In this document: in pieces, positions 1 to 64,000 of the stretch
How positions within the stretch are numbered: position 1 is the first letter of the stretch
Layout of the letters: each line of letters opens with the position of its first letter
Origin: Fibrobacter sp. UWR3
GTDB taxonomy: Bacteria > Fibrobacterota > Fibrobacteria > Fibrobacterales > Fibrobacteraceae
Assembly (NCBI RefSeq): GCF_900143055.1
Contig: NZ_FRCW01000007.1
Location: 62,001 to 126,000, forward strand
Direction of reading: 5' to 3'
DNA: 64,000 nt
Position numbers and translations under genes: made by a program
The notes under the pieces: generated by a model
Databases searched by the model: none
What the model was told of the DNA's origin: nothing
The model's input: only the letters and a program-made list of their open reading frames with translations

Positions 1-31
1 GGCGGGCGGAGCGCCTGTTTCGGGCAACGGG

Positions 32-940
32 ATGAACATGGCGATGTTTACCGTCAAGAAGGGAAAGTTCCCGCAAGAGATTGAAATGCAGGAGAATTTC
101 TTCCCGTGCAGGCTTGTCGAAGGTGAACACGGCGATTGCCTTGTTTGTATTGTCGCCTCGGCGGAAATCGCCAAGACGTTGGCAGCGAGATTGGAGGTGG
201 ATGGCTACATCTTCATGGAACGCGCGGCCGCCCGTTCGCCTGAATTCTCGCAGTATTCCAAGACGACGGATGACACCGGCTATTACTATCTAGTCCAGGT
301 GAATTCGAGCCTTCCGCTTCAGGAACCGTCGGCGGTATTCGATGCCATCGCCCAGATCGATGCGCTTGTGGATGGGCTGGACGAAAAAACGCGGAAAATG
401 CTTTCTGAAGAGAACGTGGATGAATTTTTGGAATTCCGGAAACGTGCGTACTATATGCACAATGGCCTCGGAAAAAACGAAACCTACGAGGCAGCACTTG
501 AGTGGCTCAAGGTACAGCAGTTCGCGTTGGTGGAGTTGCCTGAATCGGAAAAGAAGCTTACCCCGATGTTCAACCTTACCCGTTTTGAACTCTGCATGAA
601 CCATCTGGGGTACGCCGTAAAGAAGATTGCGGGGGATTGCCGTTACGTTGTATTCAATACGCCTAATTCGGCGACCTTCGAGCAGAACATGCAAACGGTT
701 GCGGAACGCATGCACGCCGTAAAAATCCAGATGTCGCCGGAAGAAAGTCTGCCTTCGATTGCGGAAAGCCTCCGCGACGAGGTCCTCTGCTACGACAAGG
801 AAAAATACTACAGCGTAGAAGCCCTGAACGAGAAGGAGTATTTCCCTATAAATGCGAGCGCTCCGAAGCGGTTGGGGAGCTTTATGCGGGCCGTGTACTA
901 TTGGGGCGCTGCCCTCAGCCCTGTCCTGGACTTGAAATGA
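32..940 (+). CDS. Hypothetical protein, possibly 5'-truncated
   Basis: I do not recognise this 302-residue protein. It has no signal peptide, membrane segment or familiar catalytic motif. It is acidic, mixed alpha/beta in character, and rich in Glu/Lys with scattered Tyr and Cys. The reading frame stays open upstream to the first base of the window, and there is no clear ribosome-binding site before the ATG at 32 (a second ATG follows at 38). The true start may therefore lie outside the window. The gene ends just before a 286-bp non-coding stretch. A cytoplasmic role is an inference from the lack of export signals. Confidence 0.6.
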   Translation: MNMAMFTVKKGKFPQEIEMQENFFPCRLVEGEHGDCLVCIVASAEIAKTLAARLEVDGYIFMERAAARSPEFSQYSKTTDDTGYYYLVQVNSSLPLQEPSAVFDAIAQIDALVDGLDEKTRKMLSEENVDEFLEFRKRAYYMHNGLGKNETYEAALEWLKVQQFALVELPESEKKLTPMFNLTRFELCMNHLGYAVKKIAGDCRYVVFNTPNSATFEQNMQTVAERMHAVKIQMSPEESLPSIAESLRDEVLCYDKEKYYSVEALNEKEYFPINASAPKRLGSFMRAVYYWGAALSPVLDLK

Positions 941-986
941 TTTTTTTGCGGCAATTAAAGAAAAACCGCAAAATATGCAAAAATAA

Positions 987-1088
987 TTCCTAGAAGGATG
1001 TGAACGGTATTTTGCGCCGGCCTTCTATGACGAAAATGGAATTTTAACCATGAACGTCATTGATTTCTTGATGGAACCGAAGATTTGA
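987..1088 (+). other. Short open frame, possible gene remnant
   Basis: The gap 941-1226 has no full gene. From 987 to the TGA at 1088 there is an open frame of 33 codons without an early start codon; its only ATG codons are near the end. The translated peptide (ending FLMEPKI) looks protein-like, so it could be the 3' end of a decayed gene. This is weak evidence, and it may be chance. The rest of the gap is AT-rich and carries the three 33-bp repeats described separately. Confidence 0.2.
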
Positions 1089-1132
1089 CTAAAATTGACG
1101 AAATTTGCATAAAATCAGCAATTTTACACTTT

Positions 1133-1217
1133 TTCGGTGGGGAAAGTGCGCTTTTATTGCACTAATTCGGTTGAAAAAGTGCGTCAAAGTGTTGACAATT
1201 CGGTCGGAAAAGTGTAG
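1133..1217. repeat. Three direct repeats with exact 33-bp spacing before the DUF4143 ATPase
   Basis: The motif TTCGGTNGGAAAAGTG-like occurs at 1133-1150, 1166-1183 and 1199-1217, exactly 33 bp apart (about three helical turns). Copies also carry dyads: CACTTT/AAAGTG around the first and GCACT/AGTGC around the second. The third lies only 10 bp before the ATG at 1227. The phasing fits cooperative binding of a regulator on one face of the helix, with the last site able to block transcription or translation initiation. No regulator for it was identified. Confidence 0.6.
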
Positions 1218-1226
1218 TTTTTGGAC

Positions 1227-2564
1227 ATGTTCAAGAGAAAAATCCTTAAAGAATTTGAAAATTGGAAGATCTCGGGGGGCAAAAAGAAGGCCCTGGTTGT
1301 CAAGGGAATGCGTCAAATCGGCAAGACATCCAGCGTCCTGGAATTCGCCCGCAGCAACTACGAGAGCGTCGTCTATATCAACTTTAAGGAAAATGAAAAT
1401 GCGAAGAAGGTCTTCGACAACGACCTGAACGTGAGCAGGATTACCATAGACCTGTCAGCACTCTTTCCCAACGCTCATTTTGTCGAAAACAAGACTGTCA
1501 TCATCTTCGATGAAATTCAGGAATGTGCAAACGCCCGCGCAAGCATCAAGCCTTTTATGGAAGACGGTCGCTACGATGTCATCTGTACTGGATCCCTGCT
1601 TGGTATTAAGGGGTACAACCGTAAAAAGGGAAAAGGCGTCCCGACTGGCTTTGAAAGAATAATTTATATGAAACCCATGGACTTCGAGGAATTTCTGTGG
1701 GCAAAGGGCATAGGCGAAAACGTCATCGCATACCTGAAGGACTGCTACGAGAAAAAAGAACCCGTAAGCGAGGCGACGCATAACGCCATGCTCCGCTATT
1801 TCAAGGAATACCTTTGCGTGGGTGGCCTCCCTTATGTCGTTTCTCGATTTGTCGAGACGAACGACATGAACGTTGTTTGGCAGGAACAGCAGGACATTCT
1901 TGAAGAATATAAGGACGATTTCGGCAAACACCTTGACGAGAATGAAAACGAGGAAATTGACCGCACGCTTCTTGGCCGCATCAATCGCGTCTTTGATTCA
2001 ATTCCCGCCCAACTCGCGAAGGAAAACAACAAATTCGTTTATTCGCAACTAGAAAAGAAGGGTCGTTCCGAAAATTACCAAACCGCAATCCAATGGCTCT
2101 ACGACTGCGGCATAATCAACATTTGCCACAACCTGACCAACATCGCAGAACCTCTTGACGGCTACAAAATCGAAAACACCTTTAAAATTTATGTGCAGGA
2201 TTCCGGCCTGTTTGTCGCCATGCTGGAACGCGGCACCGCGGCCAAGATTCTAAGCGGCGATCTGGGATTCTATAAAGGTGCCATCTACGAGAACATCATC
2301 GCAGATTGTTTCTCTAAACAAGGTCGCAAACTATTCTACTTCCGCAAAGAATCCGGGCTAGAAATTGACTTTGTAGAAAATGTCGGCGGCGAACTCGCCA
2401 TTATTGAAGTCAAGGCAACAACGGGACGCTCCAAGTCGGCAAAGACCGTTCTGAGTAACGACAACTACGCAGCCAAGGTTTGCTACAAGCTTTCCGAAAA
2501 CAACATAGGTGTTGCGGGCAAGATGGTTACACTGCCATACTACATGGCAATGTTTTTGGAGTGA
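1227..2564 (+). CDS. AAA family ATPase with DUF4143 domain
   Basis: The 445-residue protein has the AAA_14/DUF4143 architecture. Near the N-terminus is a P-loop (GMRQIGKTS, around residue 26), followed by a Walker B-like strand (VIIFDEIQE, around residue 90) and a sensor-like CTGS. The C-terminal half is the DUF4143 region and ends with a PD-(D/E)xK-like strand (LEIDFV...AIIEVKA). Members of this family are widespread in bacteria, often in accessory regions, with poorly known function. I chose ATG 1227 rather than TTG 1221 because it gives the usual N-terminus. Its 3' end overlaps the convergent kptA gene by 25 bp. Phased repeats upstream suggest tight control. Confidence 0.85.
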   Translation: MFKRKILKEFENWKISGGKKKALVVKGMRQIGKTSSVLEFARSNYESVVYINFKENENAKKVFDNDLNVSRITIDLSALFPNAHFVENKTVIIFDEIQECANARASIKPFMEDGRYDVICTGSLLGIKGYNRKKGKGVPTGFERIIYMKPMDFEEFLWAKGIGENVIAYLKDCYEKKEPVSEATHNAMLRYFKEYLCVGGLPYVVSRFVETNDMNVVWQEQQDILEEYKDDFGKHLDENENEEIDRTLLGRINRVFDSIPAQLAKENNKFVYSQLEKKGRSENYQTAIQWLYDCGIINICHNLTNIAEPLDGYKIENTFKIYVQDSGLFVAMLERGTAAKILSGDLGFYKGAIYENIIADCFSKQGRKLFYFRKESGLEIDFVENVGGELAIIEVKATTGRSKSAKTVLSNDNYAAKVCYKLSENNIGVAGKMVTLPYYMAMFLE

Positions 2565-3103
2565 AAAATCGAAAGAAAATCCTTCGGCATCCTGTCGCAA
2601 AGCCAAACCTTGTTATTGCCGATATAGAACTGGATGCCCGCCTTTTGTGCTGCCTCGGTATCTATTTTCAAGATGACCGGATTGCCATCGCGGCGTTTAC
2701 CAACACGAGTAGCAGTGTCAACATCAGCAGAAAGATGAACATATTGTCGTTGCATCGGCTTTAAGCCATCATGAAGAATCTGCGATAAAGCCTTGTGCGC
2801 TGTTCCATGGTATAGAACGGCAGGGGGAATCCCTGGTTCCTTCTTTATAATTTGAGGAACAGAGTGACCATAAAGTGCCCGAATTTTGTCCCCAACAATT
2901 TCGTGGCGTTTCTTTTCGGAAGTAGTGATAATTTGTTCTAAGTCTGCTTGCGTGACCTCGCATTCATACGTTCCGGATTCATTCAGGGCATGGAGTAACT
3001 GTGCTATCGGAACAAAACCCTGCTCGTCAAGTTCCAACTCGTATTCCCACGGAGCGTGCCGAAGTGCATAGGAAATTTCTTTGGAAAGGTCAACTAGATT
3101 CAT
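2540..3103 (-). CDS. kptA: RNA 2'-phosphotransferase, Tpt1/KptA family
   Basis: The 187-residue protein matches the KptA/Tpt1 family along its length. An N-terminal winged-helix part begins LSKEISYALRHAPWEY, followed by KKRHEIVGDKIRALYGHSVP, then the NAD-binding part with VLYHGTA, GLKPMQRQYVHLS and the GNNKVWL tail. Known family chemistry is NAD+-dependent removal of an RNA 2'-phosphate, giving ADP-ribose cyclic phosphate. Bacteria lack the eukaryotic tRNA-splicing substrate, so the bacterial role is uncertain. It is the last gene of a four-gene operon, overlapping the preceding gene by 4 bp. Being next to a toxin-like protein suggests a role in repair or immunity on RNA (inference). Confidence 0.93.
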   Translation of the reverse strand: MNLVDLSKEISYALRHAPWEYELELDEQGFVPIAQLLHALNESGTYECEVTQADLEQIITTSEKKRHEIVGDKIRALYGHSVPQIIKKEPGIPPAVLYHGTAHKALSQILHDGLKPMQRQYVHLSADVDTATRVGKRRDGNPVILKIDTEAAQKAGIQFYIGNNKVWLCDRMPKDFLSIFHSKNIAM

Positions 3104-3483
3104 TTTGCCAGCTCCACTTTTTCGAGTTCGTCAGCCATATACCTCTTTTTCAGCATCTTTCCGTTCTCGTCGGCTAGCATGTAATAATAATATTGGTCGT
3201 TATAGTGCCAGAGATACTGCTTGACAACAGCATAGAGATCCTTTTTTATCACCCTTACTTTTTCATTAGGTAAAAAAGATGGTGCCGGGCGCTCTTCTAA
3301 AACGCTTTTGAGGGTCGGAAGAATTCTAGAACTATTTCTGTAACACAATACCACAGAATCTTCTTTTTCTTCAATACATTGAAGGGTTTCCCAACCGCGA
3401 ATAAACCACTGGTCGCGAGCGATGGGGTCAAGTATTCCGCTTCGGTCTTTAATCCAAAACCATTTGTTTAAGTAATCTGTCAT
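3100..3483 (-). CDS. Small hypothetical protein, candidate immunity partner
   Basis: I do not recognise this 127-residue protein with confidence. It is rich in aromatic residues (WFWIKDR, QWFIRGWETL, YNDQYYYYM) and its C-terminal half looks like a small all-beta, SH3-like domain. There is no signal peptide. Both ends overlap neighbours by 4 bp (ATGA-type), so it is translationally coupled to the toxin-like gene upstream and to kptA downstream. By position it could be the immunity protein of the toxin-like product, but that is inference from gene order only. Confidence 0.6.
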   Translation of the reverse strand: MTDYLNKWFWIKDRSGILDPIARDQWFIRGWETLQCIEEKEDSVVLCYRNSSRILPTLKSVLEERPAPSFLPNEKVRVIKKDLYAVVKQYLWHYNDQYYYYMLADENGKMLKKRYMADELEKVELAK

Positions 3484-3980
3484 TTGGATTTTCCTCCGAT
3501 ATAGTTCTTGTGAAACACGCCTTTAGGCAATCTAGCAAAAATCTCGGCAGCTTTTTCTAAAGATTTAGGATTGGGCTTAAAATGGCCGCTCCTGTCATCA
3601 AAAGAATAGATTTTTCCGCCACGAATATCTAGCATTCCTGCACATTGTACCTTGGGGTTCTTGCCTCCTATCAAGGTCGGGTGGGGCGTAGGCGCATCGC
3701 TGGAGTTTGTCCCGTTGCCGTTCCTTTTCCCGACAATGATTTTGTCGTTCATATCTATGGCGTATGTGAACAAACCATTGGTGTTTTTGTTGCCTATATA
3801 GTTTCCATGAATCAGGTCACGAATATCCTTTGCTGTTGGATTTTTAGGGTACACTCCATTCTGAACAATACCTCTTGAAACGTCGCTCTTGTGCATATCA
3901 GGCATTACGCCGTATGAAGGGGCGAACGGTTGAGAACTTCCTCTTGTTCCATGATAGCCCCCTTTATTTCCGCTACCCAT
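3480..3980 (-). CDS. Putative toxin/effector-domain protein (HPTL-GG...SGHFKP motif)
   Basis: The 166-residue protein starts with a Gly-rich flexible segment (MGSGNKGGYHGTRGSSQPF) and ends in a compact domain carrying HPTLIGG, AGMLDIRGGKIYSFDDRSGHFKP and a C-terminal helix. From memory, this HPTL-GG/SGH(F/Y)(K/R)P pattern occurs at the C-terminus of polymorphic toxins and effectors; I cannot name the activity. A longer in-frame start at 4034 exists, but ATG 3980 follows a strong GGGGGG ribosome site and sits right after the DUF4417 stop codon, so I prefer it. The next gene overlaps it by 4 bp. Confidence 0.6.
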   Translation of the reverse strand: MGSGNKGGYHGTRGSSQPFAPSYGVMPDMHKSDVSRGIVQNGVYPKNPTAKDIRDLIHGNYIGNKNTNGLFTYAIDMNDKIIVGKRNGNGTNSSDAPTPHPTLIGGKNPKVQCAGMLDIRGGKIYSFDDRSGHFKPNPKSLEKAAEIFARLPKGVFHKNYIGGKSK

Positions 3981-3981
3981 A

Positions 3982-4662
3982 TCACCCCCCTTTTTTTCTT
4001 GCAATCCAATTTGGATAGTTATGGAATTCCGCATATTTCAAATACGTTCCAAAGACTTTTTCTGGCATGGCTCCATGGACAAGAACAATCTTGGGCGTGA
4101 GCGCTCGTAGGCATGCATCAAGTCCGGCTTCAAAATGATATTTGTCTTCTTTTGTCTTTATGCATCCGTAGGTGCTGATGACGATAATACTGTCGTGAGG
4201 GATTCCTGCAAATGCAATCGGTTCAGGCAACACGTCTGTCGTGTAAGTGTCGCGGCTGCCCCAGCGAACAAGTGCAAAAACGTCTATGCCTTGAGTTTGC
4301 CAATAATGGCTGATTGCATTCTTCTTGTAAACGTTTGCTATTTGCACGGTTAAGGGAGCATCCCTGTAAAGTGAACAATCGGGCGAAATAACCACAGGAA
4401 ACTTTTTGAGTTCTTTAGCATAGGCTTGGGGATTTCTCAGGACGTCGGCAAACATCGGGTCCATTTCGAAGAATCCGATACCCTCGCTATCCGTCGGAGC
4501 CTCGTTTCTGCGGCTAAACGGCGTAATTCCGCCAGGGATAAAGATTCTTTTGGGTTTGTCAATGACAGGAATCTCGAAAATGCCCTCAAAACGGGCGCTT
4601 TTTACTAGTTCAGGCTGAAAACCGTCATCAATAGCTGCTTTGGCTCTTTTGTTTTTAGACAT
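3982..4662 (-). CDS. DUF4417 domain-containing protein
   Basis: The 226-residue protein matches the DUF4417 pattern: IPGGITPFSRR, a segment FEMDPMFADVLRNPQAYAKELKKFPVVISPDCSLYRDAPLTVQIANVY (given here as two adjoining blocks), then ISHYWQTQGIDVFALVRWG and VISTYGCI. DUF4417 proteins are typical of phages, integrative elements and toxin-like loci; their biochemical role is not known to me. It is the first gene of the four-gene operon. A good ribosome site (AAGGAG) precedes ATG 4662. The next gene starts 1 bp after its TGA. The promoter region upstream carries several GCGAA palindromes. Confidence 0.8.
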   Translation of the reverse strand: MSKNKRAKAAIDDGFQPELVKSARFEGIFEIPVIDKPKRIFIPGGITPFSRRNEAPTDSEGIGFFEMDPMFADVLRNPQAYAKELKKFPVVISPDCSLYRDAPLTVQIANVYKKNAISHYWQTQGIDVFALVRWGSRDTYTTDVLPEPIAFAGIPHDSIIVISTYGCIKTKEDKYHFEAGLDACLRALTPKIVLVHGAMPEKVFGTYLKYAEFHNYPNWIARKKGG

Positions 4663-4719
4663 ATCTGTCTCCTTGTTAATTCTTCAGAGACAAATCTGCC
4701 TTTTGAGGTATAAAAATGC

Positions 4720-4820
4720 TTTTCGCAGCGCGAAAGGAAATTTTGCGAATTTCGCCATTTTTAATGTAAGTCATGCTGAAAAATGGCGTTTTTGGGTTAT
4801 TTTCTTTTCGCCGTGCGAAA
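4720..4820. promoter_or_regulatory. Cluster of TTCGC/GCGAA palindromes between divergent-free units
   Basis: Between the HTH gene and the DUF4417 operon there are three related dyads: TTTCGC-N3-GCGAAA at 4721-4735, GCGAA-T-TTCGC at 4745-4755 and TTTCGC-N3-GCGAAA at 4806-4820. A 10-bp inverted repeat (CGCCATTTTT/AAAAATGGCG, 4753-4762 and 4779-4788) could also form a hairpin in the operon leader. They look like operators for the DUF4417 operon, and the upstream HTH protein is the obvious candidate binder (inference). Confidence 0.55.
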
Positions 4821-4859
4821 GAAATATTTTTAAGAGCAATTCGTAGACTAGGAATACGC

Positions 4860-5321
4860 CTAATACATATCCTTACCACTTATTGGTTCGAAATGATTTT
4901 GGATTAGAAACCGATTCGCTCTATCTATGTCAAAACGATAATTATTCCGAAGAATGAACATATACATCTGGTGACAAGGATCGTAATCGTCCAAGCAATA
5001 GTTCCCCGCCTTCAACAACTGCATTGAAGAAAGATAGGGAATGTCTAAACCTATACAAATAGCAATGATACTTTCCAAAGATGGCTTGTACCGGCAGTAC
5101 TTATCTGATTTGATTTTCGTAAAAATCGTCGGGCTTAATTCTGTTTTTTCTTGAAAACGACTGGAATTCCATTTTTTTATTTGGAATAATTCTTGTAATC
5201 TATCTTTAAAATCCAATTTTTGAGTGCAAGAAAGATTTTTGAGATCAGCACATTCCTTCAACCACAGGTCTTGCAAGGCCTGCTCCTGGTCGGGTTTATG
5301 TATTGATTCCTTCTGCTGCAT
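4860..5321 (-). CDS. Helix-turn-helix (XRE-like) regulator
   Basis: The 153-residue protein has a central helix-turn-helix of the Cro/XRE type: FKDRLQELFQIKKWNSSRF, KTELSPTIFTKIKS, then SLESIIAICIGLDIPYLSSMQLL. A C-terminal tail follows (NYRFDIDRANRFLIQNHFEPI) of the kind seen in short HTH proteins from accessory regions. There is no ribosome site before ATG 5321, and an A/T-rich -10-like TAGTATAAG abuts it, so the mRNA may be leaderless. It lies upstream of, and codirectional with, the DUF4417-KptA operon, separated by a palindrome-rich 197 bp, and probably controls that operon. Confidence 0.75.
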   Translation of the reverse strand: MQQKESIHKPDQEQALQDLWLKECADLKNLSCTQKLDFKDRLQELFQIKKWNSSRFQEKTELSPTIFTKIKSDKYCRYKPSLESIIAICIGLDIPYLSSMQLLKAGNYCLDDYDPCHQMYMFILRNNYRFDIDRANRFLIQNHFEPISGKDMY

Positions 5322-5732
5322 CTTATACTATTTTAGTCAGTTAAATTCCAAAAGGCTGAAAAAAGGCTCATCTTTTTTTGAATTATAAAATCGAATCTTT
5401 TAAACAAACATCCTTTAACCTGTCGAGCAATTTGCCCGACAAACTTGATTAAAAACACGATGTCATTTACCCTATGGTCTTATGTTTCGCTCCTTTGGCC
5501 CAAGGCCAGTTTATCTCCGCTCTACCTTGAAAGTAGCCCTTTTTCTTCACCATTCAAACTACACGTCTCGCTAATAAATTAGTTGCTTCAGCACCTGTAA
5601 TAAAAATATTTTTACACTCTATTTCCAAATGCGTTTTGGTCTCATCTTTTCTGACACTGAATAATACAATCCGCTATTTCCGTCTATTTTCATTTTGTCG
5701 CAACTTCAGCATGCCTATGCTTTTTTATGAAT
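5322..5732 (-). other. Gap with short open frames, likely gene debris
   Basis: No full gene is visible in this 411-bp stretch. On the minus strand, 5554-5673 is open for 39 codons without a good start (peptide ending LLARRVV) and stops at TGA. Its stop is followed directly by an ATG opening a 28-codon frame at 5467-5553 (MVKKKGYF...AKHKTIG). The back-to-back TGA-ATG arrangement and protein-like composition suggest remnants of a gene or mobile element end, or a very small gene. A + strand TTGTCGCA lies at 5695-5702 without a good -10. Confidence 0.25.
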
Positions 5733-5905
5733 AAAAAAGGCGTGGTGTCGAATGCACATACACTACTGAGGCTCTGGTAAACCTATCCACAATATGTGCA
5801 AACGACCCACGCCCAAATTGAGCGAAGATTCTTTTTCATTGTGGATATTCTTGATTCGCCTAAAGCAAACGACCAGATTTTCAGTAGTGGAATCAGAAAT
5901 CTCTT
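5733..5905 (-). ncRNA. Structured RNA element A, downstream of the type IIG gene
   Basis: One of three fully folded copies of a new element. Helices in window coordinates: P1 5848-5857 with 5890-5899; terminal stem P3 5739-5750 with 5803-5813 (one bulged base), followed on the minus strand by six T; inner stem 5754-5760 with 5793-5799 (perfect 7 bp); long-range helix 5761-5769/5773-5778 with 5872-5877/5881-5889 (9+6 bp) around a spacer; an additional perfect 10-bp helix 5784-5793 with 5838-5847, which shares bases with the inner stem. It starts about 70 bp after the R-M gene stop, in the same direction. It could end that transcript or belong to a lost downstream gene. Confidence 0.65.
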
Positions 5906-5973
5906 CAGTCTATGTCAAAATCAAACTATTTGATGATGTTTAGTGTCCTCCAAAATATGGATTGATCTTAATC

Positions 5974-8391
5974 TTATTTCAAAAAACCATATGAATACAC
6001 TTGGGGTTGAATTTTTTCAGATAGCGTTTTGTAAGCTTTTTCAAAGTGCTCAAAGTTAGTTGGAACAGTATTGCCAGATCCATTTTGAGCATTGAGAGCC
6101 TTGCATATTTGATACCACCCCACATCGGCACGATTCAATTTGAATTCGTCACGGATTTTGTGGTTGAACTGTTGCTTGAAATATTCTTGCCAAATTTTGC
6201 GACCTTCGTCAAGAACAGTTTGGGCTTCAACACTAAACGTTTTTCCTCTCATGTAACGAACCATAAAGTCGCTTTCGAAGCGACTGGACGCTCCAACCTC
6301 AGAGGCGGAGAAAGGAATAAAGTGATTGATTATATTCCACTTGCGGTTATTCCATTCAAGATTATTGGCGCTTGCGGTGAGATTTGAACCATTGAAGAGC
6401 ATATAAATCAAGCAATCGTTCTTGAATTCTTCGGAAAGGTCTGCGTTGGGTTGAAGGAATTGATCTCTATCATTAATCCAAGTATGAGGAATTACTTTTC
6501 TTACAGTAAAAACAACAGATACCTGCCATAAATTATTTTCTGTAACATATATTCCATGTCCTCCATTAAACCCCGAAGAGAAAAGTGCTGTTCTAGTGGG
6601 AGCCTGTTGCATATCATTGCTGTTGCACCAAAAATACGCAATTGCATTATCACACCATTGTGTCCCGCGCAAATCTTTCGTTGCTGTTCCCGGTGTCACT
6701 GCATTTTTTAGAGGAATACACAATTCCTTGTTGGGCTTTAGACGTTTAATCCATTTGGTAAGATAAGTATCAACGGGAATATTATAAAATGACTTACTTC
6801 CAACAGCATTAACATTTTTGTCAAGAATCTCACAGCTTATTTCAGAGGGGAACTCTGTCGGCTTATTCATAGTTTTCCAAATCAAAAAGCCTATTGGAAA
6901 TTCTCCTTTCAAACCCTCAAAGGACTTGCAATGAACAATAAATCCACCTAAATATTTCGCATTCCATTGAATTCTAAATTTTTCCATTGTTTGTGCATTT
7001 ATGTGTTTCAATGTACTAAACATCGCCAATGTTGCATTAGGAATTTCTTTTGAAATCCTTGCTACGAACTGCGTGTATAATTCATTACTCGCCTTGCCGA
7101 ATTCATCCATTCCTTTTCTAGCAAATTTTGTATCAGCAACGCCAATCTTACTAGCATCGGTACCCACGCCATTTACCGCATTATCAGAACTTGTCGCCTC
7201 TGCATACGGTGGATTTATCAGCACCAACAACTTTTTCTTACCTTCGTTCGCATCGTGGATCACATCGCGTAGGCTCTGCGGAATTTTATCTGTTAGGTTG
7301 TAATCAATTTTACCATCATTCGTAATATCATCGTTTAGGTAGTCGTACTGAAAACGTTCTGCTTCCACGCAGATCTTGGCAGATTTCATGATATTCACAT
7401 CTTCTTCGTCAAGTGTGCTCATAAAAAGATGGCGGTGGTTGCTATGCTTGGCCTCGAGGTTTCCTACTCCACAGCACATATCCCACACATAGTAATTTTT
7501 CTGCCAGTTTGCACCAAGCGTTTTTTCAAGCAAGTCGTAAGCCTTGTCAACCACTGGCAGAGGAGTGTAGTATGCTCCCTTGAAAGTTCTCTCTTCAACA
7601 GGAATCAAGCTATCGCGACGTTCTAATAAGTACGTTCGGTGTTTTTCTTCTGGCGGCCTATGGTATATCGTCCAAAAGTGGCTATAACCATCTGTAGATC
7701 CCAACTCATAAAGTTTTCCGTTTAAACTAAATACAGGATTATTCCCCTTATGCAACAGCTCTGCAGAAAGATGTTGATGGGTGCTAACCGTGCCATCACT
7801 CATAATGTCAGCATAAAAGAATTCGGCGTAGTTCTCAGGGGATGCTCCGACAATTTCTTTCCCGACCATCTCAACCCATTTGTCAAACACCTGTTTCAAA
7901 TTGTCGGGAGTAATCTGCGTGCGAATGATTTCGCCTTTATCAATGGCATTGCGGAAAGTGTCAATAAATTCTTGTTCGTGCGTTTCGATATTGAAGCTCA
8001 CAAAATGCGTGCCAATGTACTGGCTCACCATATCGAGTGCATCGCGGGTGACATCGCTTGCCGACTTACCCCACATGCTTTTCATTTTTTTATTTTGCAG
8101 AAGTGGAAGTGCCACATCGGTTTTCATAATAGCCGCTTTCACGCTATCAACCACACAAAGAAATGGCGGAATATATTCTCCATCATCCAAGGCCTTGTGA
8201 ATGTAAAAAAGCAACTGCGTAAACATTTCGTAGAGGGACTTCTTGGAGCCAAACTTGGCCTCGAACCAAACCTCGCGCGTCTGGATGTCGATGAGGTTAC
8301 GTTGCACGCCTTTAAGGTGCAATGCCTTGATGTACTCGGCTTTCACGTCTTCTTCGGACGAGGCTTTCTGCAGTCTTTCGAACAGGCTCAT
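5974..8391 (-). CDS. Type IIG restriction-modification enzyme (N6-adenine methyltransferase)
   Basis: The 805-residue protein fuses nuclease and methyltransferase. The N-terminus has a PD-(D/E)xK-like site (D35 ... E44-A-K46 in IDIQTREVWFEAK). The central methyltransferase has motif I-like WDMCCGVGNLE (about residue 303) and motif IV NPPYAEA (about residue 391), typical of gamma-class N6-adenine enzymes. The C-terminal 250 residues are probably the target-recognition part. Expected role: methylate and cut DNA at one specific site, alone, as phage defence. A good ribosome site (AAGGAG) precedes the ATG. No separate specificity or nuclease gene is nearby. It is flanked on both sides by the structured RNA elements A and B. 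Confidence 0.85.
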   Translation of the reverse strand: MSLFERLQKASSEEDVKAEYIKALHLKGVQRNLIDIQTREVWFEAKFGSKKSLYEMFTQLLFYIHKALDDGEYIPPFLCVVDSVKAAIMKTDVALPLLQNKKMKSMWGKSASDVTRDALDMVSQYIGTHFVSFNIETHEQEFIDTFRNAIDKGEIIRTQITPDNLKQVFDKWVEMVGKEIVGASPENYAEFFYADIMSDGTVSTHQHLSAELLHKGNNPVFSLNGKLYELGSTDGYSHFWTIYHRPPEEKHRTYLLERRDSLIPVEERTFKGAYYTPLPVVDKAYDLLEKTLGANWQKNYYVWDMCCGVGNLEAKHSNHRHLFMSTLDEEDVNIMKSAKICVEAERFQYDYLNDDITNDGKIDYNLTDKIPQSLRDVIHDANEGKKKLLVLINPPYAEATSSDNAVNGVGTDASKIGVADTKFARKGMDEFGKASNELYTQFVARISKEIPNATLAMFSTLKHINAQTMEKFRIQWNAKYLGGFIVHCKSFEGLKGEFPIGFLIWKTMNKPTEFPSEISCEILDKNVNAVGSKSFYNIPVDTYLTKWIKRLKPNKELCIPLKNAVTPGTATKDLRGTQWCDNAIAYFWCNSNDMQQAPTRTALFSSGFNGGHGIYVTENNLWQVSVVFTVRKVIPHTWINDRDQFLQPNADLSEEFKNDCLIYMLFNGSNLTASANNLEWNNRKWNIINHFIPFSASEVGASSRFESDFMVRYMRGKTFSVEAQTVLDEGRKIWQEYFKQQFNHKIRDEFKLNRADVGWYQICKALNAQNGSGNTVPTNFEHFEKAYKTLSEKIQPQVYSYGFLK

Positions 8392-8455
8392 TTTAACTCC
8401 TTGTATAAAAGTCCACTCGACTCTTACTCAGGAGCACAAAAACTTTAGCCAAAAC

Positions 8456-8662
8456 AAAAAAAAGGCGTGGAGTCGCAGCGCTTACCGAACCTGCGGGCTA
8501 CCACACCCTACCATACAATAAGCACAAACGACCCACGCCCAATATGGGCGTGAGCGTTCGTCTTACTCTCGTATGGATTGAAAGTGGTAGTTTCAGGTTC
8601 GAGAATAAGAGACGAATCTCAAAAATTCCGGTCGCTCCGCACCATTCGGTGAGAGCTATGTC
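8456..8662 (-). ncRNA. Structured RNA element B, leader of the type IIG R-M gene
   Basis: Second copy of the element, lying 65 bp upstream of the type IIG start and pointing into it. P1: 8561-8571 with 8600-8610, extendable by GTTCGTC/GACGAAT. P3: 8464-8475 with 8529-8539, then eight T on the minus strand. Inner stem: 8478-8484 with 8519-8525. Long-range helix: 8486-8493/8498-8504 with 8584-8590/8594-8601. Third helix: 8511-8516 with 8571-8576. A hairpin CACGCCC/GGGCGTG (8534-8540 with 8546-8552) would compete with P3. A promoter-like TTGTCGCA-N9-TATTTT lies just upstream (8691 to 8669). The G-U pair in the inner stem fits only the minus strand. Confidence 0.72.
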
Positions 8663-8668
8663 AATCTC

Positions 8669-8691
8669 AAAATAGCATATATTTGCGACAA
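8669..8691 (-). promoter_or_regulatory. TTGTCGCA-N9-TATTTT promoter-like element for RNA B and the R-M gene
   Basis: On the minus strand TTGTCGCA (8691-8684) is followed after 9 bases by TATTTT (8674-8669). The same arrangement occurs on the plus strand before the tandem AAA ATPase, the WYL regulator and the zinc-ribbon gene. A transcript would begin near 8662, just upstream of element B. The spacing is too short for a normal -35/-10 pair, so the 8-mer may be an operator or activator site next to the -10 box. Confidence 0.5.
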
Positions 8692-8813
8692 ATATATCTG
8701 CATCCGCAATTTTTTGAAAAATTTCGCGTTTTTCTCTTGACGACAGTTTGTAATTAGTGTATATTTGTGCAGTAGTTCCTGTTTTTTCTTGCTTGTAAAC
8801 AGAGGTGTATGAT

Positions 8814-9032
8814 ATGAATAAGCGAAATGCAGTCGTGCAAAAGAGCGGTTCGCCCGCACCCGAAAGGACACAATTTTCCCTGATAGACGAAGAGTTGCTG
8901 AAATTGCGTGTTTACGCGATTCGCGGGTTTGATATCAAAATTTTTGATATCAAATCGGGACGGAACAAGAAAACTGCCTTACGCCTTTACGGAACAAGGC
9001 ATCAAGTAGCTTCATCCTATTCAATTTTTTAA
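8814..9032 (+). CDS. Short hypothetical protein, possible remnant
   Basis: A 72-residue frame begins at ATG 8814, 8 bases after AGAGG, which is a reasonable ribosome site. The sequence (MNKRNAVVQKSGSPAPE..., then RTQFSLIDEELLKLRV) resembles the start of a larger enzyme rather than a complete small protein, and the rest is low in complexity (DIKIFDIK repeat). It may be the truncated 5' end of a lost gene. I cannot assign a function. It lies between RNA element B and the toxin-antitoxin pair, in an AT-rich stretch. Confidence 0.35.
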   Translation: MNKRNAVVQKSGSPAPERTQFSLIDEELLKLRVYAIRGFDIKIFDIKSGRNKKTALRLYGTRHQVASSYSIF

Positions 9033-9039
9033 GTATTTA

Positions 9040-9068
9040 TTGACAAGTAATAAAAAGTAATATATATT
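9040..9068 (+). promoter_or_regulatory. Sigma-70-type promoter of the toxin-antitoxin pair
   Basis: TTGACA (9040-9045) and TATATT (9063-9068) are separated by exactly 17 bp. The toxin ATG at 9073 lies only 4 bp after the -10 box, so the message is probably leaderless, or translation starts at the second ATG (9088). Confidence 0.75.
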
Positions 9069-9072
9069 TATT

Positions 9073-9348
9073 ATGTACAATGTTTTAATGTCAAGAAGAG
9101 TCTCTAGGGCCGTTTCAACGATGCCAATAGCGCAACAAGAAAAACTTGCTTTGCTTGTTGATGACATTAAGCTGAATGGACCCGTTAGGACAAATTGGCC
9201 GAATTACGGGATTCTAGCAGGAACGTCGACTCACCATTGTCACCTTTCCCACAAATGGGTGGCATGTTGGATTGAAACAGAAAAAGGTATAACAGTTGAG
9301 GTAACATATGCTGGCAGTCGTGGAAGCGCCCCCTATGCAGAACACTGA
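9073..9348 (+). CDS. HigB/RelE-like toxin of a toxin-antitoxin pair
   Basis: The 91-residue protein has the compact HigB/RelE form: an N-terminal helix pair, then GPVRTNWPNYGIL, HHCHLSHKWVACWIE and a last strand VEVTYAGSRGSAPY. Toxins of this superfamily are ribosome-dependent mRNA interferases, and the basic/His pattern here fits the 'cytotoxic translational repressor' subgroup. It precedes an HTH antitoxin gene, the HigBA order, and overlaps it by 14 bp if the antitoxin starts at 9335. A consensus promoter lies directly upstream and suggests a leaderless mRNA. No ribosome site is seen. Confidence 0.82.
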   Translation: MYNVLMSRRVSRAVSTMPIAQQEKLALLVDDIKLNGPVRTNWPNYGILAGTSTHHCHLSHKWVACWIETEKGITVEVTYAGSRGSAPYAEH

Positions 9349-9715
9349 TGAACCCGTGTCGTTCAGAGTTTCGGGCAAGAACATCCCGAAGCCCGTCATC
9401 GCCTTTTTGGACGCTCTTTTTCCTGATTCCGTCCGTATCGATGAAGACGATGATGCGCTTGAGCCGGTGGAAGAATTGGGTTGGTACAAAAAAGCGAAGA
9501 AGAGGATGAACCCCGCAAAAGCGTTGAAAATAATGCGGGTAAATGCGGGGCTTACCCAGGCGCAATTGGCCAAAAAGGTTGGTCTCGCAAAACAGAATTA
9601 CAATTCGCTTGAACGTGGCGCCAGACCCATTTCTATGCTCATGTCAAAGAAATTAGCCGATGCCCTCGGGACATCTTATTTGATGTTTTTCCGCGAAAAT
9701 AAAAGCAAGTTATAG
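9335..9715 (+). CDS. HigA-like antitoxin with XRE helix-turn-helix
   Basis: The protein (126 residues from ATG 9335; an ATG at 9308 would add 9) has an N-terminal region that probably wraps the toxin, an acidic middle (RIDEDDDALE), and a C-terminal Cro/XRE HTH: ALKIMRVNAGLTQAQLAKKV, QNYNSLERGARPIS. Antitoxins of this type bind the toxin and repress their own promoter. I prefer the start at 9335, inside the toxin's last codons, because the upstream segment codes for the toxin C-terminus in another frame. It is translated together with the toxin. Confidence 0.82.
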   Translation: MQNTDEPVSFRVSGKNIPKPVIAFLDALFPDSVRIDEDDDALEPVEELGWYKKAKKRMNPAKALKIMRVNAGLTQAQLAKKVGLAKQNYNSLERGARPISMLMSKKLADALGTSYLMFFRENKSKL

Positions 9716-9736
9716 TCTGTCGTAATCCAGCTAATT

Positions 9737-10321
9737 TCATTCTCTCGTCGTTACAGGATATACGTGCCTGATTTCTTGCTTGTGCGGAGAGCGCCCTTTA
9801 TACGTACTTTCGATTCGATATTCATCAAACGAATTGCGTTGGGGCAAACATTCCATTTCGGCGAGTTCAAGTAGCGCTTTAAGCCAAGTGGTTGCGCAAG
9901 TGCACGCGATGCCGTTCATTTCCCAGCGGATTAAAGGTGGATGGGCGGCGTCGGGACTTGAACCATTTCCCCAACTTGCATCATGTTTCCAGTATGTGAG
10001 TTTGCCGATTTGTTCCGTTAGCGTTTCTGGGATTTCCTCAAATACGATATACCCTTCACCAAATCTGCCGGGATGCCCTGAACAGCAATAACGAGTCCTG
10101 CAACCATCCATGCTGTTAAGCCGCATAATGGTATCCGCCAGTGCCGTATCAATGGCTCTGTAACCGTCCTTGTGCAGAAAATCAAGTTCCTGAACGTTTA
10201 TCGGGGTTTCACTGATATAGCGACGCTTTTCAAAGTTTACGAAAGTTATATCAGACTGTAACATGTTGCGGATTTTCGGGCTCTCCATATCCCTAACGAA
10301 TGTAATTTCTGTCTTTTTCAT
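9737..10321 (-). CDS. Hypothetical protein with Cys/His-rich RYCCSGHPG motif
   Basis: I do not recognise this 194-residue protein by name. It contains a helical stretch (AIDTALADTIMRLNSMDGC) followed by TRYCCSGHPGRFGEGYIVFEE, a pattern I recall from small phage- and plasmid-borne proteins of unknown role. Cys residues are otherwise few (IACTCATTW). There is no signal peptide. It is convergent with the antitoxin gene, 21 bp away, and divergent from the tandem AAA ATPase gene. A metal-binding role for the Cys/His cluster is a guess. Confidence 0.6.
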   Translation of the reverse strand: MKKTEITFVRDMESPKIRNMLQSDITFVNFEKRRYISETPINVQELDFLHKDGYRAIDTALADTIMRLNSMDGCRTRYCCSGHPGRFGEGYIVFEEIPETLTEQIGKLTYWKHDASWGNGSSPDAAHPPLIRWEMNGIACTCATTWLKALLELAEMECLPQRNSFDEYRIESTYKGRSPHKQEIRHVYPVTTRE

Positions 10322-10426
10322 ATTCGATTCCTGCTGAATATCTAAAAATATCTTTTATATGCGGCAAATATTGTCGTTTGTCGCTCTAGCGTTTTTTTTG
10401 GGGGGGGTGGCTTTATGCGTCATTAG

Positions 10427-10449
10427 TTGTCGCATTCTCAATCTATATT
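10427..10449 (+). promoter_or_regulatory. TTGTCGCA-N9-TATATT element before the tandem AAA ATPase
   Basis: TTGTCGCA at 10427-10434 and TATATT at 10444-10449, 9 bp apart, as in the three other copies in this island. Further downstream, GTCGCG/CGCGAC (10468-10473 and 10497-10502) form a dyad just before the start codon, in the presumed leader. Confidence 0.5.
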
Positions 10450-10522
10450 AAGAGTGTTAAAAAAAATGTCGCGGGGTGCTTTACGTTTTTGACTTTCGCG
10501 ACGATATATAGGTGAGGATTGT

Positions 10523-12856
10523 ATGAAGAAGAATTATTTTAAGGGTGTACTGGGCTCGCTCAAGGCCGGCCGCTATGACAAGAAGATTACACACGACTTC
10601 GTGACGCTCAAGAGTTACGAGTACTGGATCCGCATGATGCGCGCCTCCAAGAGCATGCCGGATGCGGATGACTGCATCGCGATTTTCACGAAGGAGGCCG
10701 CCTCGCGCGTGCTGAAGGACCTCTCGGAGCATTTCGAGAAGCTCAATGCCGAAGAGGACTGCATTACCGGTGCCGCCAAGAAGCGGTTCGTGAAGGAAGT
10801 GAACGGGAGTTACGCCGGAAAGAGGCTCCGCTGCGACGAAAGCAGCGAGGAGACGAGCGTTGCTTACCAGAGGCGCCAAATGGCGGTTGTGCGCTTTAAC
10901 GATGTAATCGACAGGTCGTGTTCCGTCAAGGAGATTGCCGATTTCGTGCGCAACTACCTGTGCGGCGAGGGCATTTTCGACACCTCCTCGCAGAAGGTGT
11001 TTTACGAGAGCGTCGCCCGCGAGCTCGAGAAGGTTCTTGCGGAGAATTGCAGCGTGGACGACGGATATTTCCGCCGCCTGAACATTGTGCAGAACGCGTT
11101 CAACCTGAGCGACGCCGAGATGGAAATCGTGCTGTTCTCGTGGATTTTCTTCAACAAGGAGCAGTGCAGTTCGCTCCTGGACATGATTGGTTCACGCAGG
11201 TTCCGCGGGGCGGCGCTCCCGGATGTTTTCCCGCAGCTTTATCCGGATGTGGATTTCGAGAACCTGGTCTCGAACAAGGGGACTCTCAAGCAGATGGGTA
11301 TCCTGGACGAAGACCTCGATATTTCCAAGCGAATCGGGATGTTCCTGGACGGGCATTCGGGCAATGACCTGGACAGCCTCTACTTCAGGGTTTACGAGGG
11401 CGGCTGCGTGCCGTACAAGAAACTCTGCCGCAAGGACCCGAAGGTGGAAATGGCTTTCGACATGATCAAGCACGCGAAGGTGGGCGAGGGTCTGAACATT
11501 TTCTTCTACGGGGTCGAGGGTACCGGCAAGACTGAACTCGCGAAGGCGATTGCGAAGGAACTCAAGCGCCCGCTGGTGCTCACCAACATCAGCACTGAGG
11601 GCGTGCATCGCGACAGCAAGGAAAACTCGGTGGTGCGTAGCCGCATGGGGAGTATCCTGTATGCCGCCACCAAGTACCAGAAGAAGAAGGCGATTCTCCT
11701 GGTGGATGAATCCGACGTGATTCTCAACTGCTGCGAGAAGGGAGCGCTGAACTTCTTCCTGGAACAGATCAAGATTCCGGTCATCTGGATTTCGAACAAC
11801 ATTGGCTATATCGAGAATAGCACGCTGCGCAGGTTCGACTATTCCGTGCGATTCGAACGCCCCGATGTCGAAAAGCGCGAACAGGTGTGGCAGTCCGTGG
11901 TGAGCGAACAGGGTGCAGGCGCGATTATCTCGGAAGAGGAACTGAAGCGCTTTGCTTCGGAGTTCCAGATTACGGCGGGCGGCATTACGCAGGCGATTGC
12001 GGGCACCAAGAAGTTGCTGGAGTCGGGCTGCAAGGTGGACCCGCTGGAGAGCATTCGCACCATCGCGGAGGCGCAGGCGAACCTGCTGAACCTCGACATG
12101 GAATACGCGAGCCGCGACAAGGAAAGCCGTGCGCCGCGCTACCTGCTCGATGCCATCAACACCGACGCGGACATGCCGAAAATCCTGAAGGTGATGAGCG
12201 CGTTTGACGCGAAATGGAAGGACATGCAGAAGGGCGACCGCGCCGATAGCCTGAACATGCTCCTGTACGGGGCGCCCGGTACCGGCAAGACGGAATTCGC
12301 GAAGCATATTGCCCGCACTCTCGACCGCAAGCTAATAATCAAGAAGGCGAGCGACCTGCTGAACTGCTACGTAGGCGAGACCGAGAAGGCAATCCGCAAG
12401 ATGTTCAAGGAAGCGGAAGAGAAGAAGGCGATTCTATTCCTGGACGAGGCGGACAGCATGATTCGCGACCGCAGCGGAGCCGCCCGCAACTGGGAGGTGA
12501 CGCAGGTGAACGAGATGCTCACGCAGATGGAGAACTTCAAGGGGATCTTCATCGCGGCGACGAACTTTGAGGGGGAACTCGATACGGCGTCCCGCAGGCG
12601 CTTTGCGCTGAAGGTGAAGTTCGGCTACCTGAAGCCCGAAGGCATCGAGGCCCTGTGGAAGGGATTCTTCCCGAAGGTCGAAATGCCCGAGGCGGCGCGT
12701 GGCCTGCGCATGCTCACTCCGGGCGACTTCAACGCTGCATACGCATCGCTCCGTTTTTACGACGAGAGCGAACTCACCGCGGAAGCAGTCCTCAATGCGC
12801 TCAAGTCGGAGCTTGCCTACAAGGATAGCCGCGAAGGACGCACGATGGGGCTGTAG
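10523..12856 (+). CDS. Tandem AAA+ ATPase (two AAA domains)
   Basis: The 777-residue protein has an unassigned N-terminal half followed by two AAA+ modules. The first has Walker A GVEGTGKTE (about residue 328) and Walker B AILLVDESD (about 390). The second has GAPGTGKTEFAKHIA (about 581), ILFLDEADSM (about 636) and a clear sensor/arginine-finger region (FIAATNFEGELD, SRRRFALK). This matches soluble Cdc48/FtsH-like remodelling ATPases without membrane or protease parts. It is followed at 105 bp by a WYL regulator gene. ATPase plus WYL regulator is a frequent pairing in defence islands; the substrate is unknown. It has its own promoter-like element. Confidence 0.85.
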   Translation: MKKNYFKGVLGSLKAGRYDKKITHDFVTLKSYEYWIRMMRASKSMPDADDCIAIFTKEAASRVLKDLSEHFEKLNAEEDCITGAAKKRFVKEVNGSYAGKRLRCDESSEETSVAYQRRQMAVVRFNDVIDRSCSVKEIADFVRNYLCGEGIFDTSSQKVFYESVARELEKVLAENCSVDDGYFRRLNIVQNAFNLSDAEMEIVLFSWIFFNKEQCSSLLDMIGSRRFRGAALPDVFPQLYPDVDFENLVSNKGTLKQMGILDEDLDISKRIGMFLDGHSGNDLDSLYFRVYEGGCVPYKKLCRKDPKVEMAFDMIKHAKVGEGLNIFFYGVEGTGKTELAKAIAKELKRPLVLTNISTEGVHRDSKENSVVRSRMGSILYAATKYQKKKAILLVDESDVILNCCEKGALNFFLEQIKIPVIWISNNIGYIENSTLRRFDYSVRFERPDVEKREQVWQSVVSEQGAGAIISEEELKRFASEFQITAGGITQAIAGTKKLLESGCKVDPLESIRTIAEAQANLLNLDMEYASRDKESRAPRYLLDAINTDADMPKILKVMSAFDAKWKDMQKGDRADSLNMLLYGAPGTGKTEFAKHIARTLDRKLIIKKASDLLNCYVGETEKAIRKMFKEAEEKKAILFLDEADSMIRDRSGAARNWEVTQVNEMLTQMENFKGIFIAATNFEGELDTASRRRFALKVKFGYLKPEGIEALWKGFFPKVEMPEAARGLRMLTPGDFNAAYASLRFYDESELTAEAVLNALKSELAYKDSREGRTMGL

Positions 12857-12884
12857 TTAATCGGTGCAAAAAAAACGACTGTAT

Positions 12885-12940
12885 TTGTCGCAAAAGAGAA
12901 CTATTTTTCCCTAAATAGTTCTTTTTGTTTATATTTAGGG
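12885..12940 (+). promoter_or_regulatory. Promoter/operator region of the WYL regulator gene
   Basis: TTGTCGCA (12885-12892), then 9 bp, then TATTTT (12902-12907). Overlapping dyads follow: CTATTT/AAATAG (12901-12906 with 12913-12918) and CCCTAAATA/TATTTAGGG (12909-12917 with 12932-12940). A strong AGGAGG ribosome site follows at about 12952. The dyads are candidate autoregulatory operators. Confidence 0.5.
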
Positions 12941-12961
12941 AGAGTATATCCAGGAGGCATT

Positions 12962-13978
12962 ATGGCGGAGATGACCCGCGGCGAAAGAACTGTGCAGCTT
13001 TTTGCGAAGGTGATTTCGAACCCCGACAAGAAATTCACCGTGAGCGACCTGATGGCATCCTTCAACATTCCCGACGAGGAAAGGCGCAACGTGCAGCGCG
13101 ACATGCGTTTTTTGTCGGAGATGGATGGCGGCCGCTACATCGCCTGCGAAACCGAGGGCCGCACGGCGGTCTACCGTTCTGCGCTCCACAACGCGGAACG
13201 CCTGCTGTTCCCGAACTTTGAGAACACCATGCTGCATTTCATATTCCTGAAGCGCATCGCGAATATATACCCTGCGACAAGCGAAATCATCACGCAGCTC
13301 CTGGAACGTATCGAGAAAAGCCTGCCTACCCGCGAGCAGAAATCGCTCCGGCAGCTCGGTGACGACCTGAATACGAAAATACTTTTCATGGGGACTCCGC
13401 CCGATATCGAGGAGGATGCGAGCGAAAAGATCCGCACCATCTTGCAGGCGATTCACGACCACCGCAAAATTGACGTGGTCTACCGCGATGGCGGCGATTC
13501 CGAGAAGCAGTCGACGCGCATCCCGCTGATGGTCATTATTTACGAGGACGAACTCTATGTGGGTTGCCAGTCCGAAAAGCATGCGGGCGACACGTATACG
13601 CTCAAGTTCAGGCGCATGAAGAGCGTGAAACTCTCGAAGCAGACGTTTGTCGAAGACCCGAAGATTGTGGACAAGTTGCGCCGGCAGGTGACATCGGGCG
13701 CGGCGTTTTTGAGCGGGCAGGAACCGAAACTCCAAGATATCGAAATCGAGTTCGAGAGCCGGGCTCGCCTCTACCTAGAAGAAAACCCGTTCAACCGCTC
13801 CATGAAAATCGGCAAGACGAAGGACGGGAAAATCAACGTGAGGCTCAAGGCCGAGGTAAACCAGCTCCTGTTCAACTGGGTCGTGTCTTTCTCGAACGTG
13901 GCGCACGTAAAAAAGCCTGCCGCATTGCGCAGCAGACTCAAGGAATTCGCGGAATACCTGACGGAAACCTACGGCTAG
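12962..13978 (+). CDS. WYL-domain transcriptional regulator
   Basis: The 338-residue protein starts with a winged-helix segment (LFAKVISNPDKKFTVSDLMASFNI, ERRNVQRDMRFLSEM) and continues into a WYL domain (KIDVVYRDGGDSEKQSTRIP, MVIIYEDELYVGCQSEK, YTLKFRRMKSVKL) with a C-terminal WCX-like part (FESRARLYLEENPFN, NQLLFNWVVSF). WYL proteins sense ligands, often nucleic-acid derived, and commonly repress phage-defence operons. ATG 12962 follows a perfect AGGAGG site. It sits between the tandem AAA ATPase and a BspA-like gene on the same strand. It is the best candidate for binding the TTGTCGCA element found four times in this island (inference). Confidence 0.85.
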   Translation: MAEMTRGERTVQLFAKVISNPDKKFTVSDLMASFNIPDEERRNVQRDMRFLSEMDGGRYIACETEGRTAVYRSALHNAERLLFPNFENTMLHFIFLKRIANIYPATSEIITQLLERIEKSLPTREQKSLRQLGDDLNTKILFMGTPPDIEEDASEKIRTILQAIHDHRKIDVVYRDGGDSEKQSTRIPLMVIIYEDELYVGCQSEKHAGDTYTLKFRRMKSVKLSKQTFVEDPKIVDKLRRQVTSGAAFLSGQEPKLQDIEIEFESRARLYLEENPFNRSMKIGKTKDGKINVRLKAEVNQLLFNWVVSFSNVAHVKKPAALRSRLKEFAEYLTETYG

Positions 13979-14011
13979 GGCAATACAAATATTTTAGCCG
14001 AGGAGGTTTGC

Positions 14012-14872
14012 ATGAAAGAAATTATTCCTTTCAATCTTCAGCACTTGAAGCTGGTTGTTCACGAGTGTATCGAAGAAAAGGGCCCGAATTGCGACCTGAA
14101 CTTTATAAATGTCTCGTACCTTGAGGATCTGAGCGGCGTTTTCTCGTATCCGAACCACAGGTTCAACGGGGATATTTCCAGGTGGAACGTCTCGCACGTG
14201 ACGAACATGTCGAACTTGTTCTACGGTTCCGACTTTAACGGCGATATAAGCAAGTGGGACGTCTCGAATGTGGAGGACATGTCGGGCATGTTTGCCAGGT
14301 CCCGCTTTGAAGGCGATATTGCGTGCTGGGACGTTTCACATGTAGAAAGCATGTCCTCGATGTTTGCCGATTCCGTCTTTAACGGTGACATTTCGCAATG
14401 GGATGTGTCCAGTGTTTATAACATGTCGGTAATGTTCAGTGGTTCCAGGTTCAATGGCGATATAAGCAAGTGGAATGTGTCGAAGGTGAAGGACATGTAT
14501 TCGATGTTCGCCTGTTCGCAGTTCAATGGCGACATCAGCCGCTGGGACGTGTCCGCCGTAACCCTCATGGCGCAGATGTTTGAATGCTCGGAATTCAACG
14601 GCGACATTTCGGGCTGGAAGATTGCTAAAGGCGCTGCATTGGACCACATGTTCGCACAATCCATGTTCCGTGGCGACATAAGTGGGTGGGGCCTTTCGGA
14701 GGCGAACTCCGTGATAGGAATGTTCGACGGCTCCGTCCTGGATTTGGCGGAGGAACGGCCCGAGTGGTACGAGAAACTTGATGGATCAAGGAGAGCCGCT
14801 GAGGTGGCGAATAACACAAAAATGGACCCGGACTTAAAAGAAAAACTTGACAAGTGCTTTTTTGGCGAGTAA
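14012..14872 (+). CDS. BspA-like DUF285 repeat protein (no signal peptide)
   Basis: The 286-residue protein consists of about nine units of roughly 24 residues with the pattern F-N-G-D-I-S-x-W-D-V-S-x-V-x-x-M-x-x-M-F-x-x-S, the DUF285 (BspA-type) repeat, which folds into a regular solenoid. Most family members are surface proteins, but this one begins MKEIIPFNLQHLKLVV without a signal peptide or membrane segment, so it is probably cytoplasmic. A short N-terminal module (CIEEKGPNCDLNFINVS) is shared with the second BspA-like gene 4 kb away. It lies between the WYL regulator and the DUF2779 gene; only 11 bp separates it from the latter, so they are probably cotranscribed. Confidence 0.85.
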   Translation: MKEIIPFNLQHLKLVVHECIEEKGPNCDLNFINVSYLEDLSGVFSYPNHRFNGDISRWNVSHVTNMSNLFYGSDFNGDISKWDVSNVEDMSGMFARSRFEGDIACWDVSHVESMSSMFADSVFNGDISQWDVSSVYNMSVMFSGSRFNGDISKWNVSKVKDMYSMFACSQFNGDISRWDVSAVTLMAQMFECSEFNGDISGWKIAKGAALDHMFAQSMFRGDISGWGLSEANSVIGMFDGSVLDLAEERPEWYEKLDGSRRAAEVANNTKMDPDLKEKLDKCFFGE

Positions 14873-14883
14873 AAGGAATAAAC

Positions 14884-16917
14884 ATGCCCAAACTTTTCAC
14901 TAAATCTGCTTTTAACCATGCCGTAGAATGCCCGATGCGCGCATATTATTACCGTAACAGCAAGGATTATGCCTACCATTATGAAGGGCCGGATGGCATT
15001 GCCGAAGTCGGTGATCAGTTCGGCGCTCTTGCCTGTATTTACGAGGGCGTCCCTAGCGAGAATATCATTCAAAGGGGAGGGGCAAATCCGATTGAGGCGC
15101 AGGCGAAGTCGATTGCGGATACGCTTGAGCTTTTGAAGAAAGAAAATGTAGATATCGGTGAAGCGGCCTTTGCGACAGATAAGTTCCTTGTCTATGTGGA
15201 CATCCTTCACAAGCGAGGCGACAAACTTAAAATAATTGAAGTCAAGTCCAAGTGCATTGGTGCAGATGAATCGCCATTTGGCAAAAATGGAAATATTCCT
15301 TCTGATTATCTTAAGAAAATTTTGGATGTGACCTTCCAGAAATATGTAATTCAGCAATTTATCAAGACTCATAGTGAATTCTCGCATCTCAAAGTGAGTG
15401 CCAGTCTGATGCTTGCAAATTCCGATGCTGTGAGCGACGTTGATTCACTAAGCTCCCTTTTGCAAATAAAATTCCTTGAAGGCGGTCATCGCGAAATAGA
15501 ATGCGCTCCTGATATTCGCGAAAAATTGAAGGGAAAAGCACGTATTAACCGTATTATTGATGTCGATGAAGTCAGCGACAAGATTATCGCGGATGAAATC
15601 CCGAACATTGCAAAAAAATATTTTGACGGCTGTTTTGTAAAATTCGTTGAAAAAGTTGCGGATATGTATGTCAACAACCGCAAGGATTATTGCAATTGCC
15701 GCTTTAGTGATAAATGCTTCAAGTGCCCGTTCTATGTCAAGTATGAAAAGAGAGATGACGGAACCATAGCAAAATGCAAAGAAGATGAACAAAAGCAGAA
15801 TGGCCGTGCCGAATGTTTCCAGAACCTGTTTGGGGTTGATATAGCCGGGAAGGCTCTAATTAATGAAACTAAAGGCGGAATCGGAAATGGCGGCTTGCCC
15901 ACAAGTCTTAAGAATGGCGCTTGGCTTGAAAAAAAGAAATTCCTTCTGTCCGATATTGACGAAAACGAATACGTTCCTGCCGCAAATGCGACGCCCGAGG
16001 CCTTCCAAAAACGCACTGAATTATCGGATGATGACCTCCGCTACTTGCATGTGCACAGCACAAAGACGGGGTGTAACGAACCGACATTCCTGAAAGAGGC
16101 CGCAAAGAAAATCAAGTGGAAGTATCCGCTCCATTTTATTGATTTCGAAACATACTTGGGTGCTGTTCCGCTATTCAAGGGAAATCATCCCAATGAAGAA
16201 ATTGCCTACCAGTTCTCGCACCATATCGCTTATGAAGATGGTACTTATAAGCATGCTGGGGAATATATTTCGCTTGAGCCTGGTAAATTCCCGAATTTTG
16301 AATTCATTCGTGAATTGAAACGTCAATTGGAAAAAGACGATGGCGATATTTTCCGCTATGCTGATCACGAAAATAACATTCTCAATGCAATTCGATTGCA
16401 GCTGATGGATTCGAATGAATCGGACAAAGAGGAACTGATACGGTTTATTGAGGGCATTTCACACCCGCCAAAAAATAGTGAGCACCCTTACGTACCAACG
16501 CGTCGGGATATGATAGACCTTAAGGTGCTTACCCAGAAATATTTTTATCATCCGAGCATGGGTTCATCAAATTCTATTAAGCAAGTGATGCCTGCTATTC
16601 TGCATAGCGATCCGTTTTTCCGTGAAAAGTACGGCGACGACATGGATCCCTATCACAATTTGCCTTCTCTAGAGGAATTTGCTGCCGGAGTTAACAAGGA
16701 CGAATTCCCTGCCGACTTTGACGATTCGGATGTCTGGAATGCCGATAAGCAAATCAATAAAGGTGGAATTAGCAAGCTGGACTATGTGCTGCTGCAGGCG
16801 GGTCGCTTTAACAAGCTGCACACGGAAGCCATTCGCAGGGCGTCTCTTGAATACTGCAAACTGGACACGCTATCCATGGTCCGCATTTGGGAATATTTTA
16901 GGATTTCGACGAAGTAA
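14884..16917 (+). CDS. DUF2779 nuclease: Cas4-like part plus DEDD exonuclease-like part
   Basis: The 677-residue protein begins with FTKSAFNHAVECPMRAYYYR, where the Cys is the usual first Fe-S ligand of Cas4/AddB-like nucleases. It continues with the PD-(D/E)xK strand KLKIIEVKSK and a second Cys cluster (NCRFSDKCFKCPFY). The C-terminal half carries HFIDFETYLGAVP, a DEDD-type 3'-5' exonuclease strand, and ends with LEYCKLDTLSMVRIW, the matching last motif. This is the DUF2779 layout. I chose ATG 14884, which has an AAAAGGA site; an upstream in-frame start overlaps the BspA-like gene. It probably processes DNA ends in a defence setting (inference). Confidence 0.82.
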   Translation: MPKLFTKSAFNHAVECPMRAYYYRNSKDYAYHYEGPDGIAEVGDQFGALACIYEGVPSENIIQRGGANPIEAQAKSIADTLELLKKENVDIGEAAFATDKFLVYVDILHKRGDKLKIIEVKSKCIGADESPFGKNGNIPSDYLKKILDVTFQKYVIQQFIKTHSEFSHLKVSASLMLANSDAVSDVDSLSSLLQIKFLEGGHREIECAPDIREKLKGKARINRIIDVDEVSDKIIADEIPNIAKKYFDGCFVKFVEKVADMYVNNRKDYCNCRFSDKCFKCPFYVKYEKRDDGTIAKCKEDEQKQNGRAECFQNLFGVDIAGKALINETKGGIGNGGLPTSLKNGAWLEKKKFLLSDIDENEYVPAANATPEAFQKRTELSDDDLRYLHVHSTKTGCNEPTFLKEAAKKIKWKYPLHFIDFETYLGAVPLFKGNHPNEEIAYQFSHHIAYEDGTYKHAGEYISLEPGKFPNFEFIRELKRQLEKDDGDIFRYADHENNILNAIRLQLMDSNESDKEELIRFIEGISHPPKNSEHPYVPTRRDMIDLKVLTQKYFYHPSMGSSNSIKQVMPAILHSDPFFREKYGDDMDPYHNLPSLEEFAAGVNKDEFPADFDDSDVWNADKQINKGGISKLDYVLLQAGRFNKLHTEAIRRASLEYCKLDTLSMVRIWEYFRISTK

Positions 16918-16924
16918 AGCTGTT

Positions 16925-17497
16925 TTATTTTTTCGCTTCTTTTCGAAGTTCTTGCAGCCTTTTCTTGATTTTGGCTGCCTTGGGATGATTATTCTCCATA
17001 ATATTCAAGATACGCAACTTTTTTCCAATGAGATTCTTTTCGATAGACAACAGTTTTTTCGTTGATTCTTCCGATTTTGTTTTATAGCCAGTATAGAAGA
17101 ATTCAACTACCAATTTATCAATAAAATCATTGGTTTTGTCCTTGTCATATTGATCTTTTGCGATAACGCTGGACAAACTTTTTCGCAAAGTGGAAAGGAA
17201 TCCATTCTCGACTCTCTTTTTTGTATGCTTGTCATTGACATGCCAGTTGAGCCGTTGTCTGAGGGATGTTCTAGCAATACCGACATATATACAATATAAA
17301 TCGTCCTCTTTTTCTATATCATCTTTGACATTAGAAAAAGTCTCGCCTAATCCTTTTAGCAAATCATTCAATTCGCTCTTCTTAGCCCACCATTTGTAAT
17401 ATCCGGGTCGAGTTTCAATTTCAAGCAATTTAGGGGACCTACCTTGCTCCGTGGGTCTTAATTCTTTTGCCTTGATTTTCATATCATTTTCCTCCAT
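16925..17497 (-). CDS. GIY-YIG nuclease-like protein
   Basis: The 190-residue protein has a GIY-YIG-like core: PGYYKWW near residue 32, then DLYCIYVGIARTSLRQRLNWH, where the YVG...R matches the second strand and catalytic Arg, followed by GFLSTLRKSL and a Glu in the terminal helix region (SIEKNLIGKK). The C-terminus is basic and coiled (KIKKRLQELRKEAKK), suited to DNA binding. Small orphan GIY-YIG proteins are common in accessory regions. Its start overlaps the end of the upstream DUF6884 gene by 14 bp, so the two form an operon. It is convergent with the DUF2779 gene, 7 bp apart. Confidence 0.72.
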   Translation of the reverse strand: MEENDMKIKAKELRPTEQGRSPKLLEIETRPGYYKWWAKKSELNDLLKGLGETFSNVKDDIEKEDDLYCIYVGIARTSLRQRLNWHVNDKHTKKRVENGFLSTLRKSLSSVIAKDQYDKDKTNDFIDKLVVEFFYTGYKTKSEESTKKLLSIEKNLIGKKLRILNIMENNHPKAAKIKKRLQELRKEAKK

Positions 17498-17924
17498 TAC
17501 GATACTCTTTTATGGGCTTATCCAAGTAGATTCCCCCACTATAGCATTTATACACACTGCAATTCAAATGTTCGCACAGGTTTTCATAATATTTTTTGCC
17601 GCCAAAAATTACAAAGTGCTCTTTTCTTAAATCGAATTTCTTTTTCAACGAATCAAGAACTTTGTCAGCCCATTTTTTTCGTTCTGATGCAGTTTTATTG
17701 CCGAGATAGCAATCGTAGTAGCAAATCCCTTTTTTTCTGTCCAATAAATGATGCTTAGCAGAAAGAATTAGCCAATCCTTGCAATGAGATTGTGCATATT
17801 CTTTTGATTGTCGAAAAATATTCCCTGCGTACAAATCTTCTGCAGCAAACTTTTTGCCCTTATCTTCAACAGCTTTTTTATTTTTTCTCTTGCTGCAGGC
17901 AATAAGTCCTATACTTTTTTTCAT
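17484..17924 (-). CDS. DUF6884-like protein
   Basis: The 146-residue protein starts SIGLIACSKRKNKKA and continues with AEDLYAGNIFRQSKEYA, DWLILSAKHHLLD and SERKKWADKVLDSL, the pattern of DUF6884 (related by annotation to YaaA-like proteins). The CSK and SAKH motifs are probably the functional residues; the reaction is unknown to me. I chose ATG 17924, which follows a GAGGTG ribosome site; the longer frame from 17993 has no such site. It is the first gene of a two-gene operon with a GIY-YIG-like nuclease, an arrangement that suggests a small DNA-targeting module (inference). Confidence 0.7.
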   Translation of the reverse strand: MKKSIGLIACSKRKNKKAVEDKGKKFAAEDLYAGNIFRQSKEYAQSHCKDWLILSAKHHLLDRKKGICYYDCYLGNKTASERKKWADKVLDSLKKKFDLRKEHFVIFGGKKYYENLCEHLNCSVYKCYSGGIYLDKPIKEYRNGGK

Positions 17925-18050
17925 ATTTAGCACCTCATTGATAAATCCTTGCCTATTGACAAGTGATTGCATTAGTAAAATATATCTTTTCATCCTTCTG
18001 TCAATACCTCTCTACTTTTTTATTCAAATATTTTTCACTTCAGTCAGCAT

Positions 18051-18073
18051 TTGTCGCATACGGTGTGTATATT
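18051..18073 (+). promoter_or_regulatory. TTGTCGCA-N9-TATATT element before the zinc-ribbon gene
   Basis: TTGTCGCA at 18051-18058 and TATATT at 18068-18073, again 9 bp apart. The gene starts at 18106 after AAGGAG. This is the fourth copy of the arrangement in the island. Confidence 0.5.
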
Positions 18074-18105
18074 ATAACCGTAAAAATGCAACAAGGAGCG
18101 ACGTT

Positions 18106-18702
18106 ATGCATAGCGATGGAATATTCTTCTGGTCTGAGGATGTGCAGGCCACGTGTTCCGAATGCGGGAAGGAATCAACGTTCAACGTGGATTTCGAGGA
18201 CGCTTCGGGGGATGAACGCCTGAACTTCTTCAAAATTCGCACTTCGATTGCGGCAGAGGAAACCTGCCCGCATTGCGGGAACATCATTCAGTTCGACATC
18301 AGGTACTGGCAGCGGGAATTCTACGGCAAAAAGCCTGACGGCAGGCAGTTCTGCCGCGGCATTACCTTGTGGAAGACGGACTATACCGCGGGGGGATCCA
18401 CAGACGCTCCGTTCAGGGAGTTTGAGGCGACGGCGGTAGACCACCTGGAAGAACTGCGGTTGAACTTCGCGGATGCCTTTGAACTCATCGACAACTTGCG
18501 CAAGGTCACCCAGGACGACGGCTTCGTTTCTGTCAGGAATGCCCTGAAGGAGAAGGAGGCGGTTTACGCGAAGATGCGCAAGGCGACAAAGGCCGATAAG
18601 GCCGCTCGCGACCAGTTCGAAATCGAGGCCATTGATTCGGTAATCCCCGAACTCAAGCGGCTCATTGACGCACACGAAGACGTTTTGAAAAAGTGTAGGT
18701 GA
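18106..18702 (+). CDS. Hypothetical zinc-ribbon protein
   Basis: The 198-residue protein has two CxxC pairs near the N-terminus (CSECGKES about residue 14 and CPHCGNII about residue 51), which form a zinc ribbon, followed by a charged, helical C-terminal half ([31 protein letters not shown]) likely to be coiled coil. No catalytic motif is visible. ATG 18106 follows a clear AAGGAG site; longer in-frame starts upstream run into promoter sequence. The stop codon lies 2 bp before the next gene's ATG, so it is cotranscribed with the second BspA-like gene. Function unknown. Confidence 0.72.
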
Positions 18703-18704
18703 TT

Positions 18705-19520
18705 ATGGAAGACTACTATGTTGCGACAAGCAAAGAAGACCTGATGGAACTTCGGGATTTGCTGAAGAGGCTTATTAGAGAAGAGAAAACGAAGCCGAAA
18801 TCAAGAAGCCAGGACCTGTTTGGAAGTTTTGATGATAACGAGTTCGAACTTTATGATGTTCAGAGAGACTTGAGAAAATATATTGATACCGTTGTAGCGA
18901 AGGACCGTCAACACCTTGAGCAGTTGATTGCGGAGACTATCGAGAAAGAAGGCCCCGAATGCGATCTGAATTTCATAGATGTGTCTAACATAACGGACAT
19001 GAGTGGACTGTTTATGGATTCCGAATTTAGCGGGGATATCTGCCTATGGGATGTCTCGCATGTAACGAATATGAACAGTATGTTCCGCAATTCCAAGTTC
19101 ATTAGCGGTATATACAAGTGGGATGTCTCTAATGTGGAAGACATGGGCGAAATGTTTGCGGAATCGCCATTTGATGGCTACATTGGCGCTTGGAAACCAA
19201 CTAAAGTAAAGAACATGCGGCGGATGTTCTATAAGTCCTCATTTAACGGAGGTGTTTATGGCTGGCATGTTAATAATGTGGAGAATATGGAAGAGATGTT
19301 CGCCGAGTCGCGCTTTTTTGGTGACGTCAGCCATTGGGAAGTTTCTGACGAGTGCAACATAAATGGCATTTTTAGCGGCACGCGGCTAGAAGCGGTGTGG
19401 AATACGGATTCCGAGCAAAACGAGTTTATCCGGAACCTAGCTGAAAAGGTGAAAAAATGGCTGGACAAGGTCTATCGGGAACGGGCCGAGCGGTTCATAC
19501 AAGAATGCCCGCTTTTATAA
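18705..19520 (+). CDS. Second BspA-like DUF285 repeat protein
   Basis: The 271-residue protein has an N-terminal helical region ([20 protein letters not shown]), the same linker module as the first BspA-like gene ([18 protein letters not shown]), and about five or six DUF285 repeats of the type [20 protein letters not shown]. It ends in a helical tail. There is no signal peptide. ATG 18705 directly follows the zinc-ribbon gene. The stop codon TAA lies inside the loop of a hairpin terminator (19505-19528). Two such cytoplasmic repeat proteins in one island, each with the same N-terminal module, suggest a recognition or scaffold role (inference). Confidence 0.82.
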
Positions 19521-19532
19521 GCGGGCATCTTT
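19505..19532. terminator. Hairpin terminator between the BspA-like gene and sbcC
   Basis: ATGCCCGC (19505-19512) pairs with GCGGGCAT (19521-19528), an 8-bp stem with an AT-rich loop containing the stop codon of the BspA-like gene, followed by CTTTG. It serves the plus strand; the convergent sbcC ends 20 bp away and may use it too. Confidence 0.7.
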
Positions 19533-19547
19533 GTTGTGTGAGGTGTG

Positions 19548-22500
19548 CTATGCAACTCGCGTGACGCCGGGGCCGGTTATCGTGCTGTGGCCCTTCTGGC
19601 TGGTACTGCGTTCCAGCATGATTTTCTGGCTGATGCTGTTCACCACCGATTCCACGTGGGTGATGATTCCGAGCATCTTTCCTTCGCGCTGCTGGCAGCG
19701 GAGGCAGTTCATGACGTCTTCTAGGGTCGCGTCGTCCAGGGTGCCGAAACCCTCGTCCATGAAGAGCGATTCCACGCGCACGTTGCGGCTTGCGAAGTCG
19801 GCAATCCCGAGGGCGAGCGAGAGGCTCACCAGGAACTTTTCGCCTCCGGAGAGGTTCGAGATACGGCGGTCGTTGCCGAATTCAGAATCGGCCACCTTGA
19901 AACCGAGGTTCCCTTCGGCGACAAGCCTGAAGCGGTCCTTGACAATCGCCAGGTGCTTGTTGGCAAGCTTCAGGAGCGACTTGAAGGTAAGCCCCTGCAC
20001 GAAGGTGGCGAAGTCGCTGCCGTCCATTACACCGAACCATTCGCCCATCGCCTCCCAGCGAGAAAGTTCCGCCTTCTTCGCGTCGAGATCCTTCTGCAGA
20101 ATCTGCAACTGGGCGACGTTTTCTGTATAGGCTTTCACGCGGGCGCGTGCCGCACCCGATGAGCCTTGCAGTTCGCCGAGTTCCTTTTCGACGGCGGCCT
20201 TCCCATCGGTAAGGGCCTGCAGGGGCGTCTCGTCGGAGCGTTCCGCCTTCAGTTTTTCGAGGGCCTCGGTTGCCGCCTGCTTCTTGCCGGTTGCGGTAGC
20301 GATGGCGCCGTCGATACGCTTCTTTTCGTTCTGCAACTTCGTGAATTCGGCTTCTTGCAGCAATGCGGCCTGGAAGGCGGCTTCGTCGGCGAAACCCTTC
20401 GCGGCGATTGCGTTCACGAATTTTTCGCTTGCGGTCTTGATATCGCCCGCGGTCTTTTCGAGGGAACCCTTGAGCGCCGTGATTTGCGTATTGAGTTCAT
20501 TGTGCCTGTTTTCGATATTGCGGAACGCCTTGTCGGCAGCGTCGTACTTGTTGGCGGCTGCGGTCTTGCTGGCAGTCGCTTCCTTCGCGACGGCTTCCAC
20601 GTCCTTGTCGCCGAACTTCTCGCTGCGGGAACTGCGGAGTTCATCCAGCTTGCGGGAGACATCATTGAGGTTTGCGGTTTCCTTTTCGAGATGGTCCTGT
20701 TCATGCTGGACCTTCTTGCCGTACAGTTCCACGTTGTTGCGGGCGATGGCAAGATCATTCGAAAGTTTATCAAACTTGGTCTTGTTTGCGGTGAACTGCT
20801 GCAGGCGCAATTTCAGGTCGGCAAGGGTGCTGTCCGCGTTTGCAAGGTCAAATTCAGCCCAGGGCTTCCAGAGTTCCGCCACCTTTTCGCTCGCCTCGTT
20901 TTTCTGGCTGTTCAGCGATTCGATGTTTTCGCTTGCCGCATTCCCGGCGGTCAACGCGCGGCTCTTGGCATTTTCGTACTGCCCGAGTTTCGCATCTGCG
21001 TCCTGCAACTTCGTGTTCAGTTCGCGAATCTTTTCGGCGGTGCTTGTCACGCTGGATTCATCGGCGACCGTTCCGTTCGAGTGTCCGCAGGCGGGATGTT
21101 CCGTAGAGCCGCAGACCGGGCACGCCTTGCCCTCTTCCAGGTGGTTCTGGATGACGTTGGCGAGCGCGAGCACGTCGTTCCGGAAAAGTTCGTTCTGCTG
21201 CTCGAGAAGTTCCTGCTTGAGCGCGTTTGCGTCATTGAGACCTTCTTCTGCCTTTTTCAAGTCATCTGCGAACGCCTTTTTCGCCTTCTCTTCGTCGGCG
21301 ATTTTCTTGTCGAACCCGCGGATGCTTGCGACAAGCGTTTCGCTCTGCGGGATAATTCCTGCAAGTTCCGCGTCCTTCGCGTTCGCTTCCTGGGTCTGTG
21401 CGAGGGATTCGACCTGCGGTTCGAGCGACTTGATGGTATCCTGTGCCTTTTTCAGTTCCGCTTCTGCCTCGGAGAGAGACTGTGCGGCGGTGGCCTTGCG
21501 GTTTTCGGCTTCGGCCTTCACGCTTGTCGCGTTTTTCAAGTCCTGGTCGAGCTTGCGGATTTCGTTCCAGAGCGCTTCGTTTTCGGCGATAAACTGCTCG
21601 GTGGCCGTCTTCTCCTTTTCGGCGATGGCCTTGTTATCGCCCGCGGATTTTAGGTCGCTTGCCACCTGCGGGAGCTGCTTCTGGAAATTTTCGAGTTTCG
21701 CCTTGTCGTCTGCCTCGTGCTTGCGGAATCCCTGCAGTTCCGTATGCAGCGTCGCGCATTCGCGGGCCTTCTCGGCATCTGCGAGCCGCTTCTCGTTGCC
21801 GGCGAATTCGCTCTTGTCCTTGTTCGCTTTTGCAAGTTCGGTTTCTGCGCTTTCCAGGCTGCGGGTGCTTTCGTTCATCGAGTTGCGCCAGGCGATACGG
21901 GCTTCGAGATCCTTCTTCTTGTCCGTGAGGGCCTTTTCCTTGTTCGCGACTTCTGCAAGCAGGGCTTTGTCCTTCTCGATGTCCTCGGCCTTGGGCATGG
22001 TGTTGTTCAACGCATCGAATGCCGCCTGCGAAGTCTCCTTTGCCGCTTTCGCCTCGCGCCTGTGGTCACCCACCTTCTTTCCGATGCGGCGGTACTTTTC
22101 GGTGCCGTTCAGTTTTTCGAGGATGTCGGCGCGTTCCTTCTCTTCGCTGGTGAGGAACTTGCTGAATTCGCCCTGCGCGAGCATGATGGAACGGCAGAAC
22201 TGCGAGTAGTCCAGCTGGATGATTTCGGCATTCGCCCTGGCCAGTTCGCTGTTCCTGCCGGTATTGCCCGCAAAGATCGGGTCTTGCGGATTCTCGATGC
22301 GCCAGATTTTGCCCTGCGCGTTTTGCAGGTTGCCATCGGCCTTGTCGCGGGCGCGGCGCTGGTTCCATTCCGATACATAGGTGCCCTTGCGGCAGCGGTA
22401 CGTGACGCGGGCGAAACAGGTGCCCTTGTCCGATGTCATGACGGCGTTACCGTCGTTGCCGTTGTAGATTACTCCCTGGCGCGGGGTGGCGCCGTAGAGG

Positions 22501-22664
22501 GCGAGCGTGATGGCGTCAAGAATGCTCGTCTTGCCCATGCCCGTCTTTCCGCTGATGACGAAAAGGCTATGGTCCAGTTCGCTGTAGGAGGGGTCGGTAA
22601 AGTCGATGCACCACTTGCCGGCGAGACTGTTGATATTTTCGAATTCGACTTTCAGAATCTTCAT
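19548..22664 (-). CDS. sbcC: SbcC exonuclease subunit (SMC-like ATPase)
   Basis: The 1038-residue protein has the SbcC/Rad50 layout: an N-terminal ATPase half with FENINSLAGKW and P-loop GKTGMGKTS (about 39-47), very long coiled coils, a zinc hook CPVCGS near residue 514, and a C-terminal half with the signature NLSGGEKFLVSLSLALG and Walker B ESLFMDEGFGTLD. With SbcD it forms a nuclease that opens hairpins and trims DNA ends. Its start is 3 bp after the sbcD stop, so the two genes are one operon. Length and motifs are complete. No oddity apart from the compact coiled-coil length. Confidence 0.95.
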   Translation of the reverse strand: MKILKVEFENINSLAGKWCIDFTDPSYSELDHSLFVISGKTGMGKTSILDAITLALYGATPRQGVIYNGNDGNAVMTSDKGTCFARVTYRCRKGTYVSEWNQRRARDKADGNLQNAQGKIWRIENPQDPIFAGNTGRNSELARANAEIIQLDYSQFCRSIMLAQGEFSKFLTSEEKERADILEKLNGTEKYRRIGKKVGDHRREAKAAKETSQAAFDALNNTMPKAEDIEKDKALLAEVANKEKALTDKKKDLEARIAWRNSMNESTRSLESAETELAKANKDKSEFAGNEKRLADAEKARECATLHTELQGFRKHEADDKAKLENFQKQLPQVASDLKSAGDNKAIAEKEKTATEQFIAENEALWNEIRKLDQDLKNATSVKAEAENRKATAAQSLSEAEAELKKAQDTIKSLEPQVESLAQTQEANAKDAELAGIIPQSETLVASIRGFDKKIADEEKAKKAFADDLKKAEEGLNDANALKQELLEQQNELFRNDVLALANVIQNHLEEGKACPVCGSTEHPACGHSNGTVADESSVTSTAEKIRELNTKLQDADAKLGQYENAKSRALTAGNAASENIESLNSQKNEASEKVAELWKPWAEFDLANADSTLADLKLRLQQFTANKTKFDKLSNDLAIARNNVELYGKKVQHEQDHLEKETANLNDVSRKLDELRSSRSEKFGDKDVEAVAKEATASKTAAANKYDAADKAFRNIENRHNELNTQITALKGSLEKTAGDIKTASEKFVNAIAAKGFADEAAFQAALLQEAEFTKLQNEKKRIDGAIATATGKKQAATEALEKLKAERSDETPLQALTDGKAAVEKELGELQGSSGAARARVKAYTENVAQLQILQKDLDAKKAELSRWEAMGEWFGVMDGSDFATFVQGLTFKSLLKLANKHLAIVKDRFRLVAEGNLGFKVADSEFGNDRRISNLSGGEKFLVSLSLALGIADFASRNVRVESLFMDEGFGTLDDATLEDVMNCLRCQQREGKMLGIITHVESVVNSISQKIMLERSTSQKGHSTITGPGVTRVA

Positions 22665-22667
22665 GTA

Positions 22668-23942
22668 TTAGGCCTCCTCGCTGCCGGTTTCGTTGTTGAC
22701 TTCTTCGACTACCTGCCTGAAAAGCGGGAGGTAATCATCGAGGGTCTTCTGGATGCATTCGTCCATTTCGGGCGCACCCATCCTGCTCATTACGAGACGC
22801 TTGAAAACTTCCTCGTCGGTAAGGACGTCTACCGATTCGAGCGTATCGTCCGAGAAGGCGTCCGCCGCAAGGGTGTCGGCGCGTTTCACCTTCTTGCTCA
22901 CGACCTCGAACGGGGCGCCTTCCAGCACGGATTCGAGCGCCTCGTTGATGCTCACGCCCGGAGCGTAGTCGTACACGACTTCCACCTTCAGGGGCTTTTC
23001 TGCGGGCGCATTTTTCAGCTGGTTCAGCTGCATGACGATATCCGCGACAGAGCCCGATACGCGCAGGAACTTGAAGTATTGCGGGGTCTCGATTTTCTGC
23101 ACGTTGGGCGCTTCGCCCTTCTGCAGGTCGATTGCCAGGATATGGTGCGGGATGCTTGCCTCGTCAAACCCGAGCACGAACGGCGAGCCCGAGTACCGCA
23201 CCTTCGGGTTGCGCGCCACCATGGTGGTGTAGTGGATATGCCCGAGGGCCACGTAGTCGAGGCCTTCCGGGAAAACGGAGACGGGGATAGTCCCGAGGTT
23301 ACCGACGATATCGCGCATGCCGTGTTCCTTCGCGTCCCTGCCCTCGTCGTTTTCGGGGCGGCCTTCCAGCCTGGAGGCGTACAGGTGGCCCGTTGCCACG
23401 ATGGGGATGTCGCGGCCGGCGCGCAATTTTTCGGCGGCCTCGTAAACGGCGCTGTAGAGCCCGCTGTATGTACTCTGGGCGAAATCCACCGCGTCTTCGG
23501 GCTTGAAACGGCGCAGTTCCGTTTCGCGTACATACGGGACTGCGGCGCTGATGCCCACGACGTTCCCGCTGGCATCCGTCAGTTCCTTCACGAGTTCTTC
23601 TACGGGGCGTTCCCCGAGGGAACCCACCATCTGGATATTGAGGGCTTCGAGCAGGTCGCGCGGGGCGTCGAGCAGTGCGCCCGAGTCGTGGTTCCCGCCG
23701 ATGAGGACGATGTTCTTGCAGTTTGTTTCGAGCAGGGAGGCGAGGAACCGGAAATATTGCCTGCGCGCCTCGATGGGCGGGTTGGTGGTATCGAAGATGT
23801 CGCCTGCGATTACGAGGCACTGCGCCCCGAGTTCCACGATGCGTTCCCTGAGCCAGGCGAGGAACTGCTCGGTTTCTTTTTGGCGGTCGATGTCGTGCAT
23901 CGAGTTGCCCAAATGCCAGTCGGCGGTGTGTATGAACTTCAT
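22668..23942 (-). CDS. sbcD: SbcD exonuclease subunit
   Basis: The 424-residue protein has the calcineurin-like metallophosphatase motifs of SbcD/Mre11: FIHTADWHLGN (residues 3-13), VIAGDIFD, GGNHDSGALL, ATGHLY and VALGHIHY. These bind the two Mn ions of the nuclease site. The C-terminus is a capping domain with acidic segments. ATG 23942 follows GGAAAGGAAG; an upstream in-frame extension to 24059 would add non-conserved residues and run through the promoter region shared with the divergent GH30 gene. It is the first gene of the sbcDC operon. Confidence 0.95.
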   Translation of the reverse strand: MKFIHTADWHLGNSMHDIDRQKETEQFLAWLRERIVELGAQCLVIAGDIFDTTNPPIEARRQYFRFLASLLETNCKNIVLIGGNHDSGALLDAPRDLLEALNIQMVGSLGERPVEELVKELTDASGNVVGISAAVPYVRETELRRFKPEDAVDFAQSTYSGLYSAVYEAAEKLRAGRDIPIVATGHLYASRLEGRPENDEGRDAKEHGMRDIVGNLGTIPVSVFPEGLDYVALGHIHYTTMVARNPKVRYSGSPFVLGFDEASIPHHILAIDLQKGEAPNVQKIETPQYFKFLRVSGSVADIVMQLNQLKNAPAEKPLKVEVVYDYAPGVSINEALESVLEGAPFEVVSKKVKRADTLAADAFSDDTLESVDVLTDEEVFKRLVMSRMGAPEMDECIQKTLDDYLPLFRQVVEEVNNETGSEEA

Positions 23943-24059
23943 GTTCTTCCTTTCCGGCACGGAGCCGGAGTTCTTTATCGCTTCAAATATAGTATCGCCA
24001 GAATGGCATAAAATGTCAAATAGGACTTGAAAAAAAATTTCCCCCGAAAAAGTCCACAT

Positions 24060-24088
24060 TTGACAATCCCCAGTTGTTAGGGTATATT
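24060..24088 (+). promoter_or_regulatory. Consensus promoter of the GH30 gene
   Basis: TTGACA (24060-24065) and TATATT (24083-24088) with 17 bp between them, about 50 bp before the GH30 ATG. This is the same form as the toxin-antitoxin promoter and is the house-keeping promoter type in this window. Confidence 0.75.
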
Positions 24089-24136
24089 TATAATCAGGCC
24101 ATGTAAAATAACATGGCGCAAGAAAGGGATTGGTTT

Positions 24137-26125
24137 ATGAAAAAAAGGAATTTTGGAGTATCCGGTGCGGCTCTGGCGATGGCGGCGTTTGTCGCGGGCC
24201 TCGCGGGTATCGTTTCTCCCGCACATGCACAAACTAAGGTCGTTGTCGACCCTGGCAAAAAATACCAGGTTTTCGAGGGCTGGGGCACGAGTCTCTGCTG
24301 GTGGGCCGTAAAGGCGGGCGCCTGGAGCGAGGCTAACCGCAGCAAGCTTTTGGGTGCGATTGCCGACCCCGATACGGGCTTGGGCTATACGATTTTCCGC
24401 TACAATATCGGTGGCGGCGACCAGCCGGGCCATAATCACCTCACGAAGGGCGACGGCGGCGCGAACGTTCCTGGCTACAAGCCTACCGAAAAGGGAAGCT
24501 ACGACTGGACGGCGGACCCTTACCAGCGCACGATTGCGATTGAACTTTCCAAGCGCGTGAAAAGCCCGATATTCGAGGCGTTCAGCAATTCGCCCCCGTG
24601 GTGGATGACCAAGAGCGGCTGCGTCTCGGGCTCTAGCGACGGCAGCGACAACCTCAAGGAAGACTATTTCGACGACTTCGCGGACTACCTCTCCGAAGTG
24701 GCGCTGCACTTCAAGAAGGAATGGGGAATCACGTTCCGCACGGTGGAACCGTTCAACGAGCCGAGTGCCGGCTGGTGGAAGGCGAACGGCGGTCAGGAAG
24801 GTTGCGGCTTCAAGAACAACCAGACGAAGATGATTGTGGAACTCGGCAAGGCGCTTCAGAAGAAGGGCCTGTTCCCCGAGACTTCGGTGAGTGCTGCCGA
24901 CGAGACGAACATCGGCGATGCCCTGAACCAGTTCAACAAGTACAGCGGCGAAGCGCTTTCTTACATGTTCCAGGTGAACACGCACAGCTATTCCGGCGGC
25001 GATAACCGCGCCAAACTTTTCAATGCGGCGTTCGCGAAAGACAAGAAGGTGTGGCAGTCCGAGACGGGCCCGCTTCACAAGAGCGGCGACGAGAACATTG
25101 CGCTCTGGATGGCGGGCGTGATTCTTGCAGACCTGCGCGACATGAAGGCGAGCGCCTGGGTGGATTGGCAGATTGGCGACCCGGCCGAGAACTGGCGTAG
25201 CCTCGCGCTGAACCACAGCAAGCAGACTTTCAGCCCGAATGCACGTTACTACATGCACGCCGCATTCAGCCGTTACATTCGTCCGGGTTCGCGCATTATC
25301 GATAGCGACAACGGCAACACGCTCGCGGCGCTCTCGCCCGAGGGAGCGCTGGTGCTTATCGTGCGCAATAGCGGTTCTAGCGACGTGAAGTACAGCTTCG
25401 ACCTGGGCGAGTTCGTGAAGATTGGCACGAGCGCGAAGGTGGTGCGATTTGAATTGCCGGGCAGCCTCACCAAGCAATCCGATATCGTGGTTTCGGGCAA
25501 GGCGCTTTCGATGACCGCGAAGTCCAACACGATTACCACGATGGTGATCGAAGGCGCCGAAGGTGGCGCATGCAAGCCGGATTCCATCATCCCGTATTCG
25601 AAAATCAACAATAACGAGGGCTGGTCCACCGCGACCGAAATCTCGCTTTCCAAGGGGGACTCGCTCTCGATTGGCCCGCACCCGTGGGAAGGCGGACGCT
25701 GGGTGTGGAGTGGCCCGAACAACTTTACCTCCACGAACCGTGAAATCCACATCAGCAAGATGGACGGCACCATGAGCGGCTACTACAAGGCGGTGCACAC
25801 GAACGCATCGGGCTGCGAAGGCTCCGTGACCTTCAAGGTGGTGGTGGACGATCCGGCTCACCCCTTCGTGGAACCCGATACGAGCGTGAACGACACCAGC
25901 GTTACGGACACGTCGTCGCACGATTCCACGACTGCAATCGGATTGCGCGGCCTTGCGGGCGGGGCGCCTGCATGCCCGTTGCTCGGTGCCGGCGCTACGG
26001 TGCAGGTCTTTGACGTGCAGGGGCATTTCATTGGCAGTATGCGCGAGGAAAGGGTACGCGCGCTGAATGCGGGCGTGTACCTGCTCCGTGCCGGCAAGTC
26101 CGTGCGCAAGATCCGCGTGGAATAG
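24137..26125 (+). CDS. Secreted GH30-family glycoside hydrolase with type IX-like C-terminus
   Basis: The 662-residue protein has a signal peptide (ending SPAHA-Q), then a GH30 (beta/alpha)8 domain: FEGWGTSLCWWA, FRYNIGGGD, FSNSPPWWM, PFNEP with acid/base E208, and WQSETGP with nucleophile E309, followed by the GH30 side beta domain. An Ig-like or binding segment follows (WVWSGPNNFTSTNREIHIS), then a D-T-S-rich linker and a C-terminal sorting-type domain (VQVFDVQGHFIGS ... KIRVE). GH30 enzymes cut xylan, beta-1,6-galactan or beta-1,6-glucan; the WGTSLCWWA form is closest to the galactanase-like group as I recall. Start chosen at the ATG after AAGAAAGGGA. Confidence 0.88.
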   Translation: MKKRNFGVSGAALAMAAFVAGLAGIVSPAHAQTKVVVDPGKKYQVFEGWGTSLCWWAVKAGAWSEANRSKLLGAIADPDTGLGYTIFRYNIGGGDQPGHNHLTKGDGGANVPGYKPTEKGSYDWTADPYQRTIAIELSKRVKSPIFEAFSNSPPWWMTKSGCVSGSSDGSDNLKEDYFDDFADYLSEVALHFKKEWGITFRTVEPFNEPSAGWWKANGGQEGCGFKNNQTKMIVELGKALQKKGLFPETSVSAADETNIGDALNQFNKYSGEALSYMFQVNTHSYSGGDNRAKLFNAAFAKDKKVWQSETGPLHKSGDENIALWMAGVILADLRDMKASAWVDWQIGDPAENWRSLALNHSKQTFSPNARYYMHAAFSRYIRPGSRIIDSDNGNTLAALSPEGALVLIVRNSGSSDVKYSFDLGEFVKIGTSAKVVRFELPGSLTKQSDIVVSGKALSMTAKSNTITTMVIEGAEGGACKPDSIIPYSKINNNEGWSTATEISLSKGDSLSIGPHPWEGGRWVWSGPNNFTSTNREIHISKMDGTMSGYYKAVHTNASGCEGSVTFKVVVDDPAHPFVEPDTSVNDTSVTDTSSHDSTTAIGLRGLAGGAPACPLLGAGATVQVFDVQGHFIGSMREERVRALNAGVYLLRAGKSVRKIRVE

Positions 26126-26136
26126 CGGTATATACA

Positions 26137-26157
26137 GGCAACGGCAACCCCGTTGCC
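26137..26157. other. Hairpin after the GH30 gene
   Basis: GGCAACGG (26137-26144) pairs with CCGTTGCC (26150-26157), a perfect 8-bp stem. There is no T-run, so it may stabilise the mRNA 3' end rather than terminate. Confidence 0.4.
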
Positions 26158-26190
26158 CGCGACAAACACTTGCCTTCCCGCATCTTCTAG

Positions 26191-26239
26191 TAACTAATAA
26201 CTAACAACCAATGACTAATGACTAATAACTAATTACTAT
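26191..26239 (+). repeat. Heptanucleotide tandem repeat (TRACTAA, about 7 copies)
   Basis: Seven consecutive 7-mers: TAACTAA, TAACTAA, CAACCAA, TGACTAA, TGACTAA, TAACTAA, TTACTAT. They end 10 bp before the ATG of the YhhN-like gene. Such repeats can change copy number and alter promoter spacing. A second, different heptamer array lies before ackA. Confidence 0.8.
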
Positions 26240-26249
26240 ACTTTAGCGC

Positions 26250-27068
26250 ATGTTTTTGGAGAACACTGCGCAAAGGGTTGTATTTGGGCTGATTGCGATT
26301 CTGCTTGCCGTCACTACGGGCAAGGACTGGCTCGACTTCTACGGTTGCGGCGCAGTGAACCAGTGCCTTGTCGATGCGGGCTCGCTCCAGCTGCTCACCA
26401 AGTTCTCGATGTCGTTCCTCCTTACGGTGATGGCGTTCCTCGTTTCGCGCGACTCGTTTTCCAAGCTCGATGCAAAGACGCTCCGCATGGCCTTTATCTT
26501 CTCGCTTCTCGCCGATTTCAGTTTCAGCATGGTCAAGTTCTTTGCACCGGACGAGCGCGCTCTCAGTAACATCCTCGGGATTGCGTTCTTCATCATGTTC
26601 CAGGTGGTGCTTATTCACAGGCATACGCGCAAGTCGGAAACAGATACAAAGCCCGGTAAGGTACACAAGTTCCTGCTGATTCCGGTGGCGGCCTTTACGG
26701 GAGCGCTTTTTGGTGGCAAAATCGTTGAGCCTACGCTCGACAACATTACGCTCGTGATTGTCGTCGTGTACGGCATCTTTGTCATCACGTCGCTAATCGT
26801 GGGTTTCCTTGCCCCGCGCAACGGTTACTTCCCGGCGGTAAACGCGCAGCTCATCCGCTGGGGCATGGTCACGTTCTTCTTCGGGGATGTCCTCGTGGGC
26901 CTCGCGCTGATTACGGGCGAAGACCACAGCGCCCTGCAGGCGGTTGCGGAAATTGCGAACAACTTTGTATGGTGGGTGTACGTTCCGGCCCAGCTCATGC
27001 TGATTCTGGGTACAAAAAAAGGCATCCGCCACGGTGGAACACTCGAAACTACTATTTCTGAAAGATAG
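26250..27068 (+). CDS. Multi-pass membrane protein, YhhN-like
   Basis: The 272-residue protein has seven or eight hydrophobic segments. The order of motifs fits the YhhN/TMEM86 (lysoplasmalogenase) family: RMAFIFSLLADFSFSM, then GIAFFIMFQVVLIHRH, RWGMVTFFFGDVLVGLAL with the conserved Asp, and the last helix VWWVYVPAQLMLIL. Family enzymes cleave lysoplasmalogens or act in membrane-lipid turnover. The protein is longer than usual because of a basic loop after the fourth segment. There is no ribosome site before the ATG, and the heptamer repeat array sits immediately upstream. The assignment is by pattern only and is moderate. Confidence 0.6.
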   Translation: MFLENTAQRVVFGLIAILLAVTTGKDWLDFYGCGAVNQCLVDAGSLQLLTKFSMSFLLTVMAFLVSRDSFSKLDAKTLRMAFIFSLLADFSFSMVKFFAPDERALSNILGIAFFIMFQVVLIHRHTRKSETDTKPGKVHKFLLIPVAAFTGALFGGKIVEPTLDNITLVIVVVYGIFVITSLIVGFLAPRNGYFPAVNAQLIRWGMVTFFFGDVLVGLALITGEDHSALQAVAEIANNFVWWVYVPAQLMLILGTKKGIRHGGTLETTISER

Positions 27069-27264
27069 CAGTGCCTTGGTGCTTCGTTTTTCACGTCGAT
27101 GCGCGCCTAAACTAGACCACAAGAGCCACGAGCTGTTTATATCTTGTTAGATCGGGCGTTAATCCGTGCGATGCCTATGTTTTTAATATACCTTAATTTA
27201 GGGGCAGATGCAATAGGCTAATAGCCATATTTTGCATTTTGTTTGTCATGAAATTGTAAAAAGA

Positions 27265-27576
27265 CTAATAACTGCTGACTTCCTGCCCTTCTTCGAGGAG
27301 TGCGGACATTTCCTTCATGGCGTTGTTCAGTTCGTCGCGTTCGACCTTTATCTCGTGGAGCATCTTGCGGTGCGCGAACAGCTGCTCGCACATTTCGAGA
27401 GCGAGCAGTGCCATGCGCTTGCCGGTTTCGAGGTTGTAACGCTCGTAACTGCTATACCGTTCGTCGATATAGTCAACGATTTCCTTGATATCCCCGTCGG
27501 GAAGGTCGGTCTTTATCGTCAGCCGTTCGCTTCCGACGTTTACGGTTACGGACCTGTGTGTATTGACTTCTACCAT
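27265..27576 (-). CDS. zapA: Cell division protein ZapA
   Basis: The 103-residue protein fits ZapA: an N-terminal beta hairpin (VTVNVGSERLTIKTDLPD), then IKEIVDYIDERY and a long C-terminal helix (KRMALLALEMCEQLF ... LNNAMKEMSALLEE) that forms the coiled coil of the tetramer. ZapA bundles FtsZ filaments at the division ring. It lies 43 bp after a gene for a ZapB-like coiled-coil protein in the same direction, consistent with a small division operon. No strong ribosome site is visible. Confidence 0.82.
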   Translation of the reverse strand: MVEVNTHRSVTVNVGSERLTIKTDLPDGDIKEIVDYIDERYSSYERYNLETGKRMALLALEMCEQLFAHRKMLHEIKVERDELNNAMKEMSALLEEGQEVSSY

Positions 27577-27619
27577 TATTTCATTCCTACGCCGAATGGA
27601 TCGTCATCCATCAGCCATT

Positions 27620-28552
27620 TTAGCCGAAAAAACCGGGTTGCGAGCCTCCTGCGCTCGCGAAAAGGTCCGGTTCCTTCTCATTTGCGGGGTGTACTTCTAT
27701 AATATCTTCTTCATCTTCTGCGGGAACGATATGCGATTCGGGCTCCGCAACCTGTTCGGGTTCTGCGACCGGTTCAGGTTCGGGCTGAGCAACTTCTTCT
27801 GCCGCGGGTTCCGCGACCTGCTCGGGGGCGGCCGGTTCGGGCTGTGCGGCGGGCTGCTCGTTGAATGCCACGTCCACGGGAATCTCGGTGCCGAGTTCGT
27901 TCTCGATGGTCGATACCATCTGCTTGAAGCGTTCCTGTGCCTCGCGGATTTCTTCGCCCTGCGCCTGGATGGTCTCGTTCAGGCTCGCCTTCTCGGTGTT
28001 GAGCACGTCAATCGCGTTGTCCTTCTCGGCGATGGCGTTGTCCCGTTCGGCAATCAGGTTGTCCTTCTCCGCGATGATGCGGTTCAGTTCCTCGATTTTC
28101 TGGTTCAGGATGCTCTCGTTCGCCTTGGATGCCATGCAGTCGTTCTGGAGGGCGTTCAGCTTCTCGTCCCTCTCGTTGATGCCGGCGTCGAGCCATGAAA
28201 TCTTCTCGTTCGCGTTCTGCAGGTTGCCGTTCGTCTGGTCGAGCATGTTCTGCAGGTCGGTAATCTTGGCGTTCGCGCTGTCGAGTTCGCCACGGAGCCC
28301 GTCAATCTCGCCCTGTTTCTGGTTTATCGCCTCGTCCTGGGCGGCGGCCTGGTTGGCGCGGGCCTGGAGTGCTGCCTTGCAGTCGTTTATTTCGTTGTTG
28401 AGGCTCTCGAGGACCAGGTTCCTGTCCTGCATTTCGGCCTCTTTGGTTGCCAGGGTCTGCTTCAGGGTGGCGTTTTCTTGCCGCAGGTTGCGTACGGTTG
28501 TGAGGACGCCATCGACCTTTTGCGAGAGGAGATTGATGTTCTCTAGGTTCAT
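27620..28552 (-). CDS. Coiled-coil protein, ZapB-like N-terminus, acidic Pro-rich tail
   Basis: The 310-residue protein starts ENINLLSQKVDGVLTTVRNL, resembling ZapB, and is nearly all heptad coiled coil to about residue 215, with repeats of the type LIAERDNAIAEKDNAI. The rest is a Pro/Glu/Ala-rich tail (EPAAPEQVAEPAAEE) and ends with a short Phe/Gly motif (QPGFFG) that could be a docking peptide. It precedes zapA, 43 bp away. I infer a role as scaffold at the division site. It is much longer than canonical ZapB (about 80 residues), so the identity is by N-terminus and gene order only. Confidence 0.65.
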   Translation of the reverse strand: MNLENINLLSQKVDGVLTTVRNLRQENATLKQTLATKEAEMQDRNLVLESLNNEINDCKAALQARANQAAAQDEAINQKQGEIDGLRGELDSANAKITDLQNMLDQTNGNLQNANEKISWLDAGINERDEKLNALQNDCMASKANESILNQKIEELNRIIAEKDNLIAERDNAIAEKDNAIDVLNTEKASLNETIQAQGEEIREAQERFKQMVSTIENELGTEIPVDVAFNEQPAAQPEPAAPEQVAEPAAEEVAQPEPEPVAEPEQVAEPESHIVPAEDEEDIIEVHPANEKEPDLFASAGGSQPGFFG

Positions 28553-28691
28553 TTATTGCTCCGTGATCAGGGGGTGTGAATCACCCATAAAAAGATATAT
28601 AAAAAAATAAGCGGTAAAGTACGAAAAAAATCATAAAAATTATGGTAATGCGAGAAATGTCGGGGCGGAATAAATTTTACCTTGTAGGTCA

Positions 28692-30614
28692 GTGATTCCC
28701 GTTAGCGAACATATCGAGCGCAGGCTTGCCGAACTCCCCGCGTTGCCGGGCGTCTACATCATGCGTAACGCCCAGGGGAAGATTATCTACATCGGCAAGG
28801 CGAAGGTGCTCAAGAACCGCGTGAGGAGCTACTTCGACGGGAGCGAGCATAACGGCCACCGGGCCGCGACGCTCATGCTGCCCTATATACGCGACATCGA
28901 GTGGATTATTACCGAGAGCGAGTCCGAGGCGCTAATCCTGGAGGCGAACCTCATCCGCAAGCACACGCCCAAGTACAACGTGCTGCTGAAGGACGACAAG
29001 CATTTTCCCTACCTCGCGTTCTCGGTGAACGAGCCGTTCCCGAGGCTGTTCCTTTCCCGCGCGGTGCGCAAGGACGGCTGCCAGTACTACGGGCCCTACA
29101 TGAATTCCCGCATGATAGGCCAGCTGCAGGACATTGCCGCCCGCCTGTTCAAGATTCGCGAGTGCAAGTTGAAGCTCCCGCTGGCAAAGCCCGCGAGGCC
29201 CTGCCTCAACTACCACATAGGGCGGTGTGGCGCCCCGTGCGCGGGGCTCGTGACGCAGGAGGAATACCACCAGGCGGTTCTCCAGACGCAGATGCTGTTG
29301 AACGGGAAACGCGACGACCTGATTGCCCAGTGGGAACGGGAAATGCAGGAGGCGAGCGACCGGCTGGATTTCGAGGCCGCGATGAAGAAGCGCGACGCCA
29401 TCCAGGCCCTGAAGGCTACGGGCGTGCACCAGAAGACCGACGTGACGGATGCGCGCCTGTGCATGGACGTGCTGAGCCTCCGCCGGAACGGCACGATGGC
29501 GGCCGCAGTGATTTTCGAGTACAGGAACGGCGTGCTCTGCGGGCGCCGCCACTACCGCCTGGAATGCAAGCTGGAAGAGGACGAGACCGAGATTTTCCGG
29601 CAGATGCTATTGCAGTGGTACATGGACGTGGAGTTTATCCCGGGCGAAATCGCGACCGACGTTCCCCTCGGGGTGGGCGACGAGGGCGGCATTGCCGGAG
29701 ACTCGCCGGATACGGAACCGCTCGCGCAGGCCCTTGCCGAGAAGGCGGGCCACAAGGTGGCAATCACGAACCCGCAACGTGGCGAGAAACTCGGGTTCCT
29801 GAAACTTGCGGGCGCGAACGCCGACATGATTCTGGTGGAGATGCGCGCCGAGGTGCAGAAGTACAGCGAAATCGACCAGAGCGTCTTTGAACTGCAGAAG
29901 GTGCTGGGCCTCAAGAAGACCCCCTTCCGTATCGAGTGCGTGGACATTTCGCACCTCTCGGGCACGAACACGGTGGCAAGTCTCGTCGCCTTCAAGAACG
30001 GCAAGCCCGACAAGAGCAACTACCGCAAGTTTATCATCAAGACGGTAACGGGTGTGGACGACTTCGCGAGCATGCGCGAGGTGATGACGCGACGCATCCG
30101 CAGGCTCGAAGACGAAGGTACGCCCATGCCCGACCTGTGGGTATGCGACGGCGGTAAGGGCCAGGTGGATGCCACCATGCAGATTCTGAAGGAACTCGGG
30201 CACGACAAGGACTTGCCGCTCATCGGGCTTGCGAAGCGCCTCGAAGAAATCGTGTTTCCCGACGACCGGAAGAGCATCGTGCTGCATCGCACGAGCCCCG
30301 CGTTGAAACTCCTGCAGAATGCCCGCGACGAGGCGCACCGCTTCGCCATCACGTACCAGCGGAGCAAGCGCAAGAAGGATTTGGAAGTGGAATGGCTCAA
30401 GATGCCCGGCGTGGGGCATGAGACCCGCGTGAAAATCCTTTCCCGCTACAAGAGTGCGGAGGCGTTCATGGCCGCGCCGCTCGAGGATATCGTTGACCTG
30501 CTGGGGAAGGTGCGCGGGAACAGCGTCCGCGAGCAGGTCGCAGAGTACTGTGCCAAGTTTATTGGACAACCGCTCGGCTCTGACGCAAATGAGGAACCGC
30601 CCGCGGACATGTAG
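28692..30614 (+). CDS. uvrC: UvrABC system protein C
   Basis: The 640-residue protein has the full UvrC order: GIY-YIG nuclease domain (GVYIMRNAQGKIIYIGKA, residues 19-36), Cys-rich segment (PARPCLNYHIGRCGAPCAG), UVR motif (ASDRLDFEAAMKKRDAIQAL), RNase H-like nuclease (IECVDISHLSGTNTVAS, VCDGGKGQVDA) and C-terminal HhH motifs (MPGVGHETRVKILSRYKS). It makes both incisions in nucleotide excision repair. The start is GTG 28692; no ATG is near, and this start gives the normal N-terminus. Upstream is the divergent coiled-coil gene. Confidence 0.96.
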   Translation: MIPVSEHIERRLAELPALPGVYIMRNAQGKIIYIGKAKVLKNRVRSYFDGSEHNGHRAATLMLPYIRDIEWIITESESEALILEANLIRKHTPKYNVLLKDDKHFPYLAFSVNEPFPRLFLSRAVRKDGCQYYGPYMNSRMIGQLQDIAARLFKIRECKLKLPLAKPARPCLNYHIGRCGAPCAGLVTQEEYHQAVLQTQMLLNGKRDDLIAQWEREMQEASDRLDFEAAMKKRDAIQALKATGVHQKTDVTDARLCMDVLSLRRNGTMAAAVIFEYRNGVLCGRRHYRLECKLEEDETEIFRQMLLQWYMDVEFIPGEIATDVPLGVGDEGGIAGDSPDTEPLAQALAEKAGHKVAITNPQRGEKLGFLKLAGANADMILVEMRAEVQKYSEIDQSVFELQKVLGLKKTPFRIECVDISHLSGTNTVASLVAFKNGKPDKSNYRKFIIKTVTGVDDFASMREVMTRRIRRLEDEGTPMPDLWVCDGGKGQVDATMQILKELGHDKDLPLIGLAKRLEEIVFPDDRKSIVLHRTSPALKLLQNARDEAHRFAITYQRSKRKKDLEVEWLKMPGVGHETRVKILSRYKSAEAFMAAPLEDIVDLLGKVRGNSVREQVAEYCAKFIGQPLGSDANEEPPADM

Positions 30615-30652
30615 ACCCTCGGCGCAGTTTTTTCCCGGAACAATTTGCATGC

Positions 30653-30678
30653 AAAAAAAGGTCCGCTAAAAGCGGACC
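30653..30678 (-). terminator. Terminator of the FISUMP lipoprotein gene
   Basis: GGTCCGCT (30660-30667) pairs with AGCGGACC (30671-30678) around AAA. On the minus strand the stem is followed by seven T (30659-30653). Confidence 0.75.
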
Positions 30679-30685
30679 CTTAAAC

Positions 30686-30711
30686 TGTCATCCCCGGCTT
30701 GACCGGGGATC
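30686..30711. repeat. Dispersed palindrome TGTCATCC...GGATC, copy 1
   Basis: TGTCATCCCCGG-N5-CCGGGGATC, intergenic between uvrC and the FISUMP gene. One of four copies in the window. Confidence 0.7.
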
Positions 30712-30723
30712 TCCCTTACAGGT

Positions 30724-31602
30724 TTAGTTCTGCACGCAGCGCACGTTGTAGGCGCGTTCGTTACCGTCGCTTTTTTGTAGCTCGTGAAGGTCGCTATCGT
30801 TGTAGTTCTTGACGCGGAAGGAGTTGTTCTCACCCTCGGCCTGGATCCAGATGTAGCCCTGTTCGTTTTCCAGGCCGTACTCCGTAACTTTGCCGTCGGC
30901 AACCTTGAATCTTCCGCCCACGCTCCACCACTCGTGCGGAACTTCGCTATCGAGTGCGGTTACTTCGGCGACTGTCGGGAGGCGCCAGCCTTCGGGACAG
31001 GCTCGCTGGGCTGCGGCGTAGGTGTAGTAGCGCCCGTACTTGGCGCAGTAGTCTTCGCCACCCTCGGTAGAGCAGAAACTGTTGGCTGTTTCGAAGTTCA
31101 GGTTTTCCGCCATCCAGAGCTTGCCCGCGGCGTTCTGCAGCTTGTAGCTCTTGCCGTTGCGGTTATCCTTCAGCGTGTTCCCTTCCACGACCGGAGGGGG
31201 TGCCGCGGACGAGGAGGATTCGGTAATCACGATCTTGCCTTCGCTGGACTGGGGAGCAGCCGAGGAGGAGGACGCGTACTTGGCCTCGCAGCCTTCGGTC
31301 CAGCAGAACACTCCGCTACTGATATAGGTGCTGCCCTCGACGGTGCCGGAATCGGTAATCACCACCTGCTGGTGGACTACGGACGTATCCTGGGAATCGC
31401 CTTCCTTGCTTGCGCTCGATTTAGTCGAGGAAGCGCTGCTCGGTGCAGTGCCGGAGGAACTGTTGTCGACTGCCTTGTCGGAGGAGGACTCCGTTTCGTT
31501 ATCGGCGACTGGCTGTAACGGACTGGTGCTCCCGTCGTCGGAACAGCCAGCAACTAAACAAAACACACCCAAAACGCCCATTTTTAAAATGATTCGTTTC
31601 AT
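30724..31602 (-). CDS. FISUMP-domain lipoprotein
   Basis: The 292-residue protein has a lipoprotein signal peptide with lipobox LVAGC (Cys20), a long Ser/Thr-rich linker, a short module with paired Cys (FCWTEGCEAKY), another Ser-rich linker and one FISUMP domain: KDNRNGKSYKLQNAAGKLWM, ENLNFET, CAKYGRYYTYAAA, CPEGWRLPTVAEV, with the last strand RAYNVRCVQN. FISUMP domains are abundant in Fibrobacter surface proteins; their role is probably in surface display or substrate contact, and is unproven. Start taken at the ATG after TTGGAG; the upstream in-frame extension runs through the divergent nuoA promoter region. Confidence 0.88.
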   Translation of the reverse strand: MKRIILKMGVLGVFCLVAGCSDDGSTSPLQPVADNETESSSDKAVDNSSSGTAPSSASSTKSSASKEGDSQDTSVVHQQVVITDSGTVEGSTYISSGVFCWTEGCEAKYASSSSAAPQSSEGKIVITESSSSAAPPPVVEGNTLKDNRNGKSYKLQNAAGKLWMAENLNFETANSFCSTEGGEDYCAKYGRYYTYAAAQRACPEGWRLPTVAEVTALDSEVPHEWWSVGGRFKVADGKVTEYGLENEQGYIWIQAEGENNSFRVKNYNDSDLHELQKSDGNERAYNVRCVQN

Positions 31603-31669
31603 GCTCCAAATATACTTTACAATTCGGGGAGTTAACAGAAAAAAGTTTTTTACTATATTTTCTATCACT

Positions 31670-32062
31670 ATGAGCAATGTTGAAATTTTCGACACCACGT
31701 TCGCCATGACCATCCTGGTCATCATGGCGGTTTGCATCCCGTCCATACTGCTCCTTGCCAACTGGTTCCTGCACCCGGGCAAGGTGAAGAACGTCCTCAT
31801 CAAGGGTTCCGCCTACGAGTGCGGCCTTGCCCACGTTTCGGGCACGGCGAACGAGCGCTACCCCGTCAAATACTACATGGTAGCCATGCTTTTCCTCGTT
31901 TTTGACCTGGAAGTGGCGTTCCTCTACCCGTGGACGGTGCAGTTCCTCGCGGGCGGCTGGGAACTCCTGTTCGTGCTCCTCGGCTTCCTGTTCATCCTCG
32001 AAGCGGGCTACATCTACCTGTACAAGAAGGGCGTGCTCGACTGGACGAGCATCAAGGACTAA
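31670..32062 (+). CDS. nuoA: NADH-quinone oxidoreductase subunit A, orphan
   Basis: The 130-residue protein has three membrane helices and the NuoA hallmark sequences: YECGLAHVSG after helix 1, RYPVKYYMVAMLFLVFDLEVAFLYPW spread over helix 2 (two joined blocks), and GYIYLYKKGVLDW at the end. NuoA is a membrane-arm subunit of complex I. The usual nuoB-nuoC neighbours are absent: a terminator follows directly and the next gene is on the other strand. Either the complex is split in this genome or this copy has another partner. It is divergent from the FISUMP lipoprotein gene with a 67-bp AT-rich promoter region between. Confidence 0.92.
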   Translation: MSNVEIFDTTFAMTILVIMAVCIPSILLLANWFLHPGKVKNVLIKGSAYECGLAHVSGTANERYPVKYYMVAMLFLVFDLEVAFLYPWTVQFLAGGWELLFVLLGFLFILEAGYIYLYKKGVLDWTSIKD

Positions 32063-32096
32063 GGCCTTTCAAGCTATTCTATCTCAAAATAAAAAG

Positions 32097-32125
32097 CGCG
32101 GATTCCACCGGGAGTCCGCGTTTTT
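32097..32125 (+). terminator. Terminator of nuoA
   Basis: CGCGGA (32097-32102) pairs with TCCGCG (32115-32120), followed by five T. It closes nuoA as a single-gene unit. Confidence 0.75.
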
Positions 32126-32197
32126 CTGTATACAGAAAGGCTCAAAATTCCCTTTTTACACCGTGATTTAAATCACCGGAAAATGCCGCGAGTAGTT

Positions 32198-33331
32198 CTA
32201 GAAAGCTTCTCTAAAGTAGAACGTCATGCCGAGGCTCTTGAAGTCCACCCACGAGAACTCGGCGCGGGCGTACAGGCGTTCGCTCTTGTTGAGCGCGAAC
32301 TTGCCGCCGAACCCGACGGAACGGTGCCACTCGTTGCGCAGCAGCTGGCTGAAGTACGGCCCGACCTTGCCGCCTTCGAAGAAGATGTCGCCGGCGAGTC
32401 GCCAGAACAATGTCTTGCGGAGTTCCACCTGCATCATGAGCGCCTGGTTGTCGCGGAAGTACTTTGTCTCCACGCCGCGGAAACGCTTGATGCCGTCGGG
32501 GCCCGCCATGTACTCGAAGGGCACGTCGCCGTCGGAGCGCTGCCACATGAGGCCAACCGCCATGGAGGTGTTCCAGATGGTCTCGCCGTAGGTGCGCAGG
32601 TCTAGCTCCTGGTACGTGAAGCTGAAGTCGCCGAGAGCGTCGTTGTAGAACCGGTGTTCCCACTGCAGGTACATGCCGTGGCGCGCCCAGTTGGGGTTGT
32701 CGCGCGTGTCTACCGTGAGGTGGTACCCGAGGGCGGTGCGCCAGCCGTTCGGGTTTGCGGGGAGCGCGATTTCGCCATCGTATTCCCTGAACTCCATCGT
32801 GCTGTGGTTGATGTCGAGCACCATGCCGTAGCGGAAGAACTGGAGCGCAGGGGGGAGCCCGAGGTTCGATTCCACGAGGGCCATGAAGAAGAACGTCTCG
32901 CGGTCAAAGCTGATGTAGTCGTCCATGTCGACATCGTTGCCGATGCCGAAGAAATGCCCCACCCAGTTCTGGTACCGGAAGTCGAGCCAGCCCGAGATGC
33001 GGTCGTGCGCGAGGTAAAAATAGGGCGTGGCCGCGAACTGGAACTGTTTGCGGGTAGAACCGTAGGCGGCGATGTCTATCTCCTGCGAGTTGCCGCCCTT
33101 GAACGACGAGGGGATGAAGAAGTTCACCATCGCGCCGTACTGCAGTTCCGTCTCCTCGGTGTACCCGAGTACGGGCACGGCACTCCACCATTGGAAATGC
33201 GAGGTGTCCGCAGTGGCGGTGTCGGCCTGCACTGCCACGGAATCCGCAGGTGCCGCGCTATCCGTAGCGGAGAATGCGGGTAGGGCGAGCAGGAGGCCCG
33301 CGGCGGCTATGGTCTTGGCAAGTCGTCTCAC
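32198..33331 (-). CDS. Outer-membrane beta-barrel, BamA/TamA-like surface antigen
   Basis: The 377-residue protein has a signal peptide ending ALPAFSA and then, after a short D-S-A-rich linker, a 16-strand-like barrel of the bacterial surface antigen (Omp85) type. Typical is the strand pair LTVDTRDNPNWARHGMYLQWEH, followed later by DGIKRFRGVETKYFRDNQALMM, which corresponds to the conserved (V/I)RG(Y/F) motif of loop 6. No POTRA domain precedes it, so it is a 'barrel-only' member, whose roles are less clear than BamA. It ends in a terminal Phe, as outer-membrane proteins do. The gene stands alone. Confidence 0.82.
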   Translation of the reverse strand: MRRLAKTIAAAGLLLALPAFSATDSAAPADSVAVQADTATADTSHFQWWSAVPVLGYTEETELQYGAMVNFFIPSSFKGGNSQEIDIAAYGSTRKQFQFAATPYFYLAHDRISGWLDFRYQNWVGHFFGIGNDVDMDDYISFDRETFFFMALVESNLGLPPALQFFRYGMVLDINHSTMEFREYDGEIALPANPNGWRTALGYHLTVDTRDNPNWARHGMYLQWEHRFYNDALGDFSFTYQELDLRTYGETIWNTSMAVGLMWQRSDGDVPFEYMAGPDGIKRFRGVETKYFRDNQALMMQVELRKTLFWRLAGDIFFEGGKVGPYFSQLLRNEWHRSVGFGGKFALNKSERLYARAEFSWVDFKSLGMTFYFREAF

Positions 33332-33526
33332 ATATTATAATGTAGTAATTAAGACCTTGTTTTCAAGGTTACTGCATAGTTATTTTGATGGTGTTGATGC
33401 TGGTCCAAGAACATTAGCATATAAAGTGGGAACATTAGAACATTTCCCGTGTTACCGATATTATAGTTCCCGAACTTGATGGCCGTATGCTTTATTAATT
33501 ACTAAAGTATGTTTTTAATTGTCGGC
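33332..33526. other. Gap between the barrel gene and the R-M operon
   Basis: This 195-bp stretch holds a likely minus-strand promoter for the barrel gene near 33335-33350 (TATTATAATG on the plus strand). On the plus strand it contains a CCGCCGGCGG palindrome followed by six T at the right edge, which overlaps the 3' end of the nuclease gene. I see no gene in it. Confidence 0.35.
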
Positions 33527-34279
33527 TTAACCGCCGGCGGCTTTTTTGCATTTTAATATGGGAACGTCAGAATCGTTAAAGTACCTGATTTTTATATCAT
33601 TCCATCTAGGGATATTAAGCCTTATCCCATAAAATTTGTTGTAACTACTAACTAATTTTTCTGACCAGGTTTCTGCTAGATAATTTGTTTCGTGGTATTT
33701 GTATATTGTTTGTTCTAGAGCGGATAAAAAGTCTTCTAGACATTCGAAGACAGGATATTCTGCTTTTTCAGAATACCATGTTGCGGGACGAATGTTGACA
33801 ATGGTCTTATTTTTATATTGAACCTTAAGAGGAAATTTACTACTTGTACAACTGATTTCCCAAACCTTTTTAAGCCAAAAATCTTCAATGGTGACGACGC
33901 CGTTTTCCATTTTATATTTGATAAGAAGATATTGTGATTGTAACTTGTATGGCTTTTCAATGATGAGGTTTATAAAACTTCTAAAGGCAGCAATATCAAA
34001 ATTAGGTGATCCCGTAAAAGATTTAATTTCGAGCCAATCTTCGGAAAGATTATTTGGATTAAGCCAAAAGTCAGGGGATTCCTGCTTTAGATTATGAATG
34101 TTGGGAATGCCTTTGCTGTCTAGCCATTTGGCTATCCATTCCTCCAAGATATTGCCAATAATATTATTTTGATCAACAGTTATGTTGAAATCTTTTAATG
34201 AGAACTGGACTGAACCGGATGCGCCATTGAATCCGAAGTCATTTTTCAATTGGTCAAATATTTCGTTTGCTTTGCTCAT
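33527..34279 (-). CDS. Type II restriction endonuclease, NgoBV/NlaIV-like
   Basis: The 250-residue protein lies 4 bp after the C5-methyltransferase gene. It has a PD-(D/E)xK nuclease core: IIGNILEEWIAKWL, then SPDFWLNPNNLSEDWLEIKSF, where the PD and E-I-K supply the metal ligands, and FRSFINLIIEKPYKLQ. The form matches what I recall of the NgoBV family (target GGNNCC), but the specificity is not proven by sequence alone. The ATG at 34279 is preferred over the longer frame because it follows the methyltransferase stop directly. The gene is AT-rich compared with neighbours, consistent with horizontal transfer. Confidence 0.75.
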   Translation of the reverse strand: MSKANEIFDQLKNDFGFNGASGSVQFSLKDFNITVDQNNIIGNILEEWIAKWLDSKGIPNIHNLKQESPDFWLNPNNLSEDWLEIKSFTGSPNFDIAAFRSFINLIIEKPYKLQSQYLLIKYKMENGVVTIEDFWLKKVWEISCTSSKFPLKVQYKNKTIVNIRPATWYSEKAEYPVFECLEDFLSALEQTIYKYHETNYLAETWSEKLVSSYNKFYGIRLNIPRWNDIKIRYFNDSDVPILKCKKAAGG

Positions 34280-34283
34280 TGTA

Positions 34284-35576
34284 TTACCTAATGCTTGAAA
34301 TAAGGCGCTTGCAAACTGCTTTGATAACGGGAACAACAACAGTGTTGCCTAGTAGATCGAAACCGTTTTTTTCATTAATATCAAACTTGAAATTTTCTGG
34401 ATAACCGAACAATCGTAGACCTTCGCGTAATGTAAATTTACGAAGTCCCCCGTCATCTACAACGTAAAGTTTTTGCATGTCCATGGCTACTAAGGTTGGG
34501 GCTATATCATTTGGATCTAGTATTTTGTTGATTTCAAAACTTAATTTGCCGGCAACAATATTGTAACCTTTAGGTAGACTAGTATCATACTCTCTATAGG
34601 ATACTCCGTTCTCTACAATTTTCTTTTTAGGATGCTCGTAAACAATATACCCTTTTTTTACAAGGCCGTTTAAAAGAGATGTTAGTTTTTTGCTAGGGTA
34701 AAAACTAGCAATCATTTCCTCTGTCAAAGGCATTCCGTCCATCCAGTCAATGTTGTATATTTCTGCCCATTTCTTTTTCCTTCGTTCGGTTAGGATTTTG
34801 TCAAGAAGTTTTCTTTCCTCTTTGGTTGTTTTTCCCTTTATTTCTAAATCCCAACTATGGATGTTTGATTTTCCTCCTCTCTTGTCTTTTATAGATTTTC
34901 CATACAGTTCGTCTATACGGAATTTTGATAAAAGCAGGCGAATAAACTTACTATCTTCGGTGGGTTTCCCTTTTTCTAGAATATCTGATAATTTTTTCCT
35001 TTCTAAAGGAAAATCATCTAAAGAAATTTTCTTTGAGAATGTGCCAGTAATATAAATTCGCTTGCGTTCCTGTGGAACTCCGAAATTTTTAGAGTTTATT
35101 ACTTTATATGAAACCTTGTATCCAATGTCCTCTAAATGCGATAAAATTACTTGAAGAGTGCGGCCTTTATCGTGATTGACTAAGCCCTCAACATTTTCAA
35201 GAATGAAGCCTTTTGGTTTTTTTGTTTTCAAAATCCGTTCTACGTCAAAAAAGAGCGTGCCTCGTGTGTCAGCAAAGCCTTCTCTTTTTCCGGCAGCCGA
35301 GAAAGCTTGGCAAGGAAAACCAGCACATAAAATGTCAAAATCGGGGATGTCTTTGGCGTCAACTTTGGTAATGTCACCAATGATTTTTTCATTAGGATGA
35401 TTTTGTTTTAGTATTGAAATTGCGTGTGGCTTGATTTCTGAGGTAAAAACGCATTCTGACACAAAGCCACATTCATGGATGGCTGATTCTAATCCAGCTC
35501 GAATGCCACCGATGCCGGCAAATAAATCAATGAATTTGATTACATTGGTGTTTTTGCTGCTCTTTTTTTTAGTCAT
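34284..35576 (-). CDS. DNA cytosine-5 methyltransferase
   Basis: The 430-residue protein has all main C5-methyltransferase motifs: I FIDLFAGIGGIRAGLE (residues 15-30), IV AGFPCQAFSAAGKREGF with catalytic Cys89, VI ENVEGL (127-132), VIII ERKRIYITGTF, and the C-terminal IX-X (LRLFGYPENFKF, LLGNTVVVPVI). A long central insert between VIII and IX is the target-recognition region. It protects DNA from the nuclease encoded directly downstream. A GGAG ribosome site precedes the ATG. Its leader (element D) and the upstream RNA element C belong to the structured family also found at the type IIG locus. The operon is AT-rich relative to the surroundings. Confidence 0.93.
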   Translation of the reverse strand: MTKKKSSKNTNVIKFIDLFAGIGGIRAGLESAIHECGFVSECVFTSEIKPHAISILKQNHPNEKIIGDITKVDAKDIPDFDILCAGFPCQAFSAAGKREGFADTRGTLFFDVERILKTKKPKGFILENVEGLVNHDKGRTLQVILSHLEDIGYKVSYKVINSKNFGVPQERKRIYITGTFSKKISLDDFPLERKKLSDILEKGKPTEDSKFIRLLLSKFRIDELYGKSIKDKRGGKSNIHSWDLEIKGKTTKEERKLLDKILTERRKKKWAEIYNIDWMDGMPLTEEMIASFYPSKKLTSLLNGLVKKGYIVYEHPKKKIVENGVSYREYDTSLPKGYNIVAGKLSFEINKILDPNDIAPTLVAMDMQKLYVVDDGGLRKFTLREGLRLFGYPENFKFDINEKNGFDLLGNTVVVPVIKAVCKRLISSIR

Positions 35577-35790
35577 TTCTGCTCCGCATCAAGAGTGAAC
35601 GAGCCACTCTCGTTGGAGCTTTAACCGCGACTTTTCAAAAGAACAACATACATGCACAATATCTAGCGCATATGGAATGTGCTAGACATACTACGCCCAC
35701 ATGATAAAGTGGGTGTTGCGAGTTGTTGTCTTATTCTATGTACCTGAAATTGTCGAGATTTCTAGCTAAGAACAAGAGTAAAACTCTAAT
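35577..35790 (-). ncRNA. Element D: structured 5' leader of the C5-methyltransferase gene
   Basis: A divergent relative of elements A-C lying directly before the methyltransferase start. P1 is kept: 35729-35737 with 35769-35777. Its loop carries GTCGAGA-TT-TCTAGCTAA (plus strand 35752-35769), nearly identical to the P1 loop of element C. The hairpin equivalent to P2 is also visible (CGCCCAC/GTGGGTG around 35694-35715). The P3 stem with T-run and the complementary loop are absent, replaced by other dyads (CTAGC...GCTAG). So the 5' half of the element is fused to the mRNA. Confidence 0.5.
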
Positions 35791-35834
35791 TTGAGTTAAC
35801 TCTTGTTCAGCATCATTCCAGTCTGTTTGAAAAC

Positions 35835-36075
35835 AAAAAGGCGTGGAGTTGAATGCGCTTATCAGCTAGAGGCTCTCGACTGCCCGATACAAATATACAC
35901 AAACAACTCACGCCCCATAAAGGCCGTAAAGTTAAAAGACAAATGAAATTTGCCTTCAACAAAAACGATACGGCAAAGAGATTTGCCGCAGACGTGAGCG
36001 TTCGTCCTATCCTCTATATCTGGAAATTGTCGAGATTTCTAGCTGAGAATAAGAGAAAACCCTATTTTGGAGAAA
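35835..36075 (-). ncRNA. Structured RNA element C, upstream of the type II R-M operon
   Basis: P1: 36005-36014 with 36045-36054. P3: 35840-35851 with 35904-35914, then five T, one G and four T on the minus strand. Inner stem: 35854-35858 with 35897-35901 (two G-U pairs, minus strand only). Long-range helix: 35862-35870/35874-35880 with 36029-36035/36038-36046 (9+7 bp). Third helix: 35890-35897 with 36015-36022. Between P1 and P3 there is an extra insertion of about 75 nt that includes a perfect 7-bp hairpin (CGGCAAA/TTTGCCG). A spurious 77-codon plus-strand frame covers it. Confidence 0.7.
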
Positions 36076-36132
36076 AATATACATAAATATTGGGGAGAAT
36101 TGAAGACAATTTTCTTTTTTCCTGTTCCCCCG

Positions 36133-36147
36133 TTTACATTTTGTAAA
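36133..36147. promoter_or_regulatory. Palindrome TTTACA-TTT-TGTAAA upstream of the CE15/CE6 operon
   Basis: A perfect 6-3-6 dyad about 90 bp before the CE15 start, a likely regulator site for the xylan esterase genes. Between it and the gene there is a small hairpin AAGCGA/TCGCTT followed by seven T (about 36166-36185), which looks like a plus-strand terminator or attenuator. Confidence 0.45.
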
Positions 36148-36236
36148 TGGAACGCGCCCCGCGCTAAGCGAGGTTTCGCTTTTTTTAATATATATTATGA
36201 TGGGTTTGGTTCAGGGTGTTTGGTAAAGGAGCAAGA

Positions 36237-37763
36237 ATGAAAGGTATCATTTATGCGGCCCTTACCTTTGGGCTGTGCACTGCGGTTGCTGCACAGGCGC
36301 CGCTCAATTACGATGTCGAGAACCGGGGCAAGGACCTGGGAGCTACGGCAGGCCAGTTAAAATCCAACAAGAAACTTCCCAACCCGTTCGAATTCCACGA
36401 CGGCACGAAGGTCACCAAGTTCGATGACTGGAGCAAGCGCCGTAACGAGATCAAGGCGGATATCGAGAAGTACGAGATTGGCGACAAGCCGATTCCTTCC
36501 GACGTGAGCGCCACCTACAGCGGTGGCACCCTCACGGTCACTGTCAAGGAAGGCGGCAAGACGATGACGATTACGTCGAAGTTCAGCATTCCCTCCGGCA
36601 ACGGGCCGCACCCGATTATCATCGGCATGAACAGTGGCACGGGTTCGCTTTCCTCTAGCCTGTTCAGCGGCTTTGTACAGGTGCCCTTCAGCCACGACCA
36701 GGTGGCGAAATATTCCATGAACGGCCAGAAGGACACGAACGTGGGCTTCTACAAGTTCTACGGCAACAAGAACCAGAACGGCGACTATTCCGCATGGTCT
36801 TGGGGTGTAAGCCGCCTGATTGACGGCCTTGCGCAGATTGCCGACCAGTACCACCTCGACATGAGCAAGATTGCTGTCACAGGCTGCTCCTATGCAGGCA
36901 AGATGGCGCTCTTCGCAGGCGCCTTCGACGAACGCGTGACGCTTACCATCGCCCAGGAATCGGGTGGCGGCGGCATCAACTCGTGGCGCACTTCCGCAGA
37001 CTTCGCGAGCCGCGGCACGAACATCGAGAAGATTGACAATACGAACTACAGCTGGTTCATGCAGAGCCTGAAGAGTCAGGACCCGTACAAGCTCCCGCAC
37101 GACCACCACGAACTCATCGCCATGATTGCCCCGCGCGCGGTGATCGCGCTCGGCAACCCCGGTTACGAATGGCTGGGTGACGAGTCGGGCTACAAGTCCA
37201 TGATGGCGGCGACCGAGGTGTGGAAGGCCATGGGTATCGAGGACCGTATCGGCTTCGACTTTACCGGCGGTCACGAGCATTGCCAGGCGGCATCGAGCCA
37301 GACCAAGTCCGTGACTGCGTTCGTGGACAAGTTCCTCCGCAACAAGGATGCCAATACCGATATCCACGTGAAGCCCACGAACGGCAAGGGATTCAAGATT
37401 GACAACTATGGCGATTGGATTGACTGGGAAACGCCGAATCTCCCGTATGAGGAAGCGTCGATCCCGGATACTTCTGTTGCTGGGCCCGATACCTCCGTGA
37501 CCGATACGTCGATTACGTCCTGTGGTGACGGGCGCATCGCTCTGCCGAAAATCGGCATGCACGTGACGGCGGGCCGCATCGAGGTGAATGGCGCTCCGGC
37601 CGGAGCAATCGTAAAACTCTATGATGTGCGCGGTAACGTGGTGGCGACGCTGGGTGCGACCGGCGGCGACCTCCCGAAGGCAAAGGGGAGGCTCCTCGCC
37701 ATTGTCGAAAGTGCTGCAGGCGTGCGTCTCATGACAAAGGCTATCGTTAATACCGGATTCTAG
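36237..37763 (+). CDS. Secreted CE15 glucuronoyl esterase
   Basis: The 508-residue protein has a signal peptide (ending AVAAQA), then a CE15 alpha/beta hydrolase domain: nucleophile Ser218 in GCSYAGK, the acidic segment IAQESGGGG, WFMQSLKSQDPYKLPHDHHELIAMIAPRAV split over two blocks, and the His region GFDFTGGHEHCQ (His346). CE15 enzymes cut the ester between lignin and 4-O-methyl-glucuronic acid of xylan. A D-T-S-rich linker (VAGPDTSVTDTS) and a C-terminal sorting-type domain (VKLYDVRGNVVATLG) follow. ATG 36237 has an AAAGGAG site. The CE6 esterase gene starts 4 bp after it, so the pair is an operon. Confidence 0.92.
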   Translation: MKGIIYAALTFGLCTAVAAQAPLNYDVENRGKDLGATAGQLKSNKKLPNPFEFHDGTKVTKFDDWSKRRNEIKADIEKYEIGDKPIPSDVSATYSGGTLTVTVKEGGKTMTITSKFSIPSGNGPHPIIIGMNSGTGSLSSSLFSGFVQVPFSHDQVAKYSMNGQKDTNVGFYKFYGNKNQNGDYSAWSWGVSRLIDGLAQIADQYHLDMSKIAVTGCSYAGKMALFAGAFDERVTLTIAQESGGGGINSWRTSADFASRGTNIEKIDNTNYSWFMQSLKSQDPYKLPHDHHELIAMIAPRAVIALGNPGYEWLGDESGYKSMMAATEVWKAMGIEDRIGFDFTGGHEHCQAASSQTKSVTAFVDKFLRNKDANTDIHVKPTNGKGFKIDNYGDWIDWETPNLPYEEASIPDTSVAGPDTSVTDTSITSCGDGRIALPKIGMHVTAGRIEVNGAPAGAIVKLYDVRGNVVATLGATGGDLPKAKGRLLAIVESAAGVRLMTKAIVNTGF

Positions 37764-37767
37764 AAAT

Positions 37768-38946
37768 ATGAACAAAGTAATCCTGACTGCGCAGGCGATG
37801 TTTTTCGTGGTGTGGCTCCTTGCCACGGCATGCCTTGCGCAAGACCCGAACCTCCATATTTACCTGGCCTACGGGCAATCCAACATGTCGGGGCAGGCGA
37901 CTGTTACCGACAAGGACCGCGTGCAGGACCCGCGATTCCTCGTGTTGCGCGCGGCGAACCATTCGAACCAGAAGGTGGGCGAGTTCTACCCGGCGGCACC
38001 CCCGATGGGTCATAGCCAGTCCAAGGTGGGCATCGCCGATATCTTCGGGCGCACCATGGTGGCTAACCTCCCGGACAGCATCAAGGTAGCGGTGGCGAAT
38101 ATTGCGATTGGCGGGCAGAGCATAGACCTGTTCGACAAGGACCGCAACAAGGCCTACGTGCAAAACGCGAAGAACAAGGGTGATACCTGGTGGATCCAGT
38201 ACCTGGACGAATACGGCGGAGACCTCTACAAGCGAATTGTCGAGATGGGCAAGATCGCGAAGCAGAAGGGCGTCATCAAGGGATTCTTGTTCCACCAGGG
38301 CGAAGCGGACTACCAGATGAACGACTGGCCCAAGCGCGTGAAGAAGGTGTACGACGACCTGATTGCCGAACTGGAGCTCGACCCGGAAAAGACGCCGATA
38401 CTCATTGGCGAACTTGCGCCCACGGGCGATTTGGGTTGGCGTAACGATGCCGTGAAGCAGGCGGCGGACCTTATCCCGAACGGCCACCTAATTTCGGCGC
38501 AGGGCTGCCCCGCGTTGAAGGAGGCGAGCTACACGCTGCACTTTACGCGCGAGGGCTACGAGACGTTCGGCAAGCGCTACGCCGAGACGATGCTCGAGAT
38601 TCTCAAGTCGCAGGAACCGCCTCCGGATACGAGTTCTGCCGACACCACGGTTGCCGATACTTCTGCGCAGGATACGACGACGAACGATTCCATACCGGAT
38701 TTTATGCGCAGCGTAAAAACTCCTTCGGGCATTGCGATGCATGTTACTGGCAAACTCCTCGCGGTTGCCGGCGCGCCTGCCGGTGCGCGGGTCAGGCTGT
38801 TCGATATGCAGGGCAACTTGCTCGGCGTGCTTGGTGCGCAGGGCGGCGCCATGCCGCAAATTCGTGCGGGCCGCGTCCTCGCTGTCGTCGAAAGTGCTTC
38901 GGGTATGCGCCTTATGACCAGGGCGTTCAACGTCACCGGATTCTAG
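37768..38946 (+). CDS. Secreted CE6 acetylxylan esterase (SASA/DUF303)
   Basis: The 392-residue protein has a signal peptide (ending ATACLAQ), then a SASA-type SGNH esterase domain: nucleophile Ser38 in YGQSNMSG, ANIAIGGQSID, FLFHQGEADY with His176, and a C-terminal catalytic segment (YTLHFTREGYETFGKRYAE). CE6 enzymes remove acetyl groups from xylan. A D-T-rich linker (SADTTVADTSAQDTTT) and a sorting-type C-terminal domain (VRLFDMQGNLLGVLG ... FNVTGF) follow; the latter closely resembles that of the CE15 partner. Together the two esterases strip xylan side groups so that xylanases can act. Confidence 0.92.
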   Translation: MNKVILTAQAMFFVVWLLATACLAQDPNLHIYLAYGQSNMSGQATVTDKDRVQDPRFLVLRAANHSNQKVGEFYPAAPPMGHSQSKVGIADIFGRTMVANLPDSIKVAVANIAIGGQSIDLFDKDRNKAYVQNAKNKGDTWWIQYLDEYGGDLYKRIVEMGKIAKQKGVIKGFLFHQGEADYQMNDWPKRVKKVYDDLIAELELDPEKTPILIGELAPTGDLGWRNDAVKQAADLIPNGHLISAQGCPALKEASYTLHFTREGYETFGKRYAETMLEILKSQEPPPDTSSADTTVADTSAQDTTTNDSIPDFMRSVKTPSGIAMHVTGKLLAVAGAPAGARVRLFDMQGNLLGVLGAQGGAMPQIRAGRVLAVVESASGMRLMTRAFNVTGF

Positions 38947-38986
38947 GCGGTGCGATAGATTACGGCCAGACTTATTCCTTGATAGG

Positions 38987-39016
38987 TGCCGTGCAGGAAA
39001 GCGCGGCATCTTTTTT
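38987..39016 (+). terminator. Terminator of the CE15-CE6 operon
   Basis: TGCCG (38987-38991) pairs with CGGCA (39004-39008), followed by a C and six T. The loop is 12 nt. Confidence 0.6.
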
Positions 39017-39051
39017 AATGACAGTGCGGTAATTTTTTTAATTTTGTGTTG

Positions 39052-40965
39052 ATGCCCATCCTTTCCGCACAGAATATTACCCTCCGCTTTGGCGGCCCGC
39101 CGCTTTTAGATAACGTCTCGTTCGATATCGAGGCGGGCGACCGCATTTGCCTGGTGGGCCGTAACGGCGAGGGCAAGAGCACACTGCTCAAGATATTGAC
39201 GGGCGAGATGGAGTACAACTCCGGCGATATCGTGAAGAAGTCGGGCCTGCGGGTTTCGCGCATGGTGCAGGAAATCCCCGCCCACATGGAAGGCACGGTG
39301 CGCGACGTGGTGATGGGCGGCGCATCTTTAGCCGGCGCATCTCTAGCTCGCGCGTTAAATGGCGCTTCATTAAACGGCGCGGCTGCAAACGAGGTTGAAT
39401 TAAACGGTGCCGACTCCGAGATTCGCAACGCGCATGCGGAAGCGATTCTCGGGAAGACGGGCATCGCGCCCGATGCTCAGTTCGATAGCTTGTCCGGAGG
39501 GCAGAAGCGCCGCGTGCTTTTTGCCCGCGCGGTCGCGAGCGACCCGGACCTGTTGCTGCTCGACGAACCCACGAACCACCTGGACATTCCCGCCATCCAG
39601 TGGCTGGAAGGCATCGTGACCCGCCTCGAGTGCGCGGTACTTTTCGTGAGTCACGACCGCGCGTTTGTACGGCGCACGGCTACCCGCATTTTCGAACTCG
39701 ACCGCGGGCGTGTACGCGGCTGGGACTTCCCGTACGACAAGTTCGTGCAGTTCAGGGACCAGGCGCTTGCGGAGGAGGAGAAGGCGAACGCGCTTTTCGA
39801 TAAGCGGCTCGCCGAAGAGGAAGTCTGGATACGCAAGGGAATCCAGGCGCGCCGCACCCGCAACGAGGGCCGCGTGCGCGCACTCATCCGCATGCGCGAG
39901 GAGCGCGCCGCCCGCCGCACCCGCACGGGCAACGTGAACATGCAGATTACCGAGGCCGAACGCTCGGGCCGCATGGTGGCGCGCCTCACCGACGTGAGTT
40001 TCGCCTACGAGGGCGCCCCCCTCATATCGCACTTTACGACCGAGGTTTCCCGTGGCGACCGCATAGGCATCGTGGGCCCGAACGGTTCCGGCAAGACGAC
40101 CCTCCTCAAGCTTATCCTGGGCGAAATCGCTCCCGATTCGGGCGAGGTGCGGCTCGGGTCCAACCTGCAGGTGGCATACTTCGACCAGATGCGGGCCCGC
40201 CTCCGCGAAGACAAGAGCCTCGTGGAAAACATCGGGGACGGTCAGGCGTATATCACGATGAACGGCGTGCGGCGCCACGTGCTGAGTTACCTGCAGGATT
40301 TCCTCTTTTCGGCCGAACGCGCCCGCGGCCCCATCAGTGCCCTGAGTGGCGGCGAGCGCGCCCGCCTGATGCTCGCCTGCCTGTTCAGCCACCCGAGCAA
40401 CGTGCTGGTGCTCGACGAGCCCACCAACGACCTCGACATGGAAACGCTCGACCTGCTGGCCGACCTCCTCGCCGAATACAACGGCACCGTCATCGCCGTG
40501 AGCCATGACCGTGCCTTCCTGGACTCGTTCGCTACGGGCATCTTTGCCATAGAAGAGGACGGAAACGTGTTCGAGGCGACCGGCGGGTACACGGATTACG
40601 AGAATAACCGCAAGATTCGCGAAAAAGAAGCGGCCAATGCAGCAAGAATTGCTGAAGAAAGGGCGAATTCTCAAAGGTCTGGCGCCTCCGCGAACCTGCA
40701 ATCCGCTCAAAATGCTCAAATTTCGCAAAATCCGGCAAAAAAGAAGAAACGTTCCTACAACGAGGAGCGCGAATATGCCGCACTTCCCGATAAAATCGAG
40801 AAACTGGAAGCCGAAATTGCCGGTTTTCAGGCGGAACTTGCCAAGCCGGAAGTCTATACCGACGCGAAACGCATCGTGGAACTACAAAAAGAGATTGCGG
40901 ACCGTGAATCCGAGCTTGAAAAGGCCTACGAACGCTACGAAGAGCTGGACCTGCTCGGCGGGTAG
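39052..40965 (+). CDS. ABC-F family ATPase
   Basis: The 637-residue protein has two ABC ATPase domains with no membrane part: Walker A GRNGEGKST and signature LSGGQKRRVLFARA, then Walker A GPNGSGKTT and signature LSGGERARLMLA, joined by the charged linker typical of ABC-F proteins. The C-terminus is a coiled-coil arm (YAALPDKIEKLEAEIAGF). ABC-F proteins act on ribosomes; the C-terminal arm suggests the Uup branch. An unusual low-complexity insert of pentapeptide-like units (SLAGASLARALNGASLNGA) replaces part of the first domain's helical arm. GTG and TTG lie just upstream; ATG 39052 fits the family start. Confidence 0.9.
   Translation: MPILSAQNITLRFGGPPLLDNVSFDIEAGDRICLVGRNGEGKSTLLKILTGEMEYNSGDIVKKSGLRVSRMVQEIPAHMEGTVRDVVMGGASLAGASLARALNGASLNGAAANEVELNGADSEIRNAHAEAILGKTGIAPDAQFDSLSGGQKRRVLFARAVASDPDLLLLDEPTNHLDIPAIQWLEGIVTRLECAVLFVSHDRAFVRRTATRIFELDRGRVRGWDFPYDKFVQFRDQALAEEEKANALFDKRLAEEEVWIRKGIQARRTRNEGRVRALIRMREERAARRTRTGNVNMQITEAERSGRMVARLTDVSFAYEGAPLISHFTTEVSRGDRIGIVGPNGSGKTTLLKLILGEIAPDSGEVRLGSNLQVAYFDQMRARLREDKSLVENIGDGQAYITMNGVRRHVLSYLQDFLFSAERARGPISALSGGERARLMLACLFSHPSNVLVLDEPTNDLDMETLDLLADLLAEYNGTVIAVSHDRAFLDSFATGIFAIEEDGNVFEATGGYTDYENNRKIREKEAANAARIAEERANSQRSGASANLQSAQNAQISQNPAKKKKRSYNEEREYAALPDKIEKLEAEIAGFQAELAKPEVYTDAKRIVELQKEIADRESELEKAYERYEELDLLGG
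39328..39410 (+). repeat. In-frame pentapeptide-like repeats in the ABC-F gene
   Basis: Units of the form (T/C)TARMNGGYGC-like, best TTAAACGGCGC, occur at 39328, 39343, 39355, 39370 and 39400, mostly at multiples of 15 bp. They encode S-L-A-G-A / S-L-N-G-A units inside the first ATPase domain. Confidence 0.65.
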
Positions 40966-41091
40966 CACATTATTGACGATATGTCTATAAAAATCGCTGC
41001 AAAAGCGGGGTTTCGCTGTTGCAAAAACGGAGGGGATTGTTTATTTTTATATTACATATATTACTCATAGCCTTTTTAGAGAGGAGGAGTT

Positions 41092-43782
41092 ATGAATATG
41101 AAACTTTCTATGCTTGCTTTGGCTGCGTTGACCGGGATGTCGATGGCTGGCGTCACGACCGTGATGAGTTTTGTCGACGGCAAGTACACGAAGGGCGAAA
41201 TCCCGCCGGCTGGCTGGTACCCCTACAAGAGCCCGGAAAAGAGCACGGCGGTGGATATCGATACCTCTACGACCAGTACATCCAAGAGGATTACGGCAAT
41301 CGTGAGCAAGACCGTGGAATCCTCTGCGGGCGTAAGTGTTGCCTGGAAGGCGAAGGATGCCGCCATAGACCTGAGCGCCTACAAGGGCGTGTGCCTCACC
41401 TACAAGTCGACATTCGATTTCCGCATGGACTTCAAGCAGTCCTCCGTCAAGGACTATAACTACAACGGCGTCATAGTGCCTGCGCAATCGAGTCTCGATA
41501 CGCTCTTTATCGCCTTTGCGGATGCCAAGCAGGAGGACTGGGGCGACGAAACGACGGTTGTCGCGCTTGATTTGACAAAGCAAACGGGCCTGCAGTTCGG
41601 TTACAAGACCGCACTGGCCAAGATGACAGGCAACGGCAACACGAATATTATCGATATTGCGGCAATCACGCTCGGCAGTTCGTGTTCGAATCACGCCCCG
41701 ACCCTCAAGACGGGCGTCGAGGCGGACGATGTGGCTGAACTCTTGGAAGGCGATACGCTCAAGGTCGCCTTCAAGGATATTTTCGAGGATGCAGATGAAG
41801 ACAATCTGAACATCGTGTTGACTGCTGGCGAGGGCCTCGTTGACCTCACGGGTAAAAAGAGTTACTCCCTGAGTGATGTCGCCATGCTCGGTAGCGTGCC
41901 GAACCCGGCAGAAGGTGCCACGGCAAAGGTTACTTTCGTCGCGAGCGATGCTGCCGCTTCCGTTACGTACAGCATTACCGCTACCCTGGTTGACCGCGCT
42001 AACGCTCCCGTTGCCGTTGCCGATACCTTCGAAGCAGTCGAGGATTCAGAACTGAAGGCTTCGGTGGGACTTCTGGATAACGACTATGATGCCGATGATG
42101 ATGGATTCAAGTTGTATAAATATACCCAACCGGAAAATGGTAAAGTGACGGTATCTTCGCTTATAACGGGCGTGTTCACTTACACTCCCAATGCTGATTT
42201 CCACGGAATAGATACGTTTACCTACACCATTACCGATGACGGCGGTGCAGAAAGTGAACCTGCTACGGTCACCATCAAGGTGAAGAATGTCGATGACCCG
42301 GCAACTGTCACCATAGTTGATTCGACTATCTACATTGGCGATATCGTGGATGAGGCGGCAGCCAACTTTGCAAAGGGCATTGCCGTGGTTGAGGATTTCC
42401 CCACTTTCGATTTGATTATTCCGGGGGCAAATATTGTGTTCTCCGATCCGGATGTGCAAGGTTCGGATTTCCCCGTCAATGCAAGGAGCTTGAAGGGTGT
42501 TGTTGACCTTCGATACAAGAAGTATGGTGCCAACCACGTGATAACGGTTACTGCGGTGCCCGATGCCAACGGCGACGACGTAATCCAGCTGTTTGCGGTT
42601 GACGGCAAGGATACCGTGAGCTTTAATATCCCCGTGACGGTCACGGAAGTGCCTGACCTTCCGAAGGCGTTTGCCGATACCTTCGACGTGGTGCAGGATT
42701 CCCTGAACTTTGTCCCGGCGGCAAAGGGCCTGCTCGTTAACGACGTGAACCCCGACGGCAAGTCTGCACTGAAGGCGATTCTTGCGACCCAGGCGGAACA
42801 CGGTACGGTTACCGTCGATACTACGGGCGCGTTCACCTACGAGGCGGGCGACTATGAGGGCGAGGATTCCTTTACCTACGTTATCAGGAATGCCGAGGGC
42901 CAGGAATCCGAGGCGGCGACTGTCGTGCTGAATGTCACGTACAAGAACAAGGCCCCGGTCATTGTCGCTGCGGATACGGTAGGCTCTGCGCTCCTCGCCC
43001 TGAAGGAAGATTTCGCGACGGGCATCACGTTCAAGGCGACCGAAGTCAAGACCTGGTTTGAGGACCCGGATGGCCCGACCGCCAAGATGACCTACGCGGT
43101 GAGCAGTCCCGACAGCATCGTGTCCGTGACCATGAATGCCTCGTTTGCCATGACGGTCCATTCCGTGAAGGATGCCTGCGGAGAATCGTTTATCGACGTG
43201 ATTGCGACGGATTCCCTCAAGGCTTCGACTACGTTCAAGCTCCCGGTCAAGGTGTCCTGCATCAACGACAAGCCGATGCGCATCGGCGGTGCGACCGATA
43301 CCGTTCCCGTGCCTGCAGCAGGCTGGCGCAAGGCGTTCGGCGTGTTCGAACTGTTCGAGGATCCGGACGATTCCGTGCTCGTGATGTCCGTTACCTCTGT
43401 TGACAGGTTCCTGAATGCGACGGTCGAGGGCGACAGCCTGATCATTACGCTCAAGGACGAGACGCAGTACCTGCAGAACCACGTGCAGTACATCGTGAAG
43501 GTGATGGCGACCGACGAAGGCGGCGCTGCATCTATCGCGAAGTCGCTCGTGTTCATGTTCGACCCCAACGCGGGTATCGCGCAGGTGGCCGCTCCGGCGA
43601 AGATGGGCTGGCAGAACGCTATCCTTGCGAATCGCGGTTTGGCCATGATGTTCGACATGCAGGGCCGCGTGATGTGGAAGGCCAAACTCCCGGTGAGCGA
43701 AGCGCAGGTGCGTAACGCCGCCGCTCAGGTGCAGGGCCGCAAGATCCTGATGGTCAACAAGCAGACCTGGACGATTAAGTAA
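41092..43782 (+). CDS. Secreted protein with cadherin-like/Ig-like repeats and type IX-like C-terminus
   Basis: The 896-residue protein has a signal peptide (ending GMSMA), an N-terminal beta-sandwich that looks like a carbohydrate-binding module (WYPYKSPEKS, VCLTYKSTFDFRMDF), and then repeated tandem-95/cadherin-like domains: VADTFEAVEDSELK...LLDNDYDADDDG, FTYTPNADFHGIDTFTYTITDDGG and a second set (LVNDVNPDGKS ... DYEGEDSFTYVI). Asp-rich loops suggest calcium binding. The last 60 residues (AMMFDMQGRVMWKAKLP) form the sorting-type C-terminus seen on the CAZymes. It is probably a cell-surface adhesin or substrate binder. GAGGAGGAG precedes the ATG; a second ATG is 6 bp on. Confidence 0.82.
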   Translation: MNMKLSMLALAALTGMSMAGVTTVMSFVDGKYTKGEIPPAGWYPYKSPEKSTAVDIDTSTTSTSKRITAIVSKTVESSAGVSVAWKAKDAAIDLSAYKGVCLTYKSTFDFRMDFKQSSVKDYNYNGVIVPAQSSLDTLFIAFADAKQEDWGDETTVVALDLTKQTGLQFGYKTALAKMTGNGNTNIIDIAAITLGSSCSNHAPTLKTGVEADDVAELLEGDTLKVAFKDIFEDADEDNLNIVLTAGEGLVDLTGKKSYSLSDVAMLGSVPNPAEGATAKVTFVASDAAASVTYSITATLVDRANAPVAVADTFEAVEDSELKASVGLLDNDYDADDDGFKLYKYTQPENGKVTVSSLITGVFTYTPNADFHGIDTFTYTITDDGGAESEPATVTIKVKNVDDPATVTIVDSTIYIGDIVDEAAANFAKGIAVVEDFPTFDLIIPGANIVFSDPDVQGSDFPVNARSLKGVVDLRYKKYGANHVITVTAVPDANGDDVIQLFAVDGKDTVSFNIPVTVTEVPDLPKAFADTFDVVQDSLNFVPAAKGLLVNDVNPDGKSALKAILATQAEHGTVTVDTTGAFTYEAGDYEGEDSFTYVIRNAEGQESEAATVVLNVTYKNKAPVIVAADTVGSALLALKEDFATGITFKATEVKTWFEDPDGPTAKMTYAVSSPDSIVSVTMNASFAMTVHSVKDACGESFIDVIATDSLKASTTFKLPVKVSCINDKPMRIGGATDTVPVPAAGWRKAFGVFELFEDPDDSVLVMSVTSVDRFLNATVEGDSLIITLKDETQYLQNHVQYIVKVMATDEGGAASIAKSLVFMFDPNAGIAQVAAPAKMGWQNAILANRGLAMMFDMQGRVMWKAKLPVSEAQVRNAAAQVQGRKILMVNKQTWTIK

Positions 43783-43790
43783 CCTGCATT

Positions 43791-43815
43791 TGTCATCCCC
43801 GCGCAGGCGGGGATC
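43791..43815. repeat. Dispersed palindrome TGTCATCC...GGATC, copy 2
   Basis: TGTCATCCCCGC-N4-GCGGGGATC, directly after the secreted repeat-protein gene and followed by TTTTA, so this copy may also terminate transcription. Confidence 0.7.
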
Positions 43816-43828
43816 TTTTATAAATGTG

Positions 43829-43857
43829 AAAAGCCCCGCGAATGTGCGGGGCCTTTT
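43829..43857. terminator. Bidirectional terminator between the repeat-protein gene and ackA
   Basis: GCCCCGC (43833-43839) pairs with GCGGGGC (43846-43852), flanked by AAAA on the left and TTTT on the right, so it can work on both strands. Confidence 0.7.
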
Positions 43858-43958
43858 CAGACCGTTCGCGCCAGAATCAGCAAAACAAGTGCGGGGTTGG
43901 CGCTCACTCTCGCAACCGCCTCAGCTTAACGCATGGGGCTTGTTGCTCACGGTTACTG

Positions 43959-45131
43959 CTATTTAACGAGCGCTTCAGTATCCAGCGCGATGAGGAGTTC
44001 CTCGTTCGTCGCAACGACCATCGCGGTCGGGGTGCCGTCCTTGCTAATGATGTGGCCGGATTCCTTGCCGTTCTTTTCGTTGCGGGCTTCGTCGATCTGG
44101 TAGCCGAGAATCTTGAGGTTGTCCATCGCCATCTTGCGGACAAGCTTGCTGTTCTCGCCGATACCGCCGGTGAATACCAGCGCGTCGATGCGGGGGAGAG
44201 CCATGGCGATGCCGCCGATTTCGCGGGTGAGCCTGTAGGCGAACGTTTCGAGGGCAATCTGTGCGCCCACATGGCCTTCGCTTGCGGCCTGCGTCAGGGT
44301 GCGCATGTCGTTAGAGAGTCCGGAGAGGCCGAGCAGGCCCGATTCCTTGTTCACGAGCTTGTCAAGACGGTCGATATCGTAGCCGTATTTTTTGCTGATG
44401 AAGAAGAGGATGGCCGGGTCAAGGCTACCGGAACGGGTACCCATGATGAGGCCTTCCAGCGGGGTGAAGCCCATGGTGGTGTCAACGCACTGGCCGTTCA
44501 AAATGGCGGAGCAGCTGGAACCGTTACCGAGGTGAGCGGTAATGAAGCAGCAGTCTTCCGGTTTTTTGCCCAAGATCTTGGCGGCTTCGCCGGTCACGAA
44601 GCGATGGCTTGTACCGTGTGCACCGTAGCGGCGAATCTTGTCTTCTTCGTAGAACTTGTAGGGGATGCCGTAGAGGTAGGCCTTGCGCGGCATGGTCTGG
44701 TGGAAGGCGGTGTCGAACACGGCGACCTGCGGGAGGCCCGGGAAGAACTTGGTGGCGCATTCCATGCCGGTGGCGTGTGCGGGTTCGTGCAGCGGGGCGA
44801 ACAGCGTGATGCTGCGGATGTAGTCGATGACTTCCTGCGTCACTTTCTCGCTCTTGACGTACTTGCCGCCGTGCACCACGCGGTGGCCGATGGCTTCAAT
44901 CGTGTCGGTGAGCTTCTGTTCGGCGAGGAACTTCTGTACCTCGGCGACGGCTTCGGCGTGGGTCGGGCAGTCGAAATTGAAGTCGATGTTGCCTTCGGGG
45001 CCCTTTGCCTTCACGTGGCCGTTCACGCCGATATTTTCGACGAGGCCGCTGGCGATGGACTGTTTGGTCTGGGTGTCGATAACGGCGAACTTGACCGAGG
45101 AGCTGCCGCAATTAAGAACGAGTACGCGCAT
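43959..45131 (-). CDS. ackA: Acetate kinase
   Basis: The 390-residue protein has the acetate kinase signatures VLVLNCGSSSVKF at the N-terminus, GHRVVHGG, the active-site region HEPAHATG and VAVFDTAFHQTMP, the motif AHGTSHRFV, HLGNGSS, GFTPLEGLIMGTRSG and VFTGGIGEN. It interconverts acetate and acetyl phosphate with ATP. Acetate is a main fermentation product of Fibrobacter. ATG 45131 follows AAAAGGAAA; the upstream in-frame extension is not conserved and contains a heptamer repeat array. pta is not adjacent. Confidence 0.96.
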   Translation of the reverse strand: MRVLVLNCGSSSVKFAVIDTQTKQSIASGLVENIGVNGHVKAKGPEGNIDFNFDCPTHAEAVAEVQKFLAEQKLTDTIEAIGHRVVHGGKYVKSEKVTQEVIDYIRSITLFAPLHEPAHATGMECATKFFPGLPQVAVFDTAFHQTMPRKAYLYGIPYKFYEEDKIRRYGAHGTSHRFVTGEAAKILGKKPEDCCFITAHLGNGSSCSAILNGQCVDTTMGFTPLEGLIMGTRSGSLDPAILFFISKKYGYDIDRLDKLVNKESGLLGLSGLSNDMRTLTQAASEGHVGAQIALETFAYRLTREIGGIAMALPRIDALVFTGGIGENSKLVRKMAMDNLKILGYQIDEARNEKNGKESGHIISKDGTPTAMVVATNEELLIALDTEALVK

Positions 45132-45146
45132 TGTAGTTTCCTTTTT

Positions 45147-45174
45147 AGACGATAGACGATAGACGATAGACGAT
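45147..45174 (-). repeat. Heptanucleotide tandem repeat AGACGAT x4 before ackA
   Basis: Four perfect copies of AGACGAT end 15 bp from the ackA ATG, immediately beyond its ribosome site. Changes in copy number would alter the leader length. Part of it is translated only if the longer, unlikely ackA start is used. Confidence 0.85.
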
Positions 45175-45287
45175 AGATTGAGCGCCAAATTTAATCTTTC
45201 GTCTGTAGCCGTGAAACGGCGTTCTTTCGTCTAAATAATAGGAATTTTGCCGGCGGTTTGCGAGAGGAATAATGTACATTTACCTCG

Positions 45288-45818
45288 ATGCTCAAGAAAA
45301 TCGCAGATTTTGACAACCGCGTTTCGGTGTACTGGACCAACAGGCATTTTTCGCCGAAGGCCGACCGTTGGCTCAAGTTTTATGTGCGCCTGGGTGACGG
45401 CTATATATGGGCGCTGTTCGTGCTGTTCATTATCTGGCGTGTCGGGTTCGACAACTTTTTGCCCATCCTGTGGCAGGCCCTGATGGCGCTCGCCATGAGC
45501 CTCGTGATTTACGAGGTGGTGAAACTCAATACCAAGCGTCCGCGCCCGTTTGCCGCGAACCCGCAAATCAAGGCGGAAGTCCCGCCGCTCGACAAGTACA
45601 GCTTCCCTTCGGGCCATACGATGAACAACCTCGCCGTTGCGAGCGCCGTGACCTTCATTGTGCCGCAGTACGGCTGGGTGATGCTCCTGTTGCCGCTCAC
45701 TTGGGGGCTTTTGCGCGTGTACTTTGGCGTGCACTGGTTGACGGATATCGTTTGTGGTTTCTTGCTCGGCATATTGAGCTTTGTGCTGGGGCACCTGCTG
45801 TGGATTGCGATATTCTAG
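45288..45818 (+). CDS. PAP2-family membrane phosphatase
   Basis: The 176-residue protein has about five hydrophobic helices and the three PAP2 signatures: K-x6-RP as KLNTKRPRP, PSGHT in YSFPSGHT, and R-x5-H-x3-D as RVYFGVHWLTD. These form the catalytic site on the periplasmic side of the inner membrane. Likely substrates are undecaprenyl diphosphate or phosphatidate-type lipids. The next gene (histidine phosphatase) starts 9 bp later, so both are probably one transcript. No ribosome site is obvious before the ATG. Confidence 0.88.
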   Translation: MLKKIADFDNRVSVYWTNRHFSPKADRWLKFYVRLGDGYIWALFVLFIIWRVGFDNFLPILWQALMALAMSLVIYEVVKLNTKRPRPFAANPQIKAEVPPLDKYSFPSGHTMNNLAVASAVTFIVPQYGWVMLLLPLTWGLLRVYFGVHWLTDIVCGFLLGILSFVLGHLLWIAIF

Positions 45819-45827
45819 GAGACGGCG

Positions 45828-46541
45828 ATGCGGGATTTTGTACAAGCTAACGATTTCTTTGCGGGTCTCAAGTCAACGGAGCGCGTGTACCTGCTGGTAA
45901 GGCATGCCGAAAGGCCGCACATCACAGCTGCCGATGCCGATTACGGGGCGCACGTGGGCCTGACTGCTGCGGGGCGCGAGCGTGCCGTTGCACTCGGCAA
46001 GATGTTCCCGCCGGAGGGCGATGCGGTGTACTACTCCAGTCCGGTAGGCAGGTGCATGGATACCGCGAAGTGCATCGCGGAAGGTCGCGCTCTTGCGGGT
46101 TGCTGCGGCGAATCGCAGGTTGCGGGCTCGCCGGATACGGGATGCGCGCCCGGCACATCCCTGCCCGAAATCACTCCGCTGGCGGTTCTCGGGCACCTCT
46201 ACGTGAAGGACTATCCCTCGTACCTTGACGTGCTCAACGAACGCTTTTACCAGAACATCTGCAGCTGGATTGATAGCGACGACCACCCTGCATTCTACCC
46301 GCTGCACGAGCGCGCCGAGGAAGTGCGCAAGTTCATGCTCGAGAAGGGGACTGCGCGTTTCAATATCTTCGCGACGCACGATGCCTGGGTGGTGCCGACG
46401 CTCGTGCACTTCTGCAAGATGCACTTTACGCCGCAGCGCTGGATGAACTACCTCACCGGAATCGCTTTTGTTGTGAACAGCGACGGGTTCGAGCGCGTAG
46501 TGCCCGTGACCGGCATGGAGAGCGGCTGGCTGGAATTCTAG
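45828..46541 (+). CDS. Histidine phosphatase family protein
   Basis: The 237-residue protein has the phosphoglycerate-mutase-like signature LVRHAERPH at residues 22-30, with the catalytic His, followed by GLTAAGRERAVALG, YYSSPVGRCMDTA and a late His-containing segment (NIFATHDAWVVPTL). It is cytosolic by the lack of a signal peptide. Broad-range phosphatases of this family act on sugar phosphates or phosphoproteins; the substrate cannot be told. AGGAGA precedes the ATG. It follows the PAP2 gene by 9 bp. A spacer of about 40 residues (GRALAGCCGESQV) between the second and third motifs is longer than usual. Confidence 0.88.
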   Translation: MRDFVQANDFFAGLKSTERVYLLVRHAERPHITAADADYGAHVGLTAAGRERAVALGKMFPPEGDAVYYSSPVGRCMDTAKCIAEGRALAGCCGESQVAGSPDTGCAPGTSLPEITPLAVLGHLYVKDYPSYLDVLNERFYQNICSWIDSDDHPAFYPLHERAEEVRKFMLEKGTARFNIFATHDAWVVPTLVHFCKMHFTPQRWMNYLTGIAFVVNSDGFERVVPVTGMESGWLEF

Positions 46542-46614
46542 AAGGCACGCCTTTGCGAAAATACGGACTACTGGGAAAAAAGACAGTAAAAAACGAAAAA
46601 ATTCTAAATTTGCG

Positions 46615-46641
46615 GTGACACTTTTGACCTCCCCGGGTGTT
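46615..46641 (+). promoter_or_regulatory. GTGACACTTTT-N8-CGGGTGTT element at the ECF sigma gene
   Basis: GTGACACTTTT (46615-46625), 8 bp, CGGGTGTT (46634-46641), ending 8 bp before the sigma-factor ATG. The identical arrangement precedes the TonB receptor gene at 59012-59038. This fits an ECF-type -35/-10 pair, and autoregulation of the sigma gene. Confidence 0.6.
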
Positions 46642-46649
46642 ACAAAGGC

Positions 46650-47153
46650 ATGGAAAGGAAAAGTCCCGCAGACCGCATGGCATTTTCGAAACTGTACGAG
46701 GCGTACGCCCCGATGGTTTACCGCCGTGCCATGATGCTCCTGCGCGATGTAACCGAGGCCGAGGACATGGTGCAGAACGTGTTTCTGCGCGTGTTCGAAC
46801 GCTGGGACAGCCTGGATGTATCGCAGCCGTCGAGCCTCTTGTGGAATACGGCGACGAGGCTCTGCCTGAACCGTATCCGCGACAAGAAACGCCGCGGGCT
46901 CGATTGCGACACGAGCGAACTCCTGCTCTCGATTGCCTGCGCCGATGACGACGAAGGCGAAAAGGAAGCGAGGGGCATTCTCGCGAAACTGTTCTCGCGC
47001 GAGCCGGAATCCAGCCGCACGATTGCCGTGTTGCATTTTGTGGATGGCATGACGCTCGAAGAGACTGCCCGCGAGGTGGGGCTCTCGGTAAGCGGGGTGC
47101 GCAAGCGCTTGCGTGGCCTGCAGGCCAAGGTAAAGAATCTGGAGGTAAAGTGA
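46650..47153 (+). CDS. ECF-type RNA polymerase sigma factor
   Basis: The 167-residue protein has sigma region 2 (FSKLYEAYAPMVYRRAMML, EAEDMVQNVFLRVFERW, LWNTATRLCLNRIRDKKRR) and region 4 (TIAVLHFVDGMTLEETAREVG, SGVRKRLRGLQAKV), as in ECF sigma factors. It overlaps the following anti-sigma-like gene by one base, and a caspase-like gene follows, so all three are one operon. The element upstream is shared with the TonB receptor gene 12 kb away, suggesting a regulon. The start is 8 bp from the presumed promoter, so the mRNA may be leaderless. Confidence 0.88.
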   Translation: MERKSPADRMAFSKLYEAYAPMVYRRAMMLLRDVTEAEDMVQNVFLRVFERWDSLDVSQPSSLLWNTATRLCLNRIRDKKRRGLDCDTSELLLSIACADDDEGEKEARGILAKLFSREPESSRTIAVLHFVDGMTLEETAREVGLSVSGVRKRLRGLQAKVKNLEVK

Positions 47154-47986
47154 TGATCCCCGATTGGAAACTGGAACGATACCTTACGGGCGACTTGCCC
47201 GAGGGCGAGATGCGCGAGATTCGCGAACTCGAGAAGACGGACGAGATTTTCGCCGGTCGCGTGAAGATGATGCGCGAGGATAACGCGGCGATTCTGAAGA
47301 AGTTGCCTTTCGAGAGGCTTTCCGAGAAGATGGATGCCCGCGAGTTCGGCTCGGGTTTAAACGGCGCAGGTCGCGGAGCCGGCATGAACGGCGCAGGCAA
47401 TGGCGTGAATTTCAGGCTCGTGAAGTTCGCTGCCGCTGCGGCCCTCGTGCTTGCGGTGGTATCGGTGGCGCTCTTTAGCCAGCGCGAAATCGGCCCGGAT
47501 GCCGGCACGCAGGTTGCTGGCGGTGCGCAGGTGATGGACGTCGCGATGGTCGACGCCTCGAATATTTCGGCCGGTGCCGGCGACACCCGCATCAAGGGTC
47601 TGGATGCCCGCATGGAAGTGTGGAAGAAGACGGGCGACAGCGCGGTGCAGATGCCGAACCTGGGCGAGGCCCGCGAGGGCGACGAGATTCAGTTGCGCTA
47701 TGCCGTGCCGGAAAAGTGCTTCGGTATGCTTTTTAGCATGGACGGCAACGGCACGCTCACGATGCACATGGCCGACGGTTCCAGTGCGGTTGCGCTCGAA
47801 CCGGGCAAGATGACGACGCTTCCGTTTGCATACAAGCTGGACAACGCGCCGAAATTCGAGAAGTTCTTCTTGCTCACGTCGCGTGCGGCGTTCGAACTGG
47901 ATGCGAACAACATCGACGCATTGCTCAAGGACAAGGACGTGCACAACGTGAGCATCACGCTGCGCAAGGTAGGGGGAGTGAACTAA
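47153..47986 (+). CDS. Anti-sigma-like membrane protein with DUF4384-like domain
   Basis: The 277-residue protein starts with a cytoplasmic helical segment (WKLERYLTGDLPEGEMREIREL) typical of zinc-free anti-sigma domains, then a low-complexity insert with two 9-residue units (LNGAGRGAG, MNGAGNGVN), one membrane helix (FAAAAALVLAVVSVALF) and an extracytoplasmic domain with a DUF4384-like sandwich (DEIQLRYAVPEKCFGMLFSMDGNG). It probably holds the sigma factor at the membrane and senses an envelope signal. GGAGGT precedes the start; GTG 47150 is an alternative. The following caspase-like gene overlaps its stop codon (TAATG). Confidence 0.78.
   Translation: MIPDWKLERYLTGDLPEGEMREIRELEKTDEIFAGRVKMMREDNAAILKKLPFERLSEKMDAREFGSGLNGAGRGAGMNGAGNGVNFRLVKFAAAAALVLAVVSVALFSQREIGPDAGTQVAGGAQVMDVAMVDASNISAGAGDTRIKGLDARMEVWKKTGDSAVQMPNLGEAREGDEIQLRYAVPEKCFGMLFSMDGNGTLTMHMADGSSAVALEPGKMTTLPFAYKLDNAPKFEKFFLLTSRAAFELDANNIDALLKDKDVHNVSITLRKVGGVN
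47357..47394 (+). repeat. 27-bp in-frame repeat pair in the anti-sigma gene
   Basis: TTAAACGGCGC at 47357 and ATGAACGGCGC at 47384, 27 bp apart, encode L/M-N-G-A-G units. The same period and core occur in the next gene but one-and-only there, at 48103-48194. Confidence 0.65.
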
Positions 47987-50379
47987 TGAGGAATATTATC
48001 GAGAAGCTGGACGCGTCGATTACGCTCCAGGTGATTTCACTGATTGCATTGCTTGTTTTTGCGGCGGTTACCAACACGAATGCGGCTATGACTGGCGCGG
48101 GATTAAACAGCGCAGTTGCAAATGCGGCTATAAACGGCGCAGTTGTAAATACTGGTATAAATGGTGCCACGGCTATTGCGGGCATAAACGGCGCCGCGCA
48201 GGGTGACAACGCGCGCATCAACCGCTATGTGGTGGCGGTAAGCGCGAACTATGGCGGGCAGGGCCGGCCGGTGCTGCGCTATGCGGAAAGTGATGCGAAG
48301 TCTTTCGCGAAGGTGCTTGGCGAAATGGGCGGCGTGCAGCCGGGTAACGTAATTCTGGTGAAGGAGCCAGGCATAGCCGGGCTCCAGAAGCAATTGGATG
48401 CCCTCGACAGCAAGATTGCGCAGGGCAAGAATGCCGCGGGCCGCAACGAGGTGCTGTTTTACTACAGCGGGCACGCCGACGAGAAGGGACTCCGCCTCGG
48501 AAATGAAGTTTATGCCTGGAAGGAACTGCGCAAGCGCATAGACGCGATGAAGGCCGACGTGAAGATTGCAGTTATCGATGCCTGCGGCTCGGGTGCTATC
48601 ACACGCCTGAAGGGCGGTGTGGCGGTGCCCGCGTTCATGGTGGACCAGAGCAGCGACATGAAGGGTTACGCGTTCATTACCAGCAGCACGCAGGATGAAT
48701 CTAGCCAAGAAAGCGACAAGCTCAGGGGATCGTTCTTCACGCATTCGCTGGTGAGCGGGCTCCGCGGTGCCGGTGACCTGAGCGGTGACGGAAAGGTTAC
48801 TTTGTCCGAAGCGTACCAGTTTGCCTTTAACGAAACTCTCCAGCGCACCGAGAAGACGATGGGCGGCGCCCAGCACCCGAGCCGCGACATGAACCTCGCG
48901 GGAACGGGCGACGTGGTGATGACTGATTTGCGCAGCACAAGCGCTGGCCTCGAACTCGACGAGGACGTGGATGGCCGCCTGTTCATCCGCGATGCGAACG
49001 GCGAGCTGGTTGCGGAACTCTACAAGAAGGCGGGACGCGCGATGAGCCTCGGGTTCCCTGCCGGCAAGTACACCGTGCGCCTGGAACGCCCTGCGGAATT
49101 CAGCGAGGCGGCGGTGACGCTCCAGAACAACCGCCGCGAAAAGCTTTCGCACAGGCAGTTTGCCGCCGTGAGTGCCGAGCAGACGACGCTCCGTGGCGAA
49201 ATCGGCGGATTGCGTGACTGCACTGCGGGTGATTCTATCGCGTGCTCGCTCGACTCTCTCGATCACAATGGCAAATACCGCGTGACCTTCCACGCGGTGG
49301 ATAGCGACAAGGACCCGCGCAAGGGAATCCAGATTGGCGTCTTTGTCGCAGAGGCCGATGACTACATGCTCGGAACGCAGCTGAGCATTATCGCGAACGT
49401 CGCGAAAAAGGAGATGCACGGCCTGCAGGTGACCGACATCTACAACGGCGCGAATGCGCATTTCGAAGGCGCGCAGATTAGCGGCATGATCAACTACGCG
49501 CAGTCCTTTGACGGGGCGCAGATTGCATCGACGCTGAATATCGCGGGCAAGAATTCTTCGGGTGCGCAGGTTTCGGGTACGGCGAACTTCATTGCCGACT
49601 CGCTCAATGGCGCCCAGGTTTCTCCGGCGTTGAACTATGCGGGCCAGGCCGACGTGCAGGTGACTGCCGCCTTGAACATTGCGGGCGAGGCGGGTGTACA
49701 GGTTGATGCTGCCATGAATATCGCTGGGAAATCCGACGTGCAGGTGACCGCCGCCATGAACATTGCGGGCACTGTCGAAGGCGCGCAGGTGAGTACCATG
49801 AACATCGCGGGCAGGGCGAACGGAAGGCAGGTCGGTATAATCAACATCTGCGGTACTTGCGAATCCACCCCGATAGGGCTCATCAACATCGTGGGTAATG
49901 GCGTGTGGAGCGTGACCTCTTCCGTGAACGAGATGGGTGCGCTCGGGCTTTCACTCCACTTGGGCACGGCCTACCTGTTTACCGCCATCGAAGGCACCCG
50001 CGAATTCGAGAAGGGTTCGAACTTCAAGCATTTCAGCGACATGTACGAAACGGGTCTCGGTCTCGGTACGCAGTTCGGCAAGTACGGCAACCACTTTGAA
50101 CTCGAGTACATGTTCCTCAATGCACGCGAAGGTTTCGGCATGGACACGGACGAGGATGATATCAACTTCCATCACCGCCTGCGCCTGGGCTTCGTGCACA
50201 AGCTGTTCCCGGGCTTCGGCATGACTGTCGGCGGCACGCTCAATATAGTGAGCGAAGGGAATGCAGATAAAGTAATTGTCAAGCCCCGCAGTGAATACCA
50301 CGACGATTTCAGCGTCAATGGGCACAAGGCCCGCTGGTGGCCCGGCTTCTACGCTGGCCTCACCGTGGGAAGGTTCTAA
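47986..50379 (+). CDS. Caspase-like protease with surface repeats and outer-membrane barrel
   Basis: The 797-residue protein has a signal peptide, an N-A-x-I-N-G-A repeat insert (residues 35-75), then a caspase (C14) domain: NRYVVAVSANYG, His163 in YYSGHAD, Cys200 in VIDACGSGA, and GSFFTHSLVSGLRG. A Pro/Gly-rich beta segment follows. Residues about 485-640 are surface repeats of the type (A-x-N-I-A-G / G-A-Q-V), and the C-terminus looks like a beta-barrel ending in Phe (YAGLTVGRF). So the protease part would be presented at or near the outer membrane. It is encoded in an operon with an ECF sigma and anti-sigma gene, suggesting a stress-linked protease. Confidence 0.82.
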   Translation: MRNIIEKLDASITLQVISLIALLVFAAVTNTNAAMTGAGLNSAVANAAINGAVVNTGINGATAIAGINGAAQGDNARINRYVVAVSANYGGQGRPVLRYAESDAKSFAKVLGEMGGVQPGNVILVKEPGIAGLQKQLDALDSKIAQGKNAAGRNEVLFYYSGHADEKGLRLGNEVYAWKELRKRIDAMKADVKIAVIDACGSGAITRLKGGVAVPAFMVDQSSDMKGYAFITSSTQDESSQESDKLRGSFFTHSLVSGLRGAGDLSGDGKVTLSEAYQFAFNETLQRTEKTMGGAQHPSRDMNLAGTGDVVMTDLRSTSAGLELDEDVDGRLFIRDANGELVAELYKKAGRAMSLGFPAGKYTVRLERPAEFSEAAVTLQNNRREKLSHRQFAAVSAEQTTLRGEIGGLRDCTAGDSIACSLDSLDHNGKYRVTFHAVDSDKDPRKGIQIGVFVAEADDYMLGTQLSIIANVAKKEMHGLQVTDIYNGANAHFEGAQISGMINYAQSFDGAQIASTLNIAGKNSSGAQVSGTANFIADSLNGAQVSPALNYAGQADVQVTAALNIAGEAGVQVDAAMNIAGKSDVQVTAAMNIAGTVEGAQVSTMNIAGRANGRQVGIINICGTCESTPIGLINIVGNGVWSVTSSVNEMGALGLSLHLGTAYLFTAIEGTREFEKGSNFKHFSDMYETGLGLGTQFGKYGNHFELEYMFLNAREGFGMDTDEDDINFHHRLRLGFVHKLFPGFGMTVGGTLNIVSEGNADKVIVKPRSEYHDDFSVNGHKARWWPGFYAGLTVGRF
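48103..48194 (+). repeat. Four 27-bp in-frame repeats in the caspase-like gene
   Basis: (T/A)TAAAYRGYGC cores at 48103, 48130, 48157 and 48184, exactly 27 bp apart, encode 9-residue units LNSAVANAA, INGAVVNTG, INGATAIAG, INGAAQGDN directly after the signal peptide. Confidence 0.85.
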
Positions 50380-50388
50380 AAATAAAGT

Positions 50389-50733
50389 CTAATCCGCGCA
50401 AAGCCTGCCGAGCTCATCCTTCTTTTCGAGGATGGTATCGAGCAGGCTTTTGTAATCCATGTCGGTATTGCTGCGGAGCAATTCGGTAATTTCTACGACC
50501 GGCGTGTAGAGCGGCGTGAGCGAGAGGTTGCCGAGGACACCCTTCAGCGCATGGGCCGCCTCGAAGGCGGCTTTCAGGTCTTTCGCGGCAATGGAATCCT
50601 TGAGCTTGTCGAAGTTGCTCTCGCCGGGAATGGTCGCTACGAGTTTCAGGTACAGTGCCTCGTTCCCGAAGCAGCGTGCAAGCCCCTCGGCGGTATTTGC
50701 CCCAAAAGTGTTCAGTTTTTCGATGGTAATCAT
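50389..50733 (-). CDS. Hpt-domain phosphotransfer protein
   Basis: The 114-residue protein is a single Hpt domain: a four-helix bundle with the phosphorylated His in AAHALKGVLGNLSL. It has no other domain and is cytoplasmic. It passes phosphoryl groups between the REC domains of hybrid kinases and response regulators. Its start overlaps the stop of the upstream REC-EAL gene by 4 bp. Two hybrid kinases that end in REC domains are encoded divergently next to it and are likely donors (inference). Confidence 0.9.
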   Translation of the reverse strand: MITIEKLNTFGANTAEGLARCFGNEALYLKLVATIPGESNFDKLKDSIAAKDLKAAFEAAHALKGVLGNLSLTPLYTPVVEITELLRSNTDMDYKSLLDTILEKKDELGRLCAD

Positions 50734-52433
50734 GCGCCCCTCCGGCGTTCAAGTTCCTTTTCGATGAAGGGTACAAAGTCCTTCGGCGGGACCGGCTTCG
50801 AGAAGAAGTATCCCTGGATAATCTGGCAGCCCATTCCCTTGAGGGTATCGAGCTGCGACTGCGTTTCTACGCCTTCCGCTACAGCAGGAATCTTGAGGAA
50901 TTTTGCAATGCCCGCTACCAGTTCCACGAGCTTCAGGTTGCGTTCGTCCTTTTCCATGTTGCGCACGAACGACATGTCGATTTTCAGGATGTCGATGGGC
51001 AGCGTGGTAATCATGTTCAACGAGGAGTATCCGGAACCGAAATCGTCCATCTCGATGCGGAATCCCTTCTTGCGCAGGTTCTCGATGACCTCGATAAGGC
51101 GCTCCATGTTCTCGCAGTAGGCGCTCTCGGTCACTTCGAGCATGTATTCTTCCGGAGAAAGGCCGTTTTCTTCGAGGAGCCGCATGAGTTTCGTTTCCAG
51201 TTCCGGGTCCATGATGTCAATGCGGGACACGTTCACGGAAACGGGCACCGTCACGCCGAATTTGTCCTTCCATTTGCGGATCTGTTTTGCGACTTCGTTC
51301 CAGACAAAGTTGTCTACTTTTTGTATAAGGCCGTTCCCTTCGAACAGCGGAATAAAGTCGCCCGGGCTTATGAATCCGAGTGTCGGGTGTATCCAGCGGA
51401 TAAGGGCTTCGGCGCTGGTGAGTCGCGGAATGTCACCTTCGATGTTAAACTTGGGCTGGTAATAGACAATCAGGTTCTTGTTGTCCATGGCGCTCTGCAA
51501 GTCGCGGATGAGAGTTTCCTCGAACATGTAGCGGGAATGCATCTCGTTGTTGTAGCGGGTAAACGCCTGCGTCAAGTCACCGCGGTTCTTGTCGCAGGCG
51601 GCCTTCGCGCGGTCGAACCAGGCCTCAATCTCCACGTTGCGGTCCACGTTTTCCCAGAGGCCAAAGCGCACGCGGATGTGGTTTACCTCGAAGAATTCGG
51701 TAAGGATTCCCTGGACGATGTTGCGGATGTTGTCGTAGCTTTCTTGGTGCGTCGCGAAGATATAGAACGTGTCCGCGTCTGCACGGCAGGCGATGGCGTT
51801 CATGGGGGCGAGTTCATTCTTGAGCGCGCTACCGATTTCTGCAAGCAGGCGGTCGCCAAAGTCCCTTCCGCAGAACTCGTTCACCAGGTGGAACTGTTCG
51901 ATGTCAAATACTATTGCGTCGCGCGGGATGTCCCTGCTCCACAGTTCTATCTGGCGGATGTATTCAAAGAAGTAGTCCTTGGTGTAGAGACCCGAAACAT
52001 GGTCGCGCTCCGTCTGGCGGATAATGTCCTGGTCTTCGAAGAGTTCGATGATTCTTTCGCAGCGGGCGAGCACTACCTCGGGCATGTCGAAGGGTTTGGC
52101 GATAAAGTCGGCGGCGCCCAGCTTGAGGCTGCGGACTTCGGATTCCTTTTCGGAGGTCATCACGATGACCGGAATGCGCTTGAGTGTTTCGGTGGTTTCT
52201 CTTTTTTTCAGGAATTCAAACCCGTCCATCACGGGCATGAGCAGGTCCAGCAGGATAAGCGAGAACCGCTTGTCTTGCCTGGAGAGGGCTGCGAGGGCTT
52301 CCTTGGCGTTGTCGGCATATTCGACGTCGTAGTTCACGGAAAGGATATTGCCCAAAATTTCGCGATTTACCACCTCGTCGTCTACGATTAGGACGTGTCT
52401 CTTGACGGTAGTGATCTGGCGTAGTTTTTTCAT
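50730..52433 (-). CDS. Response regulator with REC, degenerate GGDEF and EAL domains
   Basis: The 567-residue protein has an N-terminal REC domain (VLIVDDEVVNREIL, phospho-Asp in LILLDLLMPVMDG), a GGDEF-like domain whose active-site motif is degenerate (RADADTFYIFA where GGDEF is expected), and an EAL domain with intact catalytic segments (AEALIRW, VNVSRIDIMD, EMDDFGSGYSSL). Known family chemistry is hydrolysis of cyclic di-GMP by EAL, with the silent GGDEF as a possible GTP-binding regulator. It shares an operon with the Hpt gene. A weak TTGTCGCA-like site (52505 to 52498, minus strand) lies upstream. It probably lowers cyclic di-GMP when phosphorylated. Confidence 0.92.
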   Translation of the reverse strand: MKKLRQITTVKRHVLIVDDEVVNREILGNILSVNYDVEYADNAKEALAALSRQDKRFSLILLDLLMPVMDGFEFLKKRETTETLKRIPVIVMTSEKESEVRSLKLGAADFIAKPFDMPEVVLARCERIIELFEDQDIIRQTERDHVSGLYTKDYFFEYIRQIELWSRDIPRDAIVFDIEQFHLVNEFCGRDFGDRLLAEIGSALKNELAPMNAIACRADADTFYIFATHQESYDNIRNIVQGILTEFFEVNHIRVRFGLWENVDRNVEIEAWFDRAKAACDKNRGDLTQAFTRYNNEMHSRYMFEETLIRDLQSAMDNKNLIVYYQPKFNIEGDIPRLTSAEALIRWIHPTLGFISPGDFIPLFEGNGLIQKVDNFVWNEVAKQIRKWKDKFGVTVPVSVNVSRIDIMDPELETKLMRLLEENGLSPEEYMLEVTESAYCENMERLIEVIENLRKKGFRIEMDDFGSGYSSLNMITTLPIDILKIDMSFVRNMEKDERNLKLVELVAGIAKFLKIPAVAEGVETQSQLDTLKGMGCQIIQGYFFSKPVPPKDFVPFIEKELERRRGA

Positions 52434-52557
52434 TGGAGAAAACTCCTTTTATCCGTGAATAAATATATGTAAAAAGAAATAAAAAGGTATCGGATTGTGC
52501 GACAAAGCATTTTTTTTAGATATCTTTAAAACAGAATTACTAGAATACGAGGTCCCC

Positions 52558-52851
52558 ATGTTTGGTCGACACCTTCCCCTGAGCGAACAGGCTTTGCAAG
52601 TTATCGAGCAGATCGGCGAAGACATGCCGGGCGGCTTTTTCATTTACAAGGCAACTGGCAACGAGGAACTGCTGTACGCGAACAAGGCGACTGCGGCCAT
52701 CAGGGCCATGACGACCTATGCAAGGAGAATCCCCATCGTGGCGATGACCGCGAACGCCTTTGCAGACGACATCCGCAAGGCGAAGGAAGTCGGCATGAAC
52801 GACCATATCTCCAAGCCGATAGATTTCAAGGAACTTGCGAAAATTTTGTAG
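52558..52851 (+). pseudogene. Deletion scar of a hybrid sensor kinase gene
   Basis: The 97-residue frame joins the beginning of a PAS-type sensor protein (MFGRHLPLSEQALQVIEQIG, GGFFIYKATGNEELLYANK) directly to the last 40 residues of a REC domain (IPIVAMTANAFADDIRKAKE, NDHISKPIDFKELAKIL). The REC phospho-site, the kinase core and most of the PAS domain are absent. The REC tail is clearly related to the C-terminus of the next gene (PIIAMTANAFGDDLKKSKEAG). An in-frame internal deletion is the simplest explanation; the junction is near residue 55. It may still be translated but cannot act as a receiver. Confidence 0.75.
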
Positions 52852-52873
52852 AAGTGGATAAGGGTGTAGCGTT

Positions 52874-55798
52874 ATGTTGTCTGAAAAACACAAAAGATTG
52901 TCCGTTTTGAGTGCGTGGGCGCTCTCCTTCGGTTGTGCCGTAGGCTGGGGTGCATTCGTGATGCCCGCGACAACGCTCCTGCCGATTGCGGGCCCCCTGG
53001 GAACAGTTATCGCCCTTGTGCTTGGCGCCGTGCTGATGGGTGTTGTCGCCTACAATTTCCACATCATGATGAACCGCATTCCCGGCACGGGGAGCGTATT
53101 CTCCTTTACCAAGCAGCTTTTCGGCTACGACCATTCCTTCCTTTGCACCTGGGCCACGGCCCTTGCGTACCTGGCGGTATTGTGGGCCAATATGTCGGCC
53201 TTTGTGCTGTTTATCCGTTTCTTGTTCGGACCCGTATTGCAAAGGGGCTTCAGTTATACCATCATGGGCTACGAGGTCTGGGCAGGCGAGCTGTTTACCA
53301 CGCTTGCAATTATACTTCTGTTCGGGTTCATCAGTTGCAGGAACACCAACGTGCTGCGCCTGGTGAATACGGTGCTTGCCCTCATATTCTTTGGCGGTGT
53401 GGTCAGCCTGTTTGCAATTATTGCCTGCAAGGGCGGGATTGATTTCTCGGATATGGGCCCGGCCTTTGCGACGGCGGGAGTCGCGAAGGACCATTCCCCC
53501 CTGATGCAGATCGTGAACGTGCTGGTGCTTGCCCCCTGGGCATTTGTAGGCTTTGGCGTGGTGAGCTTTGCCTCTTCCACCTATGACTTCAAGCCGAAAT
53601 ACGGTTTTGCGATTATGATGGCCGCCCTTGTTGCCGGTGCCATCGTCTATTCCCTCACCGCGCTGCTTTCGGTCTCGGTGACCCCCGCGAATTTTGGCGA
53701 CTGGGAAGCTTATTTTACCAACCTGAAGAACCTCAAGGGCATTGAATCAGTCCCGGTATTCCACGCCGTTTTCAGGACCCTCGGCAACGGCGGCCTTATT
53801 GTGCTCGCCATAACCATCACGGCGGCCATTTCCACGAGCCTTCTTGGGCTTTACCGAACAATCGGGCGCATGTTCATGAGCCTTGCCAACGATTCCGTGA
53901 TGCCGTCCTGGTTCGGGCATATCAACCGTCACGGCGCCACCAATTACGGCATTATCTACGTGATGCTCCTTTCCTGCATTATTCCGTTCTTCGGGAGAAC
54001 GGCCATCGGCTGGATTGTGGACATCACCTCCATCAGTGCATCTATCATTTATCTGTATGTTTCTGCGGGAATAGTGAAAATTGCCCGCAGTGAAACCGGC
54101 AGGCGAAAGACGGTGCTGAACTTTACCGGAATCCTGGGTGTCGTAATATCCGCCTTCTTCTTTTTCTTCCCGCTTACGCCGACGCTTTGGAACATGAACA
54201 CAATTGCCACGGAATCCTTCATGATTCTGATGGCGTGGAGCATTGTGGGGTTCGTCGTTTACAGGGCCGTGTTCATGCGCGACCAGGAGAACCGTTTCGG
54301 CAAGTCGGCCATCATGTGGGTGACCATGCTGTTCATATTGCTGTTCTCGGCGGTGATGTGGGAACGCCAGGTCACCAACGACGAGGCCGAGAAAGTCATT
54401 GTGCATATCAGCGAGTTCCATACGGATCTGCATAAAAAGATGCATATTCCCATGACCGAAGCCCAGATAGTCCAGGAAAAGGACTTCATGGAAGAGCAGA
54501 TGGACCTTGTCCGTGATTCCCAGCTGAAGAACAACCTGGTAGAAACTCTCTTCATCGTCCTGTGTATTTTTATCGTGGTGAACATCAACCGCACGCAGCA
54601 GCAACGTGAACAGAAACTGGACCACGAAAAGCATATCGCCGAGGAATCCAACAAGGCAAAGACCATTTTCCTTTCGAACATGAGCCACGACCTGCGCACG
54701 CCCATGAATGCCATTATCGGCTACACCAACCTGGCGCGCAAACCGGAGGCGACCCCCGAGCAAATCCAGAAATACCTGACCAAGATTGACTCCTCTAACA
54801 TGTACCTGATGGCCCTCATCAACGACATGCTCGAAATGAGCCGCATCGAAATCGGGAAGATGGAACTGGAAGAGCGGCCCACCGACCTGCGGAAAATGAT
54901 GGACGAAATCCGCGACATGTTCGAGGCGCAGATGGTGGGCAAGAACATCGCCTTTGCCGTGAAATACGACGGCCTCAGGAACCCGGTGGTGCTCTGCGAC
55001 AGGAACCGCATGAACCGCGTGATTCTGAACCTGGTCAGCAACGCATTCAAGTTTACTTCGGAAGGCGGGCACGTTTCCGTGACTCTCGCCGAAAAGGAAT
55101 GCATCGAAGAGGGCAAGGCCGCGTTCGAAATCCGCGTGAAGGATGACGGTATCGGCATTTCGCCCGAGTTTGCAGACCGCGTGTTCGATGCCTTCGAACG
55201 GGAACGCGTCTCGACCATCAGCGGCGTGCAGGGTACGGGCCTCGGGCTTGCCATTGCAAAGAACGTGGTGTCGCTGATGGGCGGGACAATCAAGTTTGAA
55301 TCGACAGTCGGCAAGGGGACGGATTTCTTCGTGAACGTGGAACTGAAGATGGCGAGCGGCACGGAGGTTCCCCAAAGTGGCAAGCGCAATATCTCCATCG
55401 CGGCCAAGGCGGATTTCACGAATATGCGCCTATTGCTGGTGGAAGACATGGAAGTGAACCGTGAGTTGGCAAAGATCATTCTGGAAAGTCTCGGGTTCAA
55501 GGTCGAGATGGCGGTAAACGGCAAACAGGCGGTCGAGATGGTGGAGAATAACCCTGCCGGCTACTACAACGGGATTGTTATGGATATCCAGATGCCCGTG
55601 ATGGACGGCTGCGAGGCGAGTCGCCAGATTCGAGCGCTCTCCGACAAGAAGAAGGCGGAAGTTCCCATTATCGCCATGACTGCGAACGCCTTTGGCGATG
55701 ACCTCAAGAAGTCGAAAGAAGCCGGCATGAACGCTCACCTGGCAAAGCCCATCGATGTCGGCATGCTCACGGAAACGCTTGCGCAGTGGGTACGGTAA
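52874..55798 (+). CDS. Amino-acid-permease-like sensor fused to histidine kinase and REC
   Basis: The 974-residue protein begins with a complete-looking APC-type permease of about 12 membrane helices (SAWALSFGCAVGWGAFVMPATT, RIPGTGSVFSFTKQLFG, GLYRTIGRMFMSLANDSVMP), followed by a short extracytoplasmic segment and another membrane helix, then HisKA with His605 (NMSHDLRTPMNAIIG), HATPase (NLVSNAFKFTSEGGHVS, VKDDGIGIS, GTGLGLAIAKN) and a C-terminal REC with Asp904 (IVMDIQMPVMDG). Transporter-kinase fusions (such as CbrA) are known with SSS-type parts; an APC-type part suggests sensing through amino-acid transport or binding. The next gene, another hybrid kinase, follows 20 bp later. Confidence 0.92.
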   Translation: MLSEKHKRLSVLSAWALSFGCAVGWGAFVMPATTLLPIAGPLGTVIALVLGAVLMGVVAYNFHIMMNRIPGTGSVFSFTKQLFGYDHSFLCTWATALAYLAVLWANMSAFVLFIRFLFGPVLQRGFSYTIMGYEVWAGELFTTLAIILLFGFISCRNTNVLRLVNTVLALIFFGGVVSLFAIIACKGGIDFSDMGPAFATAGVAKDHSPLMQIVNVLVLAPWAFVGFGVVSFASSTYDFKPKYGFAIMMAALVAGAIVYSLTALLSVSVTPANFGDWEAYFTNLKNLKGIESVPVFHAVFRTLGNGGLIVLAITITAAISTSLLGLYRTIGRMFMSLANDSVMPSWFGHINRHGATNYGIIYVMLLSCIIPFFGRTAIGWIVDITSISASIIYLYVSAGIVKIARSETGRRKTVLNFTGILGVVISAFFFFFPLTPTLWNMNTIATESFMILMAWSIVGFVVYRAVFMRDQENRFGKSAIMWVTMLFILLFSAVMWERQVTNDEAEKVIVHISEFHTDLHKKMHIPMTEAQIVQEKDFMEEQMDLVRDSQLKNNLVETLFIVLCIFIVVNINRTQQQREQKLDHEKHIAEESNKAKTIFLSNMSHDLRTPMNAIIGYTNLARKPEATPEQIQKYLTKIDSSNMYLMALINDMLEMSRIEIGKMELEERPTDLRKMMDEIRDMFEAQMVGKNIAFAVKYDGLRNPVVLCDRNRMNRVILNLVSNAFKFTSEGGHVSVTLAEKECIEEGKAAFEIRVKDDGIGISPEFADRVFDAFERERVSTISGVQGTGLGLAIAKNVVSLMGGTIKFESTVGKGTDFFVNVELKMASGTEVPQSGKRNISIAAKADFTNMRLLLVEDMEVNRELAKIILESLGFKVEMAVNGKQAVEMVENNPAGYYNGIVMDIQMPVMDGCEASRQIRALSDKKKAEVPIIAMTANAFGDDLKKSKEAGMNAHLAKPIDVGMLTETLAQWVR

Positions 55799-55818
55799 AG
55801 TTTTAACAGGACAATGTT

Positions 55819-58800
55819 ATGGAAACGAAAAAAAGAATCGGGATTGTAAGTATCGCCACTATCGTGGCCCCCATCATCGTTATCATCCTTGTGCTGGGGA
55901 CAATCTTCACGGGTCGCCACGCGAGCGGGGATACGGAAAAGGCCGTGCGCAACGTGACGCTCCTCTTTATGAACGAACTCGCGAACCGCCGCGAACAGGT
56001 GGTGGCGTCGAAATTGAACGGCTACATCAACGACCTGGATGTGGCGGTGGGCCTGCTTTCAAAAGAAGACCTCGCAAGTACCGCAAGTTTGCAGAGCTAC
56101 CAGCTCCGCATGAAGCAACTGTACGGTCTAGAAAAGTTCGCCTTCGTGGACACTGCGGGTCTCATCTACACATCCCGCGGTACGCGCACCGACATTGATC
56201 TCTATAATTTCGATTACAGGACCCTGGCAAAATCCGAAATTTCATTAAAGAAAAACAGTGAAGAAAAGAAGACTGTTGTCATTGCCGTGCCTGTGGACCG
56301 TCTTGCCTTTAATGGTCGGGTTTTGGTCGTGTGCTTCATGGAAATCGACATGAACCGCATGCTGGAAGGTATTTCGCTGGAATCCGACCGGCAGGGAATT
56401 ACATTTTGCAACATCTACTCGAAGGCAGGCAATTCGCTTACGAACCTGGTGCTAGGTGGGCTTGCGAGCGGCGACAATCTGCTTGCCGCCATGGAAAAAG
56501 CCGGATTCGAAAAAGGCTTCTCCATGGAAAAGATGCGCTCCGACTTCGCGAACCACGAGGCGGGCGTCGTTTCCTTCGAGTATAACGGCATCCGTGAAAC
56601 CATGTACTATGTTCCCATCCATTCTACGGACTGGATGCTGACCTACCTTATCCGCGAAAGCGTCATCTCCGAGCAAATCGGTTCCATTTCGGAAGACATT
56701 TTGGAACGCAGCCTTCTGCTATCCGGAATTATCGCGCTAGTGCTCTTGACCGTGTTCCTGTTCCTCTTCATGCAAATCAGGCGTACCTCTCAACTCAAGT
56801 TAGAAAAAGAGGTGGCCGATGCCGAAAGCCGCATCAAGCAGGAAAAACTGGAAGAACAGCTTGCGCTCCAGCAGAAGTTAGTTGAAGAAGAACGCAAGAG
56901 GAACGAACAGCGTAACATGATTACCGCGCTTGCGTCAGATTACCGCAGCGTATACTACCTGAACCTGGATACCGGAATGGCGATATGCTACCGCAAGGAC
57001 GGCTCCGTTCCCGCGCCCTTCAAGGAAGGGGACGAAATCGGCTACCTGGAAAATTTTTCAACCTATGCCGAAAAGTTCGTCGCTCCGGAATTCCGCGAAA
57101 AGTTCCTCGCCTTTATACAGCCCGAAAACGTGCGCGCGGGTGTCGCGAAGAACAAGATCTATACCTTGCGCTACCTGGCAAACCATGGCGGCAAGGAAAG
57201 CTACGAAATGCTGCGCATGGCGGGCGTGCACAATGCCGGCGACGCCCCGGATGCACCGCTCCGCATTGTAGGTTTCGGATTTTCCGATATCGACGAGGAA
57301 ATGCGTGATTCCCTTGCCAAGAACCAGGCGCTTTCCGATGCGCTCAAGACGGCAGAAGAGGCGAGCAAGGCGAAGACCATATTCCTCTCCAACATGAGCC
57401 ACGAAATCCGCACGCCCATGAATGCGATTATCGGCCTCGACAGCCTTGCGCTGCACGAACCCGAGATTTCGTCGAAGACGCGCGGCTACCTGGAAAAGAT
57501 CGGCTCCTCCGCAGAACACCTGCTGAGCCTCATCAACGAGATTTTGGACATGAGCCGCATTGAGAGTGGCCGCACGAAGATCAATAGCGAAGAATTCTCG
57601 TTCCCCAAGCTTTTGGAGCAGGTGAACACCATCATCGACGACCAGAGCCGCACCAAGGGCCTGAACTATTCGTGCCATGTGGCGGGCAGTCTGGACGACT
57701 ACTACGTCGGCGACGTCACAAAGATTCGCCAGATTCTCATCAACATCCTGGGCAATGCGGTCAAGTTCACCCCGAAGGGCGGAAACATCGACCTCAACGT
57801 GGAAAAGATTGCTGCGTTCGACAACAAGTCCACGCTCGTCTTCAAGATTAGCGATACCGGTATCGGCATCAGCAAGGAATTCTTGCCCAAGATTTTCGAC
57901 ACGTTCACCCAAGAAAACGCCACCACGGATTTCAAGTACGGCAGCAGTGGCCTCGGCATGGCGATTACCAAGGGTATCGTCGACATGATGAACGGCAAGA
58001 TCGATGTGGAAAGCGAAAAGGGCAAGGGGACCACGTTCTGCGTGACGCTCACCCTCAACGACAGCATGCGCAAGCAGGCGACCGACGACGAAATCGAAAT
58101 CCACCCGAGCGAAATGAGCGTGCTGGTGGTGGACGACGACGAGATTGCCCTGGGGCACGCGAAACTCGTGCTCGGCAAGGCGGGAATCCTCACCGACACG
58201 GTGCTTACGGGCAAGGAAGCGGTGGAGATGGCGAAACTCCGCCACGCGAGACGCGAGCCCTACAACCTGATTGTGGTTGACTGGCAGATGCCCGAGATGA
58301 ACGGCATCGAGACGGCGCGCGAAATCCGCAAGGTGACCGGCGACGAGTCCGCCATTATCATATTGACGGCCTACAACTGGGACGACATCCTGGACGAGGC
58401 CCTGGCAGCCGGCGTGGACTGCTTCATTTCTAAGCCCTTGTTCTCGGGAATCCTGCTGGACGAATTCAAGAACGCCCTCCGGCGCAAGAAGGAACACACC
58501 TCGCTTGCGAAGAACAAGGCGGAACTTGCCGGAAAGCGGGTTCTCCTTGCCGAAGACATGGATGTCAACGCGCAGATCATGATGGAAGTGCTGAAGATGC
58601 GGGACTTGCAGGTGGAACTGGCCGTAAACGGTCGCAAGGCCCTGGAAATGTTCCGCGACCATCCCGAAGGCTACTACGATGCAGTCCTTATGGATGTGCG
58701 CATGCCCGAAATGGACGGCCTGGAAGCGACAGCCGCCATCCGCAAGCTGGAACGCTCCGACGCCAAGAAGGTTCCCATTATCGCGCTCACGGCAAACGCC

Positions 58801-58926
58801 TTTGACGAAGACGTGCAGCGGAGCCTGCAGGTGGGCATGAATGCGCACCTTTCCAAACCCATCAATCCGGACCACCTTTACCAAACTCTTGAAGAAATGA
58901 TCTGGACGGCAGAAAATAGGAAGTAA
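55819..58926 (+). CDS. Hybrid histidine kinase with two REC domains
   Basis: The 1035-residue protein has an N-terminal membrane helix, a periplasmic dCache-like sensor (LEKFAFVDTAGLIYTSRGTR, VVIAVPVDRLAFNGRVLVV), a second helix near residue 305, a coiled coil, a PAS-like segment (RSVYYLNLDTGMAICYRKDG), HisKA with His528 (NMSHEIRTPMNAIIG), HATPase (NILGNAVKFTPKGG, ISDTGIGIS, GSSGLGMAITKG), and two REC domains with Asp821 (IVVDWQMPEMNG) and Asp959 (VLMDVRMPEMDG). It senses a small extracellular ligand and passes phosphate through its REC domains. It is 20 bp downstream of the permease-kinase gene; a hairpin follows its stop codon. Confidence 0.93.
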   Translation: METKKRIGIVSIATIVAPIIVIILVLGTIFTGRHASGDTEKAVRNVTLLFMNELANRREQVVASKLNGYINDLDVAVGLLSKEDLASTASLQSYQLRMKQLYGLEKFAFVDTAGLIYTSRGTRTDIDLYNFDYRTLAKSEISLKKNSEEKKTVVIAVPVDRLAFNGRVLVVCFMEIDMNRMLEGISLESDRQGITFCNIYSKAGNSLTNLVLGGLASGDNLLAAMEKAGFEKGFSMEKMRSDFANHEAGVVSFEYNGIRETMYYVPIHSTDWMLTYLIRESVISEQIGSISEDILERSLLLSGIIALVLLTVFLFLFMQIRRTSQLKLEKEVADAESRIKQEKLEEQLALQQKLVEEERKRNEQRNMITALASDYRSVYYLNLDTGMAICYRKDGSVPAPFKEGDEIGYLENFSTYAEKFVAPEFREKFLAFIQPENVRAGVAKNKIYTLRYLANHGGKESYEMLRMAGVHNAGDAPDAPLRIVGFGFSDIDEEMRDSLAKNQALSDALKTAEEASKAKTIFLSNMSHEIRTPMNAIIGLDSLALHEPEISSKTRGYLEKIGSSAEHLLSLINEILDMSRIESGRTKINSEEFSFPKLLEQVNTIIDDQSRTKGLNYSCHVAGSLDDYYVGDVTKIRQILINILGNAVKFTPKGGNIDLNVEKIAAFDNKSTLVFKISDTGIGISKEFLPKIFDTFTQENATTDFKYGSSGLGMAITKGIVDMMNGKIDVESEKGKGTTFCVTLTLNDSMRKQATDDEIEIHPSEMSVLVVDDDEIALGHAKLVLGKAGILTDTVLTGKEAVEMAKLRHARREPYNLIVVDWQMPEMNGIETAREIRKVTGDESAIIILTAYNWDDILDEALAAGVDCFISKPLFSGILLDEFKNALRRKKEHTSLAKNKAELAGKRVLLAEDMDVNAQIMMEVLKMRDLQVELAVNGRKALEMFRDHPEGYYDAVLMDVRMPEMDGLEATAAIRKLERSDAKKVPIIALTANAFDEDVQRSLQVGMNAHLSKPINPDHLYQTLEEMIWTAENRK

Positions 58927-58962
58927 TGGGTCATGTTTATTCCCGGAAATACAATAAGAAAC

Positions 58963-58984
58963 GCCTGTGATAAGGCTCACAGGC
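58963..58984 (+). other. Hairpin after the hybrid kinase gene
   Basis: GCCTGTGA (58963-58970) pairs with TCACAGGC (58977-58984), an 8-bp stem 36 bp after the stop codon. No T-run follows, so termination by it is uncertain. Confidence 0.4.
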
Positions 58985-59011
58985 CACGCTATGCCTAATG
59001 AGAACTTTAAA

Positions 59012-59038
59012 GTGACACTTTTCGTGCCTTCGGGTGTT
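59012..59038 (+). promoter_or_regulatory. GTGACACTTTT-N8-CGGGTGTT element upstream of the TonB receptor
   Basis: GTGACACTTTT (59012-59022), 8 bp, CGGGTGTT (59031-59038). Sequence and spacing equal those in front of the ECF sigma gene at 46.6 kb. It likely places this receptor under that sigma factor. Confidence 0.6.
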
Positions 59039-59044
59039 TAAATG

Positions 59045-59071
59045 GCAAATGGGCTTTTCCATTTGCTATTT
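59045..59071 (+). terminator. Hairpin with T-run in the TonB receptor leader
   Basis: GCAAATGG (59045-59052) pairs with CCATTTGC (59059-59066), followed by TATTTTT. Because it lies after the putative promoter, it may act as an attenuator of the receptor gene, or end transcripts from the kinase operon. Confidence 0.5.
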
Positions 59072-59094
59072 TTGCATGAAACGCGGGAACTTTT

Positions 59095-61674
59095 TTGAAA
59101 TTTTGTATTAGTATCATCGCCTTGTTGCTCACGACCGCCGCTTTCGCGCAGTCTGTTCCCGGCTCTTCAACCGCTGACACCGCGCAGGTCGCGGGAATCG
59201 TCTTCAACGGCGTGGTGCGCGACGCTTCCTTCGCCGCGGGCGAAAAGCTGAACGTGGAAATTCTCGAATCGGGCGAGGCCATCCAGACCGTCGTGGGCGA
59301 GCCCTTCCGCGCAATCCTCCCGGAAGATACGCTCTGGAACGTGTGCGTTACCAATTCCGATACCGCGGGTGCCGAGAAGGAAAAGTGCTACGAACTTGTC
59401 TACACCGGGGCCGAACGCAGTTTCTCGCAGGCGCTCGGCGACGGGTTTGCGGAGGATGCCGGTGCTCAGGTGGACTCTCTTGCCCCTACGGGGCTGCGGA
59501 GTGACGATGCGGGTGATTCCGCGGGCGCGACCCCGGGCGATTCTACAGGTGTCATCCTGAGCGGAGCGCAAGCGGAGTCGAAGGATCCAGACCCGAATTC
59601 CACCCCTGCAGACAGCGCATCGCATGACAGCGCCGCTGCTCCCGAAAAGGACGTCGATGTCGATGCGCTCCTTGCCGCAGGCGATAAGGAAAAGAAGACC
59701 GAACTCAAGAAGGTCGTGGTGCAGTTGCGCAAGCGCCCCAAGCGCAAGCCGGGCGAATCGGTGGTTTCCGCGAAGTCCATCAAGCGCATGCCGGGCCTCG
59801 CCGAGGCCGATGTCATCAAGAGTATCCAGGCGCTCCCGGGCGTAGTCGCGAGTTCCGATTTCAGTTCCAAGATTTACGTGCGCGGCGGTGCTGCCGACCA
59901 GAACCTGTTCCTGTTCGACAACGCGGTCGTGTATTCCCCGGTGCATTTCTTCGGGCTGTTCAGCACGTTCCTTGTGGAAGGCATCGATGACGTGCAGTTC
60001 TACAAGAGCGGGTTCCCGGCGCAGTACGGCAACCGCCTGAGTTCTGTGCTCAAGATGGACGGGCGCGCGGGCGGCCAGGATACTGTGGAGGAATGGTTCA
60101 GCAAGTCGAGTGTCAAGATAAGCACGTTTGCGGCGCAGCTCCATACCGAAGGCCACAAGGGCCCCGCACGCTGGGTGCTCGCGGGCCGCACCACCTACAT
60201 CGGGTACATGCTCGACCTGTTCAATGCCATCGGGCTTCTGGACCTCGCGCTGGATTACGAGTTTACGGACTTACAGGGTACGCTTATGTACAACATAACA
60301 GACGATACCCGCCTCAAGTTCAGTTTTTACGTGGGCAAGGACGAACTGAGTTTCGACCCGCTGTATATGGACTGGGGGAATGTCGCCATCCCGATTAACG
60401 TAATGCACCGCATCAATGGTGACTGGGACTACAATGCCACCCTCGCATATAGCCAGTTCTACCAGACCATGAAAATCAGCGACCTCATGTCTATCGAGAT
60501 GTTCCTCTACACCTTCACGGGCAAGCAGTGGGTAAACTACCGCGGTATCGATAACCACGTGCTTACCGCGGGCTACGAACTGGAATACGATTACGAGCAT
60601 TACCGCGAGCAGATGTCGAATGCGAGCATTGTCGACATTCAGGAACCCTTCCACCACGTGGCCTACGTGCAGGATGCCTGGAAAATTTCTCCGGATTACC
60701 TGCTGCAATTCGGTATGCGTTTCAACTACCAGACCGGTGCAGAACATTTTGGCGTGGAACCGCGCGCATCGCTCACGGTAAACCTCGACGATACCAAGAC
60801 GCTCGAGCTGTATGGCGGTTACTACCTGCAGTACCTGAACTCCATTATCTATACCGACCAGGAAACCCTCAACGAATTCTACTACCCGGCGACTACGACT
60901 ACGAAGGGCAAGCATATTGACCCCGCATCGTCGTGGCTGTTCGCGGTGGAATACAGCCAGCGCGAGATTCTCGAGGACTATGATGCGACCGTGGGCGTTT
61001 ACTACAAGACGCAGAATAACTTGAACACCTTCATGGTGGAGGTTGACAGCAGCGACGAATCGCAGTCGAAAGAGATGGTGATGGCGGATTACTTCGGGAC
61101 GGCGGATGGTTACTCGTTTGGGTACGAACTTTCGCTGCGCAAGAATAAGGGCTGGTGGTTCGGAGGCATAAACTGGAGCCAGAGCATAAGCGTAATGCGC
61201 GCAAACGACGGAACCAAGGCGTATTTCCCGAGTTGGCACCAGCCGTACGCACTCAAGCTGGATTTGGGAATCAACTGGAAAGGCGACGAGGATGCGCTCT
61301 GGAAGCACGAGAAGAAGGGCCGCTATTTCCGCTCGTCATTAGCGCTCAAGTATTCCTCGGGAATGCCTATCAGCGAGTACAAGGGTTATTATTACCGCAA
61401 GGAAATCGGGAGCCAGGAATATTCAGACAAGATAACGGTGCTGCCCGGGAGCCGCAATGCGGGCCGCCAGACGGACTACTTCCGCATCGACGTGAAGGCC
61501 ATTGACATCGGTCGCGAAGGCAAGTGGAACTTCAGCTGGACCATCATCAATCTGACCGACCACGACAACATGTTCTTCAGTTTCTACGATACGAGCAAGA
61601 ACCCACCCGAAAAGACATCCATTTCGCAGTTCCCCTTCTTGCCCATCATGCTGAACTACGAATATTACTTCTAG
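59095..61674 (+). CDS. TonB-dependent outer-membrane receptor
   Basis: The 859-residue protein has a signal peptide (ending AAFAQ), a beta-sandwich-like N-terminal part, a low-complexity linker, then a plug domain (VVSAKSIKRMPGLAEADVIKSIQALPGVV, split here as two blocks, and KIYVRGGAADQNLFLFDNA) and a 22-strand-type barrel (YELEYDYEHYREQ, RASLTVNLDDTKTLELYGGYY) ending YEYYF. Such receptors import siderophores, cobalamin or oligosaccharides. The start is TTG 59095, the only one that gives a signal peptide. A dispersed palindrome is read in frame within the linker. Its stop codon overlaps that of the convergent FISUMP gene. No substrate-binding lipoprotein lies beside it. Confidence 0.9.
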   Translation: MKFCISIIALLLTTAAFAQSVPGSSTADTAQVAGIVFNGVVRDASFAAGEKLNVEILESGEAIQTVVGEPFRAILPEDTLWNVCVTNSDTAGAEKEKCYELVYTGAERSFSQALGDGFAEDAGAQVDSLAPTGLRSDDAGDSAGATPGDSTGVILSGAQAESKDPDPNSTPADSASHDSAAAPEKDVDVDALLAAGDKEKKTELKKVVVQLRKRPKRKPGESVVSAKSIKRMPGLAEADVIKSIQALPGVVASSDFSSKIYVRGGAADQNLFLFDNAVVYSPVHFFGLFSTFLVEGIDDVQFYKSGFPAQYGNRLSSVLKMDGRAGGQDTVEEWFSKSSVKISTFAAQLHTEGHKGPARWVLAGRTTYIGYMLDLFNAIGLLDLALDYEFTDLQGTLMYNITDDTRLKFSFYVGKDELSFDPLYMDWGNVAIPINVMHRINGDWDYNATLAYSQFYQTMKISDLMSIEMFLYTFTGKQWVNYRGIDNHVLTAGYELEYDYEHYREQMSNASIVDIQEPFHHVAYVQDAWKISPDYLLQFGMRFNYQTGAEHFGVEPRASLTVNLDDTKTLELYGGYYLQYLNSIIYTDQETLNEFYYPATTTTKGKHIDPASSWLFAVEYSQREILEDYDATVGVYYKTQNNLNTFMVEVDSSDESQSKEMVMADYFGTADGYSFGYELSLRKNKGWWFGGINWSQSISVMRANDGTKAYFPSWHQPYALKLDLGINWKGDEDALWKHEKKGRYFRSSLALKYSSGMPISEYKGYYYRKEIGSQEYSDKITVLPGSRNAGRQTDYFRIDVKAIDIGREGKWNFSWTIINLTDHDNMFFSFYDTSKNPPEKTSISQFPFLPIMLNYEYYF
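59550..59588 (+). repeat. Dispersed palindrome TGTCATCC...GGATC, copy 3, inside the TonB receptor gene
   Basis: TGTCATCCTGAGC ... GTCGAAGGATCC within the coding sequence, read in frame as V-I-L-S-G-A-Q-A-E-S-K-D-P in the flexible linker before the plug domain. Confidence 0.75.
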
Positions 61675-64000
61675 TCGGACGAATCCTTGATGCAACGGAC
61701 AGTGTACCTGTAGTTTTTGCCAGTGTAGTCTAGGAGGGTATTGTTGTTGGCAAATGATAAGTACTCAATGTAAGAATTGCTATTGCTGGCTTCAGTAGAA
61801 CTCCAAAAAGCAGCTTCAGTATGGGCGCAGCGATCTCCTTTGTTAGTCATGTAACCGGCAGGCTCCGCAGTAAAGCCATAAGCATCTGTCCCGTTACTAT
61901 TGTTCGTCCACTCGGACGTGGACTTGAGTTTTTTACCGGCCTCCGACGCACCGCCGACAGCACCAATCAGAACATTCCATTCGTTATTATTTGGCAGGTG
62001 CCAACCTTCTGGGCAAACCCCGCGCACAGGGGATTTCGGCGAACACTCCACTCCGTAGCCACATCCCTTGCCGTCCGTACTCCATGTGCCAGCACTGTCC
62101 ATGGCGGCACTCCACAAGTAAAATCGTCCAAATTTTGCGCAAGACGTTTCATTATCGTCATAGCAGAAACTACTTGAGTCTAGTTCATCTGTAGGCTGCA
62201 AATGGGCATAGTTCAGGTTCTGCGCCATCCACACCTGGCCACCGATTTTCACGGTTTTATAAACTTTGCCATCGCGTTCATCCACCAACTCGCCATATTC
62301 GCAATTGTCTTCGGTTTTAGTCTTGCACTCCGTTGCCCAAGCTTCCGAACTGGGTTCTTCGCTGCTGGATGACGGAGTAACTTCGTCATCATCCTTTAGG
62401 CAACGGACACTATACTCGTCGTACTTCGCGGAGAAGCCTAGACGCGCAATGTCGCTGTCGTAGTCAAAGGCCGCGCAGTACGCATTGCGCCAATCGTCTT
62501 GGTCGGAAGTCCAAAAGTGCGCGTCCTCGCCCCTGTCGTTGAAATTTCTAGTATAGTACCCGTAGCCGGCAGGGAACACTGAGAAACCGAACGCATCTAT
62601 GCCATTGCCATCTCTCGTCCAGCCGGATGTTGATTTGAGAACCTTGCCCGTAGTCGATGAATCACCGACTGCAGCGAATAGGGTGCTCCACTCCTTTCTT
62701 GTCGGCAAGTGCCAACCTTCAGGGCAAACTCCGTGAACAGGAGGCGCCGGCGAGCAGTTTTTTTGATATCCGCAACCTATGCCGTTCGTACCCCATTTGC
62801 CCACACTGTCCATGGCTGAACTCCATATATATAGGCGACCGTACTCGGAGCATCTGTAGAGGCTATCTTCGCCATAGCAATAGCTATGCCTAGTTTGGTA
62901 ATTGAGATTTTCCGCCATCCACCATTGGTCACCAATCTTCACCGTCTTGTAAACTTGACCGTCGCGCTCGTCGACCAACTCGCCATATTCGCAATTGTCT
63001 TCGGTTTCTGACTTACAACCAATTTTTGAACTAGAAGACTGTTCCGAACTTGATGACTCCACCGAACTACTCGACTTTGCACTGCTGCTGGATACCGGAG
63101 GAACCTTGTCTTCATCCATGATGCAGCGGACAGAGTACCCGAGTTCCATATCATGCGTAGTATATGCCGCTCCATTACTTGAATAAGTGAAATAAAAGCA
63201 GGGGGCGTAACCAGCCAAGGAAACAGGTACAGAAAAAGCCCAAAACCGTGCTTCGGTCCCCATTTCGTAACCCACATGTCTTCCGTGTGTAGGGCGATAG
63301 CCGCTCGCCAAAATCGAAAAACCAGTTGAATTGGTTCTGGTGATACCTTTATAAGTTGTCCATGAGCCTGTTGCCTTAAGAGCTTTTCCTGCACCACCTT
63401 GGCCGCCAACTTCTGGTGAATAAATCAGCGTTTCCCATTCTTCGGTCGTAGGCAAGTGCCAGTCGGTAGGGCAAGCACCTCGTATATGGCTAGGATAAGG
63501 GCAACCCTCTCTACCATATGTACATCCGCCTTCTCCTTTGCCCAATGCTGCGGACCACATATATAGGCGACCATGAACATCGCAACTAGATTTACTATCT
63601 CCATAGCAAAAACTGTTTTCTACTTCGAAGTTCAGGTTCTCCGCCATCCACACTTGGTCACCAATTCTCACGGTCTTGTAAACTTTACCGTCGCGCTCGT
63701 CGACGAATTCACCATAATCAATATCAGGGTTCAAATACTCCCATGCGCTTCTCCTACTCGAAGAACTGCCGCTTGATTTTACACTGCTGCTACTCGACTT
63801 TACGCTAGAACTGGATGGATTCCCTCCGCTTTGTTCCGAGGATGACTGCACAACAGATGAAGATGTTTCAGTCGAAGAGTCATCGCCCGGGCGCGAGGTG
63901 AAACTGCTTTCGTCGTCACCACAGGCAACGAGGAAAAGAAGCAGGCTAGTAATTGCTATGGATCCTATCGCGCTTCGCGCTCCAGGATGACACTTCCTAA
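61671..64000 (-). CDS. Three-domain FISUMP lipoprotein, 5' end beyond the window
   Basis: The frame runs from the stop at 61671 through the right edge of the window, so the start is missing; GTG 63851 is internal. The N-terminal part seen reads as a lipoprotein signal peptide (SAIGSIAITSLLLFLVAC-GDD), then a Ser-rich linker (SSSVKSSSSSVKSSGSSS) and three FISUMP domains, each starting YGE(F/L)VDERDG(K/Q)VYKTV and containing W(M)AENLN, (G)RLY(M/I)WS, CPEGWHLPT and a last VRC. Linkers are Ser-rich. It is probably displayed on the cell surface. A dispersed palindrome forms the coding sequence just before the signal peptide's hydrophobic core. Confidence 0.85.
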   Translation of the reverse strand, partial: RKCHPGARSAIGSIAITSLLLFLVACGDDESSFTSRPGDDSSTETSSSVVQSSSEQSGGNPSSSSVKSSSSSVKSSGSSSSRRSAWEYLNPDIDYGEFVDERDGKVYKTVRIGDQVWMAENLNFEVENSFCYGDSKSSCDVHGRLYMWSAALGKGEGGCTYGREGCPYPSHIRGACPTDWHLPTTEEWETLIYSPEVGGQGGAGKALKATGSWTTYKGITRTNSTGFSILASGYRPTHGRHVGYEMGTEARFWAFSVPVSLAGYAPCFYFTYSSNGAAYTTHDMELGYSVRCIMDEDKVPPVSSSSAKSSSSVESSSSEQSSSSKIGCKSETEDNCEYGELVDERDGQVYKTVKIGDQWWMAENLNYQTRHSYCYGEDSLYRCSEYGRLYIWSSAMDSVGKWGTNGIGCGYQKNCSPAPPVHGVCPEGWHLPTRKEWSTLFAAVGDSSTTGKVLKSTSGWTRDGNGIDAFGFSVFPAGYGYYTRNFNDRGEDAHFWTSDQDDWRNAYCAAFDYDSDIARLGFSAKYDEYSVRCLKDDDEVTPSSSSEEPSSEAWATECKTKTEDNCEYGELVDERDGKVYKTVKIGGQVWMAQNLNYAHLQPTDELDSSSFCYDDNETSCAKFGRFYLWSAAMDSAGTWSTDGKGCGYGVECSPKSPVRGVCPEGWHLPNNNEWNVLIGAVGGASEAGKKLKSTSEWTNNSNGTDAYGFTAEPAGYMTNKGDRCAHTEAAFWSSTEASNSNSYIEYLSFANNNTLLDYTGKNYRYTVRCIKDSSD
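63960..63993 (-). repeat. Dispersed palindrome TGTCATCC...GGATCC, copy 4, in a signal-peptide coding region
   Basis: On the minus strand TGTCATCCTGGAGC ... GCGATAGGATCC, read in frame as C-H-P-G-A-R-S-A-I-G-S. It supplies the residues before the hydrophobic core of the FISUMP lipoprotein signal peptide. Confidence 0.75.

Follow-up and report, generated by a model that had tools for sequence, protein, structure and literature searches.

The window, by which we mean the whole stretch of 64,000 nucleotides of Fibrobacter sp. UWR3 DNA that was analysed, carries on its minus strand a gene for an 805-aa protein resembling type IIG restriction-modification (R-M) enzymes (5974..8391, profile match). 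The protein has no Pfam or NCBIfam match. Five of its homologues have the motifs DMCCGVGN and NPPY in common, and a profile of the homologues matches N6 methyltransferases (probability 95.8%, E 7.6e-9). An N6-adenine methyltransferase domain is supported, and we consider a type IIG enzyme a plausible identity, with the reservation that the nuclease part (an N-terminal EVWFEAKFG resembling a PD-(D/E)XK core) was recognized by eye only. A nearly identical ATPase-like protein, MFKRKILKEFENWKISGGKKKALVVKGMRQIGKTSS, is encoded near element B (window 1221-2564) and near a C2 copy in another locus (L022:7874-9211).

Upstream of the R-M gene lies element B, whose minus-strand T-run ends at 8456, 64 nt from the gene start at 8391. 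The minus-strand fold of B is more stable than those of shuffled sequences (z -5.9, with 0/200 shuffles as good), and the plus-strand fold gives z -5.0. Its pairing exceeds chance because the element recurs: the covariance model R1 scores B at 135 bits, element C (35834..36055, minus strand, with a long apical domain) at 121 bits, and the degraded copy A (5733..5898, minus strand) at 50 bits. Behind C lie genes for a C5 methyltransferase (34284-35576, PF00145, E 3e-87) and an NgoBV-type endonuclease (33527-34339, RE_NgoBV, E 4e-62). Element A is a partial copy with rod mismatches: the terminator helices Pf and Pg are kept, a rod strand is lost and the rod helix is broken. A similar copy occurs in another genome (L105:1707-1874), and A may be a natural candidate for a locked-off leader.

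Reading B from 5′ to 3′ on the minus strand, an AT-rich promoter-like region (8666..8696, identified by its sequence, with similar motifs upstream of other copies) is followed by a conserved GACATAG at about 8656-8662, the probable transcript start. This precedes the first leader hairpin, GCTCTCACCGAATGGTGCGGAGC (8634..8656), which folds in B and is represented by a hairpin of varying sequence in most of the class 1 copies read. An 8-codon frame within it, MVRSDRNF, was tried as a leader peptide and rejected, as copies with a different hairpin sequence do not preserve it. The P0 hairpin GAGA-TTCG-TCTC (8609..8620) takes in the 5′ part of strand S1; AGAG/GAGA...CTCT/TCTC occurs here in most copies read, without a formal count. 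S1 itself (CTCTTATTCTC, 8601..8611) has as partners a′ (helix Pa) or S1* beyond the terminator (helix Ph), and both helices covary.

The 5′ strand of P-b, GAACCTG (8594..8600), comes next, followed by the hairpin GAAA[CTACCAC]TTTC (8580..8594), whose first base is common to the annotated end of P-b and whose bracketed loop kisses a 3′ loop (helix k), and by the 5′ strand of P-d (8571..8576). Strand a′ (GAGAGTAAGAC, 8560..8570) pairs with S1 in the terminator state or with CTTAT of e′ in the rod state, as judged from comparative pairing. Strand e (CGAACGCTCACGCCC, 8546..8560) is the 5′ strand of the antiterminator (rod) helix P-e, supported by pairing counts; the apical loop between e and e′ is a trimmed region of 6-8 nt in class 1 and spans 75-90 nt in long-apical copies. 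The shared strand e′ (GGGCGTGGGTCGTTTGTGCTTAT, 8518..8540) pairs with e in the rod or with f′ and g′ in the terminator, again by comparative pairing.

The 3′ half consists of the second strand of P-d (8511..8516), the second kissing hairpin GGG[TGTGGTA]GCCC (8495..8508), the second strand of P-b (8487..8493), g′ (8478..8485), which pairs with the end of e′ as helix Pg in the terminator state, f′ (CGACTCCACGCC, 8464-8475), the 3′ strand of the terminator helix Pf, and a T-run, T8 (8456-8463), evident in the sequence. P-b, k, P-d, Pg and Pf are all supported by covariation. Past the T-run lies S1* (GAGTAAGAG, 8421..8429), complementary to S1 (S1:S1* covariation) and, according to the folds, the 5′ strand of a hairpin (CTCC...GGAG, 8397..8434) that would sequester the ribosome-binding site of the gene. 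This hairpin is seen in the fold of B, and similar ones in many of 92 folded leaders, without a control.

The core of e′, GGCGTGGGTCG (8529-8539), can find its partner either at 8546-8560, giving a hairpin, or at 8464-8475, giving the T-tailed stem. Since e′ is complementary to both e and f′ and the two pairings use common bases, they are mutually exclusive. The original prediction, made from the sequence alone, had paired 8529-8539 with 8464-8475 or 8546-8556, placed the T-run 65 bp before the R-M start codon and a promoter-like element just before B, and seen the same competition in element C (CTCACG/CGTGAG). All of these claims held, the pairings on the minus strand and the distance as the 64 nt given above.

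Distribution of the element

As a DNA query, element B found about a dozen matching places in its own genome. Eleven of these copies, with the apical part cut out, were aligned for RNAalifold and for building R1; the resulting structure has 37 pairs, 19 of them with compensatory changes. R1 recovers 13 copies in the same genome, 1-18 copies in each of 79/80 Fibrobacter genomes and, across the phylum, copies in 93/168 genomes from 8/41 genera, much diverged in other families. A conserved 23-base pattern also matches F. succinogenes, F. intestinalis and many Fibrobacter MAGs. Its occurrences in Pseudomonas (L180, L219, L224) were rejected as chance, with no R1 match. The element was also matched in MAG contigs named Bacteroidales and Treponema. 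At least one of them (L220) shares its downstream gene with a Fibrobacter copy, which makes mis-binning as likely as transfer.

No Rfam family matches the window at the gathering score, and at lax thresholds nothing credible lies near B (best match 16.7 bits against a cut-off of 44). No tRNA or tmRNA was found, and viral contigs and phage and plasmid collections held no match to the element.

Several variants were observed. Class 2 copies, with the long apical domain and the terminator strand AACGATCTGCGCC or similar (L025:5532-5764, L026, L027, L028, L070, L071, L072, L074, L085, L090, L113, L142, L160), lie mostly upstream of genes for secreted, lipo- and membrane proteins, and might form a separate regulon. 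Strongly diverged copies from other families of the phylum, several per genome (L292, L295, L297, L299, L300 and L301 in genome G081; L293, L296 and L298 in genome G108), mostly precede genes for secreted and lipoproteins. At 35765-35808 of the window, a second 5′ half (S1, the P-b strand, a kissing hairpin and a′) follows the first terminator without a 3′ half of its own. Extra 5′ halves after the T-run also occur in L025, L024, L093 and L098, which are C-type leaders of C5 methyltransferase or Tsp45I-type systems; conceivably, they could compete for the 3′ strands of the first copy.

Two exclusive folds preserved by evolution

In 101 distinct copies, 96.7% of the cells in the rod helices P-b, k, P-d and P-e are paired, against 26-49% in slid controls, and there are 768 double-change cells against 212 after shuffling (0/500). 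P-b is 97.6% paired, with double changes at 8/9 pairs and one pair that is standard in 99/101 copies where 37.7 are expected. The kissing-loop helix k (88% paired) shows double changes at 5/5 pairs and P-d (98.2%) at 7/7. Within the genus P-e is 98.2% paired and nearly invariant, so that its support there rests on pair-preserving changes: the pair is preserved in 124/130 substitutions of the 5′ strand, and G-U pairs make up 25% of the helix. In 30 sequences including other genera and families, P-e remains 96.7% paired, with double changes at 13/14 pairs. The alignment behind this last count (A7) was fitted to the rod structure, and the rod counts therefore lean that way.

The terminator-state helices Pa, Pg and Pf are absent from the search model R1. 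In the same 101 copies they are 97.7% paired (slid controls 42-64%), with 52 double-change cells against 11.6 shuffled, a value reached in 0/500 shuffles. Pa, the S1:a′ helix, has 97.3% of its cells paired and double changes at 7/10 pairs. A 5-pair block of Pg is 99.6% paired and includes 3 pairs with double changes; its key pair is kept in 100/101 copies against 83.4 expected. The proximal part of Pf is 98.4% paired, and its distal pairs contribute 15 compensatory cells; taken as a stem followed by a T-run, Pf is 98-99% paired in the 101 copies and the T-run is present in nearly all.

In distant copies f′ and g′ re-match e′ with different sequence, giving duplexes of -19 to -28 kcal/mol in 7/11 (including L296, -25.7), and these duplexes are free of the rod-fitting bias of A7. 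Several distant copies have only a weak Pa duplex. The copies are related, so that not all compensatory cells are independent events; the key covariation is retained after dereplication to 80% (29 sequences) and 75% identity (17 sequences). The comparison shows that both exclusive folds have been preserved by evolution. It also shows that all helices except P0 and the ribosome-site hairpin covary, and that position and strand are constant.

S1 has further conserved alternative partners: besides a′, it can pair with upstream sequence and with the site beyond the terminator. In many loci it is complementary to S1*, which lies 12-45 nt past the T-run. With the base under test masked in the search template, an A in S1 is accompanied by T in S1* in 19 cases (2 C) and a G by C in 10/10 (p = 1.5e-6); in one locus CTCTCGTTC goes together with GAACGAG. 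Some loci lack S1*, and none was seen in distant families. Where present, it is often the 5′ strand of a hairpin covering the ribosome-binding site or start codon, e.g. ATAAGGGC-TAGAAGGA-GCCCTTATG, for which there is no shuffle control. A translational layer of control is a possible inference from this arrangement.

When B is folded only as far as the T-run, the computed energy of the rod is -85.4 kcal/mol and that of the terminator state -78.2 kcal/mol. These values leave out the pseudoknotted loop-loop helices, whose free duplexes would contribute -8.9, -9.1 and -5.9 kcal/mol. The minimum without pseudoknots is the rod; the computed balance between the two states is close. In folds of a lengthening transcript, which reflect equilibrium and not kinetics, Pa precedes the rod: it appears at 100-145 nt, the rod once the length reaches about 160 nt. 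The terminator stem spans a structured loop of roughly 60 nt, unlike classical terminators.

Genes downstream of the element

A gene starts on the same strand 15-140 nt downstream of 91/101 copies, against 1/101 in the divergent control. AT-rich promoter-like motifs occur upstream of 84/101 copies and in 0/101 of the spacers between element and gene, with the caveat that the list of motifs was compiled from the upstream regions, which biases it towards them. A promoter of the R-M gene's own after 8456 would have counted against the original prediction; within the limits of that list, none of the upstream kind is seen.

Clustering the first gene behind each copy gave 52 clusters, of which 47 are usable non-redundant families. 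With Pfam support, at least 24/47 are R-M or related families spanning types I, II, IIG and III: type I HsdM and HsdR, IIG/MmeI, type III Mod, C5, D12 and EcoRI-type methyltransferases, Tsp45I, Mrr-helicase, and SNF2/ResIII helicases. PADLOC agrees with Pfam on these clients. No R-M family is among the 25 commonest Pfam families of the upstream neighbours, single matches beyond these not being excluded. The comparison of 24/47 downstream with 0/44 upstream families gives a Fisher p of about 3e-9, and a methyltransferase motif is found in 17/47 downstream against 0/44 upstream families.

Most of the remaining clients are secreted or lipoproteins, TM2, TPR and DUF4417 proteins; among the clients visible in distant families, secreted and lipoproteins dominate. 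A role restricted to R-M genes is thereby ruled out. Of the methyltransferase loci in its own genome, six have the element in front and at least four lack it; with only about half of them so equipped, the element is not required for such genes.

A protein of roughly 224 aa with weak similarity to DUF4417 is encoded behind the first of two consecutive elements in several loci (L097:5588-6298, L084, L096, L080, L133), the second element preceding a further gene, often of an R-M system. A DUF4417 gene also lies downstream of element A (window 3982-4662). The DUF4417-like protein could be a defence-linked family, which we mention only as a possibility.

Explanations for the element and their meaning

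In our view, B is likely a copy of a phylum-specific, cis-acting terminator/antiterminator leader, located in the 5′ leader of the R-M gene. Termination, read-through and regulation are inferred. Transcription would start near 8660, and the 5′ strand S1 would pair first with a′. Once made, e′ would pair with e (P-e), and the downstream strands would add P-d, the kissing-loop helix and P-b to give the long rod, while the emerging f′ and g′ would compete for e′. If f′ and g′ won, so that Pf and Pg formed while Pa kept hold of S1, a G+C-rich stem would stand immediately ahead of the T-run, transcription would stop at about 8456-8463 and the gene would be off. If the rod held, the polymerase would read through and the gene would be on. 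In the read-through RNA, S1, free in the rod, may pair with S1* and break the hairpin over the ribosome-binding site, providing a second, translational layer. The direction of the switch, co-transcription with the gene and the translational layer are likewise inferences. As a trigger, a phage-specific cue would suit the mixed clientele of R-M and surface proteins less well than a global factor or signal would, or than a fold that is intrinsically bistable.

The original prediction had proposed such a terminator/antiterminator switch, and this is supported by covariation, by position and by the lack of promoter-like spacer motifs; the regulation remains inferred, with no expression data. Its competing pairings held and are extended by the more conserved alternative helices of S1. 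Its focus on this one R-M gene has to be widened: the family is genus-wide and, in distant form, phylum-wide, and for at least a third of its copies the gene behind is of another kind, largely one for a secreted or lipoprotein. It had also suggested that the loop-loop helix could decide between the folds. This is not shown: the helix is compatible with both. Overall, the inference of switching rests on evolution and is a strong one; it is not shown that the gene is regulated, in which direction, or by what trigger.

A first alternative is a small-RNA gene with a constitutive terminator, whose product of roughly 200 nt would act in trans or on a protein, the neighbouring gene having its own promoter and being merely linked. 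The strong conserved terminator, the promoter-like region of its own and the 1-18 copies per genome speak for it. It is nevertheless unlikely, given the constant strand and the 15-140 nt to gene starts in 91/101 copies, the 0/101 spacers with an upstream-kind promoter-like motif and the covariation of S1 with a site beyond the terminator. In addition, a conserved helix competing with the terminator would be useless in a constitutive one.

A second alternative, really a sub-case of the leader reading with a metabolite as trigger, is a ligand-binding riboswitch in which the kissing-loop junction is a small-molecule aptamer. The compact junction with two kissing hairpins beside the terminator choice would suit it, and the layout is like that of a terminator-embedded aptamer, the HMP-PP riboswitch (PMC6478431). 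We doubt this reading, as the junction covaries freely and has few invariant unpaired bases, unlike known aptamers, and no obvious metabolite is common to R-M and secreted-protein clients. Least credible of all is a dispersed mobile repeat (MITE- or REP-like) or recombination site hitchhiking with defence genes without a regulatory role: it would fit the many copies, the linkage to horizontally moving genes and degraded copies such as A, but copies within one genome diverge widely with all helices kept, a quarter of P-e being G-U pairs fits RNA, strand and distance to gene starts are fixed, phage and plasmid collections hold no match, and the element is conserved in distant families with other clients.

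The preferred reading, a terminator/antiterminator leader, resembles known riboswitch and attenuator leaders in its position, T-tailed stem, exclusive helix and clade-wide conservation. It differs from them in having no known ligand, leader peptide or protein, in a choice linked to a kissing-loop helix common to both folds, and in a 5′ strand that can pair elsewhere too, including at a site past the terminator. As in the HMP-PP (thiS) riboswitch, a structured domain sits inside the terminator hairpin; that RNA senses a metabolite (PMC6478431), whereas the terminator loop of the element pairs with a separate 5′ hairpin and its clients are R-M and secreted-protein genes. The Fibro-purF motif and other Fibrobacter RNA motifs are, like the element, structured RNAs restricted to Fibrobacter; the difference is that no Rfam family matches the window at the gathering score.

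The usual view is that C proteins, reverse promoters or phase variation control R-M genes. Control by antisense RNAs and C proteins is similar to the proposed case in that R-M expression is regulated and the antisense RNA base-pairs, but it works via reverse promoters or DNA-binding proteins (PMC3874152). That 2013 review of R-M regulation treats antisense RNAs and does not contain the word riboswitch (PMC3874152). In the mostly open-access literature searched, we came across neither such an RNA nor such R-M control, which is weak evidence for novelty.

A bolder reading, which we regard as no more than possible, is a phylum-wide switch in which at least three exclusive pairings of one 5′ strand control R-M and surface-protein genes in both transcription and translation. 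If this were true, R-M systems would be silent or expressed according to infection or physiological state, or by per-transcript bet hedging, and the element would be an RNA-level counterpart of phase variation acting on the same two gene classes. The leader reading itself has narrower consequences. If R-M genes of types I, II, IIG and III have a leader RNA in common within one genus, a single RNA switch would have repeatedly taken control of unrelated defence genes, and their joint control would be directly testable. Beyond this, the support for two exclusive RNA folds kept by evolution is unusually good here, and the element may be useful for the study of RNA switching.
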